A stretch of 64,000 nt of DNA, from contig NZ_ACJN02000001.1 in assembly GCF_000174435.1 (NCBI RefSeq), positions 1,291,658 to 1,355,657 on the forward strand, written 5' to 3'. Under the pieces are notes generated by a model. The model was not told the DNA's origin and searched no databases. It worked only from the letters and a program-made list of their open reading frames with translations. Position 1 is the first letter of the stretch, and the number at the start of each line of letters is the position of its first letter. The stretch comes from Desulfonatronospira thiodismutans ASO3-1 (GTDB lineage Bacteria; Desulfobacterota; Desulfovibrionia; Desulfovibrionales; Desulfonatronovibrionaceae). Positions 1-64,000 of the stretch are shown piece after piece. A program made the translations under genes and the position numbers.

Positions 1-241
1 GATTTTTCAGGACGTCGGTCAATTCATCTCTGGTTATATTTTGCTCCAGCCAGTATGTATCTTCCAGTGTGCCAAAAGTCATAAGGGCAGCTAAAAAATG
101 TCTTTTGTTCTGCAAAGCCTGTTCAGGACTTTTCCACCAGACATATTTCTTTGCCAGTCTGCGAAGTTGTTCATTGTCAGGCACGATTTTTCTCCGGAAA
201 ATATTTCTCGATGGGTTGTCAGGTTGTGAGTTGAAAGTCAT
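1..241 (-). CDS. Hypothetical protein, C-terminus cut off by window edge
   Basis: An open frame starts at ATG (241) and runs off the left edge of the window without a stop, giving about 80 residues that begin MTFNSQPDNP. It is rich in charged and aromatic residues (LAKKYVWWKSPEQAL, then FGTLEDTYWLEQNI) and has no membrane segment. From memory, the pattern resembles small proteins often found beside AbiEii-type nucleotidyltransferase toxins, which would make it a possible partner of a gene lying outside the window. That is family memory only and cannot be confirmed here. No clear ribosome site was identified. Confidence 0.5.
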   Translation of the reverse strand, partial: MTFNSQPDNPSRNIFRRKIVPDNEQLRRLAKKYVWWKSPEQALQNKRHFLAALMTFGTLEDTYWLEQNITRDELTDVLKN

Positions 242-351
242 GAGTTTTTTCAGGAGCTGAAAAAAGTTTATGATTTAAGGGAATCAGGGGCTTAACGCAA
301 ATTTTGGAACAATATGTTGGCGGTGAAATTTACTTTAAAATAATTTGCCAG

Positions 352-413
352 GTAACCATTCAGGGGGGGGCCTGGTGCCAGGGACTAAAACTGAGTACCC
401 CCTGAATGCTTAG
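352..413. repeat. Short fold-back element, GTAACCATTCAGGGGG family
   Basis: The left end GTAACCATTCAGGGGG (352-367) and right end CCCCCTGAATGCTTA (398-412) form an inverted pair around about 30 nt. The same ends bound elements at 9430-9600, 15309-15818, 50122-50181, 57570-58089 and 62860-63033. This is one of the smallest members and sits directly beside the Rpn-associated repeat starting at 415. Confidence 0.75.
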
Positions 414-414
414 C

Positions 415-568
415 TTTAATCTTCAAAACCGTGTGTACGAAGCACCTGCCTGCCCGCTAAAATTCCGCAGGACAGCAAAGCGCATTTTAGTCGGGTGTAC
501 GTCTGCAGGCTTCCCGTGCCTAAGAAGATTTTTGGCACCCCAAAGGATTCCTGCCTGACAGATGGGGA
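415..568. repeat. Dispersed repeat downstream of Rpn genes, with hairpin
   Basis: This ~150-bp sequence recurs at 14479-14632 (direct, adjoining another Rpn copy), near 3243-3405 (direct, decayed), inverted at about 15560-15690, and in part at 57840-57925. It contains the hairpin CCCG-CTAAAAT (453-463) / ATTTTAG-T-CGGG (484-495). The loop holds TCCGCAGGACAGC, which is almost the same as the loop of a different-stem hairpin at 36658-36691. It may also serve as the 3' end of the minus-strand Rpn transcript. Confidence 0.75.
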
Positions 569-1525
569 TTAGCTGTCATTCAAAACTTCGTCCATGCTCT
601 GGGCAGTAAGGATACGTTCTGACCATTGCCTCAGTTTTTGAGAATCGGCAGACTCAATCAATCGTTGCTTGTCTTCCGGGATAGGACCAAACTTAAGGGC
701 CAGCTGGCGCAGAAGCAGCTGGGCTTCGCCTTTTTGCATGCCCTGTTGCATGCCCTGCTGCATGCCTTTCTCTATGCCCTCCTGCATGCCCTTTTTAAGG
801 GCGATTCTTTCTATGCTTGTTACGTATGGCATTTGATACTCCTCCTCTATTTGACGAATATCACTGAAAATTTTGGATTCCAGGTCTTCAGGTAAGGACA
901 TCAGCCAGTCCAGCACTTTAAACAGATCCAGGATTCTCTGACGATCCCAGCCCCGGGCAAAGAGAATGCGGATCAGCCGGATCTTGGCTGCGTATCGCTC
1001 CTCTGGTTTGCCCTGGGTCTTTTTGGTCAACAGGTGCGCTGCTGTAACCAGAGCAAAAGCATTATCCGATTCAAGCAGTTGATCTATTTCCGATTCCCAG
1101 TCCAGAAGCTTGACAGCTGGGAAATCAAACCGCATCCGGCACCCGTAGAGCTCATAGCCAAAGCTGTCCGGATGCCAGCCCGGACTGGTATCAGCCAGCA
1201 CCGCAAGGCTGGCCAGGGGCTTGTCGTACTGATCAAAAAGCCGGTAATGGTAGGTGAACATCCGCCTGGCAAAAACATCCTCGGCTTCTCCCTGCACCTC
1301 AATATGTACGCAGACCCAGCCTTCATCTCCACTCAACCTGCGTACCCGCACCAGCTTGTCCACATACCTGCGTCCAAGTTCAGCATCCTTAGTCACCTGC
1401 TGTAATTCTTTGTCCAAAAAATCATACCCTGAACTCCAGTCAATGTCAGCAAAAATTCCAGGGAAATAAAACTCCTTGTTTAACTTGGTGAACCAAATCC
1501 CTGGGAGTTCCCGCAGGGGGTTCAC
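569..1525 (-). CDS. Rpn family PD-(D/E)XK nuclease/putative transposase
   Basis: The 318-residue product matches the Rpn (COG5464) family, proteins proposed to be DNA endonucleases that promote RecA-independent recombination. The nuclease-like N-terminal half includes FLDKELQQV, RRYVDKLVRV and VHIEVQG, which supply the D..ExQ-type acidic motif. Near residues 245-265 there is a tandem GMQ(E/Q)G repeat linker (GMQQGMQQGMQKG), followed by a DUF4351-like tail (LLLRQLALKFGPIP). The start shown is GTG. Its first codons lie in a perfect inverted repeat (GGTGAACC at 1487-1494, GGTTCACC at 1519-1526) and the same sequence recurs near 2972, so the true N-terminus may have been replaced by a fold-back module. 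The 3' 480 bp are nearly identical to a fragment at 14633. Confidence 0.8.
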   Translation of the reverse strand: MNPLRELPGIWFTKLNKEFYFPGIFADIDWSSGYDFLDKELQQVTKDAELGRRYVDKLVRVRRLSGDEGWVCVHIEVQGEAEDVFARRMFTYHYRLFDQYDKPLASLAVLADTSPGWHPDSFGYELYGCRMRFDFPAVKLLDWESEIDQLLESDNAFALVTAAHLLTKKTQGKPEERYAAKIRLIRILFARGWDRQRILDLFKVLDWLMSLPEDLESKIFSDIRQIEEEYQMPYVTSIERIALKKGMQEGIEKGMQQGMQQGMQKGEAQLLLRQLALKFGPIPEDKQRLIESADSQKLRQWSERILTAQSMDEVLNDS

Positions 1526-2100
1526 CGGGGCGGACCAAGCTCTTCTCTTCTTCTTCTTTTCTTCATCAAAAGACCAGCCCGCGAATAACGCTAATCACAC
1601 TAATAAGATATATCCTCCCCGCCGCAGGCGATGAAGCCGTATCCCCTTTGATCAAAAGGTGATACATTCCCTTCTTCATTCTTATTCGCGAGATTTGCGT
1701 AGATTCGCGGGCAAACTTCTTCCTTCTTCCTTCCTTCCCACGAATAACGCCATCCACGCCAATAACAAATATCCTCCCCGCCGCAGGCGACGAAGCCTAT
1801 CTGCTCCGGCGACCTGCCCAGTGAAACAGGGGTCCCCTCTGGGGTATTTCACAGGGGTGAGCCGGGCAGATATTACTCCTTCTTCATTCTTATTCGTGCT
1901 CATTCGCGTCATTCGCGGGCACACTTCTTCTCTTCTCTCCCCGCGAATCACGCTAACCCACGCTAATATCAGCCATCCCCGCCTTGCGGTGAAGCCTTAT
2001 CCGCCAGGAGCCCTGTCACGCTACAGGCGTGATTTTCCCTGGCGGATAATTCATCCTGGACCTAAAGAGGCTATTTTATGAACCTATGCCCAGCGTAGTC
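1526..2100. repeat. Gap filled by three tandem-like fold-back units
   Basis: No gene is convincing here. Three related stretches (about 1566-1718, 1738-1920 and 1940-2055) each begin with a form of CGCGAATAACGC(TAATC/CATCC)AC and continue into CATCCCCGCC(G)CAGGCGA-type sequence. The first two are followed by inverted copies such as ATTCGCG...ATTCGCGGGCA. The second and third units also contain gene-free hairpins (GTGAAAC...GTATTTCAC at about 1821-1855; ATCCGCCAGG...CCTGGCGGAT at about 1999-2047). A 17-nt palindrome TCACGCTACAGGCGTGA lies at 2016-2032, inside the last hairpin. Confidence 0.6.
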
Positions 2101-2213
2101 AGGCACAAAAGGCGGTTACACATTTAAACTGCGGCAAATCTGATCACAGGCCTGGGCAATTTTTTTACAAAAGCCAAGAACTTGCCCTGATGGAAGCCGG
2201 TTTGTCCCGTGCT

Positions 2214-2630
2214 TTACTTTATTTTTAAAAGTTCCAGACCATTTTTCTCCAAGTCACTGTCAAAGGAATACACGCAGTTGACTCCTCTACTTTCTGCCCA
2301 CCCCAGGAGGTAACAATCAACAACATCCAGGTTCTGTGACTGAAGCCTGCTTAAACACGCAATAATGACGTTCTTGTCCGTCATGCGAATACCCGAGAAC
2401 TCGACAATTCGCCGAAATTTGTCCGCTACCTCGGCTCGGGGCGCCTTATAAAAGCTTGTCAGTACAAAATAGGCCTGGAACAGTACAAGATCCGGGAGAA
2501 AAACCGACAAGCTTCCAGCCTCCAGTTTTTCAAAAAAGCCAATCGCGCCTTCAAATTTCGCGTCTACGTCTTGGGATGACTCAGTTAGATAACGGACGAT
2601 TACATTGGTATCCAATGGAATATCACTCAT
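2214..2630 (-). CDS. PIN-domain protein, VapC-type toxin
   Basis: This 138-residue protein has the PIN fold signature of VapC ribonucleases: DTN at residues 7-9, a central Asp in NLDVVDCYLL, and a final SFDSDL Asp pair. VapC toxins cleave tRNA or rRNA and are held inactive by a cognate antitoxin. The conserved Glu normally found in the segment after the first helix (vlaE-type) reads LVLFQAYFVL, so Gln replaces Glu; this could weaken metal binding. The start codon overlaps the upstream antitoxin gene by 8 nt, which fits translational coupling. Family assignment is confident; catalytic competence is not. Confidence 0.8.
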   Translation of the reverse strand: MSDIPLDTNVIVRYLTESSQDVDAKFEGAIGFFEKLEAGSLSVFLPDLVLFQAYFVLTSFYKAPRAEVADKFRRIVEFSGIRMTDKNVIIACLSRLQSQNLDVVDCYLLGWAESRGVNCVYSFDSDLEKNGLELLKIK

Positions 2631-2874
2631 TGATCATCCCCTGCTTTAAGGCCTCATGCATCCCGCTTCGGCTTGGGAATTGTTTTCCTTTGGCATAAGC
2701 AGCCAGAGAGCCTGCCAGGACCCGGGACTCATTTTTATCAGGTTTACGAAGTTGGATTAAGCGACGTTCATGATCGAAGTTCACTTCAATACTGTCACCA
2801 GGTTTGATATCAAGCGCTTTACGTATTTCTACAGGAATGACCACCTGTCCTTTGTTAAACACTTTCATCCGCAT
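2623..2874 (-). CDS. AbrB/MazE-like antitoxin (VapB)
   Basis: The 83-residue product has a SpoVT/AbrB DNA-binding domain at its N-terminus (MKVFNKGQVVIPVEIRKALDIKPGD), followed by a charged tail that would wrap the toxin. It is the first gene of a two-gene operon with the PIN protein and overlaps it by 8 nt. The start at 2874 is preceded by AGGAGG with an 8-nt spacer. A strong palindrome overlaps the promoter just upstream, as expected for autorepression by the antitoxin alone or with its toxin. Confidence 0.85.
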   Translation of the reverse strand: MRMKVFNKGQVVIPVEIRKALDIKPGDSIEVNFDHERRLIQLRKPDKNESRVLAGSLAAYAKGKQFPSRSGMHEALKQGMINE

Positions 2875-2898
2875 AAGCCGCGCCTCCTATACAGCATA

Positions 2899-2939
2899 TA
2901 GTTATACTATAAAGTATAACACATATGTGTGATTGTCAA
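2899..2939 (-). promoter_or_regulatory. vapBC-type promoter and operator palindrome
   Basis: On the minus strand TTGACA (2934-2939) is followed 15-17 nt later by TATACT/TACTTT. The -10 region lies inside the perfect inverted repeat GTTATACT-ATAA-AGTATAAC (2901-2920). An operator placed across the promoter is the usual layout for AbrB-type antitoxin autoregulation. Confidence 0.65.
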
Positions 2940-3242
2940 ACAGGCAACGAAGAAGAGAAGAGTTTTCCCCGCTCCGGTGAACCCCCTGCGGGAACTCCCA
3001 GCTCATTTTCATTGACACGTTCCGCAGGCTTAAACTTCTCTCCGAACATGCACTTAGTCTTGATCCTGCCACTTTTTTATCCTGCCCCAAACAAATCAGT
3101 TCTCATTTCAGATTGATTTTAGCGACAGATTAATTTGCCTAGAAAGATATACGCTAAGAAAAAAGGCTTGGCCTTTCCCTTCATGATAATTATTTGCCTT
3201 TGCGGAGCTGATCATGACCCGACCTTCCAAGAAAAAACGGAA
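2940..3242. other. Gap with decayed fold-back fragments, no gene
   Basis: The stretch holds GGTGAACCCCCTGCGGGA (about 2971), the same module that forms the 5' end of the Rpn gene at 1525. It also has an imperfect inverted pair GAAGAGAAGAGTTT / AAACTTCTCTCC (about 2951-3056). Short open frames on both strands show no family features and have poor starts. I see no RNA gene. Confidence 0.5.
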
Positions 3243-3720
3243 CTTTACTCTTCAAAGCCGTGTGTGCGGAGCACCCGCCTGCCCGCTAAAATTGCGAAGG
3301 ACAGCAAAGCGCATTTTAGTCGGGTGTACGTCTGAAGGCTTCCCGTGCCAGAGAAGATTTTTGGCACCCCAAAGGATTCCTGCCTGACACATGGGGATTG
3401 GCTATCCTTGCAAAGAGAATGCGGATCAGGCGATTCTTGGCGGGAGCATTACGCGTTTCTGAAAACTGAATACATAAGGATTTTATCATAGCTTGTTTTG
3501 GTTAAAACTGTTTATTGCGCTCTTGGTACGGGGACTGTCCCCGGCTTCGGGACTGTCCCCATCCGGTTTTTCAGAAACGGGTAATGCTCCCTCTTGGCTG
3601 CGTATCGCTCCTCTGGTTTGCCCTGGGTCTTTTTGGTCAACAGGTGCGCTGCTGTAACCAGGGCATTTAATGCGTTGCGGGCTTGGGGGTCAAGATATTT
3701 GTATTCGTTTGTTTCATCAC
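3243..3720 (-). pseudogene. Decayed Rpn family copy, internally deleted and MITE-split
   Basis: The downstream Rpn repeat (3243-3405) is followed directly by the part of Rpn coding for the AKIRLIRILFA region, so about 370 bp of the 3' coding sequence is missing. A 150-bp MITE at 3442-3591 then interrupts the frame. Beyond it the frame resumes (LLTKKTQGKPEERYAAK, reading minus) and continues into YKYLDPQARNALNALVTAA. That last segment matches the fragment near 15120-15165 rather than the intact gene at 569. Not functional. Confidence 0.75.
3442..3591. mobile_element. 150-bp MITE with terminal inverted repeats and 7-bp target duplication
   Basis: The ends GGGAGCATTACGCGTTTC... and ...GAAACGGGTAATGCTCCC are inverted over about 24 bp with one mismatch. 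The direct repeat TCTTGGC flanks it exactly (3435-3441 and 3592-3598), while the uninterrupted Rpn copies at 981 and 15044 contain it once. There is no coding capacity; the interior has two GGGACTGTCCCC palindromes. A lone copy of one end occurs at 63301-63325. Confidence 0.85.
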
Positions 3721-3810
3721 ACCAGGGGCGTGACAGGCCGGCGGGGTTTCCGCTCTCGACTTGGGAGTTCGCCTGGTGTCAACTCTCGGTGGTGATTGCT
3801 GGCACCCATT

Positions 3811-4230
3811 GACCGGGAGAAGTTCCTTAAGGTCGGCGTGGATGACTACATGGTCTACACACTGTAATCAGTCTGCCTGAATGATATTGCAAATGCCAGT
3901 ATTTCTATCGCAAACTGCTTTTCAATGCGCTCAAATTCATGTATCAGGGTGGCAACGTATCTGTCCATGGCTATATAAGGTGCCATGGCCAGGTTTCGGT
4001 TTGTGACAACGGAGCAGGCATGGACCAAGACACAGCGACTAAAGTTTTACTATTAACCAGGGAAGATCTGTCCAGTGTACTGAAGGTGAAAAAGGTACGG
4101 CCTGGGACTTGATCTGTGTAAAGAATTAGTGGAGAAGCACAGGGGACGGATCTGAATAAACCTCCAGCACGGTAAGGGCACTACTGTATATTTTAAAGTG
4201 CCAGATAGTGGTGAAACTGATTATTATTAA
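3811..4230 (+). pseudogene. Relic of a histidine kinase/receiver protein
   Basis: Three broken pieces read like a decayed hybrid kinase. At 3811-3867 the frame gives DREKFLKVGVDDYMVYTL and a stop, very like the C-terminal end of the receiver at 12650-12700 (DRERFLDAGMDDYIGKP). At 3999-4110 it gives VCDNGAGMDQDTATKV, an HATPase G-box, before a stop. From 4096, in a shifted frame, it gives YGLGLDLCKELVEKHRGRI, a stop, then HGKGTTVYFKVP, the kinase G2 region and C-terminus. It lies just upstream of the intact kinase at 4365 and suggests an earlier kinase copy. The pieces could come from more than one gene. Confidence 0.6.
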
Positions 4231-4364
4231 CGATTTATGTAAATTGTACTCTTGATCATAAGTTTATAAACTGACATATTAACTTTGTACACTATTCAAG
4301 TATAGATTTGTCATTGCTGGATGATCTATGCTTCTGCTGACCCACCTTCAATCCGGAGTATTAA

Positions 4365-7300
4365 ATGACCACAAAAAACTCCTCATTTCCACCTTCTCAA
4401 AACCTGCCCGGCGGGACAGGGTTCATGGACTGCAGGGACCTTCTGGAAAATGCGCCTACAGGCATCTTCACTTCCACCCCTGAGGGAAAGCTTATTTATG
4501 TCAATTCTGCTTTGGCCAGGATGTTCGGGTATGATTCACCGCAGGATATGGTGGAGTCGGTCACGGACATTGCCTCACAGTTATATGCAAACCCCGCTGA
4601 CAGGGCGGCTTTCCTGCGACACCTGGAAGATAAAAAAGAGCTGGTCAACCATGAATACCGTATGCGCCGCAGGGACGGTACCGAGTTCTGGGTTTCCAGA
4701 AATGCACGGGCTGTACTGGATGAAGATGGTCGCCTCGTGGCCTGTCAGGGCTTCACCACGGATATTACCGAGCGTAAGCAGGTCCAGGAGGCGCTTGGGG
4801 CCAGTGAAGAAAAACACCGCCTCCTCTTCGAAACCATGGCCCAGGGGGTTGTGTACCAGGATGCTGAAGGAGTGATCATTTCGGTCAACCCGGCTGCGGA
4901 AAGGATACTTGGCCTCACTTCAGAACAGATTGTGCGCAGGAGTTCCATGGACCCGCAGTGGAAGATGATCCAGGAGGATGGTTCAGAAGTGCCTGGTTCA
5001 CAACACCCAGCCATGACTGCTCTTAAATCCGGAAAGACCACAGGGCCGGTGACCCGCGGTGTGTACCACCCAGTCAGTAATGATCATATCTGGCTGTCCA
5101 TCACTGCTGTTCCCATGTTTCATCCGGGCGACTCAAAACCCTGTCAGGTATATACCACCTTTGAGGACATAACCCGGCTTAAAGAACAACATGACGAGTT
5201 AAGAAAACGCGAACAGATGTTCACAAATCTGTTTGAAAAGCATGCCGCTGTAAAACTGATGGTAGATCCGGATACCGGGGCAATTATCGACGCCAACCAT
5301 GCTGCTGCAGAGTTTTACGGCTGGTCCCGGGAGGAGCTGAAGAAAAAGTATATCCAGGAAATTAATACGCTATCACCGGATGAACTGCACAAAGAACTGG
5401 AAAGGGCCAGAAGCAGAGACAAATTCTGGTTTGAATTCCAGCACCGCCTGGCTGATGGTTCCATCAGGGATGTAGAGGTGTTCAGCAGCAAAATCGAGTC
5501 CCATGGCAGGCAGGTGCTTTATTCAATAATCCAGGATATTACAGACCGCAAAAAGGCCGAAAAAGAGCTGCTGGAGAGCAGAGAGCGTTTTTCTCTGGCC
5601 ATGGAGGCCACAAAAGACGGTCTGTGGGACTGGGATGTGAGCACTGGAGAGGTGTACTTCAGCCCGGGATATGTCTCCATGCTGGGATATGATTCTGCAG
5701 AAGTGCCCGGGCATGTGCAGACTTGGCTGGATCTGATTCATCCTGAAGAGAAGGAAAAAGCCTACCAGGCCAACCTGGACTGTATAAACAACCTGGTGGA
5801 CTCCTTTGCTGTCGAATATCGCATGCAGGCCAGAAATGGAAACTGGGTATGGATCCTGGGCCGGGGCAGTGCAGTCAAAAGAGACGAGACCGGCAAAGCC
5901 CTGCGCATGATCGGGACACATACGGATATCACCAGACGCAAGCTGGCGGAAGAATCCCTGCGGGAGCAGGAATTCTTCTACCGCAGTATACTGGAAAGCA
6001 TCAACGACGCCGTGTTCCTCACTGATGCACAGGGAGACCTGACATTTGTCTGCCCCAATGCCCATGTGATTTTCGGCCGGTCAAGGCAGGAACTGCTGGA
6101 AATGGCCAACATTGAGCATGTACTGGGGTCACGTCTTATTAAATCCGGGGAGCTTGTCGAAGATGAACAGGAAATAAGCAACCGGGAGTGCGCCATCAAA
6201 GACTCCCGGGGCCACTGGCGGTATCTCCTGGTGAATATCAAACGCCTGCCTGAGCAGCTTCATGAAAAAGGCTTGTACCTGTATTGCTGCCGGGACGTGA
6301 CTGAAAAAAAGAAAACCGAGGATACTTTCCGGCAGACTCTGGAGAGGTACAGGCTCATTGTTGAAAATGCCAATGAAGGTATCCGAATACTGGACAGACA
6401 GGCCAGGCTGAGTTTTGCTAACCGCTCAATGGCACTGATGCTCGGATATTCACCAGAGAAAGTTACCGATCATAGTATCTGGGACTTTATTCACCCGGAA
6501 GATCAGGATAAATTTAACCGTATCTGGGAAAATCGAAAATCCGGCAAGGCGGAAAAATATGAATTAAGACTCATTCACAGAAACGGATCCACCGTATGGA
6601 CCCTGGTTTCTTCCACCCCGTTGTTCAAGGACAAAGAATTCAACGGCTCCTTTGCCTTAGTTGCAGATATTACTGAAAAAAAACACTTGGAAGAGGAGCT
6701 GCGTAAGCAGCAGGAAATACTCACCTCCATGGAAGAAATGGCCAGGGTTGGAGGATGGGAATGGGACATTGATGCCCGGACCATGACCTGGACCAGGGGA
6801 GCATACCTGATTCATGATTTCGAGGTTAATCATAACCCCACCCTTTCTTCAGAGCTTATTTCCAAAAGCCTGGAATGTTATTATAAAGAGGACAGGTCCA
6901 GGGTATCCAATGCCTTTCAGGCATGCGCGGAAAAGGGCGTTGCTTATGACCAGGAGTTTCCTTTTGTCTCAGCCAGAGGTCGCAGACTCTGGGTGCGAAC
7001 CGCAGCCTGGCCGGTTTACGATTCCGGTAGAATAGTCCGGGTTGCCGGGCACATAATGGATATTACCGAGCTTAAGCAGTCCCAACTGGATTTACAGGAA
7101 GCCAGGGACAAAGCCCAGGAAGCCACCCGGGCCAAGTCCGAATTTCTGGCCAATATGAGCCACGAAATCCGCACTCCTATGAATGGTGTGATCGGTATGA
7201 CCGATCTGCTTATGGATACCGAGCTGCGTCCGGAACAAAGAAGCCTGGCCGAATCCATCCAGAGCAGCGGCGAGGCTTTGCTGGCCCTGATAAACGACAT

Positions 7301-9242
7301 CCTGGACTTTTCCAAAATCGAGGCCGGTCGTCTGGAACTGGAAAGCGTAGATTTCAACCTGCGCTACCTGCTTGAAGACCTGGCCTCTCTCATGGCTGTA
7401 CGGGCTGATGAAAAGGGGCTGGAACTGATCTGTCTGCCTGATCCGGATGTACCGGCCCAGGTCCAGGGCGACCCCGGACGCCTGCGACAGATACTGACCA
7501 ACCTGGTGGGCAATGCCATCAAGTTTACTCACCAGGGAGAGGTTGTGGTCAGGGTGCAGAGGTCAGAGGTCAGTGCAGATGATGTTCTGCTTCTCTTCAC
7601 AGTCCAGGACACCGGCATTGGTATTCCTGAAGACAAGATTGACCTTCTTTTCAACAAGTTTTCCCAGGTGGACGCATCCACCACCCGCAAATTCGGCGGT
7701 ACAGGCCTTGGTCTGGCTATATCCAGGCAACTGGCTGAAATGATGGGTGGTGAAGTCGGGGTCCAAAGTGAATACGGCCGGGGTTGTAAGTTCTGGTTCA
7801 CGGCCCGGCTCACCCTGCAGAAGAAGCAGGAAGAGCCCCTGCCTGCTCTGCCACAGGATCTGCATGGTGAGCATATACTTATTGTCGATGATAATGAAAC
7901 CAACCTGGAAATTCTGAAAAAACAGCTTGAGGCCTGGGGAGTAGAGGTAGAGCAGGCCTCTGGGGGACATGAGGCCCTGCGCATACTGGACAGGGTTTAC
8001 TCAGAGGGCAATTCTTTTGCCATGGCCATTCTGGACATGCATATGCCAGCTATGGACGGAGGGGAGCTTGGCCAGCGTATAAAAAAGAGTGGTAAGTTTA
8101 ATGATCTGCCTCTGGTAATGCTGACCTCTCTGGGACGTCCCGGTGATGCCAAAATTTTTGAAGAACAGGGCTTTAATGCCTACCTGAACAAGCCCGTCCG
8201 CCAGTCCGAACTCTTTGATACCCTGCTGACGGTTCTTTCCAGTGCCGGCAAAGCCCCGGGCCATTCCATCATCACCAGGCATCAGGCCCGGGAGATAAAA
8301 AGACAGCAATCCGAGCTGATAAAATTTAAAGGCCATGTGCTTGTTGCCGAGGATAACCCGGTCAATCAGAAAGTGGCTGTCGGCCTGCTTAATAAAATGG
8401 GGCTGAGTGCGGACATTGTAGATACTGGACTGAAGGCGGTTGAGGCCTTGCAGAACCAAAGCTATGATCTGGTACTTATGGATGTGCAGATGCCGGAAAT
8501 GGACGGACTGGAGGCGACACAAGAGATAAGGAGGATGGAGCATGGGACAGAGGAAAGAGAACAGAGAACAGGAGACAGAAGGTGGGAGAGCCAACCCCTG
8601 AACCCCTCAACCCCAGAATACCATAATCCCTCAATCCCAAAATCCTTCAATCCCAAAATTCCTCAATCCCTCAATCCCAAAATCCCGATAATCGCCATGA
8701 CCGCCGGAGCCATGAATCAGGACAGGGACAGATGCTTTGAGGCCGGCATGGACGATTATGTCAGCAAGCCTGTCAGTCATCAGGAGCTTCTAAAGGTTTT
8801 GAACAGGTGGCTGGAAAAAGAAGATGGACATGACGGTGATACAGGTGAGACAGGTCCATCAAAGGATGTTGCCCCTGCTTCAACCTCAGAGCAGCCTGAG
8901 AATCCTGTTTTTGACCAGGAGGCTCTATTGACCCGGATGGGGAATGATTCTGAGCTGGCCTGCGAGATCCTAACCCTGTATCTTGAAGGCAGCCCGGCAA
9001 ACATGGCCGTCTTGAAAGAAGCTCTGGACCATAAAGACTGGAAACGAGCATTCAAAGAAGCGCATTCAATCAAGGGTAATTCAGCCAATGCCGGCTGTTT
9101 GCGCGTCTCAGAGACAGCCAAAGAAATAGAAAAAGACCTGCAGGAAGGCAGTGTGGACGGTCTACAAGATAAAGCAACTGAACTGGAAAAAGAGCTTGAA
9201 AAGTGCAGAATGGAAATCAAGTCTTTTCTGGAGAATGAATAG
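4365..9242 (+). CDS. Giant hybrid histidine kinase: 7 PAS, HisKA, HATPase, 2 receivers, HPt
   Basis: This 1625-residue protein lacks membrane segments and is probably a cytoplasmic sensor. Seven PAS domains (about 22-135, 148-270, 283-398, 405-527, 535-655, 660-780 and 787-910) precede a HisKA domain with HEIRTP at H933 and DFSKIEAG. An HATPase domain follows (about 1035-1155, GGTGLGL), then receiver 1 (phosphoacceptor D1224), receiver 2 (D1373) and an HPt domain (H1567 in AHSIKGNSANAG). A complete His-Asp-His relay is therefore present, so output probably passes to a separate regulator; no DNA-binding domain is seen. Receiver 2 carries an in-frame insert of about 45 residues between its third and fourth strands, made of Asn-Pro-Ser-Ile-Pro-Lys-like repeats. 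Confidence 0.92.
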   Translation: MTTKNSSFPPSQNLPGGTGFMDCRDLLENAPTGIFTSTPEGKLIYVNSALARMFGYDSPQDMVESVTDIASQLYANPADRAAFLRHLEDKKELVNHEYRMRRRDGTEFWVSRNARAVLDEDGRLVACQGFTTDITERKQVQEALGASEEKHRLLFETMAQGVVYQDAEGVIISVNPAAERILGLTSEQIVRRSSMDPQWKMIQEDGSEVPGSQHPAMTALKSGKTTGPVTRGVYHPVSNDHIWLSITAVPMFHPGDSKPCQVYTTFEDITRLKEQHDELRKREQMFTNLFEKHAAVKLMVDPDTGAIIDANHAAAEFYGWSREELKKKYIQEINTLSPDELHKELERARSRDKFWFEFQHRLADGSIRDVEVFSSKIESHGRQVLYSIIQDITDRKKAEKELLESRERFSLAMEATKDGLWDWDVSTGEVYFSPGYVSMLGYDSAEVPGHVQTWLDLIHPEEKEKAYQANLDCINNLVDSFAVEYRMQARNGNWVWILGRGSAVKRDETGKALRMIGTHTDITRRKLAEESLREQEFFYRSILESINDAVFLTDAQGDLTFVCPNAHVIFGRSRQELLEMANIEHVLGSRLIKSGELVEDEQEISNRECAIKDSRGHWRYLLVNIKRLPEQLHEKGLYLYCCRDVTEKKKTEDTFRQTLERYRLIVENANEGIRILDRQARLSFANRSMALMLGYSPEKVTDHSIWDFIHPEDQDKFNRIWENRKSGKAEKYELRLIHRNGSTVWTLVSSTPLFKDKEFNGSFALVADITEKKHLEEELRKQQEILTSMEEMARVGGWEWDIDARTMTWTRGAYLIHDFEVNHNPTLSSELISKSLECYYKEDRSRVSNAFQACAEKGVAYDQEFPFVSARGRRLWVRTAAWPVYDSGRIVRVAGHIMDITELKQSQLDLQEARDKAQEATRAKSEFLANMSHEIRTPMNGVIGMTDLLMDTELRPEQRSLAESIQSSGEALLALINDILDFSKIEAGRLELESVDFNLRYLLEDLASLMAVRADEKGLELICLPDPDVPAQVQGDPGRLRQILTNLVGNAIKFTHQGEVVVRVQRSEVSADDVLLLFTVQDTGIGIPEDKIDLLFNKFSQVDASTTRKFGGTGLGLAISRQLAEMMGGEVGVQSEYGRGCKFWFTARLTLQKKQEEPLPALPQDLHGEHILIVDDNETNLEILKKQLEAWGVEVEQASGGHEALRILDRVYSEGNSFAMAILDMHMPAMDGGELGQRIKKSGKFNDLPLVMLTSLGRPGDAKIFEEQGFNAYLNKPVRQSELFDTLLTVLSSAGKAPGHSIITRHQAREIKRQQSELIKFKGHVLVAEDNPVNQKVAVGLLNKMGLSADIVDTGLKAVEALQNQSYDLVLMDVQMPEMDGLEATQEIRRMEHGTEEREQRTGDRRWESQPLNPSTPEYHNPSIPKSFNPKIPQSLNPKIPIIAMTAGAMNQDRDRCFEAGMDDYVSKPVSHQELLKVLNRWLEKEDGHDGDTGETGPSKDVAPASTSEQPENPVFDQEALLTRMGNDSELACEILTLYLEGSPANMAVLKEALDHKDWKRAFKEAHSIKGNSANAGCLRVSETAKEIEKDLQEGSVDGLQDKATELEKELEKCRMEIKSFLENE
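8551..8685 (+). repeat. Tandem repeat inserted in frame in the second receiver domain
   Basis: Within the kinase at 4365 the DNA changes to AGAACAGAGAACAGGAG-type and then AATCCCTCAATCCCAAAAT-type tandem units, encoding NPSIPKSFNPKIPQSLNPKIP. It sits between EIRRMEHG and IPIIAMTAG, which are adjacent in ordinary receivers. The same kind of AATCCC repeat is non-coding at 36830-36927. Confidence 0.75.
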
Positions 9243-9655
9243 AAGTATGGACCTGCGTAGCATTGTAACGTGGCGAGAAGCCGTTAATTTTCAGAAATAT
9301 TGTAAATAATGCTCAGAAAGCACTGTGGATGATGTGTGGTTGAGTGAATACCAAGACTATGCCACGACGATAGTCAGGTATTAAACTTGAGAGGAATACC
9401 ATTCGCAGGAATCATAATATAGAAGGCTGGTAAGCATTCAGGGGGGTGCCGGAATCACGCTTCTGGCGTGACCGGGGACAGTTCCGCACTTATTTTTTTC
9501 TGATGGACAATTTTTGGCTGTTGGCGTTGGAAAAATAAGTGCGGGACAGTCCCCAGGCCTGGTGCCAGGAACTAAAACTGAGTACCCCCTGAATGCTTAC
9601 TCTGTGGTGATGCAGCAGAGCCTTGCAACCCAGAATATAGAAAATGGAGCATATC
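9243..9655. other. Intergenic gap between two kinases, carrying one fold-back element
   Basis: Apart from the element at 9430-9600 the gap has no gene-like frame. The first 180 bases show no recognisable promoter. The last 50 bases contain the GGAG ribosome site of the next kinase. Confidence 0.5.
9430..9600. repeat. 171-bp fold-back element, GTAACCATTCAGGGGG family
   Basis: The ends GTAAGCATTCAGGGGG (9430-9445) and CCCCCTGAATGCTTAC (9585-9600) are perfect inverted copies. Inside are the micro-palindrome TCACGCTTCTGGCGTGA (9455-9471) and a long hairpin GACAGTTCCGCACTTATTTTT / AAAAATAAGTGCGGGACAG (about 9478-9550). It has no coding capacity, so it is non-autonomous. Confidence 0.8.
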
Positions 9656-12600
9656 ATGTCTGAAGACGGTACTTGCAAAAAGTCTTCTGTTCCCTCCCCG
9701 ATAAAATGTCAGGAACTGCTGATAAAAGCCCCTATGGGCGTTTTCACGTCTACTCCCGAGGGCAGGTTTCTTACAGCAAACCCAGCCATGGCAAAGATGT
9801 TCGGTTATGACACCCCCCAGGAAATGATTGATTCCATAACTGATATTGCCAGTGAATTTTATGCCGAATCCTCAGACAGGAATAAAATATTGCAGCTGCT
9901 TGAAGTTCACCAGCAGGTGGAAAACTTTGAGTGCCGGCTTATAAGACGTGACGGTTCATGGCTCTGGTCATCCATAGACGTTTTAGCCATGCGCGATGAA
10001 TCCGGCAGTATCACCCATTATCATGGTTTTATAACAGATATTACTGAGCATAAGCAGGCCCAGGATCAGATAGAGAAAAAAAGCGAGGAGCTGGAGCTTT
10101 ACTTCAATTCCAGTCTTGATCTTCTCTGCATAGCCAATGTCGATGGTCGATTTCTCCGTCTCAATCCGGAATGGGAAAAAGTGCTTGGCTATACCACCCA
10201 GGAACTGGAAGGACGCATGTTTTTGGATTTTGTGCATCCGGATGACGTGGAGTCAACCGTGGCAGCAGTTTCCAGGCTGGAGAACCAGGAGCAGGTTTTA
10301 AACTACGTGAACCGCTTTTGTTGCAAGGATGGGTCTTACCGTTGGATTGAATGGCGCTCCAGACCCCTGGGGCGACAGATATATGCTGCAGCCAGAGACA
10401 TTACTGAACATAAAAAGGTACTGGCAAAGCTGCAGGAGAGCGAACAAAGCCTGGCCAGAACATTACAGGCCATCGGTGACGGAGTGATTTCCACTGACAT
10501 GGATAGCCGGGTGGTCCAGATGAACCCTGTGGCTGAAAAGCTCTGCGGCTGGGATGAAGCCGAAGCCCGGGGGCGTCTGCTGAGCGATGTCCTCAGGATC
10601 GTCAATGCAGACACCCGTGCCGTGGTTGACAACCCGCTTCAAAAGGTTTTTGCCACTGGACATACTCTAGGGCTTGCCAGTCACGTCATGCTGTTATCCA
10701 GAACCGGAGAGGAATATCATATTGCTGATTCTGCGGCCCCCATCAGAGACAGTCATGGCAACATCACCGGTGCGGTACTTGTGTTTCGCGACGTAACCCG
10801 GGAACATGCTCAGGCCGAAAGACTGCGCACCAGCGAAGAACGTCTGGATCGGGCCATGGCGGTCAAAAACGAGGGTATCTGGGACTGGAACCTGGTAACC
10901 AATGAAACCTACTTTGATGATCGTTATTACACCATGGCTGGTTATTCCCCCAATGAATTCCCCCAGCACTTTTCAGGCTGGGCAGAGCGAGTACACCCTG
11001 AAGATTTGCAGAAAGCCACCTCGGCCATAGAGGATTGTATCGCCGGAAAGACTGAAACGTTTGATATCGAGTTTCGATTTAAACATAAAGACGGTTCATG
11101 GATCTGGATCCAGGGGCAAGGCAAAATCATGGAACGAAACCCAGATGACTCCCCTTTGCGCATGATCGGTACTCATACCGATATCACCGAACGTAAGCTG
11201 GCTGAGGAGGCATTGCTGGAAAGCGAGGAAATGCAGCGCAAGATTTTGCAGGCTGTCCCGGATTTGATTGTCAGGACCGATCTGGAGGGAATAATTACCT
11301 TTGTTAATGAGCTGGCTTATCCCGGCCTGAGTTATATTCCCCAGGCAAGCATCTACGGGAGAAGTCTCTTTTCCTTTATTGATGCCCGTGATTTGCCTCG
11401 GGCCCAGGAGAATGCCCTAAAGAGGCTTGAAAAGAACATCGGCCCGCAGGAATACAGGCTGAATTTTGAAGAGGGCATTTCCATTGATACGGAGATCAAT
11501 GGCGCAGTAGTCTACGACAAAGAAAGTATGCCTGTGGGGATGGTTTATGTCATCCGGGATATCACCGACCGCAAAAGGGACAAAAAAGAACTGCTCAAGG
11601 CCAAAGAACAGGCCGAGGCTGCCAACCAGGCCAAATCCAGGTTTCTGGCCAATATGAGTCATGAGTTGAGAACTCCCTTTAATGGAATCATGGGAATGAT
11701 GCAGCTTCTTCAGACTACAACCCTGGATGAGGAGCAGCAGGAATACGTGGACATGGCTATCAAGTCATCTCAGAGGTTTGCCCGCCTCCTTTCGGATATT
11801 CTTGACCTGTCCAGCGTTGAAACCGGAAGAATGAGCATCTTTAATTCGGAGTTTGATCTTGGAGAAGCGCTTGGCTCTATTCATGATATTTTTGATGCTT
11901 CAGCCAGAGAGAAAGGTGTTTTTCTTGAATATCTACCAGGCGATGATGTTCCTGCAAAGGTCATAGGTGACGCTGTCCGGGTCAAACAGATACTTATTAC
12001 CCTGGTAAGCAATGCCCTTAAATTCACCGAAAAGGGGGTCGTTGAGATCCGGCTGGATGCTCTTTGCGCTGCAAAGGGCGGTGATGTGAGAATAAAGTTT
12101 GCTGTATCCGACACTGGTATTGGTATCCCTGAAGACCAGTTGAAAAATCTGTTCACTCCCTTTGAACAGCTGGATGGTTCTTATACCCGCAAGCATCAGG
12201 GTGCCGGGCTTGGCCTGTCCATAGTCAAGCGCCTGGTGGAACTGATGAACGGCAACATAGACATTGACAGCCTGCCCGGGGAGGGAACCACGGTGCATGT
12301 GGTCCTGCCTTTCGGTCTGTCTGCCCGGGATGACCGGGAAACGCCAGGCAAAGCTCTTTCAACAGAGCAGTCCCGGGATTTTTTGAATATCCTTCTGGCT
12401 GAAGATGAACCATTGAATCAGAAATTTATGGTGACCCTTCTGAAAAAGTTCGGACACAATGTGGTTTTAGCCCCCAACGGCAAGCAGGCGGTTGAAGAAT
12501 TTTTCAGGCATGATTTTGACTGCGTCCTTATGGATATCCAGATGCCTGAGATGACAGGTCTGGAAGCTACCAGGGCAATCCGGGAGGCAAAGTCTGCTGG

Positions 12601-12769
12601 TTCAAAAAGAGATGTCCCGATAATTGCTGTTACCGCCCATACCCAGTCAGGTGACAGGGAAAGGTTTCTGGATGCAGGTATGGATGATTATATAGGAAAA
12701 CCTGTGAGCAGTCAGGATTTTCAGAGGGTTTTTGATAAATTTTTCGGAGTCAAACAAGTGCAGGCGTAA
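9656..12769 (+). CDS. Hybrid histidine kinase: 5 PAS, HisKA, HATPase, receiver
   Basis: A soluble 1037-residue sensor kinase. Five PAS domains (about 20-130, 136-256, 260-390, 396-520 and 526-650) lead to HisKA with HELRTP (H669) and the variant DLSSVETG, an HATPase domain (GAGLGLSIVKRL) and a C-terminal receiver (D960 in LMDIQMPEM). I prefer the ATG at 9656 because GGAG lies 6 nt before it; an in-frame ATG at 9644 overlaps that ribosome site. Its first PAS is closely similar to those of the kinases at 4365, 17302 and 55098. The chemoreceptor gene starts 46 nt after its stop, so the two are probably co-transcribed. There is no HPt, so another protein must complete any relay. Confidence 0.9.
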   Translation: MSEDGTCKKSSVPSPIKCQELLIKAPMGVFTSTPEGRFLTANPAMAKMFGYDTPQEMIDSITDIASEFYAESSDRNKILQLLEVHQQVENFECRLIRRDGSWLWSSIDVLAMRDESGSITHYHGFITDITEHKQAQDQIEKKSEELELYFNSSLDLLCIANVDGRFLRLNPEWEKVLGYTTQELEGRMFLDFVHPDDVESTVAAVSRLENQEQVLNYVNRFCCKDGSYRWIEWRSRPLGRQIYAAARDITEHKKVLAKLQESEQSLARTLQAIGDGVISTDMDSRVVQMNPVAEKLCGWDEAEARGRLLSDVLRIVNADTRAVVDNPLQKVFATGHTLGLASHVMLLSRTGEEYHIADSAAPIRDSHGNITGAVLVFRDVTREHAQAERLRTSEERLDRAMAVKNEGIWDWNLVTNETYFDDRYYTMAGYSPNEFPQHFSGWAERVHPEDLQKATSAIEDCIAGKTETFDIEFRFKHKDGSWIWIQGQGKIMERNPDDSPLRMIGTHTDITERKLAEEALLESEEMQRKILQAVPDLIVRTDLEGIITFVNELAYPGLSYIPQASIYGRSLFSFIDARDLPRAQENALKRLEKNIGPQEYRLNFEEGISIDTEINGAVVYDKESMPVGMVYVIRDITDRKRDKKELLKAKEQAEAANQAKSRFLANMSHELRTPFNGIMGMMQLLQTTTLDEEQQEYVDMAIKSSQRFARLLSDILDLSSVETGRMSIFNSEFDLGEALGSIHDIFDASAREKGVFLEYLPGDDVPAKVIGDAVRVKQILITLVSNALKFTEKGVVEIRLDALCAAKGGDVRIKFAVSDTGIGIPEDQLKNLFTPFEQLDGSYTRKHQGAGLGLSIVKRLVELMNGNIDIDSLPGEGTTVHVVLPFGLSARDDRETPGKALSTEQSRDFLNILLAEDEPLNQKFMVTLLKKFGHNVVLAPNGKQAVEEFFRHDFDCVLMDIQMPEMTGLEATRAIREAKSAGSKRDVPIIAVTAHTQSGDRERFLDAGMDDYIGKPVSSQDFQRVFDKFFGVKQVQA

Positions 12770-12815
12770 AGCTTGATCGTGAGTTGAATATCCAGGTCCA
12801 AAGCAGAGGATAAAG

Positions 12816-14381
12816 ATGGATTCAGGCAAAAAGATTATCATATTCCTGATTACCGGAATTATTTTAATGGCTGTTCTGGCAGTGGGAGTATTATTGACCA
12901 CTGAACAGAATGCTTCTGCTGCCCTGGTTGTTGCAGTTGTTGGAGCATTGATTATGGCCGGGAACTTGATACTGGTCCGGAGATTGCTCTGTGATATACA
13001 TAGTGCGGGGCGACTTGCTGCTAATCTGGCTCAAGGACAACCACTGAAACAGATAGAAGAAAACAGATTTCAGCATGGGCAGTTATCCGGGCTGGTGGAA
13101 TCCGTTTATAAGGCCTCCAGCGTGTTGAAATATGAAAAAGGCCTTAAGTCAGGGATAATCGAAGGCCTTCCAATGCCCTTTCTCCTTGTGGATACTCAGG
13201 AGAGGATACTTTTTACCAATCAGATATGTATGGACATGCTGCAGATTGATACCTCTCCCTCGGAGCAGCTCGGCAAAACTCTTGCCGAAGTCTTTTATAA
13301 CGACCCTGGAAGGAAGACCGCGGTTGGTAAATCCATCACTCAGGGAGAAGTGTTCAAAAACCTGGAAGTCGTCATCACCGGACATAAAGGACGCCAGACA
13401 CACGTGCTGGCCAATGTTTATCCTCTTTACGACCTGGATGACCAGTGCATTGGAGGGTGCTGTATTTACCTGGACATGACAGAGCTAAAAGACAAAGAAG
13501 AGGAAATAAAAAGACAAAATCAGCTCATATCCGATACTGCTGCCAAAGCTATAACAATTTCAGACAATGTGGCCTCGGCCACGGAAGAATTGTCAGCCCA
13601 GGTGGAGCAGGCCAGCCGGGGAACCGAAGAACAAACGAACAGGATCGGCGAAACAGCCACATCCATGGAGGAAATGAACGCTACAGTGCTTGAGGTGGCC
13701 AGGAATGCTTCCGGGGCTGCGGAGCAGACGGATGCGGCCAAGGCCAAAGCTGAAGAAGGGGCTGGGGTTGTCAAACAGTCCGTGGACGCCATTAAAGAGG
13801 TTCAGGAGCAGTCCAGGGCCATGAAAGAAAATCTGGGCTCCCTGGGGAAGCAGTCTGAAGAAATCGGCAAAGTAATGACTGTGATTGACGATATAGCCGA
13901 TCAGACCAACCTTCTGGCCCTCAACGCTGCCATTGAGGCGGCCCGGGCCGGGGATGCCGGACGGGGTTTTGCCGTAGTGGCCGACGAAGTGCGCAAACTG
14001 GCGGAAAAGACCATGAACGCCACCAAGGAAGTTGAAAAGACAGTAAGTTCCATTCAGGAGAGCACAAGGTCCAATATGGACAGCATGGATCAGTCTGTTC
14101 AAGCCGTGGAGAAGGCTACAGAGCTGGCCAACAGCTCCGGCCAGGCTCTGCAGGAAATCGTAAATCTGGCCCAGGAGGCCGCTGATCAAGTGCGCTCCAT
14201 AGCCACTGCCAGCGAGGAGCAGTCCTCTGCCAGCGAGGAAGTGAACAAAAGTATGGAGGACGTGAACCGCATTGCCAGGGAAACCGCCGATGCCATGAAC
14301 CAGTCGGCTCAGGCGGTGTCTGATCTTGCCAATCAAGCCAGTGAGCTGAAAAAAATCATCGAAGACCTGAACAAAACGTAA
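12816..14381 (+). CDS. Methyl-accepting chemotaxis protein with PAS-like domain
   Basis: A 521-residue chemoreceptor. Two hydrophobic segments near the N-terminus ([20 protein letters not shown], then [20 protein letters not shown]) are separated by only a few residues, so there is essentially no periplasmic sensor. A PAS-like domain follows (about 100-225: [20 protein letters not shown]). The signalling domain is a long coiled coil with the conserved tip [20 protein letters not shown] and EVRKLAEKT. It probably senses an internal cue such as redox state and acts on CheA/CheW encoded elsewhere. The start is supported by AGAGG 6 nt upstream. It follows the kinase at 9656 by 46 nt. Confidence 0.9.
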
Positions 14382-14632
14382 ACTTCAGGCTCATGTTTAG
14401 TTTAATGGTAAGCATTCAGGGGGCAGGAATCATGCAAAGTTTCCTGCTTGAGAGGCCGGTAAAGTCTTTCTGGCCCTCTTTAATCTTCAAAACCGTGTGT
14501 ACGAAGCACCTGCCTGCCCGCTAAAATTGCGAAGGACAGCAAAGCGCATTTTAGTCGGGTGTACGTCTGCAGGCTTCCCGTGCCTAAGAAGATTTTTGGC
14601 ACCCCAAAGGATTCCTGCCTGACAGATGGGGA
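14382..14632. repeat. Solo fold-back end plus Rpn-associated repeat copy 2
   Basis: GTAAGCATTCAGGGGG (14408-14423) is a lone left end without a right partner. From 14479 the sequence is a near-identical copy of 415-568, including the CTAAAAT/ATTTTAG hairpin, with ATTGCGAAGGACAGC in the loop in place of ATTCCGCAGGACAGC. Confidence 0.7.
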
Positions 14633-15175
14633 TTAGCTGTCATTCAAAACTTCGTCCATGCTCTGGGCAGTAAGGATACGTTCTGACCATTGCCTCAGTT
14701 TTTGAGAATCGGCAGACTCAATCAATCGTTGCTTGTCTTCCGGGATAGGACCAAACTTAAGGGCCAGCTGGCGCAGAAGCAGCTGGGCTTCGCCTTTTTG
14801 CATGCCCTGTTGCATGCCCTGCTGCATGCCTTTCTCTATGCCCTCCTGCATGCCCTTTTTAAGGGCGATTCTTTCTATGCTTGTTACGTATGGCATTTGA
14901 TACTCCTCCTCTATTTGACGAATATCACTGAAAATTTTGGATTCCAGGTCTTCAGGTAAGGACATCAGCCAGTCCAGCACTTTAAACAGATCCAGGATTC
15001 TCTGACGATCCCAGCCCCGGGCAAAGAGAATGCGGATCAGCCGAATCTTGGCTGCGTATCGCTCCTTTGGTTTGCCCTGGGTCTTTTTGGTCAACAGATG
15101 CGATGCTGTAACCAGGGCATTTAATGCGTTTCGGGCTTGGGGGTCAAGATATTTGTATATGCCGGTATAATCAAA
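14633..15175 (-). pseudogene. Truncated Rpn family copy 2
   Basis: The C-terminal 150 residues are almost identical to those of the Rpn gene at 569, including the GMQ repeat linker and DUF4351-like tail. The pair 415-1051 and 14479-15115 aligns base for base over 637 bp with only a few changes. Upstream of LTKKTQGKPKERYAAK the frame continues as YKYLDPQARNALNALVTASH, which differs from the intact gene but matches the relic at 3650-3720. It is open for only about 50 more codons with no credible start. The nuclease half is missing, so it is probably inactive. A short product could start at the TTG at 15094. Confidence 0.75.
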
Positions 15176-15308
15176 CCAGGCCAGGCTTTTCCTCCAAGGG
15201 TCATCTGTCCATTGTGCCTGTCCCTGATAAATTCCTGTCCCTGATAAAAGGAAGGGAGCTCATACAACCACCCCCAGCCCCTCCTTGGCTAAGGAGGGGA
15301 GTTTACGT
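15176..15308. other. Gap with CCCCTCCTT palindrome
   Basis: It contains GCCCCTCCTTGGCTAAGGAGGGG (a 9-bp stem), the same palindrome found three more times at about 44190, 44356 and 47424. Two short direct repeats of TCCCTGATAAA occur near 15221-15250. No gene is seen. Confidence 0.4.
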
Positions 15309-15818
15309 GTTACCATTCAGGGGATGCCAGCAATTGCCACCGAGAATAGACTTGAGGCGTACTCCCCAGCCGTGAGCGGCAGAGCCGCCCGCTCGCCCCG
15401 TGAAACACCCAGCACTCACTTTAATAATTTCGGTTTCATCACAAGCAAACAAATGGAAAAGTGAGTGCTGGGTCAGCGCAGCGGGTTTCACCGGGGTGTG
15501 CAACGAAGTTGCCAGCCTGCCCCGTTGAATAGCTCAAAGAGCTGGCCCGCAGGGCATTCAACTGGGGTGCCAAAAAATCTTCTTAGGCACGGGAAGCCTT
15601 CAGGCGTACACCCGACTAAAATACGCTTTGCTGTCCTGCGGAATTTTATCGGGCAGGCGGGTGCTCCGCACACACGGTTTTGAAGAATAAAGATCCTTAG
15701 CAAAGCATTACCTGCATGGCAGACAGGCAAATTGGCATCCCCCCCCTGATGGGTTAAGCGGGGACAGCCCCCTGGCCTTGTGCCCTCAGTCACCACCGAG
15801 GTCCCCCTGAATGGTTAC
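15309..15818. repeat. 510-bp composite fold-back element, copy 1
   Basis: The ends GTTACCATTCAGGGG (15309-15323) and CCCCCTGAATGGTTAC (15803-15818) bound a nest of hairpins. CAGCACTCACTTT (15411) pairs with AAAGTGAGTGCTG, all inside a GTGAAAC/GTTTCAC stem. Next is a GTTGAATAGCTC / GAGCT...ATTCAAC double hairpin, and then an inverted copy of the Rpn-associated repeat (about 15560-15690). The copy at 57570-58089 shares most of this. It encodes no protein. Confidence 0.75.
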
Positions 15819-15985
15819 CCCTGGTTAATATACATTTTTTTGTGGATTATGTTCTGGGTTGTCATGGGGCATAAAATGTGAAATATAGGTGATTGTTGTC
15901 TCGTATTATGATTCAAGTCATGGAGCTTGTGATATTATATATTTTTTTCAGTATAGCAATAAATGGGCATCTAAAGGATCCTTAA

Positions 15986-16960
15986 ATGAAGTCGAATCAA
16001 AATGGTGATCTTGAGCAATTTTTTCCTGTATCAATATATTCAATACAACCTAATAAAGTAAATGACTTTCGAATATACATAAAAAGAGGTAATAATTACG
16101 TATTATTGACAAACAAAAAGGAAGCATTTTCTCTTTCGCAAAGAGATAGATTGTATAATTTAAACATTGAAACTGTATATATACCATATAATGAGGCTGA
16201 AAGTTATGATAGGTATTTAGTAGAAAATTTAGATAAAATTTTGTATGATGAAAATATCCCTTTACATGAAAGAAGCAAGACTTTTTATAATTTAGCAACT
16301 GATCTATCTTATGAAGTGATAAATGAAAAACTGTCATCAGATTATAAGTTTAAAGATTTATTAAATGTTATAGATCAGACTATAGATTTTCTTTCTAAAC
16401 CTGAAAATTTAGCATCTGTACGCAAACTGATAAGTCATGATTATTATTCTTATACTCATTCTGTGAATGTTTTTGTTTATTCAGCATTTCTACTTAATCA
16501 ATATAATTATGATAAAAAAGATATAACTTATATAGGATCTGGTGCCTTTCTGCATGATATAGGAAAATCTTTAATTCCACACCATACTCTTAATAAGCCT
16601 GGTGCTTTAAATAATAAAGAGTGGGAAATTATGAAAAAGCATCCTGAATATGGTATAGAAGCTTGCAGTAATTTAAGTTTATCTTATAAAACAAAATTTG
16701 TTATCAGGAATCATCATGAAAAACTGGATGGAGAAGGTTATCCAGACAGAATTAAAAAAATTCCTCACTATGTACAAATTGTAACTTGTTGTGATATTTT
16801 TGATGCACTAACTACAAACAGAGTATATGCTAATAAGCGCAGTCCATTTGAAGCTTTTAAATTAATGAAAGATAAAATGCATAAGCAGATAAACCTGGAT
16901 ATATTGGCTACATTTATTAAATTTATGGGCAAGAGTCCTGAAACTGTTCATTCTGAATAA
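15986..16960 (+). CDS. HD-GYP domain protein, probable cyclic-di-GMP phosphodiesterase
   Basis: This 324-residue protein ends in an HD-GYP domain. It has SHDYYSYTHSVNV, the HDIGK metal motif, IPHHTLNKPGALNNKEWEIMKKHPEYG, and NHHEKLDGEGYP with the GYP signature, then DIFDALTTNRVY. Such enzymes hydrolyse cyclic di-GMP to GMP or pGpG. The N-terminal 130 residues resemble the DUF3391-like partner region of this family. The gene is markedly AT-rich with AT-ending codons, unlike the GC-rich kinases on both sides, which suggests horizontal acquisition. It stands alone, with fold-back DNA upstream and a strong hairpin just after its stop. The cue it answers is unknown. Confidence 0.88.
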   Translation: MKSNQNGDLEQFFPVSIYSIQPNKVNDFRIYIKRGNNYVLLTNKKEAFSLSQRDRLYNLNIETVYIPYNEAESYDRYLVENLDKILYDENIPLHERSKTFYNLATDLSYEVINEKLSSDYKFKDLLNVIDQTIDFLSKPENLASVRKLISHDYYSYTHSVNVFVYSAFLLNQYNYDKKDITYIGSGAFLHDIGKSLIPHHTLNKPGALNNKEWEIMKKHPEYGIEACSNLSLSYKTKFVIRNHHEKLDGEGYPDRIKKIPHYVQIVTCCDIFDALTTNRVYANKRSPFEAFKLMKDKMHKQINLDILATFIKFMGKSPETVHSE

Positions 16961-16967
16961 CAATAGA

Positions 16968-16999
16968 TGTGACTGCAAAAAGTCATTTTTGCAGTCACA
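16968..16999 (+). terminator. Perfect 32-nt hairpin after the HD-GYP gene
   Basis: TGTGACTGCAAAAA and TTTTTGCAGTCACA form a 14-bp stem around GTCA, 8 nt after the stop codon. It could terminate transcription, although no T-tract follows outside the stem. Related hairpins occur at 20926-20957 (after the RND permease) and, with a damaged right arm, at 45993-46018, so it is also a dispersed repeat. Confidence 0.55.
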
Positions 17000-17301
17000 G
17001 ACGTCAGAGATCAGGGGTCAGTAAAATCAGAGAGTTATGCAGATTGTTGATTTCTGAATTTTTCATTTCCCGACTTTTTGCAGGCGCATCACAATAATAA
17101 TTTGGTGTAACATTTTAGCCATTTTTATGGAAAGCAGGGGACAGGCTCGCCCTATGGCACATGCGATGACACAGCTGAACTGTTACAATTTGACAAACTT
17201 TTTTTCGCAATCATGCACGGAAAAAAGGCCGCCTTTGGATAAATTCAGAAATAGGGTCATACAGTTTTTGTCGATCTCACCTAAACCTGTTTGGAGCGGT
17301 C
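17000..17301. other. Gap upstream of third kinase, no gene found
   Basis: It begins with CGTCAGAGATCAGGGGTCAGTA, a sequence that also follows the related hairpin at 46060. The rest shows no repeat and no coding frame beyond a 62-codon shadow. A promoter for the kinase at 17302 is expected here, but no clear -35/-10 pair was identified. Confidence 0.4.
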
Positions 17302-20300
17302 ATGCCACAGGATAACACATCTAAAGGCCTTTCCGAACTCACCCCGGAACAGTGTCAGGAGCTGTTCACAAATGCCCCGATAGGCGTTTTCACCACCACC
17401 TCGGATGGACATTTGCTATCAACCAACCCGTTTCTGGCCCAGATGCACGGTTATGATACTCCCGAAGAACTCATTGACTCCATAACTGATATCCCCAGCC
17501 AGTTATACGCAGATCCTGAAGACAGAAGCAAACTGCAGCAACAGCTTGCAACCCGCGGCCAGGTGCAAAATTTTGAGTGCCGCTTTCTCAGGCGGGATGG
17601 GTCAGTGTTCTGGGCATCCATAAATATCCGGGCAGTGCGGGATGCAACTGGCAGTTTCACTCATTATCAGGGGTTTGTTTCGGATATTACCGCGCATAAA
17701 CAAACAGAAGAAGCCCTCCGTAAAAGTGAAGAAAAATACAGGACGGTTTTTGAGAATACAGGGACTGCAAGCTGTATCCTGGAAAAAGATGGCACCATAT
17801 CCCTTGTCAATGCCAGATTTGCCCAGCTGGCTGGATATCACCCTGAACAGATTGAAAACAAAAAAACCTGGATGGAATTTGTAGTCCCGGAAGACCTTGA
17901 GAGCATGCGGCACCAGCATAATCTAAGACGTAAAGACAGAAAAAAAGCTTTAACTGAATACGAATTCAGGTTTGTGGATAAAGACAGTAATGTGAAGAAC
18001 ATTTACTTATATATCGACATGATACCCGGTACGGACAAAAGCGTGGCTTCACTGCTGGACATTACTGATCTCAAGCGTTCTGAGCAGGAAATGAAAGCCC
18101 AGAAAAGACTGCTTGAGGGTATCATCAACGGTGTTTCAGATGTCCTGGCCATCCAGTACCCCGACTTGAGTATAGAGCGCTACAACCAGACTGGCTACGA
18201 CCTGCTGGGCATGTCTCTGGATGAGGTAAAAGGAAGAAAATGTTTTGAGCTCATAGGACGCCTCCAGGAATGTGAAGAATGTGCCACAAGAAAGGCCCTT
18301 AAAAGCAGGAAGGCAGAGCAGATAGAAAAGTTTGTTCCGGAACTGGGCATTTATCTTGAATGCCGCAGTAATCCCATACTGGATGAGAAAGGAAATGTCG
18401 TCCAGCTTATTGAACAGCTGAGGGATATTACTGAGTATAAACAAAAGGCAGAAGCCTTGCGGGAAAGTGAGCAAAAGCTGAGGTCTCTTTTTTCCGCAAT
18501 GACTGAAGCAGTGGTTTTGCATGAGCTGGTTTTTGACAGCCGGGGAGAAGCAATAGATTATCGCATTATTGACTGCAACCAGGCATTTACAAAAATGACA
18601 GGCATTTCCAAAGCAGAAGCTGTGGGAAAACTGGCCACAGAAGTGTACGGCACCGATACACCTCCCTATTGGCAGGAATTTTCTCAGGTTGCAATTACCG
18701 GGACACCATTGGATTTTTCAACTTATTATCAACCACTGAACAAGCATTTACGCATTTCTGTTGTTTCACCGGAGAAAAATAAATTCGCCACTATTATCAC
18801 GGATATCACTGAGTTGAAAAAGGCCGAGGAAACGATCCGCCTGAATGAAAAACGTCTTCAGACCCTTCTTGACCTTAATAACATGAAGGACGCCAGCGTA
18901 ACCGAACTCACACATTTCGCAATGGAGGCAGCAGTGTCCCTGACCGGCAGTTCAATGGGTTACGTAGCTTTCCCCAGTGAGGATGAAACGGTGCTTAACA
19001 TGTTTGCATGGTCCAGCAAAGCCATGCAGGAATGCGCGATCAAGGACAAACATGTGGAGTTCAAGGTATGCGATACAGGACTCTGGGGCGAAGCCATCCG
19101 CCAGCGCCGTGCAATTATCACCAATGATTACTCGACGTCATCTCCTTTGAAAAAAGGCATGCCCGAGGGTCATGTCCATGTAACCCGGCATATGAATGTC
19201 CCCATCTTTGACCAGGACAGGATTGTTATCGTTGCCGGTGCAGCCAACAAGCCAACCGCCTATAGTGACGATGATGTCCGCCAGCTTGAGCTTCTCATGT
19301 CCGGCCTTTGGACTATCCTCTGCCGCAAGAGGGCCGAACAGGAACGCGAACAGCTACAGGCCAGACTCCTTCAGGCCCAGAAGATGGAATCCATAGGCAT
19401 CATGGCCGGTGGGGTGGCCCATGACTTCAACAACCTCTTGCAGACCATGAGCGGCAACATCGAGTTTCTTTTACAGGACAAGTCTGCGGATCATCCTGAC
19501 ATTTCCAGACTGCAGGCCATATCTCGCTCCATAGCACGCTCAGCCAGTCTTGTTCAACAGCTGTTGCTTGCAGGCCGCAAAGCAAAGTTCCAAAAAGTTC
19601 AAGTGGATCTCAATGAAGAACTGCAGGAAGTCTTCCAAATGCTTGAGCGGGTTGTCCCCAAAATGATCGCCCTTGAGCTGCACCTTGATCCTTACATCGA
19701 ACCTATTGCTGCCGATCCGGTTCAGATCGAGCAGGTGCTTCTCAACCTGGCCAACAATGCTGTGGACGCCATGCCCCAGGGAGGACGGCTTGCCTTTGAG
19801 ACCAATAGTGTGGTCCTGGACGAGGCTTTCGTAAAATTGCATCCCGGCGTAACTCCTGGGAATTATGTCCTTTTGTCTGTGACCGACACTGGATGCGGCA
19901 TGGACAGGGAGACACTGCACCACATATTCGACCCCTTCTTCACCACCAAGGAAACCGGCAAGGGCAACGGCCTGGGTCTGGCCACTGCTTACGGCATTAT
20001 CAATGCGCACGGCGGTTACATCCAGTGCTACAGCGAACCCGGACAGGGTACAACCTTCAAGATATTTTTTCCTGTCCAGGAAGCTGATGCATTGCAGCCA
20101 GATGAGTCTGCTCCGGCTGAAAATGCCCCGGGAGGCCGGGAAACAATCCTGGTGGTGGACGATGAACCGGAAATCCGGGAACTGACCCGGGAGGCTCTGG
20201 AATCATTGGGTTATTCCGCCAGAGTGGCCTCCAGCGGAGAAGAGGCTCTGGATATCTATAAACAGCAGGGGGAAAATGTTGACCTGGTGCTGCTGGATCT

Positions 20301-20499
20301 GAACATGCCGGGCATGGGCGGACGCAAATGCCTCCAGGAACTGCTGCACCTTGATCCCCGTGTCAGGGTTCTCATCGCCAGCGGGTATGCTTCCAACGGT
20401 CTGGATGTTTTAAATATTGGCTCCAGGGGGTATTTAGGAAAGCCCTATCAAATCAACGAACTGGCAGCTAAAATCAGGGAAGTACTTGACGATGCTTAG
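17302..20499 (+). CDS. Hybrid histidine kinase: 4 PAS, GAF, HDFNN-type HisKA, HATPase, receiver
   Basis: A soluble 1065-residue sensor kinase. Four PAS domains (about 20-140, 142-262, 263-383 and 388-515) are followed by a GAF domain (about 525-690). The dimerisation domain is of the GGVAHDFNNLL class (H707), unlike the HE(I/L)RTP class of its neighbours. Then come an HATPase domain (NAVDAMPQGG, GKGNGLGLATAYGI) and a C-terminal receiver with D999 in LLDLNMPGM. The first PAS belongs to the same subfamily as in the other three kinases of the window. One PAS carries the cysteine-containing stretch LQECEECATRK (about 329-339), which might bind a metal or sense redox state; that is inference. A separate output partner is not evident nearby. 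Confidence 0.9.
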   Translation: MPQDNTSKGLSELTPEQCQELFTNAPIGVFTTTSDGHLLSTNPFLAQMHGYDTPEELIDSITDIPSQLYADPEDRSKLQQQLATRGQVQNFECRFLRRDGSVFWASINIRAVRDATGSFTHYQGFVSDITAHKQTEEALRKSEEKYRTVFENTGTASCILEKDGTISLVNARFAQLAGYHPEQIENKKTWMEFVVPEDLESMRHQHNLRRKDRKKALTEYEFRFVDKDSNVKNIYLYIDMIPGTDKSVASLLDITDLKRSEQEMKAQKRLLEGIINGVSDVLAIQYPDLSIERYNQTGYDLLGMSLDEVKGRKCFELIGRLQECEECATRKALKSRKAEQIEKFVPELGIYLECRSNPILDEKGNVVQLIEQLRDITEYKQKAEALRESEQKLRSLFSAMTEAVVLHELVFDSRGEAIDYRIIDCNQAFTKMTGISKAEAVGKLATEVYGTDTPPYWQEFSQVAITGTPLDFSTYYQPLNKHLRISVVSPEKNKFATIITDITELKKAEETIRLNEKRLQTLLDLNNMKDASVTELTHFAMEAAVSLTGSSMGYVAFPSEDETVLNMFAWSSKAMQECAIKDKHVEFKVCDTGLWGEAIRQRRAIITNDYSTSSPLKKGMPEGHVHVTRHMNVPIFDQDRIVIVAGAANKPTAYSDDDVRQLELLMSGLWTILCRKRAEQEREQLQARLLQAQKMESIGIMAGGVAHDFNNLLQTMSGNIEFLLQDKSADHPDISRLQAISRSIARSASLVQQLLLAGRKAKFQKVQVDLNEELQEVFQMLERVVPKMIALELHLDPYIEPIAADPVQIEQVLLNLANNAVDAMPQGGRLAFETNSVVLDEAFVKLHPGVTPGNYVLLSVTDTGCGMDRETLHHIFDPFFTTKETGKGNGLGLATAYGIINAHGGYIQCYSEPGQGTTFKIFFPVQEADALQPDESAPAENAPGGRETILVVDDEPEIRELTREALESLGYSARVASSGEEALDIYKQQGENVDLVLLDLNMPGMGGRKCLQELLHLDPRVRVLIASGYASNGLDVLNIGSRGYLGKPYQINELAAKIREVLDDA

Positions 20500-20641
20500 A
20501 GCTGTGCTGCCCGAAAGACAATTGTAGAGAGAGGTTATAAAAGCATTATGAGTGACTGGTGGTTGTGTGTATAACGTCTATGTGGCAGGAGTAGTCTGGA
20601 ATTAGGCCTGGGAGGAATACCAATCCAAAGATTGAGTCGGT

Positions 20642-20665
20642 GGGGCAGGCAGTTACGCCTGCCCC
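20642..20665. terminator. Hairpin downstream of the kinase at 17302
   Basis: GGGGCAGGC-AGTTAC-GCCTGCCCC is a 9-bp GC-rich stem 143 nt after the kinase stop codon. There is no obvious T-tract, so its role as a terminator is tentative. Confidence 0.4.
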
Positions 20666-20674
20666 GGGTTGATT

Positions 20675-20835
20675 TTAACGGTAGATGTTTTCAATCCAGT
20701 GCAGAGCTTCAGCATCGCTGACCTTTCCAGATACCGTTGTGTGGTGGCCAGGTTGGCATGCCGCAGGATGACCCTGGTCCCAATTTCCAGAGGAGCCCCA
20801 GCATGTGAGGCATGGGCGAATCTGTTTTACATGGC
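20675..20835 (-). pseudogene. C-terminal relic of a tyrosine recombinase/integrase
   Basis: Read on the minus strand, the DNA encodes FAHASHAGAPLEIGTRVILR, then HANLATTQRYLE, then after a one-base shift VSDAEALHWIENIYR and a stop. HxNLxTTxRYL is the C-terminal catalytic region (His and Tyr) of phage-type integrases. Everything upstream of it is lost. It marks a former integration or recombination event between the kinase and RND regions. Confidence 0.65.
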
Positions 20836-20925
20836 AAGTCAGTCTTGCCCCTGGCGCCTCCTTAGTCCAGCTATTGAAAATAAATCCCGATGTCAGGTTA
20901 CTACTGACTACTGGCCACTGACTAC

Positions 20926-20957
20926 TGCGACTGGAAATATGACTTTTTGCAGTCGCA
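20926..20957 (-). terminator. Hairpin following the RND permease stop codon
   Basis: On the minus strand GATGCGACTGCAAAAAGTCA runs into TTTCCAGTCGCA, giving a 7-8-bp GCGACTG/CAGTCGC stem immediately after the permease stop. It is a diverged member of the hairpin family at 16968. Function as a terminator is inferred from position. Confidence 0.45.
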
Positions 20958-20958
20958 T

Positions 20959-23900
20959 CTACCTTTTATCCCGGAACATTTTGCGGTTGTGAAAGTAAAA
21001 GGAGACATCGTCCATGAGCTTGTAAAAAAGAGGCACGAACAAAATGGCCACAGTGCTGGCCAGGAGCATGCCTCCCACCACCACGGTTCCGATCACCTGG
21101 CGGCTGGCCGCTCCAGCGCCTGTGGCGAAGACCAGGGGCAAAACTCCGATAATAAAGGTCATGGCGGTCATGACGATGGGCCTGAAGCGCTGTCTGGCTG
21201 CGCTCAAGGCTGCTTCGGTGGAGTTCATGCCTTCGTTTTCCCGGTTCTGGGCGGCAAAGGCAACTATCAGGATGGCATTCTTGGCAGCCAGACCTATGAG
21301 CACCAGAAGCCCCACCTGGAAATAAATGTCATTGGGAAATCCCCTGAGCATGGCGGCCAGAGAGGCACCAAGCACCCCGAAGGGGACCGCGGAAGCCACG
21401 GCCAGGGGCAGGGTCCAGCGTTCGTACTGGGCGGCCAGGATCAATACCACCATGACCAGACCCAGCCCGAAAGCCGTGCCTCCCGCACCGGCGGCAACAT
21501 CGAGCTGGAAGGCCTCTCCGATCCAGCCCAGGCTTGTCTCTCCATTCCCGATTATCTTTTCCGCCACTTCTTCCACCGCCTCCTTGGCTTCGCCGGTGGT
21601 GTAGCCCGGTGCTGCGTCAGCCATTAGCCTTGCTGCGCTGTTGACATTGTACCGGTTGATTACATCGGGTCCCACGTCCCGCTCCAGGGAGACCAGGGAG
21701 GTCAGGGGCAGCATCTGACCATGCTCAGAACGTACAAACACCTTGCTCAGGTCCTCGGGCCGGCTCCTGAAATCCTTTTCCGACTGCAGGTTCACCTGCC
21801 AGTTGCGGTCCTGCATGGTAAAATCACCTACATACAGGGTCCCGAAAGTACTCTGCATGGTTTCATATACCTGATTTACGGGGACCCCCATGTCCCTGGA
21901 CTTTTCACGGTCCAGATCCGCCCGGTAATTGGGTATGTCTGTTTCCAAGGTGGTCCTGGCATTGACCAGTTCCGGCCGCTCGTTGGCTGCAGCCATGAGT
22001 TCCCAGGCCATGGCCTCCAGCTCCTCAACATCCATGTCACCGCGCACTTCCAGATAGCCTTCAACTCCCCCGGCCAGGGAAAGGCCGACAATGGGCGGAG
22101 GGACAAAGGCCAGGATATTCGCCTCCTGGATCTCCTGCCCCATACCCATGACCTTTTCGGTCATGGACTGGGCATCCTGTCCCGGTTCCTGGCGTTCATC
22201 CCAGTGAGTCAGATTCACAAACCCCATGCCCATATGGGAACGCAGGGCCATATCAAAAATATCCACCCCGGCTATCCCGGTAAAACTTTCAACCTCTTCC
22301 ATCTCCATCAGGCCGTCCATAACCTTGTCCCTGGCCTGCTCAGTACGGGAAAGGGAAGAGGCAGCCGGCAGTTCCATGGCCATTATAAAGCCGCCCTGGT
22401 CCTCCTGGGGGATAAGTCCTGGAGCCATCCTGGTCACAGCATAAACTGTGGCCCCGGTAAACACTGCAAAGAGAAGGACACCAACCGCTGCATGCCGCAC
22501 CATCTTGCTCACCACCCAGACATAAGCACTGGTCTGCATTTCAAATGCCCTGTTGAACCAGACAAAGGGCCTTGGCAGCCGACCGCGCTGTCTGTCCAGG
22601 AGCAGGGCGCACATGGCCGGAGTCAGGGTCAGGGCCACTACGCCCGAGACCACCACGGACACGGCAATGGTCACAGCAAACTGGCGGTAGAGCTCCCCGG
22701 TCATGCCGCCCAGAAAGGCGGAAGGGGCAAACACGGCCACCAGAACCAGGGTGGAGGCAAGTACCGCTCCAGCCACCTGCTTCATGGTTTCTATGGAAGC
22801 CTCCCTGGCCTTGAGACTTCTTTCCCGCATGAGCCTTTCCACGTTTTCCATGACAATAATGGCGTTATCCACTACTATGCCGATGGACAGCACCAGCCCG
22901 AATAGGGTGAGCAGGTTTACGGAAAAACCCATGGCCAGCATGCCGGCAAAGGTGCCTATGATGGACACCGGTATGGCGGTTACAGGAATAAGCGTGGCCC
23001 GCAGGCGCTGCAGAAAGATGAAGGTAACCAGAACCACCAGGGCCATGGCTATAAGCAGGGTAATCAGCACTTCCTGGATGGAGGCCTCAATAAATTCGGT
23101 AACGTCGTAGCCCATGGTATAGTCTAAGCCTTCGGGAAAGTGCACTGACATTTCCTCCAGGGCTTCGTTTACCACTTCAGCGGTTTCCATGGCATTGGCC
23201 CCTGGTGCCAGAAAGACCCCCATCCCCACTGCCTGCTGACCATTATATTCAGCCGAGAATCCGTAGCGCTGCGGACCCAGCTCAGCCCTGGCCACATCCC
23301 CCAGGCGCAGGGTACTCACGTTTTTCCCGGAGCGCAGGATGATATCCTCGTACTCCTCCGGCTCTGCAAGCATTTCGTCGGTGCTCACGGAGTAAGTAAA
23401 ATCCACCCCTGCAGGAGCAGGGTCAGCCCCAATCCGGCCAGCTGCGTAATGCGCACTCTGCTCCCGGATGGCATCCGCCAGGTCCGACGGGGTAAGGTCG
23501 TGACGGGCCAGTTTGTCCGGGTCCTGCCAGATGCGCATGGAGTAGTCCTCGGGGGCGAATACCGAGGCCTCGCCCACACCGGGCAGGCGGTTGAGTTCTT
23601 CCAGGACGTTCATAATGGCGTAATTGGCGATAAAAAGGCTGTCCCGGCTCTCATCCGGGGAATATAGGACCGGCACCATGAGGATATTGGTGGATCTGTC
23701 CTCGGCACGTACCCCCTGGTCGCGCACCGCCTGGGGCAGCCTTGGCAGGGCGGCCTCCACCCGGTTGTTTACGTTCACCGAGGCCATATCCGGGTCAGTA
23801 CCCATTTCAAAGGTGACCACTATCTGCAGTGTGCCGTCATCTGTGGTTGTGGACTCCATGTAGAGCATATCGTCCACACCGTTTATCTCCTGCTCCAGGG

Positions 23901-24090
23901 GCGCTGCCACCGCTTCCGCCACAACCTCTGCGCTGGCTCCGGGATAACTGGCGTTTACCACTACTTCCGGGGGAACCACTTCCGGATATTGCTCCACCGG
24001 CAAAACGCGCAGGGCTGTTGTCCCGGCCAGGACTATGATAATGGAGATGACCGAGGCGAAAATGGGGCGGTTGATAAAAAATCTGAGCAT
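20959..24090 (-). CDS. RND family multidrug efflux permease (AcrB/MexB type)
   Basis: A 1043-residue inner-membrane pump of the HAE1 family. It starts with the typical MLRFFINRPIFASVISIIIV segment, has two large periplasmic loops, and has about twelve membrane segments in two repeats. The proton-relay helix 4 reads IGIVVDNAIIVMENVER, with a single Asp where AcrB has two. Substrates cannot be read from sequence. Its start overlaps the adaptor stop by one base (TAATG), so the two are translationally coupled. No TolC-like outer-membrane gene lies in the operon, so it must use one encoded elsewhere. A sigma-54 promoter at 25743-25758 probably drives the operon. Confidence 0.93.
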   Translation of the reverse strand: MLRFFINRPIFASVISIIIVLAGTTALRVLPVEQYPEVVPPEVVVNASYPGASAEVVAEAVAAPLEQEINGVDDMLYMESTTTDDGTLQIVVTFEMGTDPDMASVNVNNRVEAALPRLPQAVRDQGVRAEDRSTNILMVPVLYSPDESRDSLFIANYAIMNVLEELNRLPGVGEASVFAPEDYSMRIWQDPDKLARHDLTPSDLADAIREQSAHYAAGRIGADPAPAGVDFTYSVSTDEMLAEPEEYEDIILRSGKNVSTLRLGDVARAELGPQRYGFSAEYNGQQAVGMGVFLAPGANAMETAEVVNEALEEMSVHFPEGLDYTMGYDVTEFIEASIQEVLITLLIAMALVVLVTFIFLQRLRATLIPVTAIPVSIIGTFAGMLAMGFSVNLLTLFGLVLSIGIVVDNAIIVMENVERLMRERSLKAREASIETMKQVAGAVLASTLVLVAVFAPSAFLGGMTGELYRQFAVTIAVSVVVSGVVALTLTPAMCALLLDRQRGRLPRPFVWFNRAFEMQTSAYVWVVSKMVRHAAVGVLLFAVFTGATVYAVTRMAPGLIPQEDQGGFIMAMELPAASSLSRTEQARDKVMDGLMEMEEVESFTGIAGVDIFDMALRSHMGMGFVNLTHWDERQEPGQDAQSMTEKVMGMGQEIQEANILAFVPPPIVGLSLAGGVEGYLEVRGDMDVEELEAMAWELMAAANERPELVNARTTLETDIPNYRADLDREKSRDMGVPVNQVYETMQSTFGTLYVGDFTMQDRNWQVNLQSEKDFRSRPEDLSKVFVRSEHGQMLPLTSLVSLERDVGPDVINRYNVNSAARLMADAAPGYTTGEAKEAVEEVAEKIIGNGETSLGWIGEAFQLDVAAGAGGTAFGLGLVMVVLILAAQYERWTLPLAVASAVPFGVLGASLAAMLRGFPNDIYFQVGLLVLIGLAAKNAILIVAFAAQNRENEGMNSTEAALSAARQRFRPIVMTAMTFIIGVLPLVFATGAGAASRQVIGTVVVGGMLLASTVAILFVPLFYKLMDDVSFYFHNRKMFRDKR

Positions 24091-25298
24091 TACTTCGTCT
24101 CCGGATTTTCTGCAGGCCGGGCCTGGACCTGTTCTCCGTCCTCCAGGGCCACCTGGCCGTTGACCACCACCCTGTCCTTCTCCTGCAGTCCCTCAAAGAC
24201 CGCCCAGCCGTCCTCAAGTACAGGGCCGAGCCTTACATGGCGCACCTGGGCCACGTTGTCCTCATCCAGAACAAAGACCATGGGACCTTCCTGATCCTGC
24301 CCTACAGCACTTTCCGGCACAAGAAAGACATCCTCCAGGTTCTGCAGCAGAAGACGCACACGCACAAACTGTCCGGGCATGAGTTCCTGGTCCGGATTGG
24401 CAAAAACAGCCCTGTAGGCAACCTCACCGGTATCCGGATCCACAGTACTGGCTGTAAAGTCCACAACACCTTTATGCGGATATTTTTGATCTCTGTCGGG
24501 CATAAGCCTGGCCAGAAGAACATCCAGACCTTCCCGGCCTACCCTGGCCCCTTCCAGGAGCGATTTCGGGGGGAGAGCTTCTTCCGGACCGGCTTGTGCA
24601 GCCATTCTTCTAGCCACGGCTTCTTCCTGGGGAATGGAAAAGCGAACATGCACCGGATCATTCCGGGTCATGGTGGTCAAGAGATCTCCCCAGCTTAAAA
24701 GATTACCTTCAGAGACATCCTCCATGCCGGTAATTCCGTCCACCGGGGCGCTGACCCTGGTGTAGCGCAGGTTGCGGCGGGCGTCTTCTACATTGGCCTC
24801 TGCCCTGCTCACAGCGGCTCCTGCCAGTTGATACTCGGTCCTGGCCTCGTCTCTGGTCTGCTCACTTACAGTGCCCTGCTCATACAGCCTGGAGTACCTT
24901 TTCCAGTCTCTTCTGGCATGATCATATCCGGCCCGGGCGTCTTCCAGATCCGCCCTGGCCTGGCGAAGAGCTATCTCAAAGGGTTCCTGGTCAATGACAA
25001 AAAGTTCGTCTCCCTTGCTAACTACTTCACCTTCCTGGTAAAGCTTCTCTTCCAGGATGCCCTCTACCCTGGATCTAACCTGAACGGTGCTGGAACCGTG
25101 CACCCGGGCCGGATACTGCCTGAATACCTGCACATCCGTCTTGTGTACTTCCTGGTAACTAACCTTTGAGGGAGGAGCTTCCTGCTGCTCCGACTGTTCA
25201 GGGTTGTCGCCGTTGCAGGCGCTAAGGCCTGTTATAAGCAGCACTGCCATGAAGACTGCATGGTATTTAAAAATGCGCATAAATCTGCGGGATGGCAT
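24090..25298 (-). CDS. RND efflux periplasmic adaptor, lipoprotein (AcrA/MexA type)
   Basis: A membrane-fusion protein of about 402 residues that links the permease to an outer-membrane channel. The start at 25298 has GGAGGA with a good spacer, and it places a lipoprotein signal peptide at the N-terminus (MRIFKYHAVFMAVLLITGLSAC, lipobox LSAC). A longer frame to 25427 exists but would bury this signal. The lipoyl/barrel-sandwich halves are visible (QVRSRVEGILEEKLYQEGEVVSKGDELFVID and LRYTRVSAPVDGITG), separated by a coiled-coil hairpin. It is followed without a gap by the permease. Confidence 0.9.
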   Translation of the reverse strand: MPSRRFMRIFKYHAVFMAVLLITGLSACNGDNPEQSEQQEAPPSKVSYQEVHKTDVQVFRQYPARVHGSSTVQVRSRVEGILEEKLYQEGEVVSKGDELFVIDQEPFEIALRQARADLEDARAGYDHARRDWKRYSRLYEQGTVSEQTRDEARTEYQLAGAAVSRAEANVEDARRNLRYTRVSAPVDGITGMEDVSEGNLLSWGDLLTTMTRNDPVHVRFSIPQEEAVARRMAAQAGPEEALPPKSLLEGARVGREGLDVLLARLMPDRDQKYPHKGVVDFTASTVDPDTGEVAYRAVFANPDQELMPGQFVRVRLLLQNLEDVFLVPESAVGQDQEGPMVFVLDEDNVAQVRHVRLGPVLEDGWAVFEGLQEKDRVVVNGQVALEDGEQVQARPAENPETK

Positions 25299-25356
25299 CC
25301 ATTCCTCCGTAGTGTTCCGGGCAGGAAAAGCCGGCCGGCTTTTATTTGCCCCTGAT

Positions 25357-25662
25357 TTATCTGCTGCCGATTGTCTGTCTTTTTCTGGCCTGATCCAGAG
25401 TCCATGCCGAATGAGCAACCCACCCAAACCTGGAAAGACACTCGACTATGCTCAGGCCTTCCGTGGAATAAGTCTGTCCACCGGGCCTTTCTTCCCATGT
25501 CAGCAGGATGACAATCTCTGTCTCCCAGTCCCTGCGCAAGAAAATGCTCACTGACTCCAGTCTGTCGCTGGCACCCGGTGAAATTTCCCTGGCCTTGTCC
25601 AGGGCTTTTTTCCTGCACTTATCATTGTATGCATGCACATGTATAATTTCCGTGTAGGACAT
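25357..25662 (-). CDS. Small protein of unknown function upstream of the RND pump
   Basis: A 101-residue frame starts with ATG at 25662, with GGAGG about 12 nt upstream, and ends 58 nt before the adaptor start. The sequence (TEIIHVHAYNDK, then ETEIVILLTWEER, then SIVECLSRFGWVAHSAW) alternates strands and helices in a way that recalls small dimeric alpha/beta-barrel (ABM-like) proteins, but no family is recognised. It is the first gene after the sigma-54 promoter and so is probably co-expressed with the pump. Confidence 0.6.
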   Translation of the reverse strand: MSYTEIIHVHAYNDKCRKKALDKAREISPGASDRLESVSIFLRRDWETEIVILLTWEERPGGQTYSTEGLSIVECLSRFGWVAHSAWTLDQARKRQTIGSR

Positions 25663-25742
25663 AAAAAACTCGCTTCCTCCGGGCGGACCCTGCTTGAGTA
25701 ATCATTCAGTAGGTGCCGGTAATCACAAACGAGCAAAATGAA

Positions 25743-25758
25743 AGCATGAAAAATGCCA
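25743..25758 (-). promoter_or_regulatory. Sigma-54 (-24/-12) promoter for the RND operon
   Basis: On the minus strand TGGCATTTTTCATGCT matches the sigma-54 consensus TGGCAC-N5-TTGCW, with the invariant GG and GC exactly 10 nt apart. Transcription would start near 25732, about 70 nt before the small gene at 25662. Together with the upstream palindromic boxes and a divergent sigma-54 activator gene, it makes a consistent regulatory unit. Confidence 0.75.
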
Positions 25759-25810
25759 TAAAAAATATCCTTTAAAATCAGCAAGATTTGAATATAAAAA
25801 AGCATCAGCA

Positions 25811-25874
25811 GTCATATTTGACCAGAATGTTTTGTCATATTTGACTTTCCACCTGCATGCTGTCACATTTGACC
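25811..25874. promoter_or_regulatory. Three GTCA-N4-TGAC enhancer boxes
   Basis: GTCATATTTGAC at 25811 and 25834, and GTCACATTTGAC at 25862, are each inverted repeats (GTCA/TGAC with 4 nt between), all in the same orientation. They lie about 80-140 bp upstream of the predicted sigma-54 start site, the usual place for activator binding, and 106 bp or more before the divergent activator gene. Confidence 0.7.
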
Positions 25875-25979
25875 AGCAGCCAGGCTCGAAGCCGCCTGTC
25901 CTGTATCAATGAGCCGATGTCCACAGCGCTATTGTGCAGGCCTCTCATATTGAACATTTACAAAACCCGGGATCAACCC

Positions 25980-27521
25980 ATGGATCAAAACATTTTTTTC
26001 CGCGAAGCCACCATGCGCATATGCGGCAGCCTTGATCTGCAAAAAGCCATGCAGAACACCCTGGAATTTATCAGCAGCTACATTCCGGCAGACGCCCTGA
26101 ATATCGGTCTTATAGATCCGGAACCAGGAGTCGCCCGCAGCGTTGTGCATATTTCACCGGATGACTGGCCTGAAAGCAGGTCCACAGTATCCATGCCTCA
26201 AAACATTGTTTCTAAGTTCACCAGGGAATGGGAATCAAAGCCCGGCTTTAGAATCCTCAATGACATTTCCCTGGAAGAGCCGGCGGTGCAGGAACTTATC
26301 CGGGCCTTCTGGCCCGAGGATGTTTCCCTGCTGCGCACTGACCTGGCCCTGGAATCCAGGCGCATGGGCCTCCTTCTCCTGGTGGCTGAAGGCAAAAACA
26401 GATATACCAAAGAACATGCCCGCATCATGAGCAGCCTGAACAAGCCTTTTTCCGTGGCCCTGGCCAATGCCCTGCAATACGAAGAGGCTATCCAGCTTAA
26501 AAACATGCTTGAGGACTACAACCGGGACCTGCGAAGTGAGCTGAGCGGCCTGAGCGCAGACAACAGGATCGTGGGTGCAGAATTCGGCCTGAGGCAAGTC
26601 ATGCGCATGGTACGCCAGGTTGCCCCCCTGGAAAGCCCTGTGCTGCTGCAGGGCGAGACCGGGACAGGCAAGGAGATTTTTGCCAATGCCCTGCACGCGG
26701 CATCTCTCAGGTCGGACGGGCCATTTATAAAGGTAAACTGCGGCGGACTGCCGGAGTCCCTTGTAGACAGCGAGCTTTTCGGACATGAAAAAGGGGCGTT
26801 TACCGGTGCTATATCCAGAAACAGGGGCAGATTTGAGCGGGCGGACAAGGGGACCATTTTCCTGGATGAGATAGGTGAACTTCCCTTAAACATCCAGGCC
26901 AAGCTATTAAGAGTCCTGCAGCAAAACGAAATAGAACGTGTTGGAGGATCACGGACCATCCCGGTGGATGTCCGGATAATCAGCGCCACTCATCGCAACC
27001 TGGAACAGATGGTGCAACGGGGTGAGTTCAGGGAAGATCTCTGGTTCAGGCTGAATGTATTTCCCATAATGATTCCGCCCCTGCGGCAGCGTCCCCAGGA
27101 CCTGCCCGCCCTTCTGGATCATCTTGTATCCAGAAAATGCAGGGAGATGAAAATCACCAGGGAAATCCGCATACCTTCCGGGACAATGGACAGGCTGAAA
27201 AAGCGGGCCTGGCCGGGCAATGTCCGTGAACTGCAGAACCTGGTGGAACGCACACTGATTCAGGCCCATGCAGACAACCCGGACTCCGCAGTCCTGAACC
27301 TGGACCTTGCCGTCAGCGGGCAAAAAAGCATCGAGACAAACTTAGAAACCAGCGGCAACACACAGGTACTCACCTTTGAAGAGGCGGCTGCCCGCCATAT
27401 AAAAAAGGCCCTGGAAGTTGCCCGGGGCAAGATTACCGGCCCGGGCGGAGCAGCGGAAATTCTGGGCCTCAATCCCAGTACGTTGAGGGGCAAAATGCGC
27501 AAACTGAATATCAGTCCATGA
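25980..27521 (+). CDS. Sigma-54-dependent activator: GAF, AAA+, Fis-type HTH
   Basis: A 513-residue enhancer-binding protein. The N-terminal GAF domain (about 1-170, FREATMRICGSLDLQKAMQ) is the likely small-molecule sensor. The AAA+ domain has Walker A GETGTGKE, the sigma-54 contact loop GAFTGA, Walker B GTIFLDEIGELP and the R-finger region FREDLWFRLNVFPI. A Fis-type helix-turn-helix ends the protein (GGAAEILGLNPSTLRGKMRKLNI). I chose the ATG at 25980 because the family begins at this point; an open frame extends to 25857 through the enhancer region. It is divergent from the RND pump and probably controls it, through three GTCA-N4-TGAC boxes and the sigma-54 promoter. The inducing ligand is unknown. 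Confidence 0.9.
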   Translation: MDQNIFFREATMRICGSLDLQKAMQNTLEFISSYIPADALNIGLIDPEPGVARSVVHISPDDWPESRSTVSMPQNIVSKFTREWESKPGFRILNDISLEEPAVQELIRAFWPEDVSLLRTDLALESRRMGLLLLVAEGKNRYTKEHARIMSSLNKPFSVALANALQYEEAIQLKNMLEDYNRDLRSELSGLSADNRIVGAEFGLRQVMRMVRQVAPLESPVLLQGETGTGKEIFANALHAASLRSDGPFIKVNCGGLPESLVDSELFGHEKGAFTGAISRNRGRFERADKGTIFLDEIGELPLNIQAKLLRVLQQNEIERVGGSRTIPVDVRIISATHRNLEQMVQRGEFREDLWFRLNVFPIMIPPLRQRPQDLPALLDHLVSRKCREMKITREIRIPSGTMDRLKKRAWPGNVRELQNLVERTLIQAHADNPDSAVLNLDLAVSGQKSIETNLETSGNTQVLTFEEAAARHIKKALEVARGKITGPGGAAEILGLNPSTLRGKMRKLNISP

Positions 27522-27773
27522 TCCCGGCACCTGCTCCAGGGCTCCGGGGACCAGCCCGGCAGGCCACCTGCCCCGGGTCGATACATCTGCAGCCTTGTCA
27601 TGGAAAACAAAATGAACCACAGAAAAAGCTTGCGTATTCACGGCCAAACATGCCTATACCAAAAACAGGCCTGACCGGCTCTTCTTCAAAGGGTCAGTGC
27701 CCTGACATGGCCAATAAAATAATACAGAAAGGAAAACGGTCCAAACCCTTATCCTGCCGGGACCAGGTGACTA

Positions 27774-28898
27774 ATGGGACTTAAGAATTCATTGCAGCGG
27801 GTTTATATCTGCAGCGCAGCCTATGATGACCGCCTGGATGAAGTGGTGGAAAAAATCCTGGAGGTCTTTCCCCGGGAAAGAAAAGACAGGCTTATACTGG
27901 TCAAACCCAATATCCTGGGGCCCCACGCACCGGAAAAAGCTGTCACCACCCATCCCATGCTGGTAAAAAGCGTGGTCCGGGTCCTTGAGAAAAAAGGAGC
28001 CCGGGTTATTGTCGGCGACAATCCCGGCATGGGGGGATACGGCAAGGCTTTGCACTCGGCCCGCAAATGCGGCGTGCTTGAATGCGCCGGCCAATGTTTT
28101 GTCAACCTGGGACACAATCCGGTTCGAAAAGATATCCATTCAAAATATTTCAGTCAGGCCACCATATCCAGGGAAGTCCTGGAAGCAGACGAGGTCATTA
28201 ACCTGCCCAAACTCAAGACCCATTCTTTGACAGTACTCACCGGGGCGGTAAAAAACACATTCGGCTACGTTGTGGGGGCAGACAAAATGTACCTGCATGC
28301 AAGCTGTCCTTCAGCAGCAGATTTTGCCCGGGGCCTTCTGGACATTTACCAGGTACGCCCACCGGAACTGAACATCATGGATGCAGTGCTGGCCATGCAG
28401 GGCAACGGGCCTTCCAACGGCACCCCGGTTTATCTGAACCGGATTCTGGCCTCGGACAATGCTGTCAGCCTGGATGCAGCTGCGACTCACATGCTGGGCA
28501 TCAGACCTTCCCAGGTGCCGCACCTGGATTTTGCAGGCAAAATGGGACTTGGAGAAACAGACCCGGAAAAAATGAATATAAAAGGGTCCCTGGAAAAAAT
28601 CCCTGGCTTTAAGTTTCCCGGGACGTTTATCCCCGGAATAACAGGGCTCGTGTTGAATCGCTACCTTTCCAGGTGGGCCAACTGCCTGCCTGAAGTAGTC
28701 AGCTCCAGGTGCATCTCCTGCGGGATCTGTGCCGGGCACTGTCCAGTGGGCGCAATGAGCATGTCTTCCAGCGGACCGGTGCTGGACAGGGACAAATGCA
28801 TCAACTGCTACTGCTGTCAGGAAATGTGCCCTGAAGACGCCATCAGGCTTTCAGGCAGGTTTTTGCGTTTGCTTGGAAGAGGCTCTCGCCGGGAGTGA
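27774..28898 (+). CDS. DUF362 domain protein with two 4Fe-4S clusters
   Basis: The 374-residue product has an N-terminal DUF362 domain (about 1-300: VKPNILGPHAPEKAVTTHP, GDNPGMGG, NLPKLKTHSLTVLTGAVKN). The ferredoxin tail has two CxxCxxCxxxCP motifs (CISCGICAGHCP and CINCYCCQEMCP). The domain is widespread in anaerobes; its substrate is not established, but the clusters point to electron transfer in the cytoplasm. It lies 252 nt after the sigma-54 activator on the same strand, and no sigma-54 promoter was found in that gap, so co-regulation is unproven. Confidence 0.85.
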   Translation: MGLKNSLQRVYICSAAYDDRLDEVVEKILEVFPRERKDRLILVKPNILGPHAPEKAVTTHPMLVKSVVRVLEKKGARVIVGDNPGMGGYGKALHSARKCGVLECAGQCFVNLGHNPVRKDIHSKYFSQATISREVLEADEVINLPKLKTHSLTVLTGAVKNTFGYVVGADKMYLHASCPSAADFARGLLDIYQVRPPELNIMDAVLAMQGNGPSNGTPVYLNRILASDNAVSLDAAATHMLGIRPSQVPHLDFAGKMGLGETDPEKMNIKGSLEKIPGFKFPGTFIPGITGLVLNRYLSRWANCLPEVVSSRCISCGICAGHCPVGAMSMSSSGPVLDRDKCINCYCCQEMCPEDAIRLSGRFLRLLGRGSRRE

Positions 28899-29032
28899 AA
28901 CGCAATTAGAACGAATCACCCCCGGCCTTAAGAAGTATGGGAGTATGGGCGTATGGGAGTATGGAAGTATGGGAGTAAAGGAGTCAAAATATCCTTACGC
29001 CCATACTCCCATACACCCATACTTTCTTCCTA
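28899..29032. repeat. GGGAGTAT tandem fold-back
   Basis: From 28934, GTATGGGAGTATGGGCGTAT-type units repeat about six times. After a short spacer their inverted form (CCTTACGCCCATACTCCCATACACCCATACTTTCTT) follows, ending at about 29029. The long hairpin has slipped, repetitive arms. It could act as a terminator for the DUF362 gene. Confidence 0.65.
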
Positions 29033-29346
29033 AGGCGGGCCATGCCCGCAACCCAATAAATAAAAGAGTTTTTTGACAGGATTAACAGGATTAAGAGATT
29101 GATTAAGAGAAAAACATTTTTGTCCTGGCCGGAAGCCAGGCCAAAAGGTAATCACTCCAGCACTCACTTTTTTCCGGCACTCATGAAGAAGAAAGTGAGT
29201 GCTGGATGGTAAATTCAGTCAGCGGCATCAGGCCGGTGGCTGATTATCCTATCCATCCTGTTAATCCTGTCTAAGTTTCTTGTTTTTTATGACCCCGGTG
29301 AAATGAAGGAAATTTCACGGGGCAGGCAAGGTTTCAGGAGTAAGTC
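29033..29346 (+). repeat. ~330-bp four-copy element, copy A
   Basis: It runs from GCGGGC..GCCCGCAACCCAATAAA through GACAGGATTAACAGGATTAA, then CTGGCCGGAAGCCAGG, a CCAGCACTCACTTTT/AAAGTGAGTGCTGG hairpin and CCTGTTAATCCTGTC to CAGGAGTAAGTC. Copies lie at 36444-36776 (same strand), 43700-44081 and 49376-49729 (inverted). Copy A has the hairpin GGTGAAATGAAGGAAATTTC where other copies carry the TCCGAAGGACAGC loop hairpin. Confidence 0.75.
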
Positions 29347-29598
29347 ACTAAAAGGACACAAGCTCGGAAGCTGCTAACCTTTGTAACTGTTCACCATGAT
29401 AATTGGTTTTATCGGGGTCGGGGTCGGTATCGGGGTCGGTATCGAAGCTGTTGGAGAACGCCCCACGCAACTTTGTTTTTCGGTTTTCTATCGAACCTCT
29501 CCGAGCTGTAGGCTCTCCGAGCCGGAAAGCCGATACCGATACCGACCCCGACACCGATGGCCAGAACAAGAGTACACACAAAATGTGCTGAACAGCTA
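29347..29598. repeat. CGGGGTCGGTAT tandem fold-back
   Basis: At 29412-29447 CGGGGTCGGGGTCGGTAT-like hexamer units repeat. At 29530-29560 the inverted set CCGATACCGATACCGACCCC follows, forming a hairpin around about 80 nt. After it comes CCAGAACAAGAGTACACACA, which also follows the related right arm at 47235-47310. The open frames through it are products of the repeat, not genes. Confidence 0.65.
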
Positions 29599-31029
29599 CT
29601 AACCTTTTTTCTTTTCCATGGCCTTTTTCAGTTCCAGTCCCAGGGAGCCAAGACCGTTATCCCGGGCAGGGGCATAGGACTGCCATTCTTCGGACTGCAC
29701 TGAATCAGCCGGCTGCAGGGATATGCGCCGGTTTGCCTCGTCCACTGATTCTACAGCCACATTCACCCTGTCTCCCGGTTTTTTATTTGTCAGGGACGAA
29801 TCCTGGTTCTGATGAAGGATGGAGCGGGGTACAAGACCCACTACCCCTGGTTCCAGGGCCACCAGCATGCCGAAATCCTCCTGCTTTTCCATCTTTCCTT
29901 CAACCAGGGTGCCTTTTTCGTAGCGGGTGGAGACTCCTTCCCATGGATCTCCCTGAGCGTCGCGCATACTCAAGGATATCCGTCTTTCAAGGGAGTCTAT
30001 CCCTTTGACCTTTACCCGGACTTTCTGTCCGGGCTGCACCTCTTCCTCTGGCTTGCTGACTCTTTTCAGGTAGCTCATTTCGCTCACATGAACCAGGCCT
30101 TCAAGACCTGGAGAGATTTCAACAAAAGCCCCAAAGGGTGCGACTCTGGTCACCACACCCTCGACCACGCTTCCGGGCTCAAAATTTTCAGTGATGCTCT
30201 CCCATGGATCTGCCTGAGCCTGCTTCATGGACAGGCCGATTCGAACCTGGCCCTTGTCCTTTTCTTCTATACCCAAAAGATGCACTGATACTGTATCACC
30301 CACTGAAACAATCTCCTCTGGAGCAAGACTTCTGGACCAGCTCATCTCGCTTATATGCACCAGGCCCTCAAGACCCGGGGCAACCTCTACAAATACTCCG
30401 TAAGGTTCAACCCTGGTCACTGTGCCCTGGAGAACATCCCCGGGCTTATAGTTCCTGGAAAATTCGTGCAGGGACTCAGCCTGTTCTTTGTCCTTTAATG
30501 CCCTTCTGGACACGACAATATTCCGGCCATTGGCCTCCACCCTGCTCACGAGAAAGGTCATGCTCTCCCCCACCAGGCTCTGGGAGTCCTCAACCATGCG
30601 ATTGTCCATCTGGCTCATGGGACAGAAGGCGAGGTGATTGCCCATGACCTGAACCCTGAAACCGCCTTTGCAGGTCTCCTTGACTTTGCCCTGTACCGGT
30701 ATCTCCTGCTCCATGGCCTGCATAAGCTGCTGCACGCCACCATGAGCGCCGAAAGAAGAGGCCAGCCTGATTTCGCCCTGATGCCTGGAAACCACGAACA
30801 GCTCTACTGAATCCCCTTCTTCAAGGGCAAGGTTGCCCTCACTGTCCAGAAGATCCTCCCTGTCTGCAACACCGTCGGTCTTGGTGCCGGTATCAACATA
30901 TACATGATCCTTGCCGATGCTGATTATCTTTCCCCTGACCCTGTCTCCAGGCTCAAGCTCCGGGCCGGACTCCATTTCCGACTCAGCCAGCATGCGGGCA
31001 AAACTCTGTTCCTCGTCTCTTTCTTCCAT
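29599..31029 (-). CDS. S1 RNA-binding protein with five S1 domains (ribosomal S1-like)
   Basis: The 476-residue product carries five S1 domains (about 28-95, 105-180, 188-275, 277-360 and 362-430), each with a V(x)G-V..(Y/F)G.FV-type core; domains 3 and 4 are the most canonical (GLEGLVHISEMSW, GLEGLVHVSEMSY). It probably binds mRNA or the ribosome, as ribosomal protein S1 does, though true S1 usually has six domains and this may be a paralogue. The ATG at 31029 has AGGAG about 10 nt upstream, whereas the ATG at 31038 lies too close to the same site. It stands alone between repeat-rich gaps. Confidence 0.85.
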   Translation of the reverse strand: MEERDEEQSFARMLAESEMESGPELEPGDRVRGKIISIGKDHVYVDTGTKTDGVADREDLLDSEGNLALEEGDSVELFVVSRHQGEIRLASSFGAHGGVQQLMQAMEQEIPVQGKVKETCKGGFRVQVMGNHLAFCPMSQMDNRMVEDSQSLVGESMTFLVSRVEANGRNIVVSRRALKDKEQAESLHEFSRNYKPGDVLQGTVTRVEPYGVFVEVAPGLEGLVHISEMSWSRSLAPEEIVSVGDTVSVHLLGIEEKDKGQVRIGLSMKQAQADPWESITENFEPGSVVEGVVTRVAPFGAFVEISPGLEGLVHVSEMSYLKRVSKPEEEVQPGQKVRVKVKGIDSLERRISLSMRDAQGDPWEGVSTRYEKGTLVEGKMEKQEDFGMLVALEPGVVGLVPRSILHQNQDSSLTNKKPGDRVNVAVESVDEANRRISLQPADSVQSEEWQSYAPARDNGLGSLGLELKKAMEKKKG

Positions 31030-31038
31030 GACAGTCAT

Positions 31039-31566
31039 TCTCCTGATGGGTATAGTTTAAATTCATAAACGGATGTAACTGTTAACCATCTGATACAATT
31101 GGTCAATCCAAGCGAACCGCTGATATACAGGGTCCGGGGGCTTTGCAAACTGGGTCCCGCACTTACTTTTTCTACGTCTGCCCAGTTTTCAAATCAATAT
31201 TTGCCAAAAAGTAAGTGCGGGATCTGAACGACGTAGGAAGCGTTGATCAAAACCGTAAAACACCGAACTTGATTCAAAGCAGGCTAAAGGAAATATCCTG
31301 GTTATTATATCCGTGTATAGGTTTTGATTTACGCTTCCTTGGTGCTCGCCCTGTTAAACACCGCATAGCGGTCCTGCTTCGCAGGGTTTAACAGGGTGAA
31401 GTTTTTACGTCCTGTTTGCAAAGTCCCCGGACCCTGGTGCATAGTTACAAACGGATGAACAAGCAACCGCGTTGCTAAAATAATCCCTGCACAAAATCAA
31501 CAGGCAGTTTGCCTGACAACCACTTCAGCAGCCGCGTCCATAAAAACAATCCGTGGCATCCCCGGC
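31039..31566. repeat. Gap holding a nested ~310-bp fold-back element
   Basis: The outer ends CAGGGTCCGGGGGCTTTGC (31128-31150) and GCAAAGTCCCCGGACCCTG (31414-31436) are inverted over about 22 bp. Nested inside are CCCGCACTTACTTTTT / AAAAAGTAAGTGCGGG, GGAAGCGTTGATCAAAACC / GGTTTTGATTTACGCTTCC, and CCCTGTTAAAC / GTTTAACAGGG. No coding frame is seen. The last 130 bp before the permease gene show nothing recognisable. Confidence 0.7.
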
Positions 31567-32628
31567 TTATCTGCGACGGAAAATGCCCCCTTTCGACTTA
31601 AAGACCGTAACAGCCGTCAAAAGCACCAGAACCACCAGGCCGGTCCATTCCAGCCAGACTGGAAGAAGATCCCTGGCTGCCCCTTTCTGGACTGCCATAT
31701 CTATCCCGGCCAGAACGACAAGATGGTCCATGCCCAGGCCAAGCAAGACAGTGGTCAGCACAATTCCGGCAACATAACAGGCCAGAACCCGGCTGCCCAT
31801 CTCCCGGCGGAGCACCCCCAGGGTGGACAGACTGGTGATGGGTACGGCCAGCAAAAAGACCAGTACCGTCCCAGGGGAGACTCCGGCCATGAGCATGCCG
31901 GCGCTGATGGGAGTCGCCGCCGCCGCGCAGATATACATGGGCATCCCGGCCACGGCCATGACAAGCATGGCCCACACACCACTGCCGTAATCAGCCAGAG
32001 CCTGAGGAGGAACAAAGGTAATGAGCATACCGGCAATGACCAGGCCAAGGAGAATCCAGGCGATTATATCCCGGAACAGATCATAAAAGACATAGCGCAT
32101 CCCGGCTTTTATGCCCACGGCCAGAGGCTCACTGGGGATTATGGTAGAACCTCCGGCACACCCGGTCCCGGTTGAACTGCAGGAGCAACCGTCCTCCCCT
32201 GCCTCCGCCGGAGCAGACTCAATAGAACATGGGGGCCTGACAAGTGATACCAGCAACCCGGTGACAACGCCTGTAACAACCGCCCCCAGAGCCCTGGCCA
32301 GGGTCATTACAGGACCCAGCAGGGCATAGGTAATGGCCAGGGAATCAGCCCCGACACCCGGGGTGCTGATCAAAAAGGCAGTGGTGGGGCCGCGCCCCGC
32401 CCCGCCGCGGTACATGGCAAGGGCCGTGGGGATAGCTCCGCAGGAACAAAGAGGCAATGGTGCTCCCATCAACGCCGCCCTGGCAACAGCACCTGGACCG
32501 CTTCCCCCCACCCAGCGCTGCAGGGTGCTCTCCGGAATCAGGGCCTTGATCAGGCCGGCGGTAAAAAGGCCCAGCAGAAGCCATGGAGCAGCAGCAAGTG
32601 AGATGGAGAGAATGTTTTGAAGAATCAT
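31567..32628 (-). CDS. Predicted permease, SO_0444-type Cu/Zn efflux transporter
   Basis: The 353-residue protein has 8-10 hydrophobic segments and the signature GAPLPLCSCGAIPTALAMY near residues 54-72, characteristic of the DUF318/SO_0444 permease group linked to heavy-metal export. A Cys-rich cytoplasmic loop at about 146-160 (CSCSSTGTGCAGG) could bind metal. It lies 31 nt beyond the recR stop on the same strand and may be at the tail of the dnaX-ybaB-recR operon. Metal specificity cannot be read from the sequence. Confidence 0.8.
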   Translation of the reverse strand: MILQNILSISLAAAPWLLLGLFTAGLIKALIPESTLQRWVGGSGPGAVARAALMGAPLPLCSCGAIPTALAMYRGGAGRGPTTAFLISTPGVGADSLAITYALLGPVMTLARALGAVVTGVVTGLLVSLVRPPCSIESAPAEAGEDGCSCSSTGTGCAGGSTIIPSEPLAVGIKAGMRYVFYDLFRDIIAWILLGLVIAGMLITFVPPQALADYGSGVWAMLVMAVAGMPMYICAAAATPISAGMLMAGVSPGTVLVFLLAVPITSLSTLGVLRREMGSRVLACYVAGIVLTTVLLGLGMDHLVVLAGIDMAVQKGAARDLLPVWLEWTGLVVLVLLTAVTVFKSKGGIFRRR

Positions 32629-32659
32629 TAAGAAGAAAATGAGGTCAGGGTACCCCGCC

Positions 32660-33265
32660 TTAGATATTCTGCCTGAAGCGCATGGACTGCTTCAGGGTCT
32701 CCTTGTCCATGAACTTTAGATCCGACCCCAGGGGTATCCCCTGGGCCAGACGGGTGACCCGTACATGTGGATATTCCTTTTCCACCATGTTTTTGATATA
32801 AGATCCGGTGGTTTCAGCTTCAAGAGTGGTACCCAGGGCCAGGATAATTTCACTGGTCTGTCCACTTTGCAGATTCTCACGCAGCTTGTCCAGCTCTAAG
32901 GAATCGGGACGCACCCCGTCCAGGGGAGACAAAAGCCCCCCCAGCACCAGGTAGCGCCCCTTGAAAAACCCCGATTCTTCCATGACCAGCAGGCTGTCCC
33001 ATTCGGATACCAGGCAGAGCTTGTCCTGCTCCCGCATGGCATCGGAGCATATGGAGCACGGATCTGTATCCGCCAGGGCCGCACACTGGGAACAGATACA
33101 TAATTGATCCCGGAGATCAGTTATGCTCTGCCCCAGCCCCCTGGTCTTGTCTTCCGGCCATTTAAGAAGGGTCATGGCCATGCGCAGCGCACTCTTGGGA
33201 CCTATTCCCGGCAGGTCTGAAAGACGGTCCACAAGAAGCTGCATTGATCTGGGCAACTTTTGCAC
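32660..33265 (-). CDS. recR: Recombination mediator protein RecR
   Basis: The 201-residue product matches RecR in length and layout: an HhH motif (LSDLPGIGPKSALRMAMTLL), a four-Cys zinc site (CSQCAALADTDPCSIC) and a Toprim domain (CLVSEWDSLLVMEE, YLVLGGLLSPLDGV). RecR acts with RecO/RecF to load RecA at gaps. It starts at GTG, with AAGGA 7 nt upstream, and is the third gene of the classic dnaX-ybaB-recR cluster. Confidence 0.95.
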   Translation of the reverse strand: MQKLPRSMQLLVDRLSDLPGIGPKSALRMAMTLLKWPEDKTRGLGQSITDLRDQLCICSQCAALADTDPCSICSDAMREQDKLCLVSEWDSLLVMEESGFFKGRYLVLGGLLSPLDGVRPDSLELDKLRENLQSGQTSEIILALGTTLEAETTGSYIKNMVEKEYPHVRVTRLAQGIPLGSDLKFMDKETLKQSMRFRQNI

Positions 33266-33296
33266 AGTGTTTTCCTTGTCGGCTTGATGAGTGGAC

Positions 33297-33599
33297 TTAG
33301 AACAGTCCCGGAATCTTCATGCCCCCGGTAAGCTGGGACATTTCACCCTGGACCATCTCCCGGGCTCTTTTCAGGGCGTCGTTGGTTGCGGCCAGGATAA
33401 GATCCTGCAGCATTTCCACGTCCTCGGGATCCACCACGTCTTTTTCAATCCGTACTTCCAGGACTTCCTGTCCCCCATTCACCTTTACCGTGACCATGCC
33501 TCCGCCGGCGGATGCCTCCACCTCCCGGGCATTCAGCTCTTCCTGCATCTTGGCCATTTTCTTCTGCATCATCTGGGCCTGTTTTACCAAATCCTGCAT
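33297..33599 (-). CDS. ybaB: YbaB/EbfC family nucleoid-associated protein
   Basis: A 100-residue basic/acidic protein. Its N-terminal helix is [22 protein letters not shown], followed by [21 protein letters not shown] and a C-terminal helix, as in YbaB/EbfC dimers that bind DNA without strong sequence preference. It sits between dnaX (14 nt upstream) and recR (31 nt downstream), the conserved order in bacteria. AAGGAG precedes the start by about 10 nt. Confidence 0.93.
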
Positions 33600-33613
33600 G
33601 TTTTGTTTTCTCC

Positions 33614-35299
33614 TTATGAGTTGGGTTTGTCGTTGTTTCTGCTTATATCCATTATCCGGGCATCAAATGCATCCATTAATCTTTGCACCCCCGGATGATT
33701 GCGCGCCTTTTCCTCTGGTGAAGCATCAAAAATCTCTGGGGCTGCTCCAGCTTGAAAAACCACCTGCATTTCTCTGCCGAAAAAACTGCCAGTCAGGGTG
33801 GACAGTTTTTTTTCGCGGCCGTTTCTTAGCAGAGCGGACCGAACATACTCTTCTTCCGGTTTAAGAGTCAGCTGATCTTTGTCAATACTGGCGCTGCATT
33901 GCTTGAGCATCCTGGCCAGAGTCATATCATCGCGGCAATGCTCCCGGCAGTAATCCAGAAAACCGTCCCAGTCTTTTTCTGTCCCGGGCGGCTTTTCTTC
34001 TTGAACCTCAGCTTTATCCTCCCCCCTGTCCTGGAATTCCTGGAAATTTTCAGTTACTACCTCAGGTTCCCCGGGAGAGCTGGATGTTTTATATTCATTA
34101 TTGAGGCTTTTTTTTTCCCCGCCTGCAGGATATTTTTTTTCTGCCGTGTTCTGCCTGGTCTCTCCCCGGGGCTGCGGCTCCGGGGCATACCCGGAAACAG
34201 GAATAAGCTCTGGCAGATAAGCCAGATTGTAAAGCATGAGTTCCAGGCTGATTCCCGGTTCGTAACTGCCCAGTATGCTTTTGCGGCTTTCCAGGACCAT
34301 CTGCCACCCGGCATGAATGGTTGAGGCCGCAAACATGCCGGCCATTTCCCGCCACTTTTCAACCTCTTCCGCCGGCAGGTCCAGGACTTTTCCAGCCTCC
34401 TGACCACCCTGGGAAAGAAGAAACATATTACGCCAGCACTGGGCCATTTCCTGCAGGAAAAAACCAAGATCCAGACCCTGTTCCAGGAGATAATTGACCA
34501 TCTCGTGCAGCCGGACCAGGTCCTGATCCAGGATATGCTGCATCAGGCGCAGAAAAAGCTCCTGATCCGCAAGTCCCAGGACCCGGCGGACATCCGCGGT
34601 CTTCAGCCCCTCGTCTCCCAGGGCCAGCACCTGGCCCAGCATGGACATGCTGTCCCGGACACTGCCGGATCCGCGGCGCGTCAAAAGATGCACTGCTTCC
34701 TTTTCGTAGGATACCCCTTCGGTGTCCAGGACAAAGCAAAGATGCGCAAAAAGCTCGCCGTGGGTCAGGCGTTTGAAAACATAATGCTGGCACCTGCTGA
34801 TCACTGTGGCCGGAAACTTTTCCGGAGCAGTAGTGGCCATGATGAATACACAGTGGGCTGGGGGTTCTTCCAGGGTCTTGAGCAGGGCGTTGAACGCCGA
34901 TGTGGACAGCATATGGGCCTCGTCAATAATGACCACCTTGTACCTGCCGCTCATGGGAGAATAGGCCACATCCTCGCGCAGCTTGCGTACGTTGTCCACG
35001 CCGGTATGCGAAGCAGCATCTATTTCCCATACATCCGGTGAAGCACCCCTGGTTATCTGCTCGCAGCTTGAACACTGGTTGCAGGGCTCAGGGGCAGGCC
35101 CATTGTAGCAGTTTATGGCTTTGGACAAAATCCGGGCCAGGGTGGTCTTGCCCACCCCCCTGGTGCCGCTGAACAGATAGGCGTGGGAAGGCCTGTCCTG
35201 CCCCGCCGCCCGGGACAGAATGCTCTTGATGAAATCCTGTCCCGCCACCTGGGCGAAATTCTGCGGTCTATATCTGGCTGTAAGTCCTGCCTTGGCCAT
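33614..35299 (-). CDS. dnaX: DNA polymerase III subunits gamma/tau
   Basis: A 561-residue clamp-loader ATPase. Domain I shows [14 protein letters not shown], Walker [15 protein letters not shown], a Cys4 zinc site ([18 protein letters not shown]), Walker [11 protein letters not shown] and the SRC sensor-1 region. Domains II-III follow to about residue 375. A charged, low-complexity linker then leads to a tau-specific tail. Two poly-A runs lie exactly at the domain III/tau boundary: 8 A at 34133-34140 and 9 A at 34108-34116. A -1 shift on either run ends at the same TAA (34098-34100), giving a roughly 400-residue gamma-like form. First gene of dnaX-ybaB-recR. Confidence 0.95.
34098..34140 (-). 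promoter_or_regulatory. dnaX: Candidate frameshift/slippage site making the gamma form of DnaX
   Basis: On the coding strand the order is GAAAAAAAATAT, 16 nt, then GAAAAAAAAAGCC, then CTCAATAA. In frame 0 this reads [15 protein letters not shown]. After a -1 shift on the second run it reads KKKPQ and stops. Thermus dnaX uses transcript slippage on a run of nine A, and E. coli dnaX a -1 frameshift on A6G, so both precedents fit. Confidence 0.65.
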
Positions 35300-35437
35300 A
35301 TCAATCTTCCCGGTTTAAAGCCTGCCTGTCAGGCCTGAATCAAATCCCTGCCCTGCCTTCCGGCACTTTCTCCCCATCTTCCCCTCTTCCTTATTCCTCA
35401 TTCCGCATTCCGCATTCATCATTTCTTCTTTCCATAC

Positions 35438-36361
35438 CTATATCTCATAGTCATACAGCCATTCAGCGTACTTCATGTTTTCCCCGCGGACTATCTTGAA
35501 GTATTCGCTCTGGAAAAGCAGGGTGTTGGGTCCGGCCTTGCCCTGACCGATGGTCCTGCGGTCCACTTCCCTGATGGGGGTGACTTCTGCCGCGGTACCG
35601 CAGAAAAAGGCCTCATCAGCCATGTAAAGCTCATCACGGGTAAAACGCTGCTCTGTTACTTCATACCCCATGTCCCGGGCCATGGTAATTATGGAATCCC
35701 TGGTAATGCCCCCCAGGATGGAACCCAGGGGTGGAGTCTTGAGCTTGCCGTGCTTGACCAGGAAAATGTTTTCTCCGGTGGCCTCGGATACGTATCCGTC
35801 CACATCCAGCATCAGGGCCTCGTCATATCCGTCAGCTTTGGCCTCTCTTTTGGCCAGCACCGAGTTGACATAGTTGCCCGCCACCTTGGCCTTGGTCATC
35901 ATGACATTTACATGGTGCCGGGTAAAGCTTGATGTCCTGACCCGGATGCCGCTTTGCAGGGCGTCCTCTCCAAGATAAGTACCCCAGGGCCAGGTGGCTA
36001 TAATGACCCTGATGGAATTTTCCCCGGGATGTACTCCCATGGCCCCGTCCCCTATGAAGGCCAGGGGCCGGATATATCCCTGGTCCATTTTGTTGGCCTT
36101 GAGGGTGTCGACTATGGCCTGACAGATTGCCTCCTCTGTAAAGGGAATTTCCATTTCCACTGTCCTGGCGGAATTAAAAAGCCGCTCCACATGTTCTTCC
36201 AGGCGAAAAAGGGCTGAAGTGCCGTCTTTGCACTTGTAGCTTCGGATGCCCTCAAAAACCCCCACTCCGTAATGCAGTGTGTGCGTTAGCACGTGCACCC
36301 TGGCCTCGTCCCACGGCACCAGTTGCCCGTCAAACCAGATATTCTCGGTCTTCTGAATCAT
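35438..36361 (-). CDS. ilvE: Branched-chain amino acid aminotransferase
   Basis: A 307-residue class IV PLP aminotransferase that makes valine, leucine and isoleucine from their 2-keto acids. Diagnostic segments are [34 protein letters not shown] (with the PLP lysine), [23 protein letters not shown] and [11 protein letters not shown]. The length is the usual one. GGGGGAG precedes the start. It lies 138 nt upstream of dnaX on the same strand and may be expressed on its own; the gap between them is pyrimidine-rich with CATTCCGCATTCCGCATTC repeats. Confidence 0.93.
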
Positions 36362-36443
36362 ATCTCCCCCTTGATTTCATTTATTTATCGGCAGAGGCAG
36401 GCCTTGCCTCACGCATTGGCTTACTTCCAACCCCGCATAATCT
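36362..36443. other. Short spacer upstream of ilvE
   Basis: No gene or promoter was recognised. The sequence leads into the repeat element starting at 36444, so the ilvE promoter must lie in this short spacer or within the repeat. Confidence 0.3.
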
Positions 36444-36776
36444 AAAGCGGGCTTTGCCCGCAACCCAATAAAGAAAAGAGCTATTTGACAGGATTAACAG
36501 GATTAAGAGATTGATTAAGAGAAAAATCATTTTGTCCTGGCCGGAAGCCAGGCCAAAAGGTTATCACTCCAGCACTCACTTTTTTCCGGCACTCATGAAT
36601 GCCAGAAGAAAGTGAGTGCTGGATGACTAATGCAATCTGCGGCTTCCGGCTTGCCCTGTGAAATTCCGAAGGACAGCGCAGCTGATTTCACCGGGGCCGC
36701 TGATTGCTTATCCTGTCAATCCTGTTAATCCTGTCTAAGTTTCTTGTTTTTTGTGACATGGTCTCAGGAGTAAGTC
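36444..36776 (+). repeat. ~330-bp four-copy element, copy B
   Basis: The fullest clean copy, with no micro-palindrome inserts. In order it has the GCGGGC/GCCCGC end, GACAGGATTAACAGGATTAA, CTGGCCGGAAGCCAGG, the CCAGCACTCACTTTT hairpin, the GTGAAAT (36658-36664) / ATTTCAC (36685-36691) hairpin with loop TCCGAAGGACAGC, then TCCTGTTAATCCTGTC and CAGGAGTAAGTC. It serves as the reference for the inserts seen in copies C and D. Confidence 0.78.
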
Positions 36777-36933
36777 TAATTCATCGATCCACGCCTGCCC
36801 CCGCCATGTACCCGACAACGCCCTGCAATCCATCAATCCTTGAATTCCCCAATCCCCAAATTCCAGAATCCCTGAATTCCTAAATTCCCCAATCCCCCAA
36901 TCCCATAATCCCATAATCCCTGAATCTAAAATC
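36777..36933. repeat. AATTCCCCAATCCC tandem repeat after der
   Basis: From about 36830 to 36927 degenerate units of AATCC(C/T)(T/C)(A/G)AATTCCC repeat about ten times, ending just before the der stop codon. The same kind of unit is inserted in frame in the kinase at 8551-8685. No hairpin is formed. Confidence 0.6.
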
Positions 36934-38241
36934 CTACTTATGACTGCCCCTGAAAAACAGTTTAACCGGAGTCACATCCAGTCCCAGGCTCTTGCGGATC
37001 TGTTTTTCCAGATACCTGGCATAAGCCGGCTTTATTAAGCCTGGATCATTTACGAAAAAAACAAATTCCGGGGGGCTGGTCCCGGGCTGGGTCAGGTAGT
37101 ATATCTTGGCCCGGCGTCCCTTGACCAGCGGGGGCTGATGCGCCTGCACCGCATCCCGGACCAGTCTGTTCAGCTCGCCTGTACCCACCCGGACCCGGGA
37201 CTGTCCCAGCACCTTTTCCGCCAGGGGAATAAGGCCACCAAGGCCGGCCCGGGTGATGCACGAGGTATAGATTACCGGTGCATGAGCGCAAAAGGCCAGT
37301 TCGTCCTGAAAATACCTTTTGAGTTTGCCCAGGTCTTTCCTGGGAATCTGATCCACCTTGTTCACCACGATCACCAAGGGTATCTTTTCCCGCTCCAGAA
37401 AGGACAACAGCTTCTTGTCCTGGGCCACCATCCCGGAAAGGGCGTCCAGGACCAAAAGAGCCACATCGGATCTCTGACAGCTCCTTATGGCCCGCAGGGC
37501 ACTGAATCTTTCCAGGTCGTCGCTTATGGTGGTCTTTCGCCTCACCCCGGCGGTATCGATGAAAACGTAACGTTTATCACCCTTTTCCAGGATCACGTCC
37601 ACGCAGTCCCTGGTGGTCCCGGCCCTGGAACTCACCAGCACTCTTTCCTGTCCAAGCAGTGTATTCACCAGGGAAGACTTCCCCACGTTGGGTCGTCCCA
37701 GCAGAGAAAGGCGCAGATGTGCAGCCTGATCCTCCGGTTCTTCATGAGCCGGGAGACTGGATTCAATGGCCTCCTGCAGCACAGGCATATTATACCCGTG
37801 GGCCGCTGAAACCATGTTCATGTCAAAGCCCAGGGAATAAAAATCACCTTCCACCAGGGCCGCCCTTTCTTCGCCGTCCACCTTGTTCACCACCAGCCTT
37901 ACCGGCCTGCGGCTCTGCCTGAGCATGGCGGCCAGCTGTTCATCCAGAGCCGTAACTCCAGCACTTCCGTCCACCATGAAAAGAATCAGGTCTGCGCTGT
38001 GCATTGCTTCCCGGACCTGCTCGTAAATCTCTTCTTCCAGCTGAGCTCCCTGTTCCAGCACCAGCCCCCCGGTATCCACCAGGGTATAATCCCTGGTACG
38101 CCCCTGCACGCGACCGTACAGACTGTCCCTGGTCACTCCGGGGCGATCGTGGACCATGGCCTTGTTCTGGCGCAGCAGGCGGTTGAACAGTGTGGACTTG
38201 CCTACATTGGGACGTCCGACTATGACGACAAAAGGCAGCAT
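36934..38241 (-). CDS. der: Ribosome assembly GTPase Der (EngA)
   Basis: A 435-residue protein with two tandem GTPase domains (P-loops GRPNVGKSTLFNRL and GRPNVGKSSLVNTL; NKVDGEE and NKVDQIPR; SSRAGTTRD switch) and a C-terminal KH-like domain (KIYYLTQPGTSPPEFVFFVNDP). Der is essential for 50S assembly. The frame extends to 38262, but family members begin right before the first P-loop, so I place the start at the ATG at 38241. No strong ribosome site is visible at either start. It lies 99 nt from mtnA on the same strand. Confidence 0.93.
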   Translation of the reverse strand: MLPFVVIVGRPNVGKSTLFNRLLRQNKAMVHDRPGVTRDSLYGRVQGRTRDYTLVDTGGLVLEQGAQLEEEIYEQVREAMHSADLILFMVDGSAGVTALDEQLAAMLRQSRRPVRLVVNKVDGEERAALVEGDFYSLGFDMNMVSAAHGYNMPVLQEAIESSLPAHEEPEDQAAHLRLSLLGRPNVGKSSLVNTLLGQERVLVSSRAGTTRDCVDVILEKGDKRYVFIDTAGVRRKTTISDDLERFSALRAIRSCQRSDVALLVLDALSGMVAQDKKLLSFLEREKIPLVIVVNKVDQIPRKDLGKLKRYFQDELAFCAHAPVIYTSCITRAGLGGLIPLAEKVLGQSRVRVGTGELNRLVRDAVQAHQPPLVKGRRAKIYYLTQPGTSPPEFVFFVNDPGLIKPAYARYLEKQIRKSLGLDVTPVKLFFRGSHK

Positions 38242-38339
38242 AAATACCCGGCAACCCGGCATGGGTCAGTTAAAAAAGGGAGGGGATGGAAGTGGTTGAT
38301 ATTCATCTCTGTTCCTTAAAATGAAAGGCAAAATAACCC

Positions 38340-39350
38340 TCAGGCCATCTCCCCGGGGGCGAAAACCCCTTTCTCCGTGATGATTCCGGTGATGAGTTCA
38401 TGCGGGGTGACATCAAAGGCGTAATTGTATACCTGCACGTCCGGGGGCACAATCATCTGTCCGGTCATGCATTTAACTTCGGCCGGATCTCTTTGTTCTA
38501 TGGGAATATCCTCACCGGAAGATGTCTGCACATCGAAAGTGGAAAACGGGGCGGCAACGTAGAAAGGTATCCCGTGCCTGCGGGCCATGACCGCCACTGT
38601 GTAGGTCCCGATCTTGTTGGCGGTGTCCCCGTTGGCTGCTATCCGGTCCGCCCCCACCACCACCTTGTGCACCAGCCCCTTGTGCATGAGCAGGCCGCAG
38701 GCATTGTCGCAGGCCACCCTTACCGGGATGTTGTCCCGGGCCAGTTCGTAAGCCGTGAGCCTGGCTCCCTGCAGAAACGGCCTGGTCTCGTTGGCAATGA
38801 CCCGGATATCCTTGCCCTGCTCCACAGCAGAGCGCACCACCCCAAGAGCGGTGCCGTAGCCCCCTGTGGCCAGGGCCCCGGCGTTGCAGTGGGTCATGAC
38901 CGTATCCCCGGAAAAAATAAGATCCCGGCCATGAGCGCCTATCATTTTATTGATCCTGATGTCCTCTTCATGCACGTGCAGGGCCTCGGGCAGCCAGAAC
39001 TCAGCCAGCTGCGCCGGAGAGAAAAAACTGCCGGATCTCCATGCATGCCGCATGCCCCGCACGGCCCAGGCCAGGTTGGCCGCTGTGGGCCTGGCATGCT
39101 CAATGGTCTGCAGGCTTTTCTCCAGGTCCTCTTCCCAGTTGGAGCTCCCCCTGGCCTCCAGAGCAGCCAGCACGCAGCCGTAAGCCGCGGTCACCCCAAT
39201 GGCCGGGGCCCCGCGGATGACCATCTGCTGCAGGGCATAGACTATATCCTGCGTCCCTGCACACTTGAACCACTGCTCACTGTCAGGCAGATACCTCTGG
39301 TCCAGAAGCATCAGCACACTCTGCTTTTCATCAAAATATACATGCTGCAC
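38340..39350 (-). CDS. mtnA: S-methyl-5-thioribose-1-phosphate isomerase
   Basis: A 336-residue enzyme of methionine salvage that converts methylthioribose-1-phosphate to methylthioribulose-1-phosphate. Family motifs include [17 protein letters not shown], the catalytic Cys in [31 protein letters not shown] and the catalytic Asp in [12 protein letters not shown]. It starts at GTG three bases after the gatB stop codon, so the two genes are translationally coupled. Other salvage genes are not in the window. In some bacteria this family acts in a parallel 5-deoxyribose route, which cannot be excluded. Confidence 0.92.
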
Positions 39351-39353
39351 GGT

Positions 39354-40784
39354 TCAGCCCAGCTTGCGGTTTATCAGTTCGTTGACCAGTCCGGGATTGG
39401 CCTGGCCTTTAGTCTTTTTCATAACCTGGCCCACAAAAAAACTCATGAGTTTCTTGCGTCCCTGCTGATATTTCTGCACTTCGTCCGGATTTTCGCTTAT
39501 GACTTCGTCCACAACCCGCTCCAGCTCCCCGGAGTCGGAAATCTGGCCCAGACCCTTGTCCTGAACCAGCTTCTCCGGGTCGGACCCGCTTGCGAACACC
39601 TCCGGGAATAAGGACTTGGCTATCTTGTTGCTTATGGTTCCCTCATCCACCATGCGCACCAGCTTGGCCAGAAGTCCCGGACTGAAGCCGGACTCTTTGA
39701 TGCTCGTTGCGGCCTGGTTCAGCTCCCTTAAAAGCTCGGTCATGACCCAGTTGCTTATCTTCTTGGGCTGGGCATAAAGCCTTGTGCACTCCTCGAAAAA
39801 ATCCGCCAGGTCACGCTCAGAAGTAAGGACCTGGGAATCCTCATGGGGCAGCTCATACTGGCTGATGAACCTGGCCAGCCTGGCCATGGGCAGTTCCGGC
39901 AGTTCTTTTTTGAGCCTCAGGGTCCAGTCCCGGTCCACCAGCAGGGGCACCAGGTCCGGGTCCGGAAAATAGCGGTAGTCGTGAGCCTCTTCCTTGCCGC
40001 GCATGGATACGGTAATTCCCCTGTCCGGGTCAAAGAGCCTGGTTTCCTGGATCACCTCTTCTTTGTCCTCCAGAATATCCATCTGCCGGGACACTTCGTA
40101 CTCCAGGGCCTTTTGTACGTTTCTAAAAGAATTCAGGTTCTTGATCTCGGTGCGGGTGCCCAACTCATTCTTTCCCCTGGGACGAATGGACACGTTGGCG
40201 TCACAACGAAAACTGCCCTCTTCCATATTGCCGTCGGAAATATCCAGGTAGCGCAGGATGGAGCGCAGGGCCTTGAGATAGGCAGCTGCTTCTTCGGGAC
40301 TTCGCATATCCGGCTCCGAAACTATCTCCATAAGGGGCACTCCGGTGCGGTTCAAGTCCACGTAGCTGAGGCCCTCCGAGTGGGAATGGATGGATTTGCC
40401 GGCGTCCTCTTCCATGTGAATTCTGGTTATGCCTACATCCTTTTCCCGGTTTTGGGCCAGAATTTTTATATGGCCGTGTTCCGCCAGGGGCTGGTCATAC
40501 TGGGAAATCTGGTATCCCTTGGGCAGATCCGGGTAGAAATAATTCTTCCTGGCGAACACCGAGCGTTCATTGACCCGGCAATCCAGGGCCAGGGCCATTT
40601 TTACGGCGAACTCCACGGCTCTTTTGTTGAGCACCGGCAGCACCCCGGGCATGCCGGTACATATGGGGCAGGTATTGGTATTTGGGTCATTGCCGAACTG
40701 CGTGGAACAGGAACAAAATATCTTGGACCGGGTCTTGAGCTGGGCATGCACCTCAAGACCGATTACAGTTTCATAGTCGCTCAT
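39354..40784 (-). CDS. gatB: Aspartyl/glutamyl-tRNA(Asn/Gln) amidotransferase subunit B
   Basis: A 476-residue subunit of the GatCAB complex, which amidates misacylated Glu-tRNA(Gln) or Asp-tRNA(Asn). The signature [18 protein letters not shown] opens the protein; [15 protein letters not shown] follows with zinc-site cysteines, and [15 protein letters not shown] and [20 protein letters not shown] lie in the middle. The C-terminal tRNA-binding YqeY-like tail is complete. AAGGA precedes the start. gatA and gatC are not nearby. mtnA follows directly. Confidence 0.95.
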
Positions 40785-40923
40785 GGTTCATCCTTGAGTA
40801 TCTGGAGTGGGAAATAACACTTGCTAAAGCCGGATTGAAAAAATATAACCTGTATTTTTAGCTCAGCTCCCGGCAGAAGTCAAAACCAACTTCAGGGGGG
40901 TCTTTGCAACCAAAGGAGAAGAC

Positions 40924-41973
40924 ATGAAAATACTCGTCACCGGGACCGCCGGATTCATCGGTTTCAGGCTGGCCCTTGCACTGGTGGAGAAGGGTTTTGA
41001 AGTGGTAGGCCTGGACAACATAAATGACTACTACGACGTCCAGGTCAAGTACGGCCGCCTCCGGGAATCCGGGTTTCAGGAGCCGTATGACTACGGCCGC
41101 CTGTATCATTCGGATAAGTATCCGGGACTTTCCTTTATCAGGCAAAACCTTGAAGACCGGGAAGGAATGCAAAGACTCTTCCAGGAACAGGGATTTTCCC
41201 GGGCCTGCAACCTGGCCGCCCAGGCCGGTGTGCGCTACAGCCTGACCAATCCCTATGCCTACGTGGACTCCAATCTTGTAGGCTACATAAACCTCCTGGA
41301 ATGCTGCCGGCACAACCAGGTGGAGCACCTGGTCTTTGCCAGCAGTTCCAGCGTGTACGGACTAAATGAAACACAGCCCTTTTCAGTGCACGCCAATGTG
41401 GACCATCCCATAAGCCTGTACGCCGCCAGCAAAAAAAGTAACGAGCTCATGTCCCACACCTATGCCCACCTCTACGGGCTGCCCTGCACCGGACTGCGTT
41501 TTTTCACCGTCTACGGACCCTGGGGCCGCCCGGACATGGCTCTTTTCCTGTTCACCAGGGCCATGCTGGAAGACAGGCCCATAGACGTGTTCAACCACGG
41601 CCGGATGCAGCGCGACTTTACATACATCGACGATATAGTGGAAGGGGTCATCAGGGTTCTGGACAATCCACCCGCAGGCAATCCGCACTGGGACCCCAAA
41701 AATCCCGATCCGGCTTCATCCAGCGCCCCGTACAGGCTTTACAACATAGGCAACAACAACCCTGTACAGCTCATGGACTTCATCCAGGCCCTGGAAAAGG
41801 CCCTGGGCAAAAAGGCCCAAAAAAACCTGCTGCCCCTGCAGCCAGGTGACGTGCCCAGCACTTACGCCGACGTGGACGACCTGGTCCGTGACCTGGACTA
41901 CAAACCCGAGACTTCAGTAGAAGAAGGAATTGAGCGGTTTGTAAAGTGGTACAGGGATTTTTTCCAGGCCTGA
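40924..41973 (+). CDS. NAD-dependent epimerase, UDP-glucuronate 4-epimerase-like
   Basis: A 349-residue short-chain dehydrogenase of the extended class. It has the Rossmann motif TGTAGFIG, the catalytic ASSSSVYG and YAASKKSNE (Tyr-xxx-Lys), and GLRFFTVYGPWGRPDMALFLF typical of UDP-glucuronate/galacturonate 4-epimerases. Such enzymes supply uronic acids for surface polysaccharides. GGAG lies 5 nt before the start. It is divergent from gatB across 139 nt and is not accompanied by other glycan genes, so the product's use is unknown. Confidence 0.9.
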   Translation: MKILVTGTAGFIGFRLALALVEKGFEVVGLDNINDYYDVQVKYGRLRESGFQEPYDYGRLYHSDKYPGLSFIRQNLEDREGMQRLFQEQGFSRACNLAAQAGVRYSLTNPYAYVDSNLVGYINLLECCRHNQVEHLVFASSSSVYGLNETQPFSVHANVDHPISLYAASKKSNELMSHTYAHLYGLPCTGLRFFTVYGPWGRPDMALFLFTRAMLEDRPIDVFNHGRMQRDFTYIDDIVEGVIRVLDNPPAGNPHWDPKNPDPASSSAPYRLYNIGNNNPVQLMDFIQALEKALGKKAQKNLLPLQPGDVPSTYADVDDLVRDLDYKPETSVEEGIERFVKWYRDFFQA

Positions 41974-41998
41974 TTTTTTTGCAGGACACTGACCCGGC

Positions 41999-43657
41999 TT
42001 AATCCTTGCAGCCCCTCAGATGGGCGCTTCGCAGGCGGTTGAGTACAGCCATGGCTTCCAGGGGCCTGGGCCTGGCCAGGTCCCCGTCCGGGGCAAAGGC
42101 CAGGCGGGGCAGATCATTTTCCAGCATCCGCCTGATGCGCGCCGCCGGATCCTGTATCACTTGCCCGTTTTCAGCCAGCCGGGCCAGGATGACCCCGATG
42201 GCTCTTACCTGAGAGGGATCAGCCAGTTGCTCCAGGGCCCGCAGATCCACCTCGTATCGCCCGAACAGCAAAGCATCCAGGCCGTCAGGCTTGATGACTC
42301 TTTTTCCTGGCTTGCGGCAGGGATTCAGCCTGGAAGCGTCAAGGCTTCTGGGTTTTGGACGTCCAAGGGCTGACCCGGGCTCTTGCACCCGGCCGGTTGC
42401 CCAGGTGGAAGCTATCTCCCTGGCGGAAGCAGTCACGTCTCTGGGCTTATATTCATGCATCTGGATGACGGTATCGGCATGATCGAAATAATCTCCCGAT
42501 CCTCCCATGACCAGTACCGTTGAGATACCCAGGCCGTCCCGCAACTCCCGGATACGGTCCACAAAAGGCGTAATGGGCTCTTCATCCCCGGCCACCAGCT
42601 TCTGCATCCTCTGATCCCTGATCATGAAGTTGGTGGCGGAAGTATCCTCATCCACCAGCAGCACGCTGGCTCCCATTTCCAGGGCCTCCTGCAGGGATGC
42701 CGCCTGGCTGGTGGAGCCTGAGGCCAGGTCCGTGGAAAAATCCCGGGTGGACTTGCCGTAGGGCAACTCGCTTATAAAGGGTGAGAGGTCCACGCTGTGC
42801 ACCACCCTGCCGTCCTCGGCCCTGATTTTAAGGGCCAGGGCATTGCTGACCACCCTTTCCCGGCCGTCTCCGGGGATATGATCATATACCCCGGCTTCCA
42901 CCGCCTTTAAAAGAGTGGACTTGCCGTGAAATCCCCCGCCCACTATCAGGCTGACCCCCAGGGGAATACCCAGCCCGGACAAAGCCCCGGCATTTGGGGC
43001 ATGCAGGGTCACCTGCAGGGTATCAGGCGATGAAAGTTCAACCGCGTCCTGCAAGGGCCGATCATCCACCCCGGACCTGCGGGGCAGGATGGAACCGTCC
43101 GCCAGAAAAGCGGCCAGATCCATCTCATCCAGCTGATCCCGCAGGCTCTGCTGGTCCTGGGTCACATCGCAGTGAAGCTTCAAGGCCTTCAAATCCAGAC
43201 GTCTAACAGTCACCGCACTTACCGCTTCAGGAACAGCCTCCATTAGCAGTCTTGCTGCCTGTCGCCCCAGTATGGTCCTGCCCCTGGCCGGCAGGGTGAC
43301 TGTAAATCTCAGTTCCACCCCGTCAGGAGTAAAAAGGCAGGCAGTGCGGTCGAGAACGGTCTGTTTTCCGGCATCTATGCGGATATCCCTTTCACCTTGA
43401 ACAGCCCTGGAAAAAGCCCGGGCCAGAAAATCCCTGGCTGCAACCTTCCTGGCCTCTCCCTGCAGGGCATGTTCCGGAAGGCCTGCTGTCTCCCAGGGCA
43501 CAACGGCCCTTACCCGGGACGGAGGAGCATAAGGATCACCCTGCACATAATCCACCAGGAGCCTGAACTCCCCGAAAGAATACCCGCCCTGCAGATCCTT
43601 GTAGGCCTTGTAACCCCTGCCGTCGATTCTGTCTAAAATTTCTCTGAGCTTTTGCAT
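41999..43657 (-). CDS. Predicted ATPase of the ABC class (COG3044)
   Basis: The 552-residue product matches the stand-alone ABC-class ATPase family. It has a P-loop VGGGFHGKSTLLKAVE near residues 235-250, STRDFSTDLASGSTSQAASLQEALE as the signature-like region, Walker B GASVLLVDEDTSATNFMIRD, and GDYFDHADTVIQM after it. There are no membrane segments. The cellular role of the family is not established. It is convergent with the epimerase, with 25 nt between the stop codons. Confidence 0.85.
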   Translation of the reverse strand: MQKLREILDRIDGRGYKAYKDLQGGYSFGEFRLLVDYVQGDPYAPPSRVRAVVPWETAGLPEHALQGEARKVAARDFLARAFSRAVQGERDIRIDAGKQTVLDRTACLFTPDGVELRFTVTLPARGRTILGRQAARLLMEAVPEAVSAVTVRRLDLKALKLHCDVTQDQQSLRDQLDEMDLAAFLADGSILPRRSGVDDRPLQDAVELSSPDTLQVTLHAPNAGALSGLGIPLGVSLIVGGGFHGKSTLLKAVEAGVYDHIPGDGRERVVSNALALKIRAEDGRVVHSVDLSPFISELPYGKSTRDFSTDLASGSTSQAASLQEALEMGASVLLVDEDTSATNFMIRDQRMQKLVAGDEEPITPFVDRIRELRDGLGISTVLVMGGSGDYFDHADTVIQMHEYKPRDVTASAREIASTWATGRVQEPGSALGRPKPRSLDASRLNPCRKPGKRVIKPDGLDALLFGRYEVDLRALEQLADPSQVRAIGVILARLAENGQVIQDPAARIRRMLENDLPRLAFAPDGDLARPRPLEAMAVLNRLRSAHLRGCKD

Positions 43658-44086
43658 ATAACTGTGTATTTTACCTGCTTTCAGGCACCAGACTTTTTAG
43701 ACTTACTCCTGAAACCCTGTTATAAAAAACAAGAACCACGCGCTGCGCGTGGCAGGCCTTAGACAGGATTAACCACGCCAAAGAAGCGTGGCAGGCATAG
43801 ATTGACAGGATAAGCAATCAGCGGCCCCGGTGAAATCAGCTGCGCTGTCCTTCGGAATTTCACAGGGCAAGCCGGAAGCCGCAGCAGATTGCATTAGCCA
43901 TCCAGCACTCACTTTCTTCTGGCATTCATGAGTGCCGGAAAAAAGTGAGTGCTGGAGTGATTACCTTTTGGCCTGGCTTCCGGCCAGGACAAAAATGATT
44001 TTCTCTTCATCCATCTCTTAATCCTGTTAATCCTGTCAAAAAAGCTCTTTTCTTTATTGGGTTGCGGGCAAAGTCCGCGTTAGATA
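43658..44086 (-). repeat. ~330-bp four-copy element, copy C, with two micro-palindrome inserts
   Basis: The element proper spans 43700-44081, inverted relative to copies A and B. Two small palindromes interrupt it: CCACGCG..CGCGTGGCAGGC at 43736-43757 and CCACGCC..GCGTGGCAGGC at 43773-43796. Copy B has neither, and copy D has only one in the first position. Confidence 0.78.
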
Positions 44087-44415
44087 TATCACTCGTAACT
44101 CCCTCTAAGTGACTACAATTCAAGTTCATTTATTTCAGCATGTCGCTGTCACAAAAATGTGTCATTTTATGAGCCCGGCACGATCCACTCCCCTCCTTGG
44201 TTAAGGAGGGGCCGGGGGTGGTTCGTTCTATAATGATCATTTCCTTTTATGTATCACTCGTAACTCCCTCTAAGTCACTACAATTCAAGTTCATTTATTT
44301 GAGCATGTCACTGTCACAAAAATTTGTCATTTTATGAGCCCGGCACGATCCGCTCCCCTCCTTGGTTAAGGAGGGGCCGGGGGTGGTTTGTTCTATAATG
44401 ATCACTTCCTTATTT
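44087..44415. repeat. 165-bp tandem duplication with CCCCTCCTT palindrome
   Basis: Two units (44087-44251 and 44252-44415) begin TATCACTCGTAACTCCCTCT and include TACAATTCAAGTTCATTTAT, TGTCATTTTATGAGCCCGGC and CCCCTCCTTGGTTAAGGAGGGG. They differ at a few positions. A third partial copy lies at about 47348-47480 and a decayed one near 49741-49800. Confidence 0.75.
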
Positions 44416-44726
44416 TGCTTGCACACAGGCTTGATCCGAAACGTCCCCGGGTGATGCTTGAAACCAAGCCTTGCATAATTCAAACTGGCTTTCAAGCCCT
44501 GGCTCAAGGCGTTCAGATTCACTTATATCCTGTTGCCAGCGCCCATTGCTGAATCTCCAAGGGCCGCCCTGCAACACCCCTGAGACTGATAAATCCTTAA
44601 AATGCCGGCCAGCTAAACTCTGCATTTATGGATTGTGACTCACGGCATTGCCTGCGATTTGCGAATATGTTTTTTCAGAATACCAGGATGGAAAAACTGA
44701 AAGATATTTCACACAAAAAGGCGCTG
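44416..44726. other. Gap downstream of the AAA ATPase, partly duplicated at 47490-47610
   Basis: The segment from GGCTTGATCCGAAACGTC (44428) to GATTCACTTATAT (44528) recurs in diverged form after 47502, including AAGCCTTGCATAATTCAAAC. Short minus-strand frames through it (for example EPGLESQFELCKAWFQ) also appear in the copy and may be the tail of a lost gene. No intact gene is recognised. Confidence 0.45.
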
Positions 44727-45929
44727 TTACAATAATGTTTCCAGGCCGGCTTTCATAAAATCGACAAGCGGCAAGCCACCTCTACCGATTATCCAGATCT
44801 TTGAATCCGGCCAGTGCTTCTGGAATGCACCAACTCCTGAGTGAGCTTTAGAAAATTGTCCGCTTTTTACTTCGATTGCCGCAAGCCTGTTTCCTTTTTT
44901 GAGTACAAAGTCCACTTCCCTGTTTTTCTCCCGCCAGTAATATACCTCCACACCTTCTTCCTCTCCCTGGTTCACGAGGTAAGCGCCCACTGCGATTTCA
45001 ACCAGGCGACCCCACATCTTGGCTTCTGCACGCCAATCAGCAGGTGCCAGCCCGGACTGGGAAGTGACCAGGGCAGTGTTTCTCGGCTGCCATTTGGGAC
45101 TGGATGATCTGGTACGGATTTTTGTTCCGTGCCATTTTTGCAGTCCCTGGACCAGGTAGGCTCCTTCAAGAAGATGCTGGTAATGAGCCAGCGTAGTTGT
45201 ATTGCCCGCATCCTGAAGCTGTCCCAGAAGTTTCTGATAAGATATGATCTGTCCTGCATAATCGCAGCTTAGAGCATAAAGCCGGCGAAGCAGAGCTGGT
45301 TTCTGAACCCGGTGCATCAGCAGGATATCTTTGCCGATGGCGGTTTCCACCAGCGACTGCTGGACATAATCAGCCCACCTTGTCCAGTCATCCCTGAGCC
45401 GGGCTGCGCCGGGATACCCGCCGTAATAAAGATAAGTATCCAGGTCCCACTGAAAACATTTCTCCATTTCCACAAAAGACCAATGGGACATGCGTATTAA
45501 TTCAAACCGTCCGGCAAGGCTTTCAGTCAACCCGCCTTGAATCTGCAAAGATGATGATCCGCAAAGAACCAGGCGAATCTGATTCAGGCTGTTTCTCTGC
45601 TCCCATAACGCCTTGATACACTCAGCCCAGCCCTGAACCTTCTGGATTTCATCCAGGATCAGCAGTACAGGACCTTCTGCGGCAGTCTTGAATTCCGCCG
45701 CCTGCCAGGCCTGTTCAATCCAGTCTGTACCTGGTGGAGCCGGAGAGTCTGCGGATTCGTATATTGAGGCCCTGCCCCAGCTTTCCTTAACCTGAAGAAC
45801 AGCTGTAGTCTTTCCCACCTGTCTGGGCCCAAGGACTACCTGAATGAAAGGCTGCTGTTCCTGGAGCCTCTGACCAAGGGTGTAAACTTTTTGTCTTTTG
45901 AATTCGGGAAGTTGCATAATTTTTGCCAT
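44727..45929 (-). CDS. AAA ATPase with DUF4143 domain
   Basis: The 400-residue product has an AAA_14 domain with P-loop VLGPRQVGKTTAVLQV (about 32-47) and Walker B VLLILDEIQKV. A C-terminal DUF4143 domain carries a PD-(D/E)XK-like motif (REVDFVLKKGNRLAAIEVKSG, about 338-358). Families like this are common in accessory DNA and their role is unknown; a nuclease-linked or toxin-antitoxin-like function has been suggested by their behaviour. A perfect 22-bp palindrome covers its upstream region, so it is probably repressed by a DNA-binding factor or by itself. A truncated second copy of its 5' end lies at 58325-58521. Confidence 0.85.
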   Translation of the reverse strand: MAKIMQLPEFKRQKVYTLGQRLQEQQPFIQVVLGPRQVGKTTAVLQVKESWGRASIYESADSPAPPGTDWIEQAWQAAEFKTAAEGPVLLILDEIQKVQGWAECIKALWEQRNSLNQIRLVLCGSSSLQIQGGLTESLAGRFELIRMSHWSFVEMEKCFQWDLDTYLYYGGYPGAARLRDDWTRWADYVQQSLVETAIGKDILLMHRVQKPALLRRLYALSCDYAGQIISYQKLLGQLQDAGNTTTLAHYQHLLEGAYLVQGLQKWHGTKIRTRSSSPKWQPRNTALVTSQSGLAPADWRAEAKMWGRLVEIAVGAYLVNQGEEEGVEVYYWREKNREVDFVLKKGNRLAAIEVKSGQFSKAHSGVGAFQKHWPDSKIWIIGRGGLPLVDFMKAGLETLL

Positions 45930-45972
45930 TTACTCAATATATCGTTCTTTTTTACTCAATACATTGAGTAAA
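45929..45972 (-). promoter_or_regulatory. Palindromic operator upstream of the AAA/DUF4143 gene
   Basis: The arms TTTACTCAAT (45951-45960) and ATTGAGTAAA (45963-45972) form a perfect 22-bp palindrome with AC at its centre. A half-site, TTTACTCAATATAT, overlaps the start region (about 45930-45942). The arrangement is kept in the duplicate at 58521-58564. Confidence 0.6.
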
Positions 45973-46581
45973 TGTCAACAACAGACCTTAAAGATGTGAC
46001 TGCAAAAGGTCATTTTTGTCACGCGAACCACGCGAAGCGCTTGGCAGGACGCGTGGCAGACGTCAGAGGTCAGTACAAACTAAGATTTATGTCACGCGAA
46101 GACGCGTGATTGTCCCCCTGGCCGGTACCTGCCCCCTGAATGGTTACCCGCAGGGGGTGTGGATGTGGGATATATTCTATGAAGAGGCTGGGTGGTTCGT
46201 AGTCTTGCCCTTTCATTTTTCCCTTGCCTGTCCCCTAAAACCTAACTATATTAATACCTATGCATGTTATCCATGGACCACACGACAAGATATTCAAGCG
46301 CGTGATGGCTGACCGGAAAAATGCCATAAGTCTGCTTGGGATGGTTCAAAACATGTTTACAATTCGGCAATACCAGATATTTCATGCTGATGCTCCCGGT
46401 GGCCACCAGACAAGAAATCTCAGGGAAAAATTAATATTTGGGTTTTGAAAAAGTGTAAGCCAGCTTGCCTGACAAAAAGAACCATCCCCAACAGCCAGTA
46501 TTTTTAACTTGCCCTGCAAAACTGATTTTTTGCAGAAACATTCAATTGCGGAAAGCTAAATTGAACAAACGAGGTTTTTTT
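45973..46581. repeat. Gap with hairpin relic, micro-palindromes and a solo fold-back end
   Basis: At 45993-46018 the left arm of the TGTGACTGCAAAA hairpin is intact, but its right arm is replaced by palindromes. TCACGCGAA (46019) and ACGCGTGG (46049) enclose CCACGCGAAGCGCTTGGCAG (from 46028). TCACGCG-AAGA-CGCGTGA follows at 46092-46109. CCCCCTGAATGGTTAC (46132-46147) is a solo right end. The frames here have no family features. The whole stretch is duplicated near 58590-59172. Confidence 0.65.
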
Positions 46582-46812
46582 ATGAATGAAAGAATAACTA
46601 TTGATGCTAATATCTGCCATGGAAAGCCTGTAATAAAAGGTACAAGAGTTTTAGTTGCTAACATTTTAAGTGCATTAGGGTCTGGAGATAGTATAGAAGA
46701 AATATTGAATGATTATCCAAATATAACCCGTGAAGATATCTTTGCAGCAATAAAATTTGGAGGTCAGTTATCACGTTTTGAAGAACTGCCTTACGAAGAA
46801 AAGGTACTATGA
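46582..46812 (+). CDS. DUF433 antitoxin-like protein
   Basis: A 76-residue DUF433 protein (ITIDANICHGKPVIKGTRVLVANIL, then GDSIEEILNDYPNITREDIFAAI), a winged-helix family usually paired with PIN-like toxins. The ATG at 46582 has GAGG 7 nt before it; the upstream in-frame extension to 46465 lacks support. Its end overlaps the next gene by 4 nt (ATGA), giving translational coupling. The pair is more AT-rich than the surroundings, as expected for transferred toxin-antitoxin genes. Confidence 0.85.
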   Translation: MNERITIDANICHGKPVIKGTRVLVANILSALGSGDSIEEILNDYPNITREDIFAAIKFGGQLSRFEELPYEEKVL

Positions 46813-47168
46813 ATTTTTTTCTTGATGAGAACTTTCCTAAAAGTGCAGAAAGGTACTTGGTTTCGAAAGGGCATACTGTGTCTGATATTCGGGGCAGTTC
46901 AAATGAAGGTATAGATGACTTACAAATTTTTAGACTTGCGCAAGAAAAAAAAGCAACGTTTTTAACGACTGACAGAGACTTTTTTCACACCATTCCTCAC
47001 TTGTTTCCGGAGCATTATGGTATAGTAGTTATTGCTCTTAGACAACCAAATAGACACGCTATACTTTCGCGTTTATCATGGTTAGTTGAGCACTGTAAAA
47101 GTCAAGCTTTGTTTGGCAAGGCTTATTTGCTGCGAGAGTCCACGTATAAAGTTTATCCAGTTGATTAG
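46809..47168 (+). CDS. DUF5615 PIN-like toxin
   Basis: A 119-residue DUF5615 protein of the PIN-like nuclease superfamily. It has MNFFLDENFP at the start (the catalytic Asp and neighbouring acidic residues), then GIDDLQIFRLAQEKKATFLTTDRDFF with the second acidic cluster. It is coupled to the DUF433 gene by a 4-nt overlap. It is probably an RNase whose activity is held by DUF433. A second copy at 61892 is frame-shifted. Confidence 0.85.
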   Translation: MNFFLDENFPKSAERYLVSKGHTVSDIRGSSNEGIDDLQIFRLAQEKKATFLTTDRDFFHTIPHLFPEHYGIVVIALRQPNRHAILSRLSWLVEHCKSQALFGKAYLLRESTYKVYPVD

Positions 47169-47908
47169 TATACCTGTTCAAAAATAAAAGGGCCAGGCCT
47201 CTGAGACCAGCAAGCTGGTTTTCGGTTTTCTACCGACCCCGATACCGATACCGACCCCGACACCGACTACCAGAACAAGAGTACACACAAAATGTGCTGA
47301 ACAGTTACAAAGTTACCAACATGTTTGCTTGAAATTTGTGCTAAGCGCCTACAATTCAAGTTCATTTACTTCAGCATGTTGCTGTCACAACAATTTGTCA
47401 TTTTATGAGACCGGCACGGTCCACTCCCCTCCTTGGTTAAGGAGGGGCCGGGGGTGGTTCGTTCTAAATGATCATTTCCTTATTTTTCTTGTTCAAAGGC
47501 TTGATCCGAAACATACCAGGGTGAGATGCTGAACATCAAGCCTTGCATAATTCAAACCGCCTTTCAAGCCCTGGCACAAGGTTTTCAAATTCACTTATAT
47601 CTCTAAAAAGGATTTTATGCAGTCGCGTCTTGTCTTCGAACCGCAGAATCAGGAAATGCCTAAACTTTACCTGTAAAAAATATTGTAAAGCAAGACTTTT
47701 GCTGGTAAAGGTTAAAATAAGTCTTGCTGGATGATACTTTACTGCTCCCCACTGCAAAGCCAAATAATTCCGCAGCATACAGGCATTCAGGGAGACAGGC
47801 CGGAAACTGTACCGCACGACTCTTTTAATTATCCGCTTTATGTCAACTGACAAAAATGATTTCTGCAGGCGTTTGCAGTAAGGCACCCGGAAGTCACTTC
47901 TGTCCAGC
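47169..47908. repeat. Gap of mixed repeats upstream of the sigma-54 activator
   Basis: It begins with the end of the 1.47-kb duplication (to about 47213). A CCGACCCCGATACCGATACC block (about 47233-47268) matches the right arm of the fold-back at 29530. A third copy of the 44087 repeat (about 47348-47480) and a diverged copy of 44428-44540 follow. The ~138-codon minus-strand frame here is probably fortuitous. The last 150 bp, before 47909, show no recognised promoter. Confidence 0.55.
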
Positions 47909-49348
47909 ATGACCAGGAGAACCGGCTTGAAAAAATCCCCCAGAATCTTCATTTTTTCCCGGGACAGAACTTTCTACAGGGAAGCGGTCCGGGAAATGCG
48001 GTCTCTGGGCAGCTGTCATGCTGCAGATGATTTTCAGGATTTGAGAATTGACTTGCTGGAAAAATGCGAGGCAATCATCATGGACCTCCACCTGTCCCAA
48101 GAAAACCAGTTGAACTTTTTCAAAAAAAACATGGAGCAGCTCCACAGGCCGGCTGTCATTGTAGTTACAGACGAACATGACTCAGATCTCATTGAGACAG
48201 CCATCACCCTGGGAGCATGGGATTACTTTCAGAAACCGGTATTCTGGAAAAGACTGCGCGAGTCAGTCGGGCGAGCTCTGGAAGCTTCCAGCACCCTTTC
48301 AGCGATAAATTATGGCGATTTCAAACGGTGTGGAATCATTGGTTCGTCCCGAAGCATAAACTCCTGCCTGACCACCCTTGCATCATTCGCCCGCAGCAAC
48401 TCCAACGTGCTCATCTATGGTGAGACCGGAACGGGAAAAGAGCTCTTCTCCAGGGCCGTACACCTGAACAGCCCCAGAAGTCACAAGCCATTCATTATCA
48501 TAGACTGCGCCGCCCTGCCTGAAAACCTTGTGGAAAGCACCCTGTTCGGACATGAGAAAGGGGCTTTTACCACTGCAGACAAAAAACATACCGGGCTTAT
48601 AAGGCAGGCTCACGGCGGAAGCCTCTTTCTCGATGAAATAGGAGAACTCTCTCTTAATACACAGAAACTTTTCCTGCGGGTTCTTCAGGAACGCCGCTTC
48701 AGACCGGTAGGCTCAGCTACGGAGATTTTCTGTGATTTCAGACTGGTTGCAGCCACAAACAAGGATCTGGACCGCATGTGCGCTGAAGGGACTTTTCGCC
48801 GGGACCTCCTGTTTCGTCTTCACAGTTTTGCCTTGACCCTGCCTCCACTCAACTCAAGAGAGGAAGACGTGCTGGAGCTCATGTACTATTTTCTGGACAG
48901 GATCTGCAAAAAACACGGCCTGGAAAACAAGCAGCCTTCCCCGGAGGTTATAGATGCTTTCGCAGGTTACAGCTGGCCGGGCAATGTTCGCGAGCTTATA
49001 AACACCCTGGAGCATATGGCCATCACGGCCCGCCATGAACCTGTTATTCAGCCGGAGCATCTGCCCCTGCCCCTGAAAGTTTTCTGCAAGCAGCAGGTCA
49101 TGGAAAAAGACATGATGCAGGCCTGCACCGAGAGTCAAGAACCTGCACGCGACGAAGAATTCCCAAAGATTAAAGAGTACCGGGAGCAGGCCATAGCCCG
49201 CATTGAAAAAAAATACCTTGAAGAGCTTCTGCAGGCATCCGGTAAAGATATGCCCACCGCCTGCCGTCTTTCAGGGTTGTCCAGGCCCAGGCTCTACGCC
49301 ATGCTCAAAAAATACGGCCTTTCACCTGTGAAACACCGCAAGATATAG
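47909..49348 (+). CDS. Sigma-54 activator with degenerate receiver domain (NtrC family)
   Basis: A 479-residue protein: receiver-like domain (about 8-125), AAA+ domain (about 140-365) and Fis-type HTH (TACRLSGLSRPRLYAMLKKYGL). The receiver keeps the phosphoacceptor-like Asp (IIMDLHL) and the Lys (FQKPVFWK). The N-terminal acidic pair is reduced to IFSRD, so phosphorylation may be weak or absent. Walker A is GETGTGKE, and the sigma-54 contact loop reads GAFTTA rather than GAFTGA, a variant of the GAFTSA type seen in some activators. It lies about 900 nt upstream of the FrhB-HdrA pair on the same strand and is its likely regulator. No cognate kinase is adjacent on this strand. Confidence 0.88.
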   Translation: MTRRTGLKKSPRIFIFSRDRTFYREAVREMRSLGSCHAADDFQDLRIDLLEKCEAIIMDLHLSQENQLNFFKKNMEQLHRPAVIVVTDEHDSDLIETAITLGAWDYFQKPVFWKRLRESVGRALEASSTLSAINYGDFKRCGIIGSSRSINSCLTTLASFARSNSNVLIYGETGTGKELFSRAVHLNSPRSHKPFIIIDCAALPENLVESTLFGHEKGAFTTADKKHTGLIRQAHGGSLFLDEIGELSLNTQKLFLRVLQERRFRPVGSATEIFCDFRLVAATNKDLDRMCAEGTFRRDLLFRLHSFALTLPPLNSREEDVLELMYYFLDRICKKHGLENKQPSPEVIDAFAGYSWPGNVRELINTLEHMAITARHEPVIQPEHLPLPLKVFCKQQVMEKDMMQACTESQEPARDEEFPKIKEYREQAIARIEKKYLEELLQASGKDMPTACRLSGLSRPRLYAMLKKYGLSPVKHRKI

Positions 49349-49375
49349 CTCCTTTCTGTTTGACGGCAATTTTTC
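49349..49375. other. Short spacer after the activator gene
   Basis: A short AT-rich spacer follows the stop codon and runs directly into the repeat at 49376. No terminator separate from that repeat is seen. Confidence 0.3.
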
Positions 49376-49729
49376 GACTTACTCCTGAGACCATGTCACA
49401 AAAAACAATAACCACGCGAAGCGCGTGGCAGGCCTTAGACAGGATTAACAGGATTGACAGGATAAGCAATCAGCGGCCCCGGTGAAATCAGCTGCGCTGT
49501 CCTTCGGAATTTCACAGGGCAAGCCGGAAGCCGCAGATTGCATTAGTCATCCAGCACTCACTTTCTTCTGGCATTCATGAGTGCCGGAAAAAAGTGAGTG
49601 CTGGAGTGATAACCTTTTGGCCTGGCTACCGGCCAGGACAAAATGACTTTTCTCTTAATCCATCTCTTAATCCTGTTAATCCTGTCAAATAGCTCTTTTC
49701 TTTATTGGGTTGCGGGCAATGCCCGCCTT
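49376..49729 (-). repeat. ~330-bp four-copy element, copy D, with one micro-palindrome insert
   Basis: Same order as copy C (inverted relative to A and B). One insert, CCACGCG..CGCGTGGCAGGC at 49412-49433, lies at the same position as the first insert of copy C. The second insertion position of copy C is empty here (TTAACAGGATTGACAGGATAA). Confidence 0.78.
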
Positions 49730-49920
49730 ATTTAAACTATTTAAGCCCCTTGCTGTCACACAAGCTTGTCATTATATGATCACGACACGGCCTGGCCCCT
49801 CCTTAAAAGCTGCCGCGTCTTGCAAGGCAAGACAAAAACATCCCCCAGATGTCTAACCAGAGCTTCAACTTCCTTTTAAAAATCTATAACCAATTGTTTT
49901 TAAAGACTTTGTGTGATGCA

Positions 49921-49936
49921 GGCACACAACTTGTTA
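49921..49936 (+). promoter_or_regulatory. Candidate sigma-54 promoter for the FrhB-HdrA genes
   Basis: GGCACACAACTTGTTA keeps the -24 GG(CAC) and the -12 spacing, but has GT in place of the invariant GC (TTGT for TTGC). It lies about 310 nt before the ATG at 50243 and downstream of a sigma-54 activator gene. The match is suggestive, not strong. Confidence 0.35.
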
Positions 49937-50121
49937 TAGTAACCTTAAACCGGCCGGTGGAACATCTGGCTCGTGGTTTCCTTGAGCCCGCTTAAGGGAA
50001 TTAAAATACCCCCTCCCCGCACCCCCTTTTATTATGCAAATGGTAAGCAGAAAACTGTAAAGTGCGGGGCTGTTCCCAGACAGCGGGCTTAAGAAAACCA
50101 CTGAGCCCCGGATAATGACCT

Positions 50122-50181
50122 GTAACCACTCAGGGGGGTCCTCGATGTTGATTACTGGCACAAGCCCCCCTGAATGGTTAC
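50122..50181. repeat. 60-bp fold-back element, GTAACCATTCAGGGGG family
   Basis: The ends GTAACCACTCAGGGGG (50122-50137) and CCCCCTGAATGGTTAC (50166-50181) enclose 28 nt. It lies in the leader of the FrhB-like gene and would form a stable hairpin in its mRNA. Confidence 0.75.
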
Positions 50182-50242
50182 AATGACCTTGTCTATGCGC
50201 TCAACTGCTCAACACCTTGAATTTGCCACAAAGGAGGCGAAT

Positions 50243-51541
50243 ATGAGTTCATTTCAAACCCTGGTTGAAGAAGTCCATCAGAATGATCGCTGCCATATGT
50301 GCGGTGGATGTGTCACTTTCTGTACCGCCATCAATTATGGTGCACTGGAGATTGGAGAGGACGGTTTGCCGCGCTACAAGGACCAGAACAGTTGCCTGGA
50401 ATGCGGAATATGTTACATGCTCTGCCCTGAAGTAGAAGAACTGGACGTAGAAATAAACAGTCTTGCAAACTGGGAGGAGCCGGCAGGCAAAATTATATCC
50501 TCAAGCATCCTTCGGGCCAGAGACAGACAGGTCCTGGACAGAGCAACCGATGGCGGAGCCGTGACTGCAATTCTTCTGCATCTCATGGAATCAGGCCGCA
50601 TAGACGGGGCCGTGGTCAGCAGAAACAAAGGCCTGTTCAACAGGGAACCCATGCTGGCCCGTACCAGTGAGCAGATACTGGAATGCTGCGGCTCCTATTT
50701 TGATGTTTCTCACGGCACGTACCACTATGGTACGCAGTACTCCACCTACTCGCCGTCTGTGCAGGCCTTAGGCGATGTCAAAACTCAAGGATTCAGAAGC
50801 ATAGCCTTTGTCGGAACACCATGCCAGGTAAGGACACTCAGAAAAATGCAGGCCCTGGGAGTTGTCCCGGCTGATGCAATCTACTGTGTCCTGGGTCTTT
50901 TCTGTACAGGCAATTTCGAATTTGACGACAACTCCAGGAAACGATTGGAAAAGACCGGAGAATTCAGCTGGAAAGATGTGCAAAAAATCAATGTTACCGA
51001 CAAGGTGTACATCTATATGCAGGACGGCTCCATACATGCCCTTCCCCTGGATGAGCTGGATTTCATCAAAAGACGGGCATGTAATTACTGCCACGATTAC
51101 AGCGCCGAACTGGCCGACCTCTCCTTCGGCGGTGTGGGCTCGGACGACGGCTGGACAACGGTTTTGACCAGAAGCCCTCTGGGAATGGAAATATTGCGGT
51201 ATGCCGAAAGAAACAGCCTGGAAAGACTGGGAATGCAGGACCCGGATACACAGGATCAAAGATCGGCCCTTGATGCCGAGATCCAGGACCTGAAAAGCCG
51301 CATGCAGCACCTGCAGTACCGCCGCCTGGAAAACCCTGAGACCACGGCCCACGGATACCAGGAAATGCTCGAAAGACTCAAATATCTTCAAAAACAAAAG
51401 CAAAAGTTACAGCCGGCAAAGCAAAGGCCTGAACAGCATGCCTTAAACAGCTGCCTGGAAGTCGTTCTGGAAAAATGCCGTCAAAAGAAAGGTCAAATTC
51501 CCCAAAGCCGCAGCAGAACTGCTCCGGCAACAGTGGCCTGA
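50243..51541 (+). CDS. FrhB/FdhB-type iron-sulfur flavoprotein
   Basis: A 432-residue member of the coenzyme F420 hydrogenase/dehydrogenase beta-subunit family. The N-terminal ferredoxin region has CHMCGGCVTFC (18-28) and CLECGICYMLC (52-62). The FrhB domain follows with ATDGGAVTAILLHLME, FVGTPCQVRTLRKM, GLFCTGNFEF and RRACNYCHDYSAELADLSFGGVGS. A C-terminal coiled coil (about 340-410, rich in Gln/Lys/Leu) is unusual for the family. The protein probably passes electrons between a cytoplasmic carrier and the HdrA fusion encoded 53 nt downstream. AAAGGAGG, 5 nt before the ATG at 50243, fixes the start. The natural cofactor (F420, NAD(P)H or ferredoxin) is unknown. Confidence 0.88.
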   Translation: MSSFQTLVEEVHQNDRCHMCGGCVTFCTAINYGALEIGEDGLPRYKDQNSCLECGICYMLCPEVEELDVEINSLANWEEPAGKIISSSILRARDRQVLDRATDGGAVTAILLHLMESGRIDGAVVSRNKGLFNREPMLARTSEQILECCGSYFDVSHGTYHYGTQYSTYSPSVQALGDVKTQGFRSIAFVGTPCQVRTLRKMQALGVVPADAIYCVLGLFCTGNFEFDDNSRKRLEKTGEFSWKDVQKINVTDKVYIYMQDGSIHALPLDELDFIKRRACNYCHDYSAELADLSFGGVGSDDGWTTVLTRSPLGMEILRYAERNSLERLGMQDPDTQDQRSALDAEIQDLKSRMQHLQYRRLENPETTAHGYQEMLERLKYLQKQKQKLQPAKQRPEQHALNSCLEVVLEKCRQKKGQIPQSRSRTAPATVA

Positions 51542-51594
51542 TAAAAAGCCTGAAAAAATACCTGGCGGGTGCGCCACCGGAAAACATATAAATT

Positions 51595-54500
51595 ATGCAG
51601 CAAAAGACAGGGGCGGTTGCCGTAATAGGCGGCGGGATTGCCGGAATCCAGGCCGCCCTGGATCTTGCTGACTCCGGCTTCTACACCTACCTTGTGGAGA
51701 AAAGCCCTGGTCTGGGCGGAATCATGGCCCAGTTAGACTCCATTGCCCCCACCAGCGACTGCTCTCCATGTCTTCTCACCACCCGCCTCATTGCCTGCTC
51801 CAGGCATGCAAACATTGAGATCCACACCCGGAGCCGGGTCCTCTGCGTGGAAGGCCAGGAAGGGAATATGCAGGTCCATATCAGAAAATCCCCGGCCTTC
51901 ATCGATCCTGCAAAGTGCATAGCCTGCAACTGGTGTACAGAGGCCTGTCTCAAGGCAGTCCCGGATGAATTCAACCTGGAACTTAAAACTCGGAAATGCG
52001 CCTACATATATTACAGGCAGTCCATTCCTTCCACTTATGTCATAGACCAAAAGCACTGCCTGCGCCTGACCCGGGGAATATGCGGCATATGCGAAAAGAT
52101 CTGCCCCGCCGGGGCCATTGATTTCAACGAACCGGAAAAGACACTGGTACTACAGGCAGGTTCTGTGATCATGGCCACCGGGATGAATATGCAAAAAAGT
52201 CAAGACCTGCATGACCTCTACAGCTACAAATCCTGCCCAGATGTAATAACCAGCCTGGAATATGAACGTCTGACCTCGATTACGGGACCGGGCCATGGCA
52301 TACTTAAAAGGCCGTCGGACAACACCCGGCCTGCAAAGACAGCCTGGATCCAGTGCGTGCTTTCCAGGAGCCTGAAGCATCCCGCCCACAGGACCTGCTC
52401 CAGCATTTGCTGTATGCACGCAGTTAAACAGGCATCCAGCATGGGCCGGCATATCGGGGAAAAAATCCCGGACACAACTGTTTTTTACAACGAGATAAGA
52501 TTTTGCGGAAAAGGGCAGGAAAAACTGCTGGACAGGGGCAGAGCAATGGGGGTGCGCTTTATTTGCAGCCAGCCCCACAGTATACTGCCCGGCAAGGATG
52601 GAAAAGGAGTCCGGATTACTTATGTCCATGACGACTCGAAGCTGATAACCAAATTCTTTGACCTGGCAGTGCTTTCCGTGGGCATGCATGCGGGGCGGGA
52701 CAGCCTGCAGCAGGTCCTGGCCCCGGGCATAACCATCAGTGGCAATGACAGCATTGGCCCCATCTCCAGTACCACCCCCTTTGAAAGCAGCAGAAAAGGG
52801 GTATACCTGGCCGGCAGCCTGGCCTCCCCAGGAGACATACGCCACAGCATAACCCACGGCTCCGGGGCAGCAGTTGCAGCCACCGAAAGACTCACTCGCT
52901 CCAGGTTTACTCTGACCTGCAAAAAAGAATGGCCCCCTGAAAAAGACGTCTCTATGCAGCAGCCCAGAATCGGGGTCTTTATCTGTGCCTGCGGCGGCAA
53001 CATTTCCGACATCATCGACATCAATGCCCTTAAAGAATTCGCCTCAGGGCTTCCTGGAGTGGTCCTGGCTGAAACCAATAAGTTTACCTGCCCCCAGTTT
53101 ATCCAGGACATCATCTCCAGCCGGATAATCCAGGAAAATCTCAACAGGGTGGTGGTTGCAGCCTGCACCCCTGTAACCCATCAGTCCCTGTACCAGGATA
53201 CCCTGAAAAAAGCCGGGCTGAACCCCAACCTGCTGGAAATGGCCAATATCCGCAACCAGAACAGCTGGATGCACCAGTACAATCCTGCCCTGGCCACAGC
53301 CAAGGCCAGGCTTCAGGTAAGCTCCGCCGTAGCCAAGGCGGTAATCAAGAAGATCCTGAAAGTAAGGTTCAGAAAAATCATCCCCAGAGCCCTGGTGGTG
53401 GGCGGGGGACTGACAGGAATGACTACGGCCCTTTCCCTTGCAGACCAGGGGACTCAATGTTTCCTGGTGGAAAGAAGCGCAGGACTTGGAGGCCATGCCC
53501 GGGACACAAGCTCTGTCTGTGCTGCAGAAAGTTCCAGAAATCTGGTTGAGGAGACTGTTGCCAGGGTGCAGCAGCACCCGCTGATAATCACGTTTTTCAA
53601 TTCCCGGGTTGTTTCCTGCAAAGGCTCCACAGGCAATTTTATCAGCAACATCCAGAGCATGCGCAATAACGGCATCAGGTCTACAGAGACAATCCGGTAC
53701 GGTGCAGCTGTTCTGTGTACCGGAGCCATGGAAGCAAAACCCCTGGAATACCTGTATGCAAAGGCAGAAGGGGTCTTTACCCAGGATGAATTCTGCAGTC
53801 TAATGCAGACCGGGGAAAATACATTCAAAAAGGCTGCATCCGTGGTATTTATCCAGTGTGTGGGCTCCCGGGAAACAAACCGGACCTATTGCAGCCGGAC
53901 CTGCTGCACACGCACTCTCAAAACCGCCCTTAAACTGAAGGAAATCAACCCGGGAATTCAGGTTTACGTTATAAACAGACAGATGAATACATGCGGGGAC
54001 AAGGAGCTTTTGTATGAACAGGCCCGCCAGGAAGGCGTGATTTTTATTAAATACACCAGGGACAACAGTCCCCTGGTTCAGCAGACACCGCAAGGCCTGA
54101 ACATCAAGATACTGGACCACGTCCTGAAAAAACCTGTTGGAATCAATACCAGGCACCTGGTCCTGGCCACCGGAATAGTCCCTGATCCGGAAACAACAAG
54201 GCTTGCTGCAATCTTTAACTGCTCCCTTGATTCTGACCTTTTCCTGCAGGACAGGCACTATTTTCTGCATCCATGCTCCCTGGACAGAGAAGGAATATTT
54301 GCCGCCGGGCTCTGCCTGCAACCCGGCCCCATGGAAGAAAGCCTGGTCCAGGCCAGGGCTGCGGTGTCCGGAGTAAGAAATATACTTTTCAAAAAACAGC
54401 TGCCCCTTGAGTCCAGCAGTGCCTACCTCACTGCCGGATGCGACGGTTGCGGCATATGCATCGACAGGTGTCCATACGCAGCCATAAAGTATTCGGCCTG

Positions 54501-55101
54501 TTCAGGAGAAAAGCCCGGACCAGACCCGGGGATATGGATAGATGAAGAATTATGCGAGGGATGTGGAGCCTGCGTCTCAGCATGCCCCGGAAACGGTGTG
54601 GCAATAGATGAGTCCAAGATGGACAGGATCAGGTCGCAGGTTTTGTCCATGCTGCACATCTGCAAAAACGAACCTTCCAGCAAAATACCCCTGGTAATCG
54701 CGTTCTGCTGCAGCAGGGGGCCTTACATGGCAGCGGACACGGCAGGTGCCCTGAAGCAGCAGAGCAGCCCCTGCGTGATCATAATCAAAGTGAACTGCAT
54801 CGGAGACTTAAGCCGGGAGATTATCCTGGAAAGCCTGCAGCAGGGAATCGACGGGATCATGATCCTTGGCTGTCCCCCCGGCGAATGCAGGTACAGGCAC
54901 GGGGAAATGCATATAGTCAACCAGACGGGGAATATCCGGGCTTATCTAAAGCACAACAGAATAAACCCTGACAGGCTCATGCTCGGCTGGCTATCCTCGG
55001 TGGAGGGTACCAGGATAGCCGGAATCATGAACACCTTTGCCAGACGTATCAGGAGAATGAAAGTATCTGCCGGGAAAAAGGCCAGAACCAGTTGGTGCTA
55101 A
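51595..55101 (+). CDS. HdrA-HdrA fusion flavoprotein with MvhD-like tail (QmoA/QmoB-like)
   Basis: At 1168 residues this is about twice a usual HdrA. Module 1 (1-450) has a FAD fold (VAVIGGGIAGIQAALDLA), the HdrA Cys cluster (DCSPCLLTTRLIACSRHANI), two 4Fe-4S motifs (CIACNWCTEAC, CGICEKICP) and CSSICCMHAVKQA. Module 2 begins at about 455 with the HdrA leader (IGVFICACGGNI, CTPVTHQSLYQDTL). Its second FAD fold (ALVVGGGLTGMTTALSLA, about 600) lacks the Cys cluster, as in QmoB, and continues to two ferredoxin motifs (CDGCGICIDRCP, CEGCGACVSACP, about 948-1000). An MvhD-like tail (FCCSRGPYMAADTAGA, CIGDLSREI, GCPPGECRYRHGE) ends the protein. It probably bridges electron flow from the FrhB-like protein. 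It is convergent with a kinase gene, overlapping it by 4 nt. Confidence 0.88.
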   Translation: MQQKTGAVAVIGGGIAGIQAALDLADSGFYTYLVEKSPGLGGIMAQLDSIAPTSDCSPCLLTTRLIACSRHANIEIHTRSRVLCVEGQEGNMQVHIRKSPAFIDPAKCIACNWCTEACLKAVPDEFNLELKTRKCAYIYYRQSIPSTYVIDQKHCLRLTRGICGICEKICPAGAIDFNEPEKTLVLQAGSVIMATGMNMQKSQDLHDLYSYKSCPDVITSLEYERLTSITGPGHGILKRPSDNTRPAKTAWIQCVLSRSLKHPAHRTCSSICCMHAVKQASSMGRHIGEKIPDTTVFYNEIRFCGKGQEKLLDRGRAMGVRFICSQPHSILPGKDGKGVRITYVHDDSKLITKFFDLAVLSVGMHAGRDSLQQVLAPGITISGNDSIGPISSTTPFESSRKGVYLAGSLASPGDIRHSITHGSGAAVAATERLTRSRFTLTCKKEWPPEKDVSMQQPRIGVFICACGGNISDIIDINALKEFASGLPGVVLAETNKFTCPQFIQDIISSRIIQENLNRVVVAACTPVTHQSLYQDTLKKAGLNPNLLEMANIRNQNSWMHQYNPALATAKARLQVSSAVAKAVIKKILKVRFRKIIPRALVVGGGLTGMTTALSLADQGTQCFLVERSAGLGGHARDTSSVCAAESSRNLVEETVARVQQHPLIITFFNSRVVSCKGSTGNFISNIQSMRNNGIRSTETIRYGAAVLCTGAMEAKPLEYLYAKAEGVFTQDEFCSLMQTGENTFKKAASVVFIQCVGSRETNRTYCSRTCCTRTLKTALKLKEINPGIQVYVINRQMNTCGDKELLYEQARQEGVIFIKYTRDNSPLVQQTPQGLNIKILDHVLKKPVGINTRHLVLATGIVPDPETTRLAAIFNCSLDSDLFLQDRHYFLHPCSLDREGIFAAGLCLQPGPMEESLVQARAAVSGVRNILFKKQLPLESSSAYLTAGCDGCGICIDRCPYAAIKYSACSGEKPGPDPGIWIDEELCEGCGACVSACPGNGVAIDESKMDRIRSQVLSMLHICKNEPSSKIPLVIAFCCSRGPYMAADTAGALKQQSSPCVIIIKVNCIGDLSREIILESLQQGIDGIMILGCPPGECRYRHGEMHIVNQTGNIRAYLKHNRINPDRLMLGWLSSVEGTRIAGIMNTFARRIRRMKVSAGKKARTSWC

Positions 55102-57467
55102 GGCATATCGGAATAAGTATAGCTCAACCCCAGGGCTTCTTTAAGGATATCCAGGAGCTCATCCGGCTTGAAAGGTTTGCCCAGGTAATAATCCACACCC
55201 TGGGCCAGGATATCATTTATATGTTCATGCGCTACACTGGCTGTAACCGCTACAATGCACACCTTCTCCCCGCCCTGCATCAGGCGGATGCGCCTGGTGG
55301 TTTCGTAGCCGTCCATAACTGGCATGCGCATATCCATTAAGACCGCATGAGGCAGCCAGTGCTCAAACACCTGCAGAGCCTCTGCACCCTCTGCCGCCTC
55401 CCGGACCTGGAAACCCAGGGGCTTCAACAGGGCCAGCAGCATGGACCTGTTGTCCTGCTTGTCATCAACCACCAGCACACGCACAGGAGAGCTGCCCTGG
55501 GCCAGTCCGGAAACCATGCGCAGCGGCACCTCCTGGACATCCCGGCATGGCCTGCAAGCGGGCAGCAGCGGTACGTGCAGGCAGAAACAACTGCCCCCGC
55601 CTTGACGGTTTTCATACCAGAGATCCCCGCCCATAATCCGGGAATACCTGAGGCTGATGGCCAGCCCCAGTCCGGTACCGCCTTCCTGGGTTCCGGCAAC
55701 GGTCTGGTAAAATGGTTCAAAGAGATTTTCCTGTTCATCTGAAGATATGCCCGGGCCGGTATCTTCCACCCGGAATTCCAGTTTGAAAACATCCGGACTG
55801 TCATCTGCAGCGCTTCGGGCCTGTATGTTTTTGATACTGCACTTTACCCAGCCCCTGGAAGTAAATTTTAAAGCATTGTCCAGGAGGTTTATGAGTATCT
55901 GGCGCAGCATGCCCTGGTCCCCGTGAACATACCGGGGGATGTAACCGGCACGTTCAAAAGAAAGTTCAAGACCCCTGGAGTCCGCCCGGGAAAGAAGCAT
56001 GCCCATGAGCTGTTCAAAAAAGTGATGCAGGTCAAAATCCTCTGCATGCTGCCGCACCTGCCCGGCCTCGATACTGGACATGTCCAGGATATCGTTCAGG
56101 ATCCGCAACAGGTTGTCCGCATTGCGGGAAATTGTCTGCACCTGGCGCAAATGCTGCCTGGAAAGACTGAAATCCCTTTCCATGATCCGGGCAAAGCCCA
56201 TGATGATATTCATGGGAGTACGGATTCCGTGGCTCATGTTGGCCAGAAAGGTGCTTTTGGCCTGACTGGCCGCCTCCGCAGCCTCCTTGGCCTTCTGCAG
56301 GGCCCTTCTTACCTCTTCCAGTTCGGATATATCCACAGCAACCCCGAGAGCGGACAGCCTGTCCTCTATTTCCAGGGGGTAGACAGTAAACAGCGCTGGA
56401 AATACCTGCCCGTTTTTGCGCTGCATAAACATGCTGCCTCTCCACACCCTGCCCTGCCTGATGCTGGTATATATCTCCGGAAACTTTTCCAGATCCTCCC
56501 TGGAGTGCAGCATGGCCACTGATTGACCCACGACCTCCTGCTTTTGATAACCATGAACACTTTCTGCGCCCGGGCTGAAGTCCGTAATGCGCAGATCCCC
56601 TTCGGGACAGGATTCTGCGATTACAAAAGAAATATCTTTGCAGGCCTCAAAGATCGACTCCAGTTTCAACTGCTGGGTCTTGATTTCAGTTATATCCAGC
56701 CCTACAGACTGATAATATTCAGGAGTCCCGGCCTCATCAAAGACGGCCCTGTCAATCCACCTGTGCCAGCGGATGGTCCCGTCAGGCAGTTGCACCCTGT
56801 GCTCTACAGTTTTGACTGGATGTTCCGTGGTCAGAGAGGTAAAGTTCTGTTGGGAAATTTCTTTGTCCTTCCCGGGTATCAGGTCCAGAAAAATCGACCC
56901 CAGAAGCTCTTCCTGGGGCATGCCGAAGTAGTCGCAGTACTGCTGGTTGATATAGGTGATGACCCCTTGCGGGTTGAAGCAGCAGATCATGGCCGGGATA
57001 TCCCTGAGAAAGGAATCAAGCTTTTCATGATGCTTTTTCTGCATCTCTTGGCTTTGTTTGCGCCGGGTTATGTCTGAAACAAACCCGTGCCAGCAGGAAA
57101 TCAGCCCATCGCTGCCGGTTACCGCCCTGATATTTAAAGAAACCCATATTTCATATCCATCCCGGCGGATTATTCTGCACTCATGGTTGACCACCTCTCC
57201 ATGCACTTCCAGCAGACGCGTGATCCGCCCCCGGTCCGCCGGTTCCGCATAAATCTGGGAAGCAATATCAGTTACAGACTCCAGCATGCTTTCGGCGGAA
57301 TCATAACCATGGATGGATGCCATGGCATGATTGACAAAGATAAATTTTCCTTCAGGGGTGGACTGAAAACAGCCCAGAGGGGCATGCATCAGCATGTCCT
57401 GGTAATCCAGGGAAGCGGTTGAAGGCGAAGAGTATTTCTCTTTCGGGAAGTGCTTTGCCGGACACAT
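55098..57467 (-). CDS. Hybrid histidine kinase: 3 PAS, HisKA with altered H-box, HATPase, receiver
   Basis: A 789-residue sensor kinase with three PAS domains (about 25-130, 150-270 and 275-390), HisKA, HATPase (GGTGLGLAISLRYSRIMGG) and a C-terminal receiver (VLMDMRMPVMDG, PFKPDELLDIL). The H-box reads NMSHGIRTP: Gly414 replaces the acidic residue that normally follows the phosphorylated His413 (HE or HD). That residue helps both autophosphorylation and phosphatase activity, so the enzyme may be impaired or rely on a partner. The start at 57467 has GGAG 6 nt upstream, the same arrangement as the kinase at 9656; frames to 57479 or 57509 are less likely. It is convergent with the HdrA fusion. 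Confidence 0.88.
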   Translation of the reverse strand: MCPAKHFPKEKYSSPSTASLDYQDMLMHAPLGCFQSTPEGKFIFVNHAMASIHGYDSAESMLESVTDIASQIYAEPADRGRITRLLEVHGEVVNHECRIIRRDGYEIWVSLNIRAVTGSDGLISCWHGFVSDITRRKQSQEMQKKHHEKLDSFLRDIPAMICCFNPQGVITYINQQYCDYFGMPQEELLGSIFLDLIPGKDKEISQQNFTSLTTEHPVKTVEHRVQLPDGTIRWHRWIDRAVFDEAGTPEYYQSVGLDITEIKTQQLKLESIFEACKDISFVIAESCPEGDLRITDFSPGAESVHGYQKQEVVGQSVAMLHSREDLEKFPEIYTSIRQGRVWRGSMFMQRKNGQVFPALFTVYPLEIEDRLSALGVAVDISELEEVRRALQKAKEAAEAASQAKSTFLANMSHGIRTPMNIIMGFARIMERDFSLSRQHLRQVQTISRNADNLLRILNDILDMSSIEAGQVRQHAEDFDLHHFFEQLMGMLLSRADSRGLELSFERAGYIPRYVHGDQGMLRQILINLLDNALKFTSRGWVKCSIKNIQARSAADDSPDVFKLEFRVEDTGPGISSDEQENLFEPFYQTVAGTQEGGTGLGLAISLRYSRIMGGDLWYENRQGGGSCFCLHVPLLPACRPCRDVQEVPLRMVSGLAQGSSPVRVLVVDDKQDNRSMLLALLKPLGFQVREAAEGAEALQVFEHWLPHAVLMDMRMPVMDGYETTRRIRLMQGGEKVCIVAVTASVAHEHINDILAQGVDYYLGKPFKPDELLDILKEALGLSYTYSDMP

Positions 57468-57569
57468 GACTGACTCCATGAAGTAAAGCAGAAGGCTGAA
57501 AAAATACACGGCTCAAAACAGGGGAGCAAAAAGCCGGGGATCATGGATCCAAAACGACATACGCAGGAC
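57468..57569. other. Leader of the kinase at 55098
   Basis: About 100 nt between the kinase start and the composite repeat. No clear promoter was identified. Confidence 0.3.
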
Positions 57570-58089
57570 GTAACCATTCAAGGGGTGCCAGCAATCGCCA
57601 CCGGGAATAGACTTGAGGCGTACTCCCCAACCGTGAGCGGCAGAGCCGCCCGCTCGCCCCGTGAAACACCCAGCACTCACTTTAATAATTTCGGTTTCAT
57701 CACAAGCAAACAAATGGAAAAGTGAGTGCTGGGTCAGCGCAGCGGGTTTCACCGGGGTGTGCAACGAAGTTGCCCGCCTGTCACGCCTCTGGCGTGATTG
57801 AATAGCTCAATGAGCTAGCCCGCAGGGCATTTAACTGGGGTGCCAAAAAATCTTCTTAGGCACGGGAAGCCTTCAGGCTTCACACAGGTGCTCCGCACAC
57901 ACGGTTTTGAAGAATAAAAGATCCCCAGAAGCATGCCCCGCCCATATCTTTAAACACAGTCTTGAGGTATTCGTTATAGTTTCTTCAGGCTTTGTGTGCG
58001 CAGGCAGCAAATAGTTTTAAGGATATGTGCGGGGGCATTGCCCACATGGCAGACAGGCAAATTGGCATATCTCCCCCCTGAAGAGTTAC
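57570..58089. repeat. 520-bp composite fold-back element, copy 2
   Basis: Bounded by GTAACCATTCAAGGGG (57570-57585) and CCCCCTGAAGAGTTAC (about 58074-58089). It shares the nested CAGCACTCACTTT hairpin and the GTTGAATAGCTC hairpin with the copy at 15309. Differences: CCCCG beside TTGAATAGC in copy 1 is replaced here by the palindrome TCACGCCTCTGGCGTGA (57781-57797), and the interior of the Rpn-type repeat is shortened and replaced by unrelated sequence (about 57930-58020). Confidence 0.75.
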
Positions 58090-58324
58090 CGCAGGACTGT
58101 CCCCAAGTGTGACTGAATGCTCAGTGTTACGTCCCAGGCAACCAGACATCAGCATGCCGAACAATTAACTGGTTGACCTCACAGCCTGCTCCTGGTCTTT
58201 AACTACTTAATATCCACAAAAAAATCAGCAGTAGTATATTTCGTATCACATTACATCAGGGACCGCAAGAGGATTATGACTGTTTTTCCTGAAATCAGCC
58301 GGGCAGCAAGGAGGGTGTCAAAAG
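58090..58324. other. Gap between composite element and duplicated ATPase fragment
   Basis: About 235 nt without gene-like frames. It ends in GGGTGTCAAAAG, after which homology to 45733 onward begins abruptly, marking the junction of the duplication. Confidence 0.35.
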
Positions 58325-58521
58325 GGTGGAGCCGGAGAGTCTGCTGATTCGTATATTGAGGCCCTGCCCCAGCTTTCCTTAACCTGAAGAACAGCTGTAG
58401 TCTTTCCCACCTGTCTGGGCCCAAGGACTACCTGAATGAAAGGCTGCTGTTCCTGGAGCCTCTGACCAAGGGTGTAAACTTTTTGTCTTTTGAATTCGGG
58501 AAGTTGCATAATTTTTGCCAT
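58325..58521 (-). pseudogene. Truncated 5' copy of the AAA/DUF4143 gene
   Basis: It is nearly identical to the first 65 codons of the gene at 44727-45929, including the P-loop GPRQVGKTTAVL, and then stops at the duplication junction. The upstream 22-bp palindrome is also duplicated (about 58543-58564). There is no Walker B or DUF4143 domain, so it is non-functional as an ATPase. Confidence 0.85.
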
Positions 58522-59172
58522 TTACTCAATATATCGTTCTTTTTTACTCAATACATTGAGTAAATGTCAACAACAGACCTTAAAGATGTGACTGCAAAAG
58601 GTCATTTTTGTCACGCGAACCACGCGAAGCGCTTGGCAGGACGCGTGGCAGACGTCAGAGGTCAGTACAAACTAAGATTTATGTCACGCGAAGACGCGTG
58701 ATTGTCCCCCTGGCCGGTACCTGCCCCCTGAATGGTTACCCGCAGGGGGTGTGGATGTGGGATATATTCTATGAAGAGGCTGGGTGGTTCGTAGTCTTGC
58801 CCTTTCATTTTTCCCTTGCCTGTCCCCTAAAACCTAACTATATTAATACCTATGCATGTTATCCATGGACCACACGACAAGATATTCAAGCGCGTGATGG
58901 CTGACCGGAAAAATGCCATAAGTCTGCTTGGGATGGTTCAAAACATGTTTACAATTCGGCAATACCAGATATTTCATGCTGATGCTCCCGGTGGCCACCA
59001 GACAAGAAATCTCAGGTAAAAATTAATATTGGGGTTTGAAAAAGTGTAAACCAGTTTGCCTGACAAAAAGAACCATCCCCAACAGCCAGTATTTTTAATT
59101 TGCCCTGCAAAACTGATTTTTTGCAGAAACATTCAATTGCGGAAAGCTAAATTGAACAAACAAGGTTTTTTT
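58522..59172. repeat. Duplicated intergenic region (copy of 45930-46581)
   Basis: Collinear with 45930-46581, including the operator palindrome, the broken TGTGACTGC hairpin, the nested CCACGCG palindromes and the solo CCCCCTGAATGGTTAC end, with only a handful of base differences. The near identity shows that the duplication is recent. Confidence 0.85.
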
Positions 59173-59394
59173 ATGAATGAAAGAATAACTATTGATGCTA
59201 ACATCTGCCATGGGAAGCCTGTAATAAAAGGTACAAGAGTTTTAGTTGCTAACATTTTAGGTGCATTAGGGTCTGGAGATAGTATAGAAGAAATGTAAGC
59301 GTCCAAACGGGTACACCTATCCATGGGCGGGTATCGTTGGTAGTATTCCCTGGCCCACTGGATATGCAGCAGGCCAGGGGTATGATGGTTGGGA

Positions 59395-60951
59395 TCAGCA
59401 GGCAGTGGGGGAAGGCAGGACTTCCGGATCTATGTACTGAGGCATAAGGGCCTTCAGATCCTGCTCGGTCTTGGCCAGGGGCAAGTTTTCAAACAGGTGG
59501 CGTAAGTATGCGTAAGGCTCCAGGCCGTTCTTTTTGGCTGTCTCCACCAGGGAGAAGTACATAGCGCCTGCCTTGGCTCCATTGGGATGTCCGGCAAAAA
59601 GCCAGTTCTTGCGTCCCAGGGCGAAGGGTCTGATGGCGTTTTCCACCAGATTATTGTCAGGCCGCAGCCGGCCATCCAGTGTATAGCGCACCACTCTGTC
59701 CCACTGGTTCAGGGCATAATTTATGGCCGTGCCCAGTTTGCTTTTGTCCGGGGTGGTTTTACTTCTTTCGTCCAGCAGAGTTTTTATCTGGTTTAGTATG
59801 GGTATACTTTTTTCCTGACGTTCTTCCTGTATCCGGTCGGGCTTTAGCTTTCTGGTTTCAAAGGACTGTTCCAGGATATATAGCTTGGCGATAAGGTTCA
59901 GGATTTCCTGGGCGGTTCCGCCCTTGTGCTTTTGTTTCTTGGAGAGTTTGACCACATCCATAAACTTGCGCCGGACATGGGCCAGGCATCCTACATGGAA
60001 TATGCCCGGCTTGTCGCCCAGGTCGTTGTAGACTGCATAGCCGTCACTTTGAATATAACCTTGATAGTCCTGGAGGAAATCCAGGGCCAGACCGCTTCGC
60101 GTGGGATGATAATCATAAAGGACAGTGGGATTTTCAGGATGGCCGCCAAGGAAAACCCACATATATGACTTGGAAGTGTTGGACCGGCCCGGTTCATCAA
60201 GTACCTGTACCGGGGTCTCGTCTATGCCCACCTGGAATCCGAGCATGATCTCCTTTTTGAACAGATCCAGGAAAGGCTCGCAGACCCTGGCCGCATGCAT
60301 GGCCCAGGAGACCATGGTGGAACGGGAGATATCAATGCCCAGCCTTAAAAGCTGCTTGCACTGGCGATAAAAGGGTAGGCCGTCCACAAACTTGGCTGTG
60401 ATGATATGAGCCATAAGACCTGGAGTCACTATGCCCTGGGGGATCAGCTGTTCCGGCATGGGAGCTATTTTGACTGCACCCTGATCATCTTCGGCTCCCT
60501 CGCAGTTTTTGCAGGCGTATTTGAGACGGATGTAGCGATTAACAATCAGCCTGGCAGGGATATAATCCAGTTTTTCGCTTACTTCCTGACCTATCGGGCT
60601 TAGCTCGACTCCGCAGGGGCATATCTTTTCCTCCCCAGAGAGGTCATGGATTATATCCTTTCTGGGAAGATCCTTGGGGATGGGCTTGCGGCCACGTTTC
60701 TTACGGGAATGTTCAGGTATGGTGATGGTTTTTTCCTGGGGCGTTTCCACCTCGGTTTCCATCTCAACAAGGCCAGGCATCATGGGCCAGGTCTCTTTGG
60801 AGCCGCATTTGGGTTTTTTATCGGATTTGGACCCATAGATGGCTTTTTGCAGGAAGTTCAGTTTCTCCTGCAGGTAGATAAGTTGCTGGTGGTAGTCAGC
60901 AACGATATCTTTGAGCGCATCCTTATCATCTGGCAAGTTGTTGATGTCCAT
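59395..60951 (-). CDS. tnpC: IS66 family transposase TnpC
   Basis: A 518-residue DDE transposase. The N-terminal leucine-rich and zinc-finger-like region (CPCGVELSPIGQEVSEKLDYIPA, CKNC) leads to the catalytic core: QVGIDETPVQV (Asp-Glu), GYIQSDGYAVYN (Asp) and NLVENAIRPFALGRKNWLFAG (Glu), which is the IS66 signature. I prefer the ATG at 60951; a TTG at 60975 would add eight residues. It appears intact and is the last gene of the element. Confidence 0.93.
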   Translation of the reverse strand: MDINNLPDDKDALKDIVADYHQQLIYLQEKLNFLQKAIYGSKSDKKPKCGSKETWPMMPGLVEMETEVETPQEKTITIPEHSRKKRGRKPIPKDLPRKDIIHDLSGEEKICPCGVELSPIGQEVSEKLDYIPARLIVNRYIRLKYACKNCEGAEDDQGAVKIAPMPEQLIPQGIVTPGLMAHIITAKFVDGLPFYRQCKQLLRLGIDISRSTMVSWAMHAARVCEPFLDLFKKEIMLGFQVGIDETPVQVLDEPGRSNTSKSYMWVFLGGHPENPTVLYDYHPTRSGLALDFLQDYQGYIQSDGYAVYNDLGDKPGIFHVGCLAHVRRKFMDVVKLSKKQKHKGGTAQEILNLIAKLYILEQSFETRKLKPDRIQEERQEKSIPILNQIKTLLDERSKTTPDKSKLGTAINYALNQWDRVVRYTLDGRLRPDNNLVENAIRPFALGRKNWLFAGHPNGAKAGAMYFSLVETAKKNGLEPYAYLRHLFENLPLAKTEQDLKALMPQYIDPEVLPSPTAC

Positions 60952-61011
60952 AACTGAGTATTCATATACACACAACCATTTGGAATTGCAAGCTTTTTTT
61001 GCAAAAAAAAT

Positions 61012-61362
61012 CTAAAATAATGTGGAAAATTTTAACTCTTTGTGCCCCCTGACCTGCACAGGGTCCAGACCGTCTAAAAGCCAAACAAGCTGCCTCGCAT
61101 CAAGCTCCATAACTTCCTGCTTTGATGCAGGCCACTTGAAGCTTTGCTTCTCCAGGCGCTTTTGCCACAGGCAAAAACCGTTTGTGTCCCAGTACAGGAT
61201 CTTGATGATGGTTCGCTGCCTGTTGCAGAAGACAAACAGATGACCGGAAAAGGGGTCATGCTCCAGCTGAGCCTGGACCATGATGGACAACCCGTCTATG
61301 GCCTTGCGCATGTCGGTATGTCCGGTGACCAGATACACCTTGGCCTGACTTACCGCGATCAC
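61012..61362 (-). CDS. tnpB: IS66 family accessory protein TnpB
   Basis: A 116-residue protein of the IS66 Orf2 type (VYLVTGHTDMRKAIDGLSIMVQ, then LFVFCNRQRTIIKILYWDTNGFCLWQKRLEK). It is required for transposition in this family, though its biochemical role is unclear. Its start overlaps the tnpA stop by 4 nt. Confidence 0.93.
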   Translation of the reverse strand: MIAVSQAKVYLVTGHTDMRKAIDGLSIMVQAQLEHDPFSGHLFVFCNRQRTIIKILYWDTNGFCLWQKRLEKQSFKWPASKQEVMELDARQLVWLLDGLDPVQVRGHKELKFSTLF

Positions 61363-61700
61363 GTGATCTCCTCCAGAGTACGGACAAGCTTGGCCAGTAC
61401 TTCCTGCTGGAAATCACCCGGGATATCCACTTGGTAACTATTGACCATCAGGCGCAGAGGCGTATGGGTTTTCTCCTGGACAACCTTCAGGGGCACCGGC
61501 ACGATGGCATTTTCCTCCTGGGTTTTCCTGGAATTGGTGTGCCCAAGCTTTTTGCACCAGTAATAGAAGGCATGCTTGGACAGTTCTGCCCTGCGGCAGT
61601 ATTCGGCTTTGGTCAGGCTGCCCTGCCTCCACTTGTTGATATGCGCGGACCAGAATCCGGCCCGCTCCTCAGGCGTGTACTTCTGTGACTTGGTTTGCAT
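61359..61700 (-). CDS. tnpA: IS66 family accessory protein TnpA
   Basis: A 113-residue protein with a helix-turn-helix of the IS66 Orf1 type (YTPEERAGFWSAHINKWRQGSLTKAEYCRRAELSKHAFYYWCKKLG). It is the first gene of the element, with the left-hand end and GGAGGGGC-type ribosome site just upstream. It is translationally coupled to tnpB. Confidence 0.9.
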   Translation of the reverse strand: MQTKSQKYTPEERAGFWSAHINKWRQGSLTKAEYCRRAELSKHAFYYWCKKLGHTNSRKTQEENAIVPVPLKVVQEKTHTPLRLMVNSYQVDIPGDFQQEVLAKLVRTLEEIT

Positions 61701-61891
61701 AACGGCCCCTCCTTGGTATTTGGGAGACCATTAGCACATCAGGCGGAGAAAAAAAGATGGGGTTAAATGGACGCTTACGAAGAAATATTGAAGGATTATC
61801 CAAATATAACCCGTGAAGATATCTTTGCAGCAATAAAATTTGGAGGTCAGTTATCACGTTTTGAAGAACTGCCTTACGAAGAAAAGGTACT

Positions 61892-62250
61892 ATGAATTTT
61901 TTTCTTGATGAGAACTTTCCTAAAAGTGCAGAAAGGTACTTGGTTTCGAAAGGGCATACTGTGTCTGATATTCGGGGCAGTTCAAATGAAGGTATAGATG
62001 ACTTACAAATTTTAGACTTGCGCAAGAAAAAAAAGCAACGTTTTTAACGACTGACAGAGACTTTTTTCACACCATTCCTCACTTGTTTCCGGAGCATTAT
62101 GGTATAGTAGTTATTGCTCTTAGACAACCAAATAGACACGCTATACTTTCGCGTTTATCATGGTTAGTTGAGCACTGTAAAAGTCAAGCTTTGTTTGGCA
62201 AGGCTTATTTGCTGCGAGAGTCCACGTATAAAGTTTATCCAGTTGATTAG
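61892..62250 (+). pseudogene. DUF5615 toxin copy 2, frame-shifted
   Basis: Identical to the gene at 46809 except for loss of one T in the run at about 62010 (CAAATTTTAGAC here, CAAATTTTTAGAC in copy 1). This shifts the frame after GIDDLQI and removes the second acidic cluster. Loss of the antitoxin and of the toxin in the same copy fits selection against an unpaired toxin. Confidence 0.88.
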
Positions 62251-62690
62251 TATACCTGTTCAAAAATAAAAGGGCCAGGCCTCTGAGACCAGCAAGTTCC
62301 CGATATCATTATTTTTCACTTTAAAAAAGGCAGGTGGGGACATTATGTTGCGAGTTTACCCGGTTGAACAGCCCTTTGGTCTCCGGCAGAGCCGGGTTTA
62401 ACCGGGTAAACAGATTCCGGGGTTATCGGCGGCCCAGTGAAATCCTGCGTAACAGGGCCTTGTTACGGCATTTCACAAGGCAAGCAAGGACTATGTTCAG
62501 GAGGCCTCCGTAAAATGAAAAGACCCAGTTGAATGTGAAGAAATTCAACCAGGCAGGAATTTTACGGGGTAAATATTCGACCAGGTCAAGCACCTGCTGG
62601 GGTCCAAGGACGAACCGTACAAAAACAGCCATTTTTCCTTCTGCACAAAATACAAGGGCAAGCTTTCTTAAGCTAACACCTTGAAATTAT
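62251..62690. repeat. Gap of stacked hairpins between the duplication and tRNA-Thr
   Basis: The duplication ends near 62296. After it come the inverted pairs GTTTACCCGGTT / AACCGGGTAAAC (about 62353-62411), GTGAAATCCTGCGTAACAG / TTGTTACGGCATTTCAC (about 62439-62476), and a nested CCGTAAAAT.../AGTTGAAT...ATTCAAC/...ATTTTACGG (about 62511-62570). A 69-codon minus-strand frame runs through them but consists mostly of repeat sequence. Confidence 0.6.
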
Positions 62691-62766
62691 TGGAGCCGGG
62701 AATGGGAGTTGAACCCACGACCTGCTGATTACGAATCAGCTGCTCTGCCAGCTGAGCTATCCCGGC
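62691..62766 (-). tRNA. tRNA-Thr (anticodon CGT)
   Basis: On the minus strand GCCGGGA...TCCCGGC forms a 7-bp acceptor stem, followed by T73 and an encoded CCA. The anticodon arm is GCTGA-TTCGTAA-TCAGC with anticodon CGT, reading ACG threonine codons. The T-arm GTGGGTTCAACTCCCAT is standard. The 76-nt length is complete. Confidence 0.95.
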
Positions 62767-62859
62767 TCGGCTGCATGGCTGCATAAATCCGCTTGTATCA
62801 AGGATTCAAGGGTCAGGCAAGCCATAATTTTCAACATGTTGAAGCTGCACATTTTCACC
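62767..62859. other. Upstream region of tRNA-Thr
   Basis: A short segment without genes, containing the inverted pair CAACATGTTG (62833-62842). The tRNA promoter must be here or within the following repeat. Confidence 0.3.
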
Positions 62860-63033
62860 GTAACCATTCAGGGGGTGCCGCAACGGCCTGGGGACAGTCC
62901 CCGCGACATCTTTCCTGTACCATTAAAATATGACAAACACTAAGTTGTGTGAACCTTCAAAGATAGTACATAGCGGGGGACAGTCCCCAGACCTTGTGCC
63001 AGGAGCTACAACTGAGTGCCCCTGAATGGTTAC
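62860..63033. repeat. 174-bp fold-back element, GTAACCATTCAGGGGG family
   Basis: Perfect ends GTAACCATTCAGGGGG (62860-62875) and a CCCCTGAATGGTTAC right end (to 63033). Inside, GGCCTGGGGACAGTCCCC and GGGGGACAGTCCCCAGACC are inverted copies of each other, and GGGGACAGTCCCC is itself palindromic. No coding capacity. Confidence 0.8.
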
Positions 63034-63577
63034 TTTTCACCAGCCTGCACTGAAAAATTCTATGATTACAAAATTCAGTTGGATTAAGCTGCCTGGCCGG
63101 TTTTTGCGACAAGAATTACATAATCTGCCCGTAACCATTCAGTGGGTGTCTGAACCATACAAAGTATCTTGCCTGACACGCAGGCGGCTTCGCCGCTCAC
63201 GGCTGGGGCTTACTGAAGAAGCCGGGGACTGGCCCCGTGACAAGCCGCAATAAACTCTATTTCTTCTAAAGGTGCTGTGACTAACTCCCTGCATCTTCAG
63301 TTTTCAAAAAACGCGTAATGCTCCCACCTTTTCCTGTCTTGCCAGGCCGGCAAAAAACTCTTCAGGACCTGATTTCTTATTGAGGAGAGCCTCCATATAT
63401 TTTGGGCTGGCAAAACAAGCAAAAAACTTTTTTAAAAAAACAAAAATAATGCTTGTATCTTTCGCTCGCCAAGACTATAAGAGATGTTCTTTGTTTATCA
63501 TCAGCATTTGTAGTCAGGCTGAAATGTTGAAGCCCAAGGCTGATGATTATTTTTTACTTTTTTTAGGAGCTTTTTTT
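63034..63577. other. Leader region of the RRM protein gene
   Basis: It holds a solo fold-back left end, GTAACCATTCAGTGGG (about 63131), a small palindrome GGCGGCTTCGCCGC (63183-63196), and a lone end of the 3442-type MITE (63301-63325). From 63370 it is AT-rich, with a long T-rich leader before the gene. An upstream extension of the coding frame to 63380 exists but does not look like protein. Confidence 0.5.
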
Positions 63578-63832
63578 ATGACCAATTTGTACGTAGGCAA
63601 TTTGTCCTGGAACACAACCGAAACCCAACTCCGCGATTCTTTCGCCGAATTTGGAGAAGTAAGTTCAGCCAAAATAATTGAAGACCGTGAAACCGGCCGT
63701 TCTCGCGGCTTTGGTTTTGTGGAGATGGAAAACGGTGCCGATGAAGCCGTTGAAAAACTTAACGGCAAAGATTTCGACGGACGCACCATCAAGGTCAATG
63801 TTGCCAAGCCTAAAAGAGAATCCCGCTTCTAA
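63578..63832 (+). CDS. RRM-domain RNA-binding protein
   Basis: An 84-residue single RNA-recognition-motif protein. RNP2 is LYVGNLS (residues 4-10) and RNP1 is RGFGFVEM (43-50), with the usual beta-alpha-beta layout and a short basic tail (KPKRESRF). Small RRM proteins of this kind in bacteria are often cold-induced and bind mRNA, but the targets here are unknown. AGGAG lies about 10 nt before the ATG at 63578. A strong intrinsic terminator follows, so it is monocistronic. Other family members have a longer Gly-rich tail; this one does not. Confidence 0.93.
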   Translation: MTNLYVGNLSWNTTETQLRDSFAEFGEVSSAKIIEDRETGRSRGFGFVEMENGADEAVEKLNGKDFDGRTIKVNVAKPKRESRF

Positions 63833-63852
63833 AACGGATTTTCCATAGCATG

Positions 63853-63891
63853 AAAAAACCACCCCGGGGATTCCTCAGGGTGGTTTTTTTT
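63853..63891 (+). terminator. Rho-independent terminator of the RRM gene
   Basis: AAAAAACCACCC pairs with GGGTGGTTTTTTTT around CGGGGATTCCTCA, ending in a run of eight T. It lies 20 nt after the stop codon and is the clearest intrinsic terminator in the window. Confidence 0.9.
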
Positions 63892-63905
63892 GGCTGCTAA
63901 CATCA

Positions 63906-64000
63906 GTTGATGCTGATGGCGGCACTGTTACCCTTGCTCCTTCAGGAAACGATGGAGTCTACGCGCTAAATGACGATTCTGTGATTAAAGGCAATGACGA
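63906..64000 (+). pseudogene. Possible fragment of a repeat-rich surface protein, open to the window edge
   Basis: One frame reads VDADGGTVTLAPSGNDGVYA and continues as LNDDSVIKGNDD to the last base. The Asp/Gly-rich pattern resembles Ca-binding or VCBS/RTX-like repeats of large surface or secreted proteins. No start codon is visible between the terminator and this point, so it is either a gene fragment or a chance frame. Confidence 0.3.

Follow-up and report, generated by a model that had tools for sequence, protein, structure and literature searches.

The dnaX gene of Desulfonatronospira thiodismutans ASO3-1 carries a run of nine adenines that is probably a transcriptional slippage site of the type known from Thermus, at which a gamma-like short form of DnaX would be made beside full-length tau. 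The gene lies on the minus strand of the window, that is, the whole analysed stretch of 64,000 nucleotides, and has the following features.

33614-35299, minus strand: dnaX, DNA polymerase III gamma/tau, 561 aa (TIGR02397 dnaX_nterm, E 5e-121)
34202-35299, minus strand: clamp-loader core (AAA+ ATPase, lid, domain III), aa 1-366 (PF13177, PF22608, PF12169)
34133-34140, minus strand: A8 run, GAA AAA AAA TAT, graded as probably minor or inert
34108-34116, minus strand: A9 run, GAA AAA AAA AGC, the proposed transcriptional slippage site
34098-34100, minus strand: TAA, -1 frame stop common to A8 and A9, product of about 399 aa
34057-34059, minus strand: +1 frame stop common to A8 and A9, product of about 413 aa
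33806-33813, minus strand: third A8 run, inside the tail domain, taken as tolerated and ordinary
33617-33982, minus strand: tail segment, aa 440-561, with the terminal motif HPxVxxxxxxFxAR and no Pfam match, absent from the proposed short product

The A8 run is located upstream of the A9 run at a distance of 16 nt (34117-34132). Both are situated between the core and the tail, just behind domain III of the clamp loader, which ends at aa 366 with the end of the PF12169 match; thus the position behind the conserved clamp-loader domains given in the first-pass annotation agrees with the coordinates. Both runs begin at the second codon position, and therefore a -1 shift leads from either of them to the same shifted frame, as does a single additional A in the mRNA. 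This frame is closed by TAA 13 codons past the start of A8 and 5 codons past the start of A9, so that the product of about 400 residues beside the 561-residue tau, also claimed there, is borne out. The +1 frame is closed 27 codons past the start of A8 and 19 codons past the start of A9. Tau itself is a single open frame of 561 aa, and no frame transition is needed to produce it. As the tail has no Pfam match, the statement that the short product lacks the tau domains is purely alignment-based. Relatives of this DnaX at 80-81% identity come from Desulfonatronospira metagenome bins. No promoter-like site was seen in a consensus scan of the minus strand between 33200 and 36000. On its strand, dnaX is followed downstream by two genes which from their translations we take to be ybaB/ebfC-like (33297-33599) and recR-like (32660-33265).

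In the proposed mechanism, RNA polymerase would realign on the nine A/T pairs and produce dnaX mRNAs with extra or missing adenines. Transcripts with the run unchanged, or altered by a multiple of three, would encode the 561-aa tau, and those with other run lengths would enter one of the shifted frames and reach a stop after 5 or 19 codons. The resulting gamma-like DnaX of about 399-413 aa would keep the clamp-loader core and lose the tail, and the upstream A8 would contribute little. RNA polymerase is suggested as the agent by a length threshold at nine. According to PMC1088944, A/T runs of nine are visibly selected against in a large share of genomes, and in Thermus half of the DnaX product is made shorter by slippage at A9. 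The E. coli RNA polymerase barely slips on the A runs tested, and no slippage is detectable below eight adenines (PMC6260861). These data, together with the threshold at nine, point to A9 as the working site and to A8 as a minor one. Runs, frames and stops are established from the sequence; the occurrence of slippage, its efficiency and the use of the short product are things that we infer.

The alternative that survives best, which we consider possible if on the unlikely side, is a neutral run: A9, like A8, would have arisen by chance from the EKK residues of a linker that evolves fast and in which frameshift errors are cheap, and any short DnaX would be an unselected by-product. The dnaX gene of the window, taken by itself, is consistent with it. 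When the synonymous codons of this gene are shuffled, runs of nine or more (A9+) arise in 6.7% of the shuffles, and thus little can be concluded from one gene; at least three A8+ runs arise in 0.25%. The distances to the stops are ordinary as well. Both shifted frames close soon behind A9, though not above the gene's own background: of the two alternative-frame stops, the one reached later ranks at the 44th percentile among positions of the tail, which is counted against slippage. Unusually near stops were therefore rejected as evidence for a site in this gene.

Long A runs were counted in a sample of the genome consisting of 20 stretches and the window (464 kb, 309 ORFs of at least 120 aa, 117,819 codons), and the expectation was obtained by permutation of synonymous codons within genes. 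The sense strands contain 976 A5+, 373 A6+, 108 A7+ and 33 A8+ runs, and one A9+ run. The A8+ runs (in 29 of the 309 ORFs) compare with 22.8 expected, and the single A9+ run, which is that of dnaX, with 5.2 expected (sd 1.7). A8 is tolerated in this genome and A9 is avoided, with avoidance setting in at nine; the A8 of dnaX is probably ordinary. The whole 4.1-Mb genome, both strands counted, contains 55 distinct A9+ runs, and a sense A9+ run occurs in 18 ORFs of at least 120 codons, where starts were assigned mechanically and some of the runs may precede the true start codon. Because 17 of these ORFs, including ftsK and shikimate dehydrogenase, are other than dnaX, A9 is neither lethal nor unique, which is counted against slippage and agrees with a neutral run. 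In a glycosyltransferase gene (L132:838-2091), an A9 at codon 221 falls into the hinge between two Pfam domains, one ending at aa 209 and the other starting at aa 237.

The first-pass annotation had further suggested that two runs sharing one stop provide redundancy. This suggestion is not upheld, as A8 is ordinary in the genome and nothing about the shared stop calls for explanation. "Two runs, one stop" was rejected as a designed feature, since two in-phase runs at a distance of 16 nt are bound to lead to one downstream stop whenever the few intervening codons are open. Of the 13 other family members, only two have a close pair of A8+ runs (A8 and A9 in L018, A10 and A10 in L022); L004 has A7 and A9. 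The third A8 of dnaX was missing from that annotation.

The slippage reading is supported by the recurrence of A9+ in the dnaX genes of relatives. The search of the order covered 199 genomes, from which 105 dnaX genes were used, picked by listing order and family rather than at random: 14 from the own family, and 9, 19, 8, 54 and 1 from families f2, f3, f4, f5 and f6, respectively. Four of the 18 genomes of the own family are without a usable dnaX tail: no dnaX was found in G006 and G011, and G010 and G017 have fragments (L026, L025). Kept in the counts were L007, which is cut by a contig end, L040, L079 and L102, where no stop was reached, and the partial L199 and L200. A9+ occurs in 15 of the 105 genes versus 3.59 expected (P 9e-12, with rows treated as independent, which phylogenetically they are not). 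By family, the counts are 7/14 in the own family versus 1.83 expected, 5/9 in f2 versus 1.12, 2/54 in f5 versus 0.56, and 1/1 in f6 versus 0.06; there are none among the 27 genes of f3 and f4. The excess extends beyond the own genus (12/99 versus 3.3 expected, P 2e-8) and beyond the own family (8/91 versus 1.7, P 4e-7), the rows again not being phylogenetically independent. All 16 A9+ runs are behind domain III, and none occurs in the first 366 codons (38,430 core codons, a nominal figure as incomplete rows were kept).

Conservation of A9 in the genus and the family is above expectation, but patchy and moving. The check for conservation in close relatives proposed in the first-pass annotation came out divided: among the six dnaX genes of the genus, A9 is present in three (L001, L004, L006) and A8 or more in four, with A8 in L003, and neither is found in L005 and L007. 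The A9+ runs of relatives occupy several different alignment positions, and on the dnaX tree (62 rows; L199, L200 and L040 dropped) their presence changes 11 times, at least 10 when judged by well-supported branches. Thus simple inheritance of a single run does not account for them. The context GAA AAA AAA A is common to nine of the 15 A9+ genes, at differing alignment positions. The patchy presence and the 11 changes on the tree are what a neutral run would give; under slippage, the patchiness would mean that gamma is dispensable or otherwise made in relatives without A9.

Two more observations are counted against slippage. The shifted frames of L077 are open for 95 and 49 codons, and the runs in f2 are located about 25-40 codons before the end of dnaX. 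The short product in f2 would therefore be nearly full length rather than gamma-sized, losing little beyond the terminal motif HPxVxxxxxxFxAR. Counted in favour of slippage are the GC-rich dnaX genes L066, L068, L193 and L195, in which the stops of both shifted frames are unusually near (2nd-9th percentile). Runs of A9-A10 are present in dnaX genes of 59-64% GC, with stops nearby, which argues against a neutral run.

Control genes were available from 15 of the 18 family genomes each for IF-2 and FtsY, and from 17 for ftsK. IF-2, which is more lysine-rich, has A9+ in one of 15 genomes versus 8.9 expected (P 1e-11 for a count this low). A neutral run does not fit well with an excess in dnaX beyond the own genus while the lysine-richer IF-2 avoids such runs. 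FtsY has A9+ in one of 15 genomes versus 0.48 expected; there is no avoidance here, and this is counted against slippage. ftsK has A9+ in 8 of 17 genomes versus 2.42 expected, the own-genus excess being in part an ascertainment effect, since ftsK was chosen as one of the 18 ORFs with A9; outside the genus the count is 3/10 versus about 2 expected (summed over rows). Thus dnaX is not the sole gene keeping A9, and the result cuts both ways: A9 in the ftsK linker too is consistent with a neutral run. On balance, the earlier claim of a slippage-type site with a Thermus precedent is supported, as A9+ recurs in dnaX of relatives far above the synonymous-codon expectation, is rare in other genes of the genome and is avoided in IF-2.

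Ribosomal -1 frameshifting on A_AAA_AAA, which would make gamma as in E. coli and give a role to both runs, is quite improbable: there is one such heptamer in each of A8 and A9, in the same phase, and one gene of the order (L081) has an A_AAA_AAG signal resembling that of E. coli, with a strong stem-loop and an SD-like stretch, but neither a stem-loop (z +0.1 to +1.6 behind A9, +0.1 to +1.8 for both runs) nor an SD-like pattern upstream of A8 and A9 was found in the dnaX of the window. The E. coli ribosomal signal is thus missing. Moreover, A_AAA_AAA is reported to induce shifts far less readily than A_AAA_AAG in E. coli (PMC5009743), the same heptamer within A8 after a Glu codon (EKK) is present in other, ordinary genes, and avoidance in the genome starts at A9, which points to RNA polymerase. 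According to PMC5009743, the presence of two tRNA-Lys may favour slippage. This argument was rejected as not discriminating: tRNA-Lys(CUU) is encoded in the own genome, G018, G022 and G180, and also in G168, where the site is of the ribosomal type.

Transcriptional slippage at A9 would place this gene close to dnaX of Thermus thermophilus, where likewise a sense A9 stands behind the clamp-loader domains, tau is encoded by one ORF, and stops are present in both shifted frames (PMC1088944, PMC5009743). Slippage and a 1:1 tau:gamma ratio were measured in T. thermophilus, whereas slippage in the gene described here is a proposal. In addition, the run in this gene does not keep its position among relatives, and a further A8 lies upstream of it. 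The E. coli dnaX also has a gamma product ending soon after the shift, in the linker behind domain III. However, it uses a programmed -1 ribosomal frameshift, and its combination of A_AAA_AAG, Shine-Dalgarno match and stem-loop has no counterpart at the site considered here, which contains only A_AAA_AAA; the mechanism of the E. coli precedent invoked earlier is not matched. A third group is formed by two-ORF dnaX genes, with gamma in frame zero and tau made by frame transition, for which poly-A runs of 7-10 were proposed as slippage sites; Antonov et al. (2013, PMC3711429) put forward poly-A slippage in twelve such genes. In contrast, tau is a single open frame in the window, and the only two-ORF dnaX detected is that of G168 (L081), a distant relative. 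The ways of making gamma reviewed in PMC5009743 comprise transcriptional slippage and ribosomal frameshift, with proteolysis as the way taken in Caulobacter. A literature search, mostly of papers outside subscription, found no report of a dnaX frameshift in Desulfovibrio or Desulfonatronospira. It is likely that the dnaX of the window adds a slippage case of an already known kind.

If the slippage reading is true, slippage-made gamma is not confined to Thermus, and its site was repeatedly gained, moved and lost within one bacterial order, where it coexists with at least one relative bearing an E. coli-like ribosomal signal. The order would then be a natural series for the questions of whether gamma matters and how modes of recoding replace each other.

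The A9 of ftsK (L303, at G000:C2:818167-820308; L304-L307, L313, L314) is located between the 4TM domain (aa 10-173 in the Pfam layout) and the motor (from aa 240). It is kept in five of seven genomes of the genus, the fifth run being at nearly the same place as the other four. Four of the five runs continue with GCT GA, so that a -1 stop arises 3 codons past the start of the run. Slippage at this A9 would yield a membrane-only FtsK consisting of the 4TM domain and ending before the motor. No report of ftsK slippage was found among the papers searched. One could speculate, although we think it unlikely, that linker A9 runs are a shared device of the Desulfonatronospira family for truncated, single-module chromosome proteins, namely gamma-like DnaX and membrane-only FtsK.

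Several dnaX genes of the order are unusual in other respects. In genus g3 of the family (L022, L023, L024), DnaX has just 429-437 codons and the tail domain is gone. The terminal motif is kept (HPLV or QPLI ... EF), and runs of A8-A10 are found shortly upstream of it. In G057, whose genome is 43% complete, a dnaX-like stretch (G057:C1:76247-77324) contains several in-frame stops; candidate explanations are a pseudogene, an assembly fault or a mis-binned contig.

The arrangement of dnaX in L081 (about 1150-1900) is reversed: frame zero is closed at codon 388 (GCA AAA AAG CCC TAA), and the -1 frame entered from A_AAA_AAG runs for about 195 codons to a tau-like C-terminus, so that a frameshift is needed for tau. 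A strong stem-loop is located behind the site (z -5.8; separate estimates -1.9 and -2.4). This reversed dnaX represents one species, G168 being the sole genome of its genus in the sample.

Finally, L005 (G004) has an in-phase A_AAA_AAG of the E. coli type at codon 396 (GAA AAA AAG GGT), with no hairpin at this site (z +1.4), versus GAA AAA AAA GGT in the linker of its near relative L003. To judge by these two sequences, a single substitution could turn the L003-type site into the L005-type one or back.
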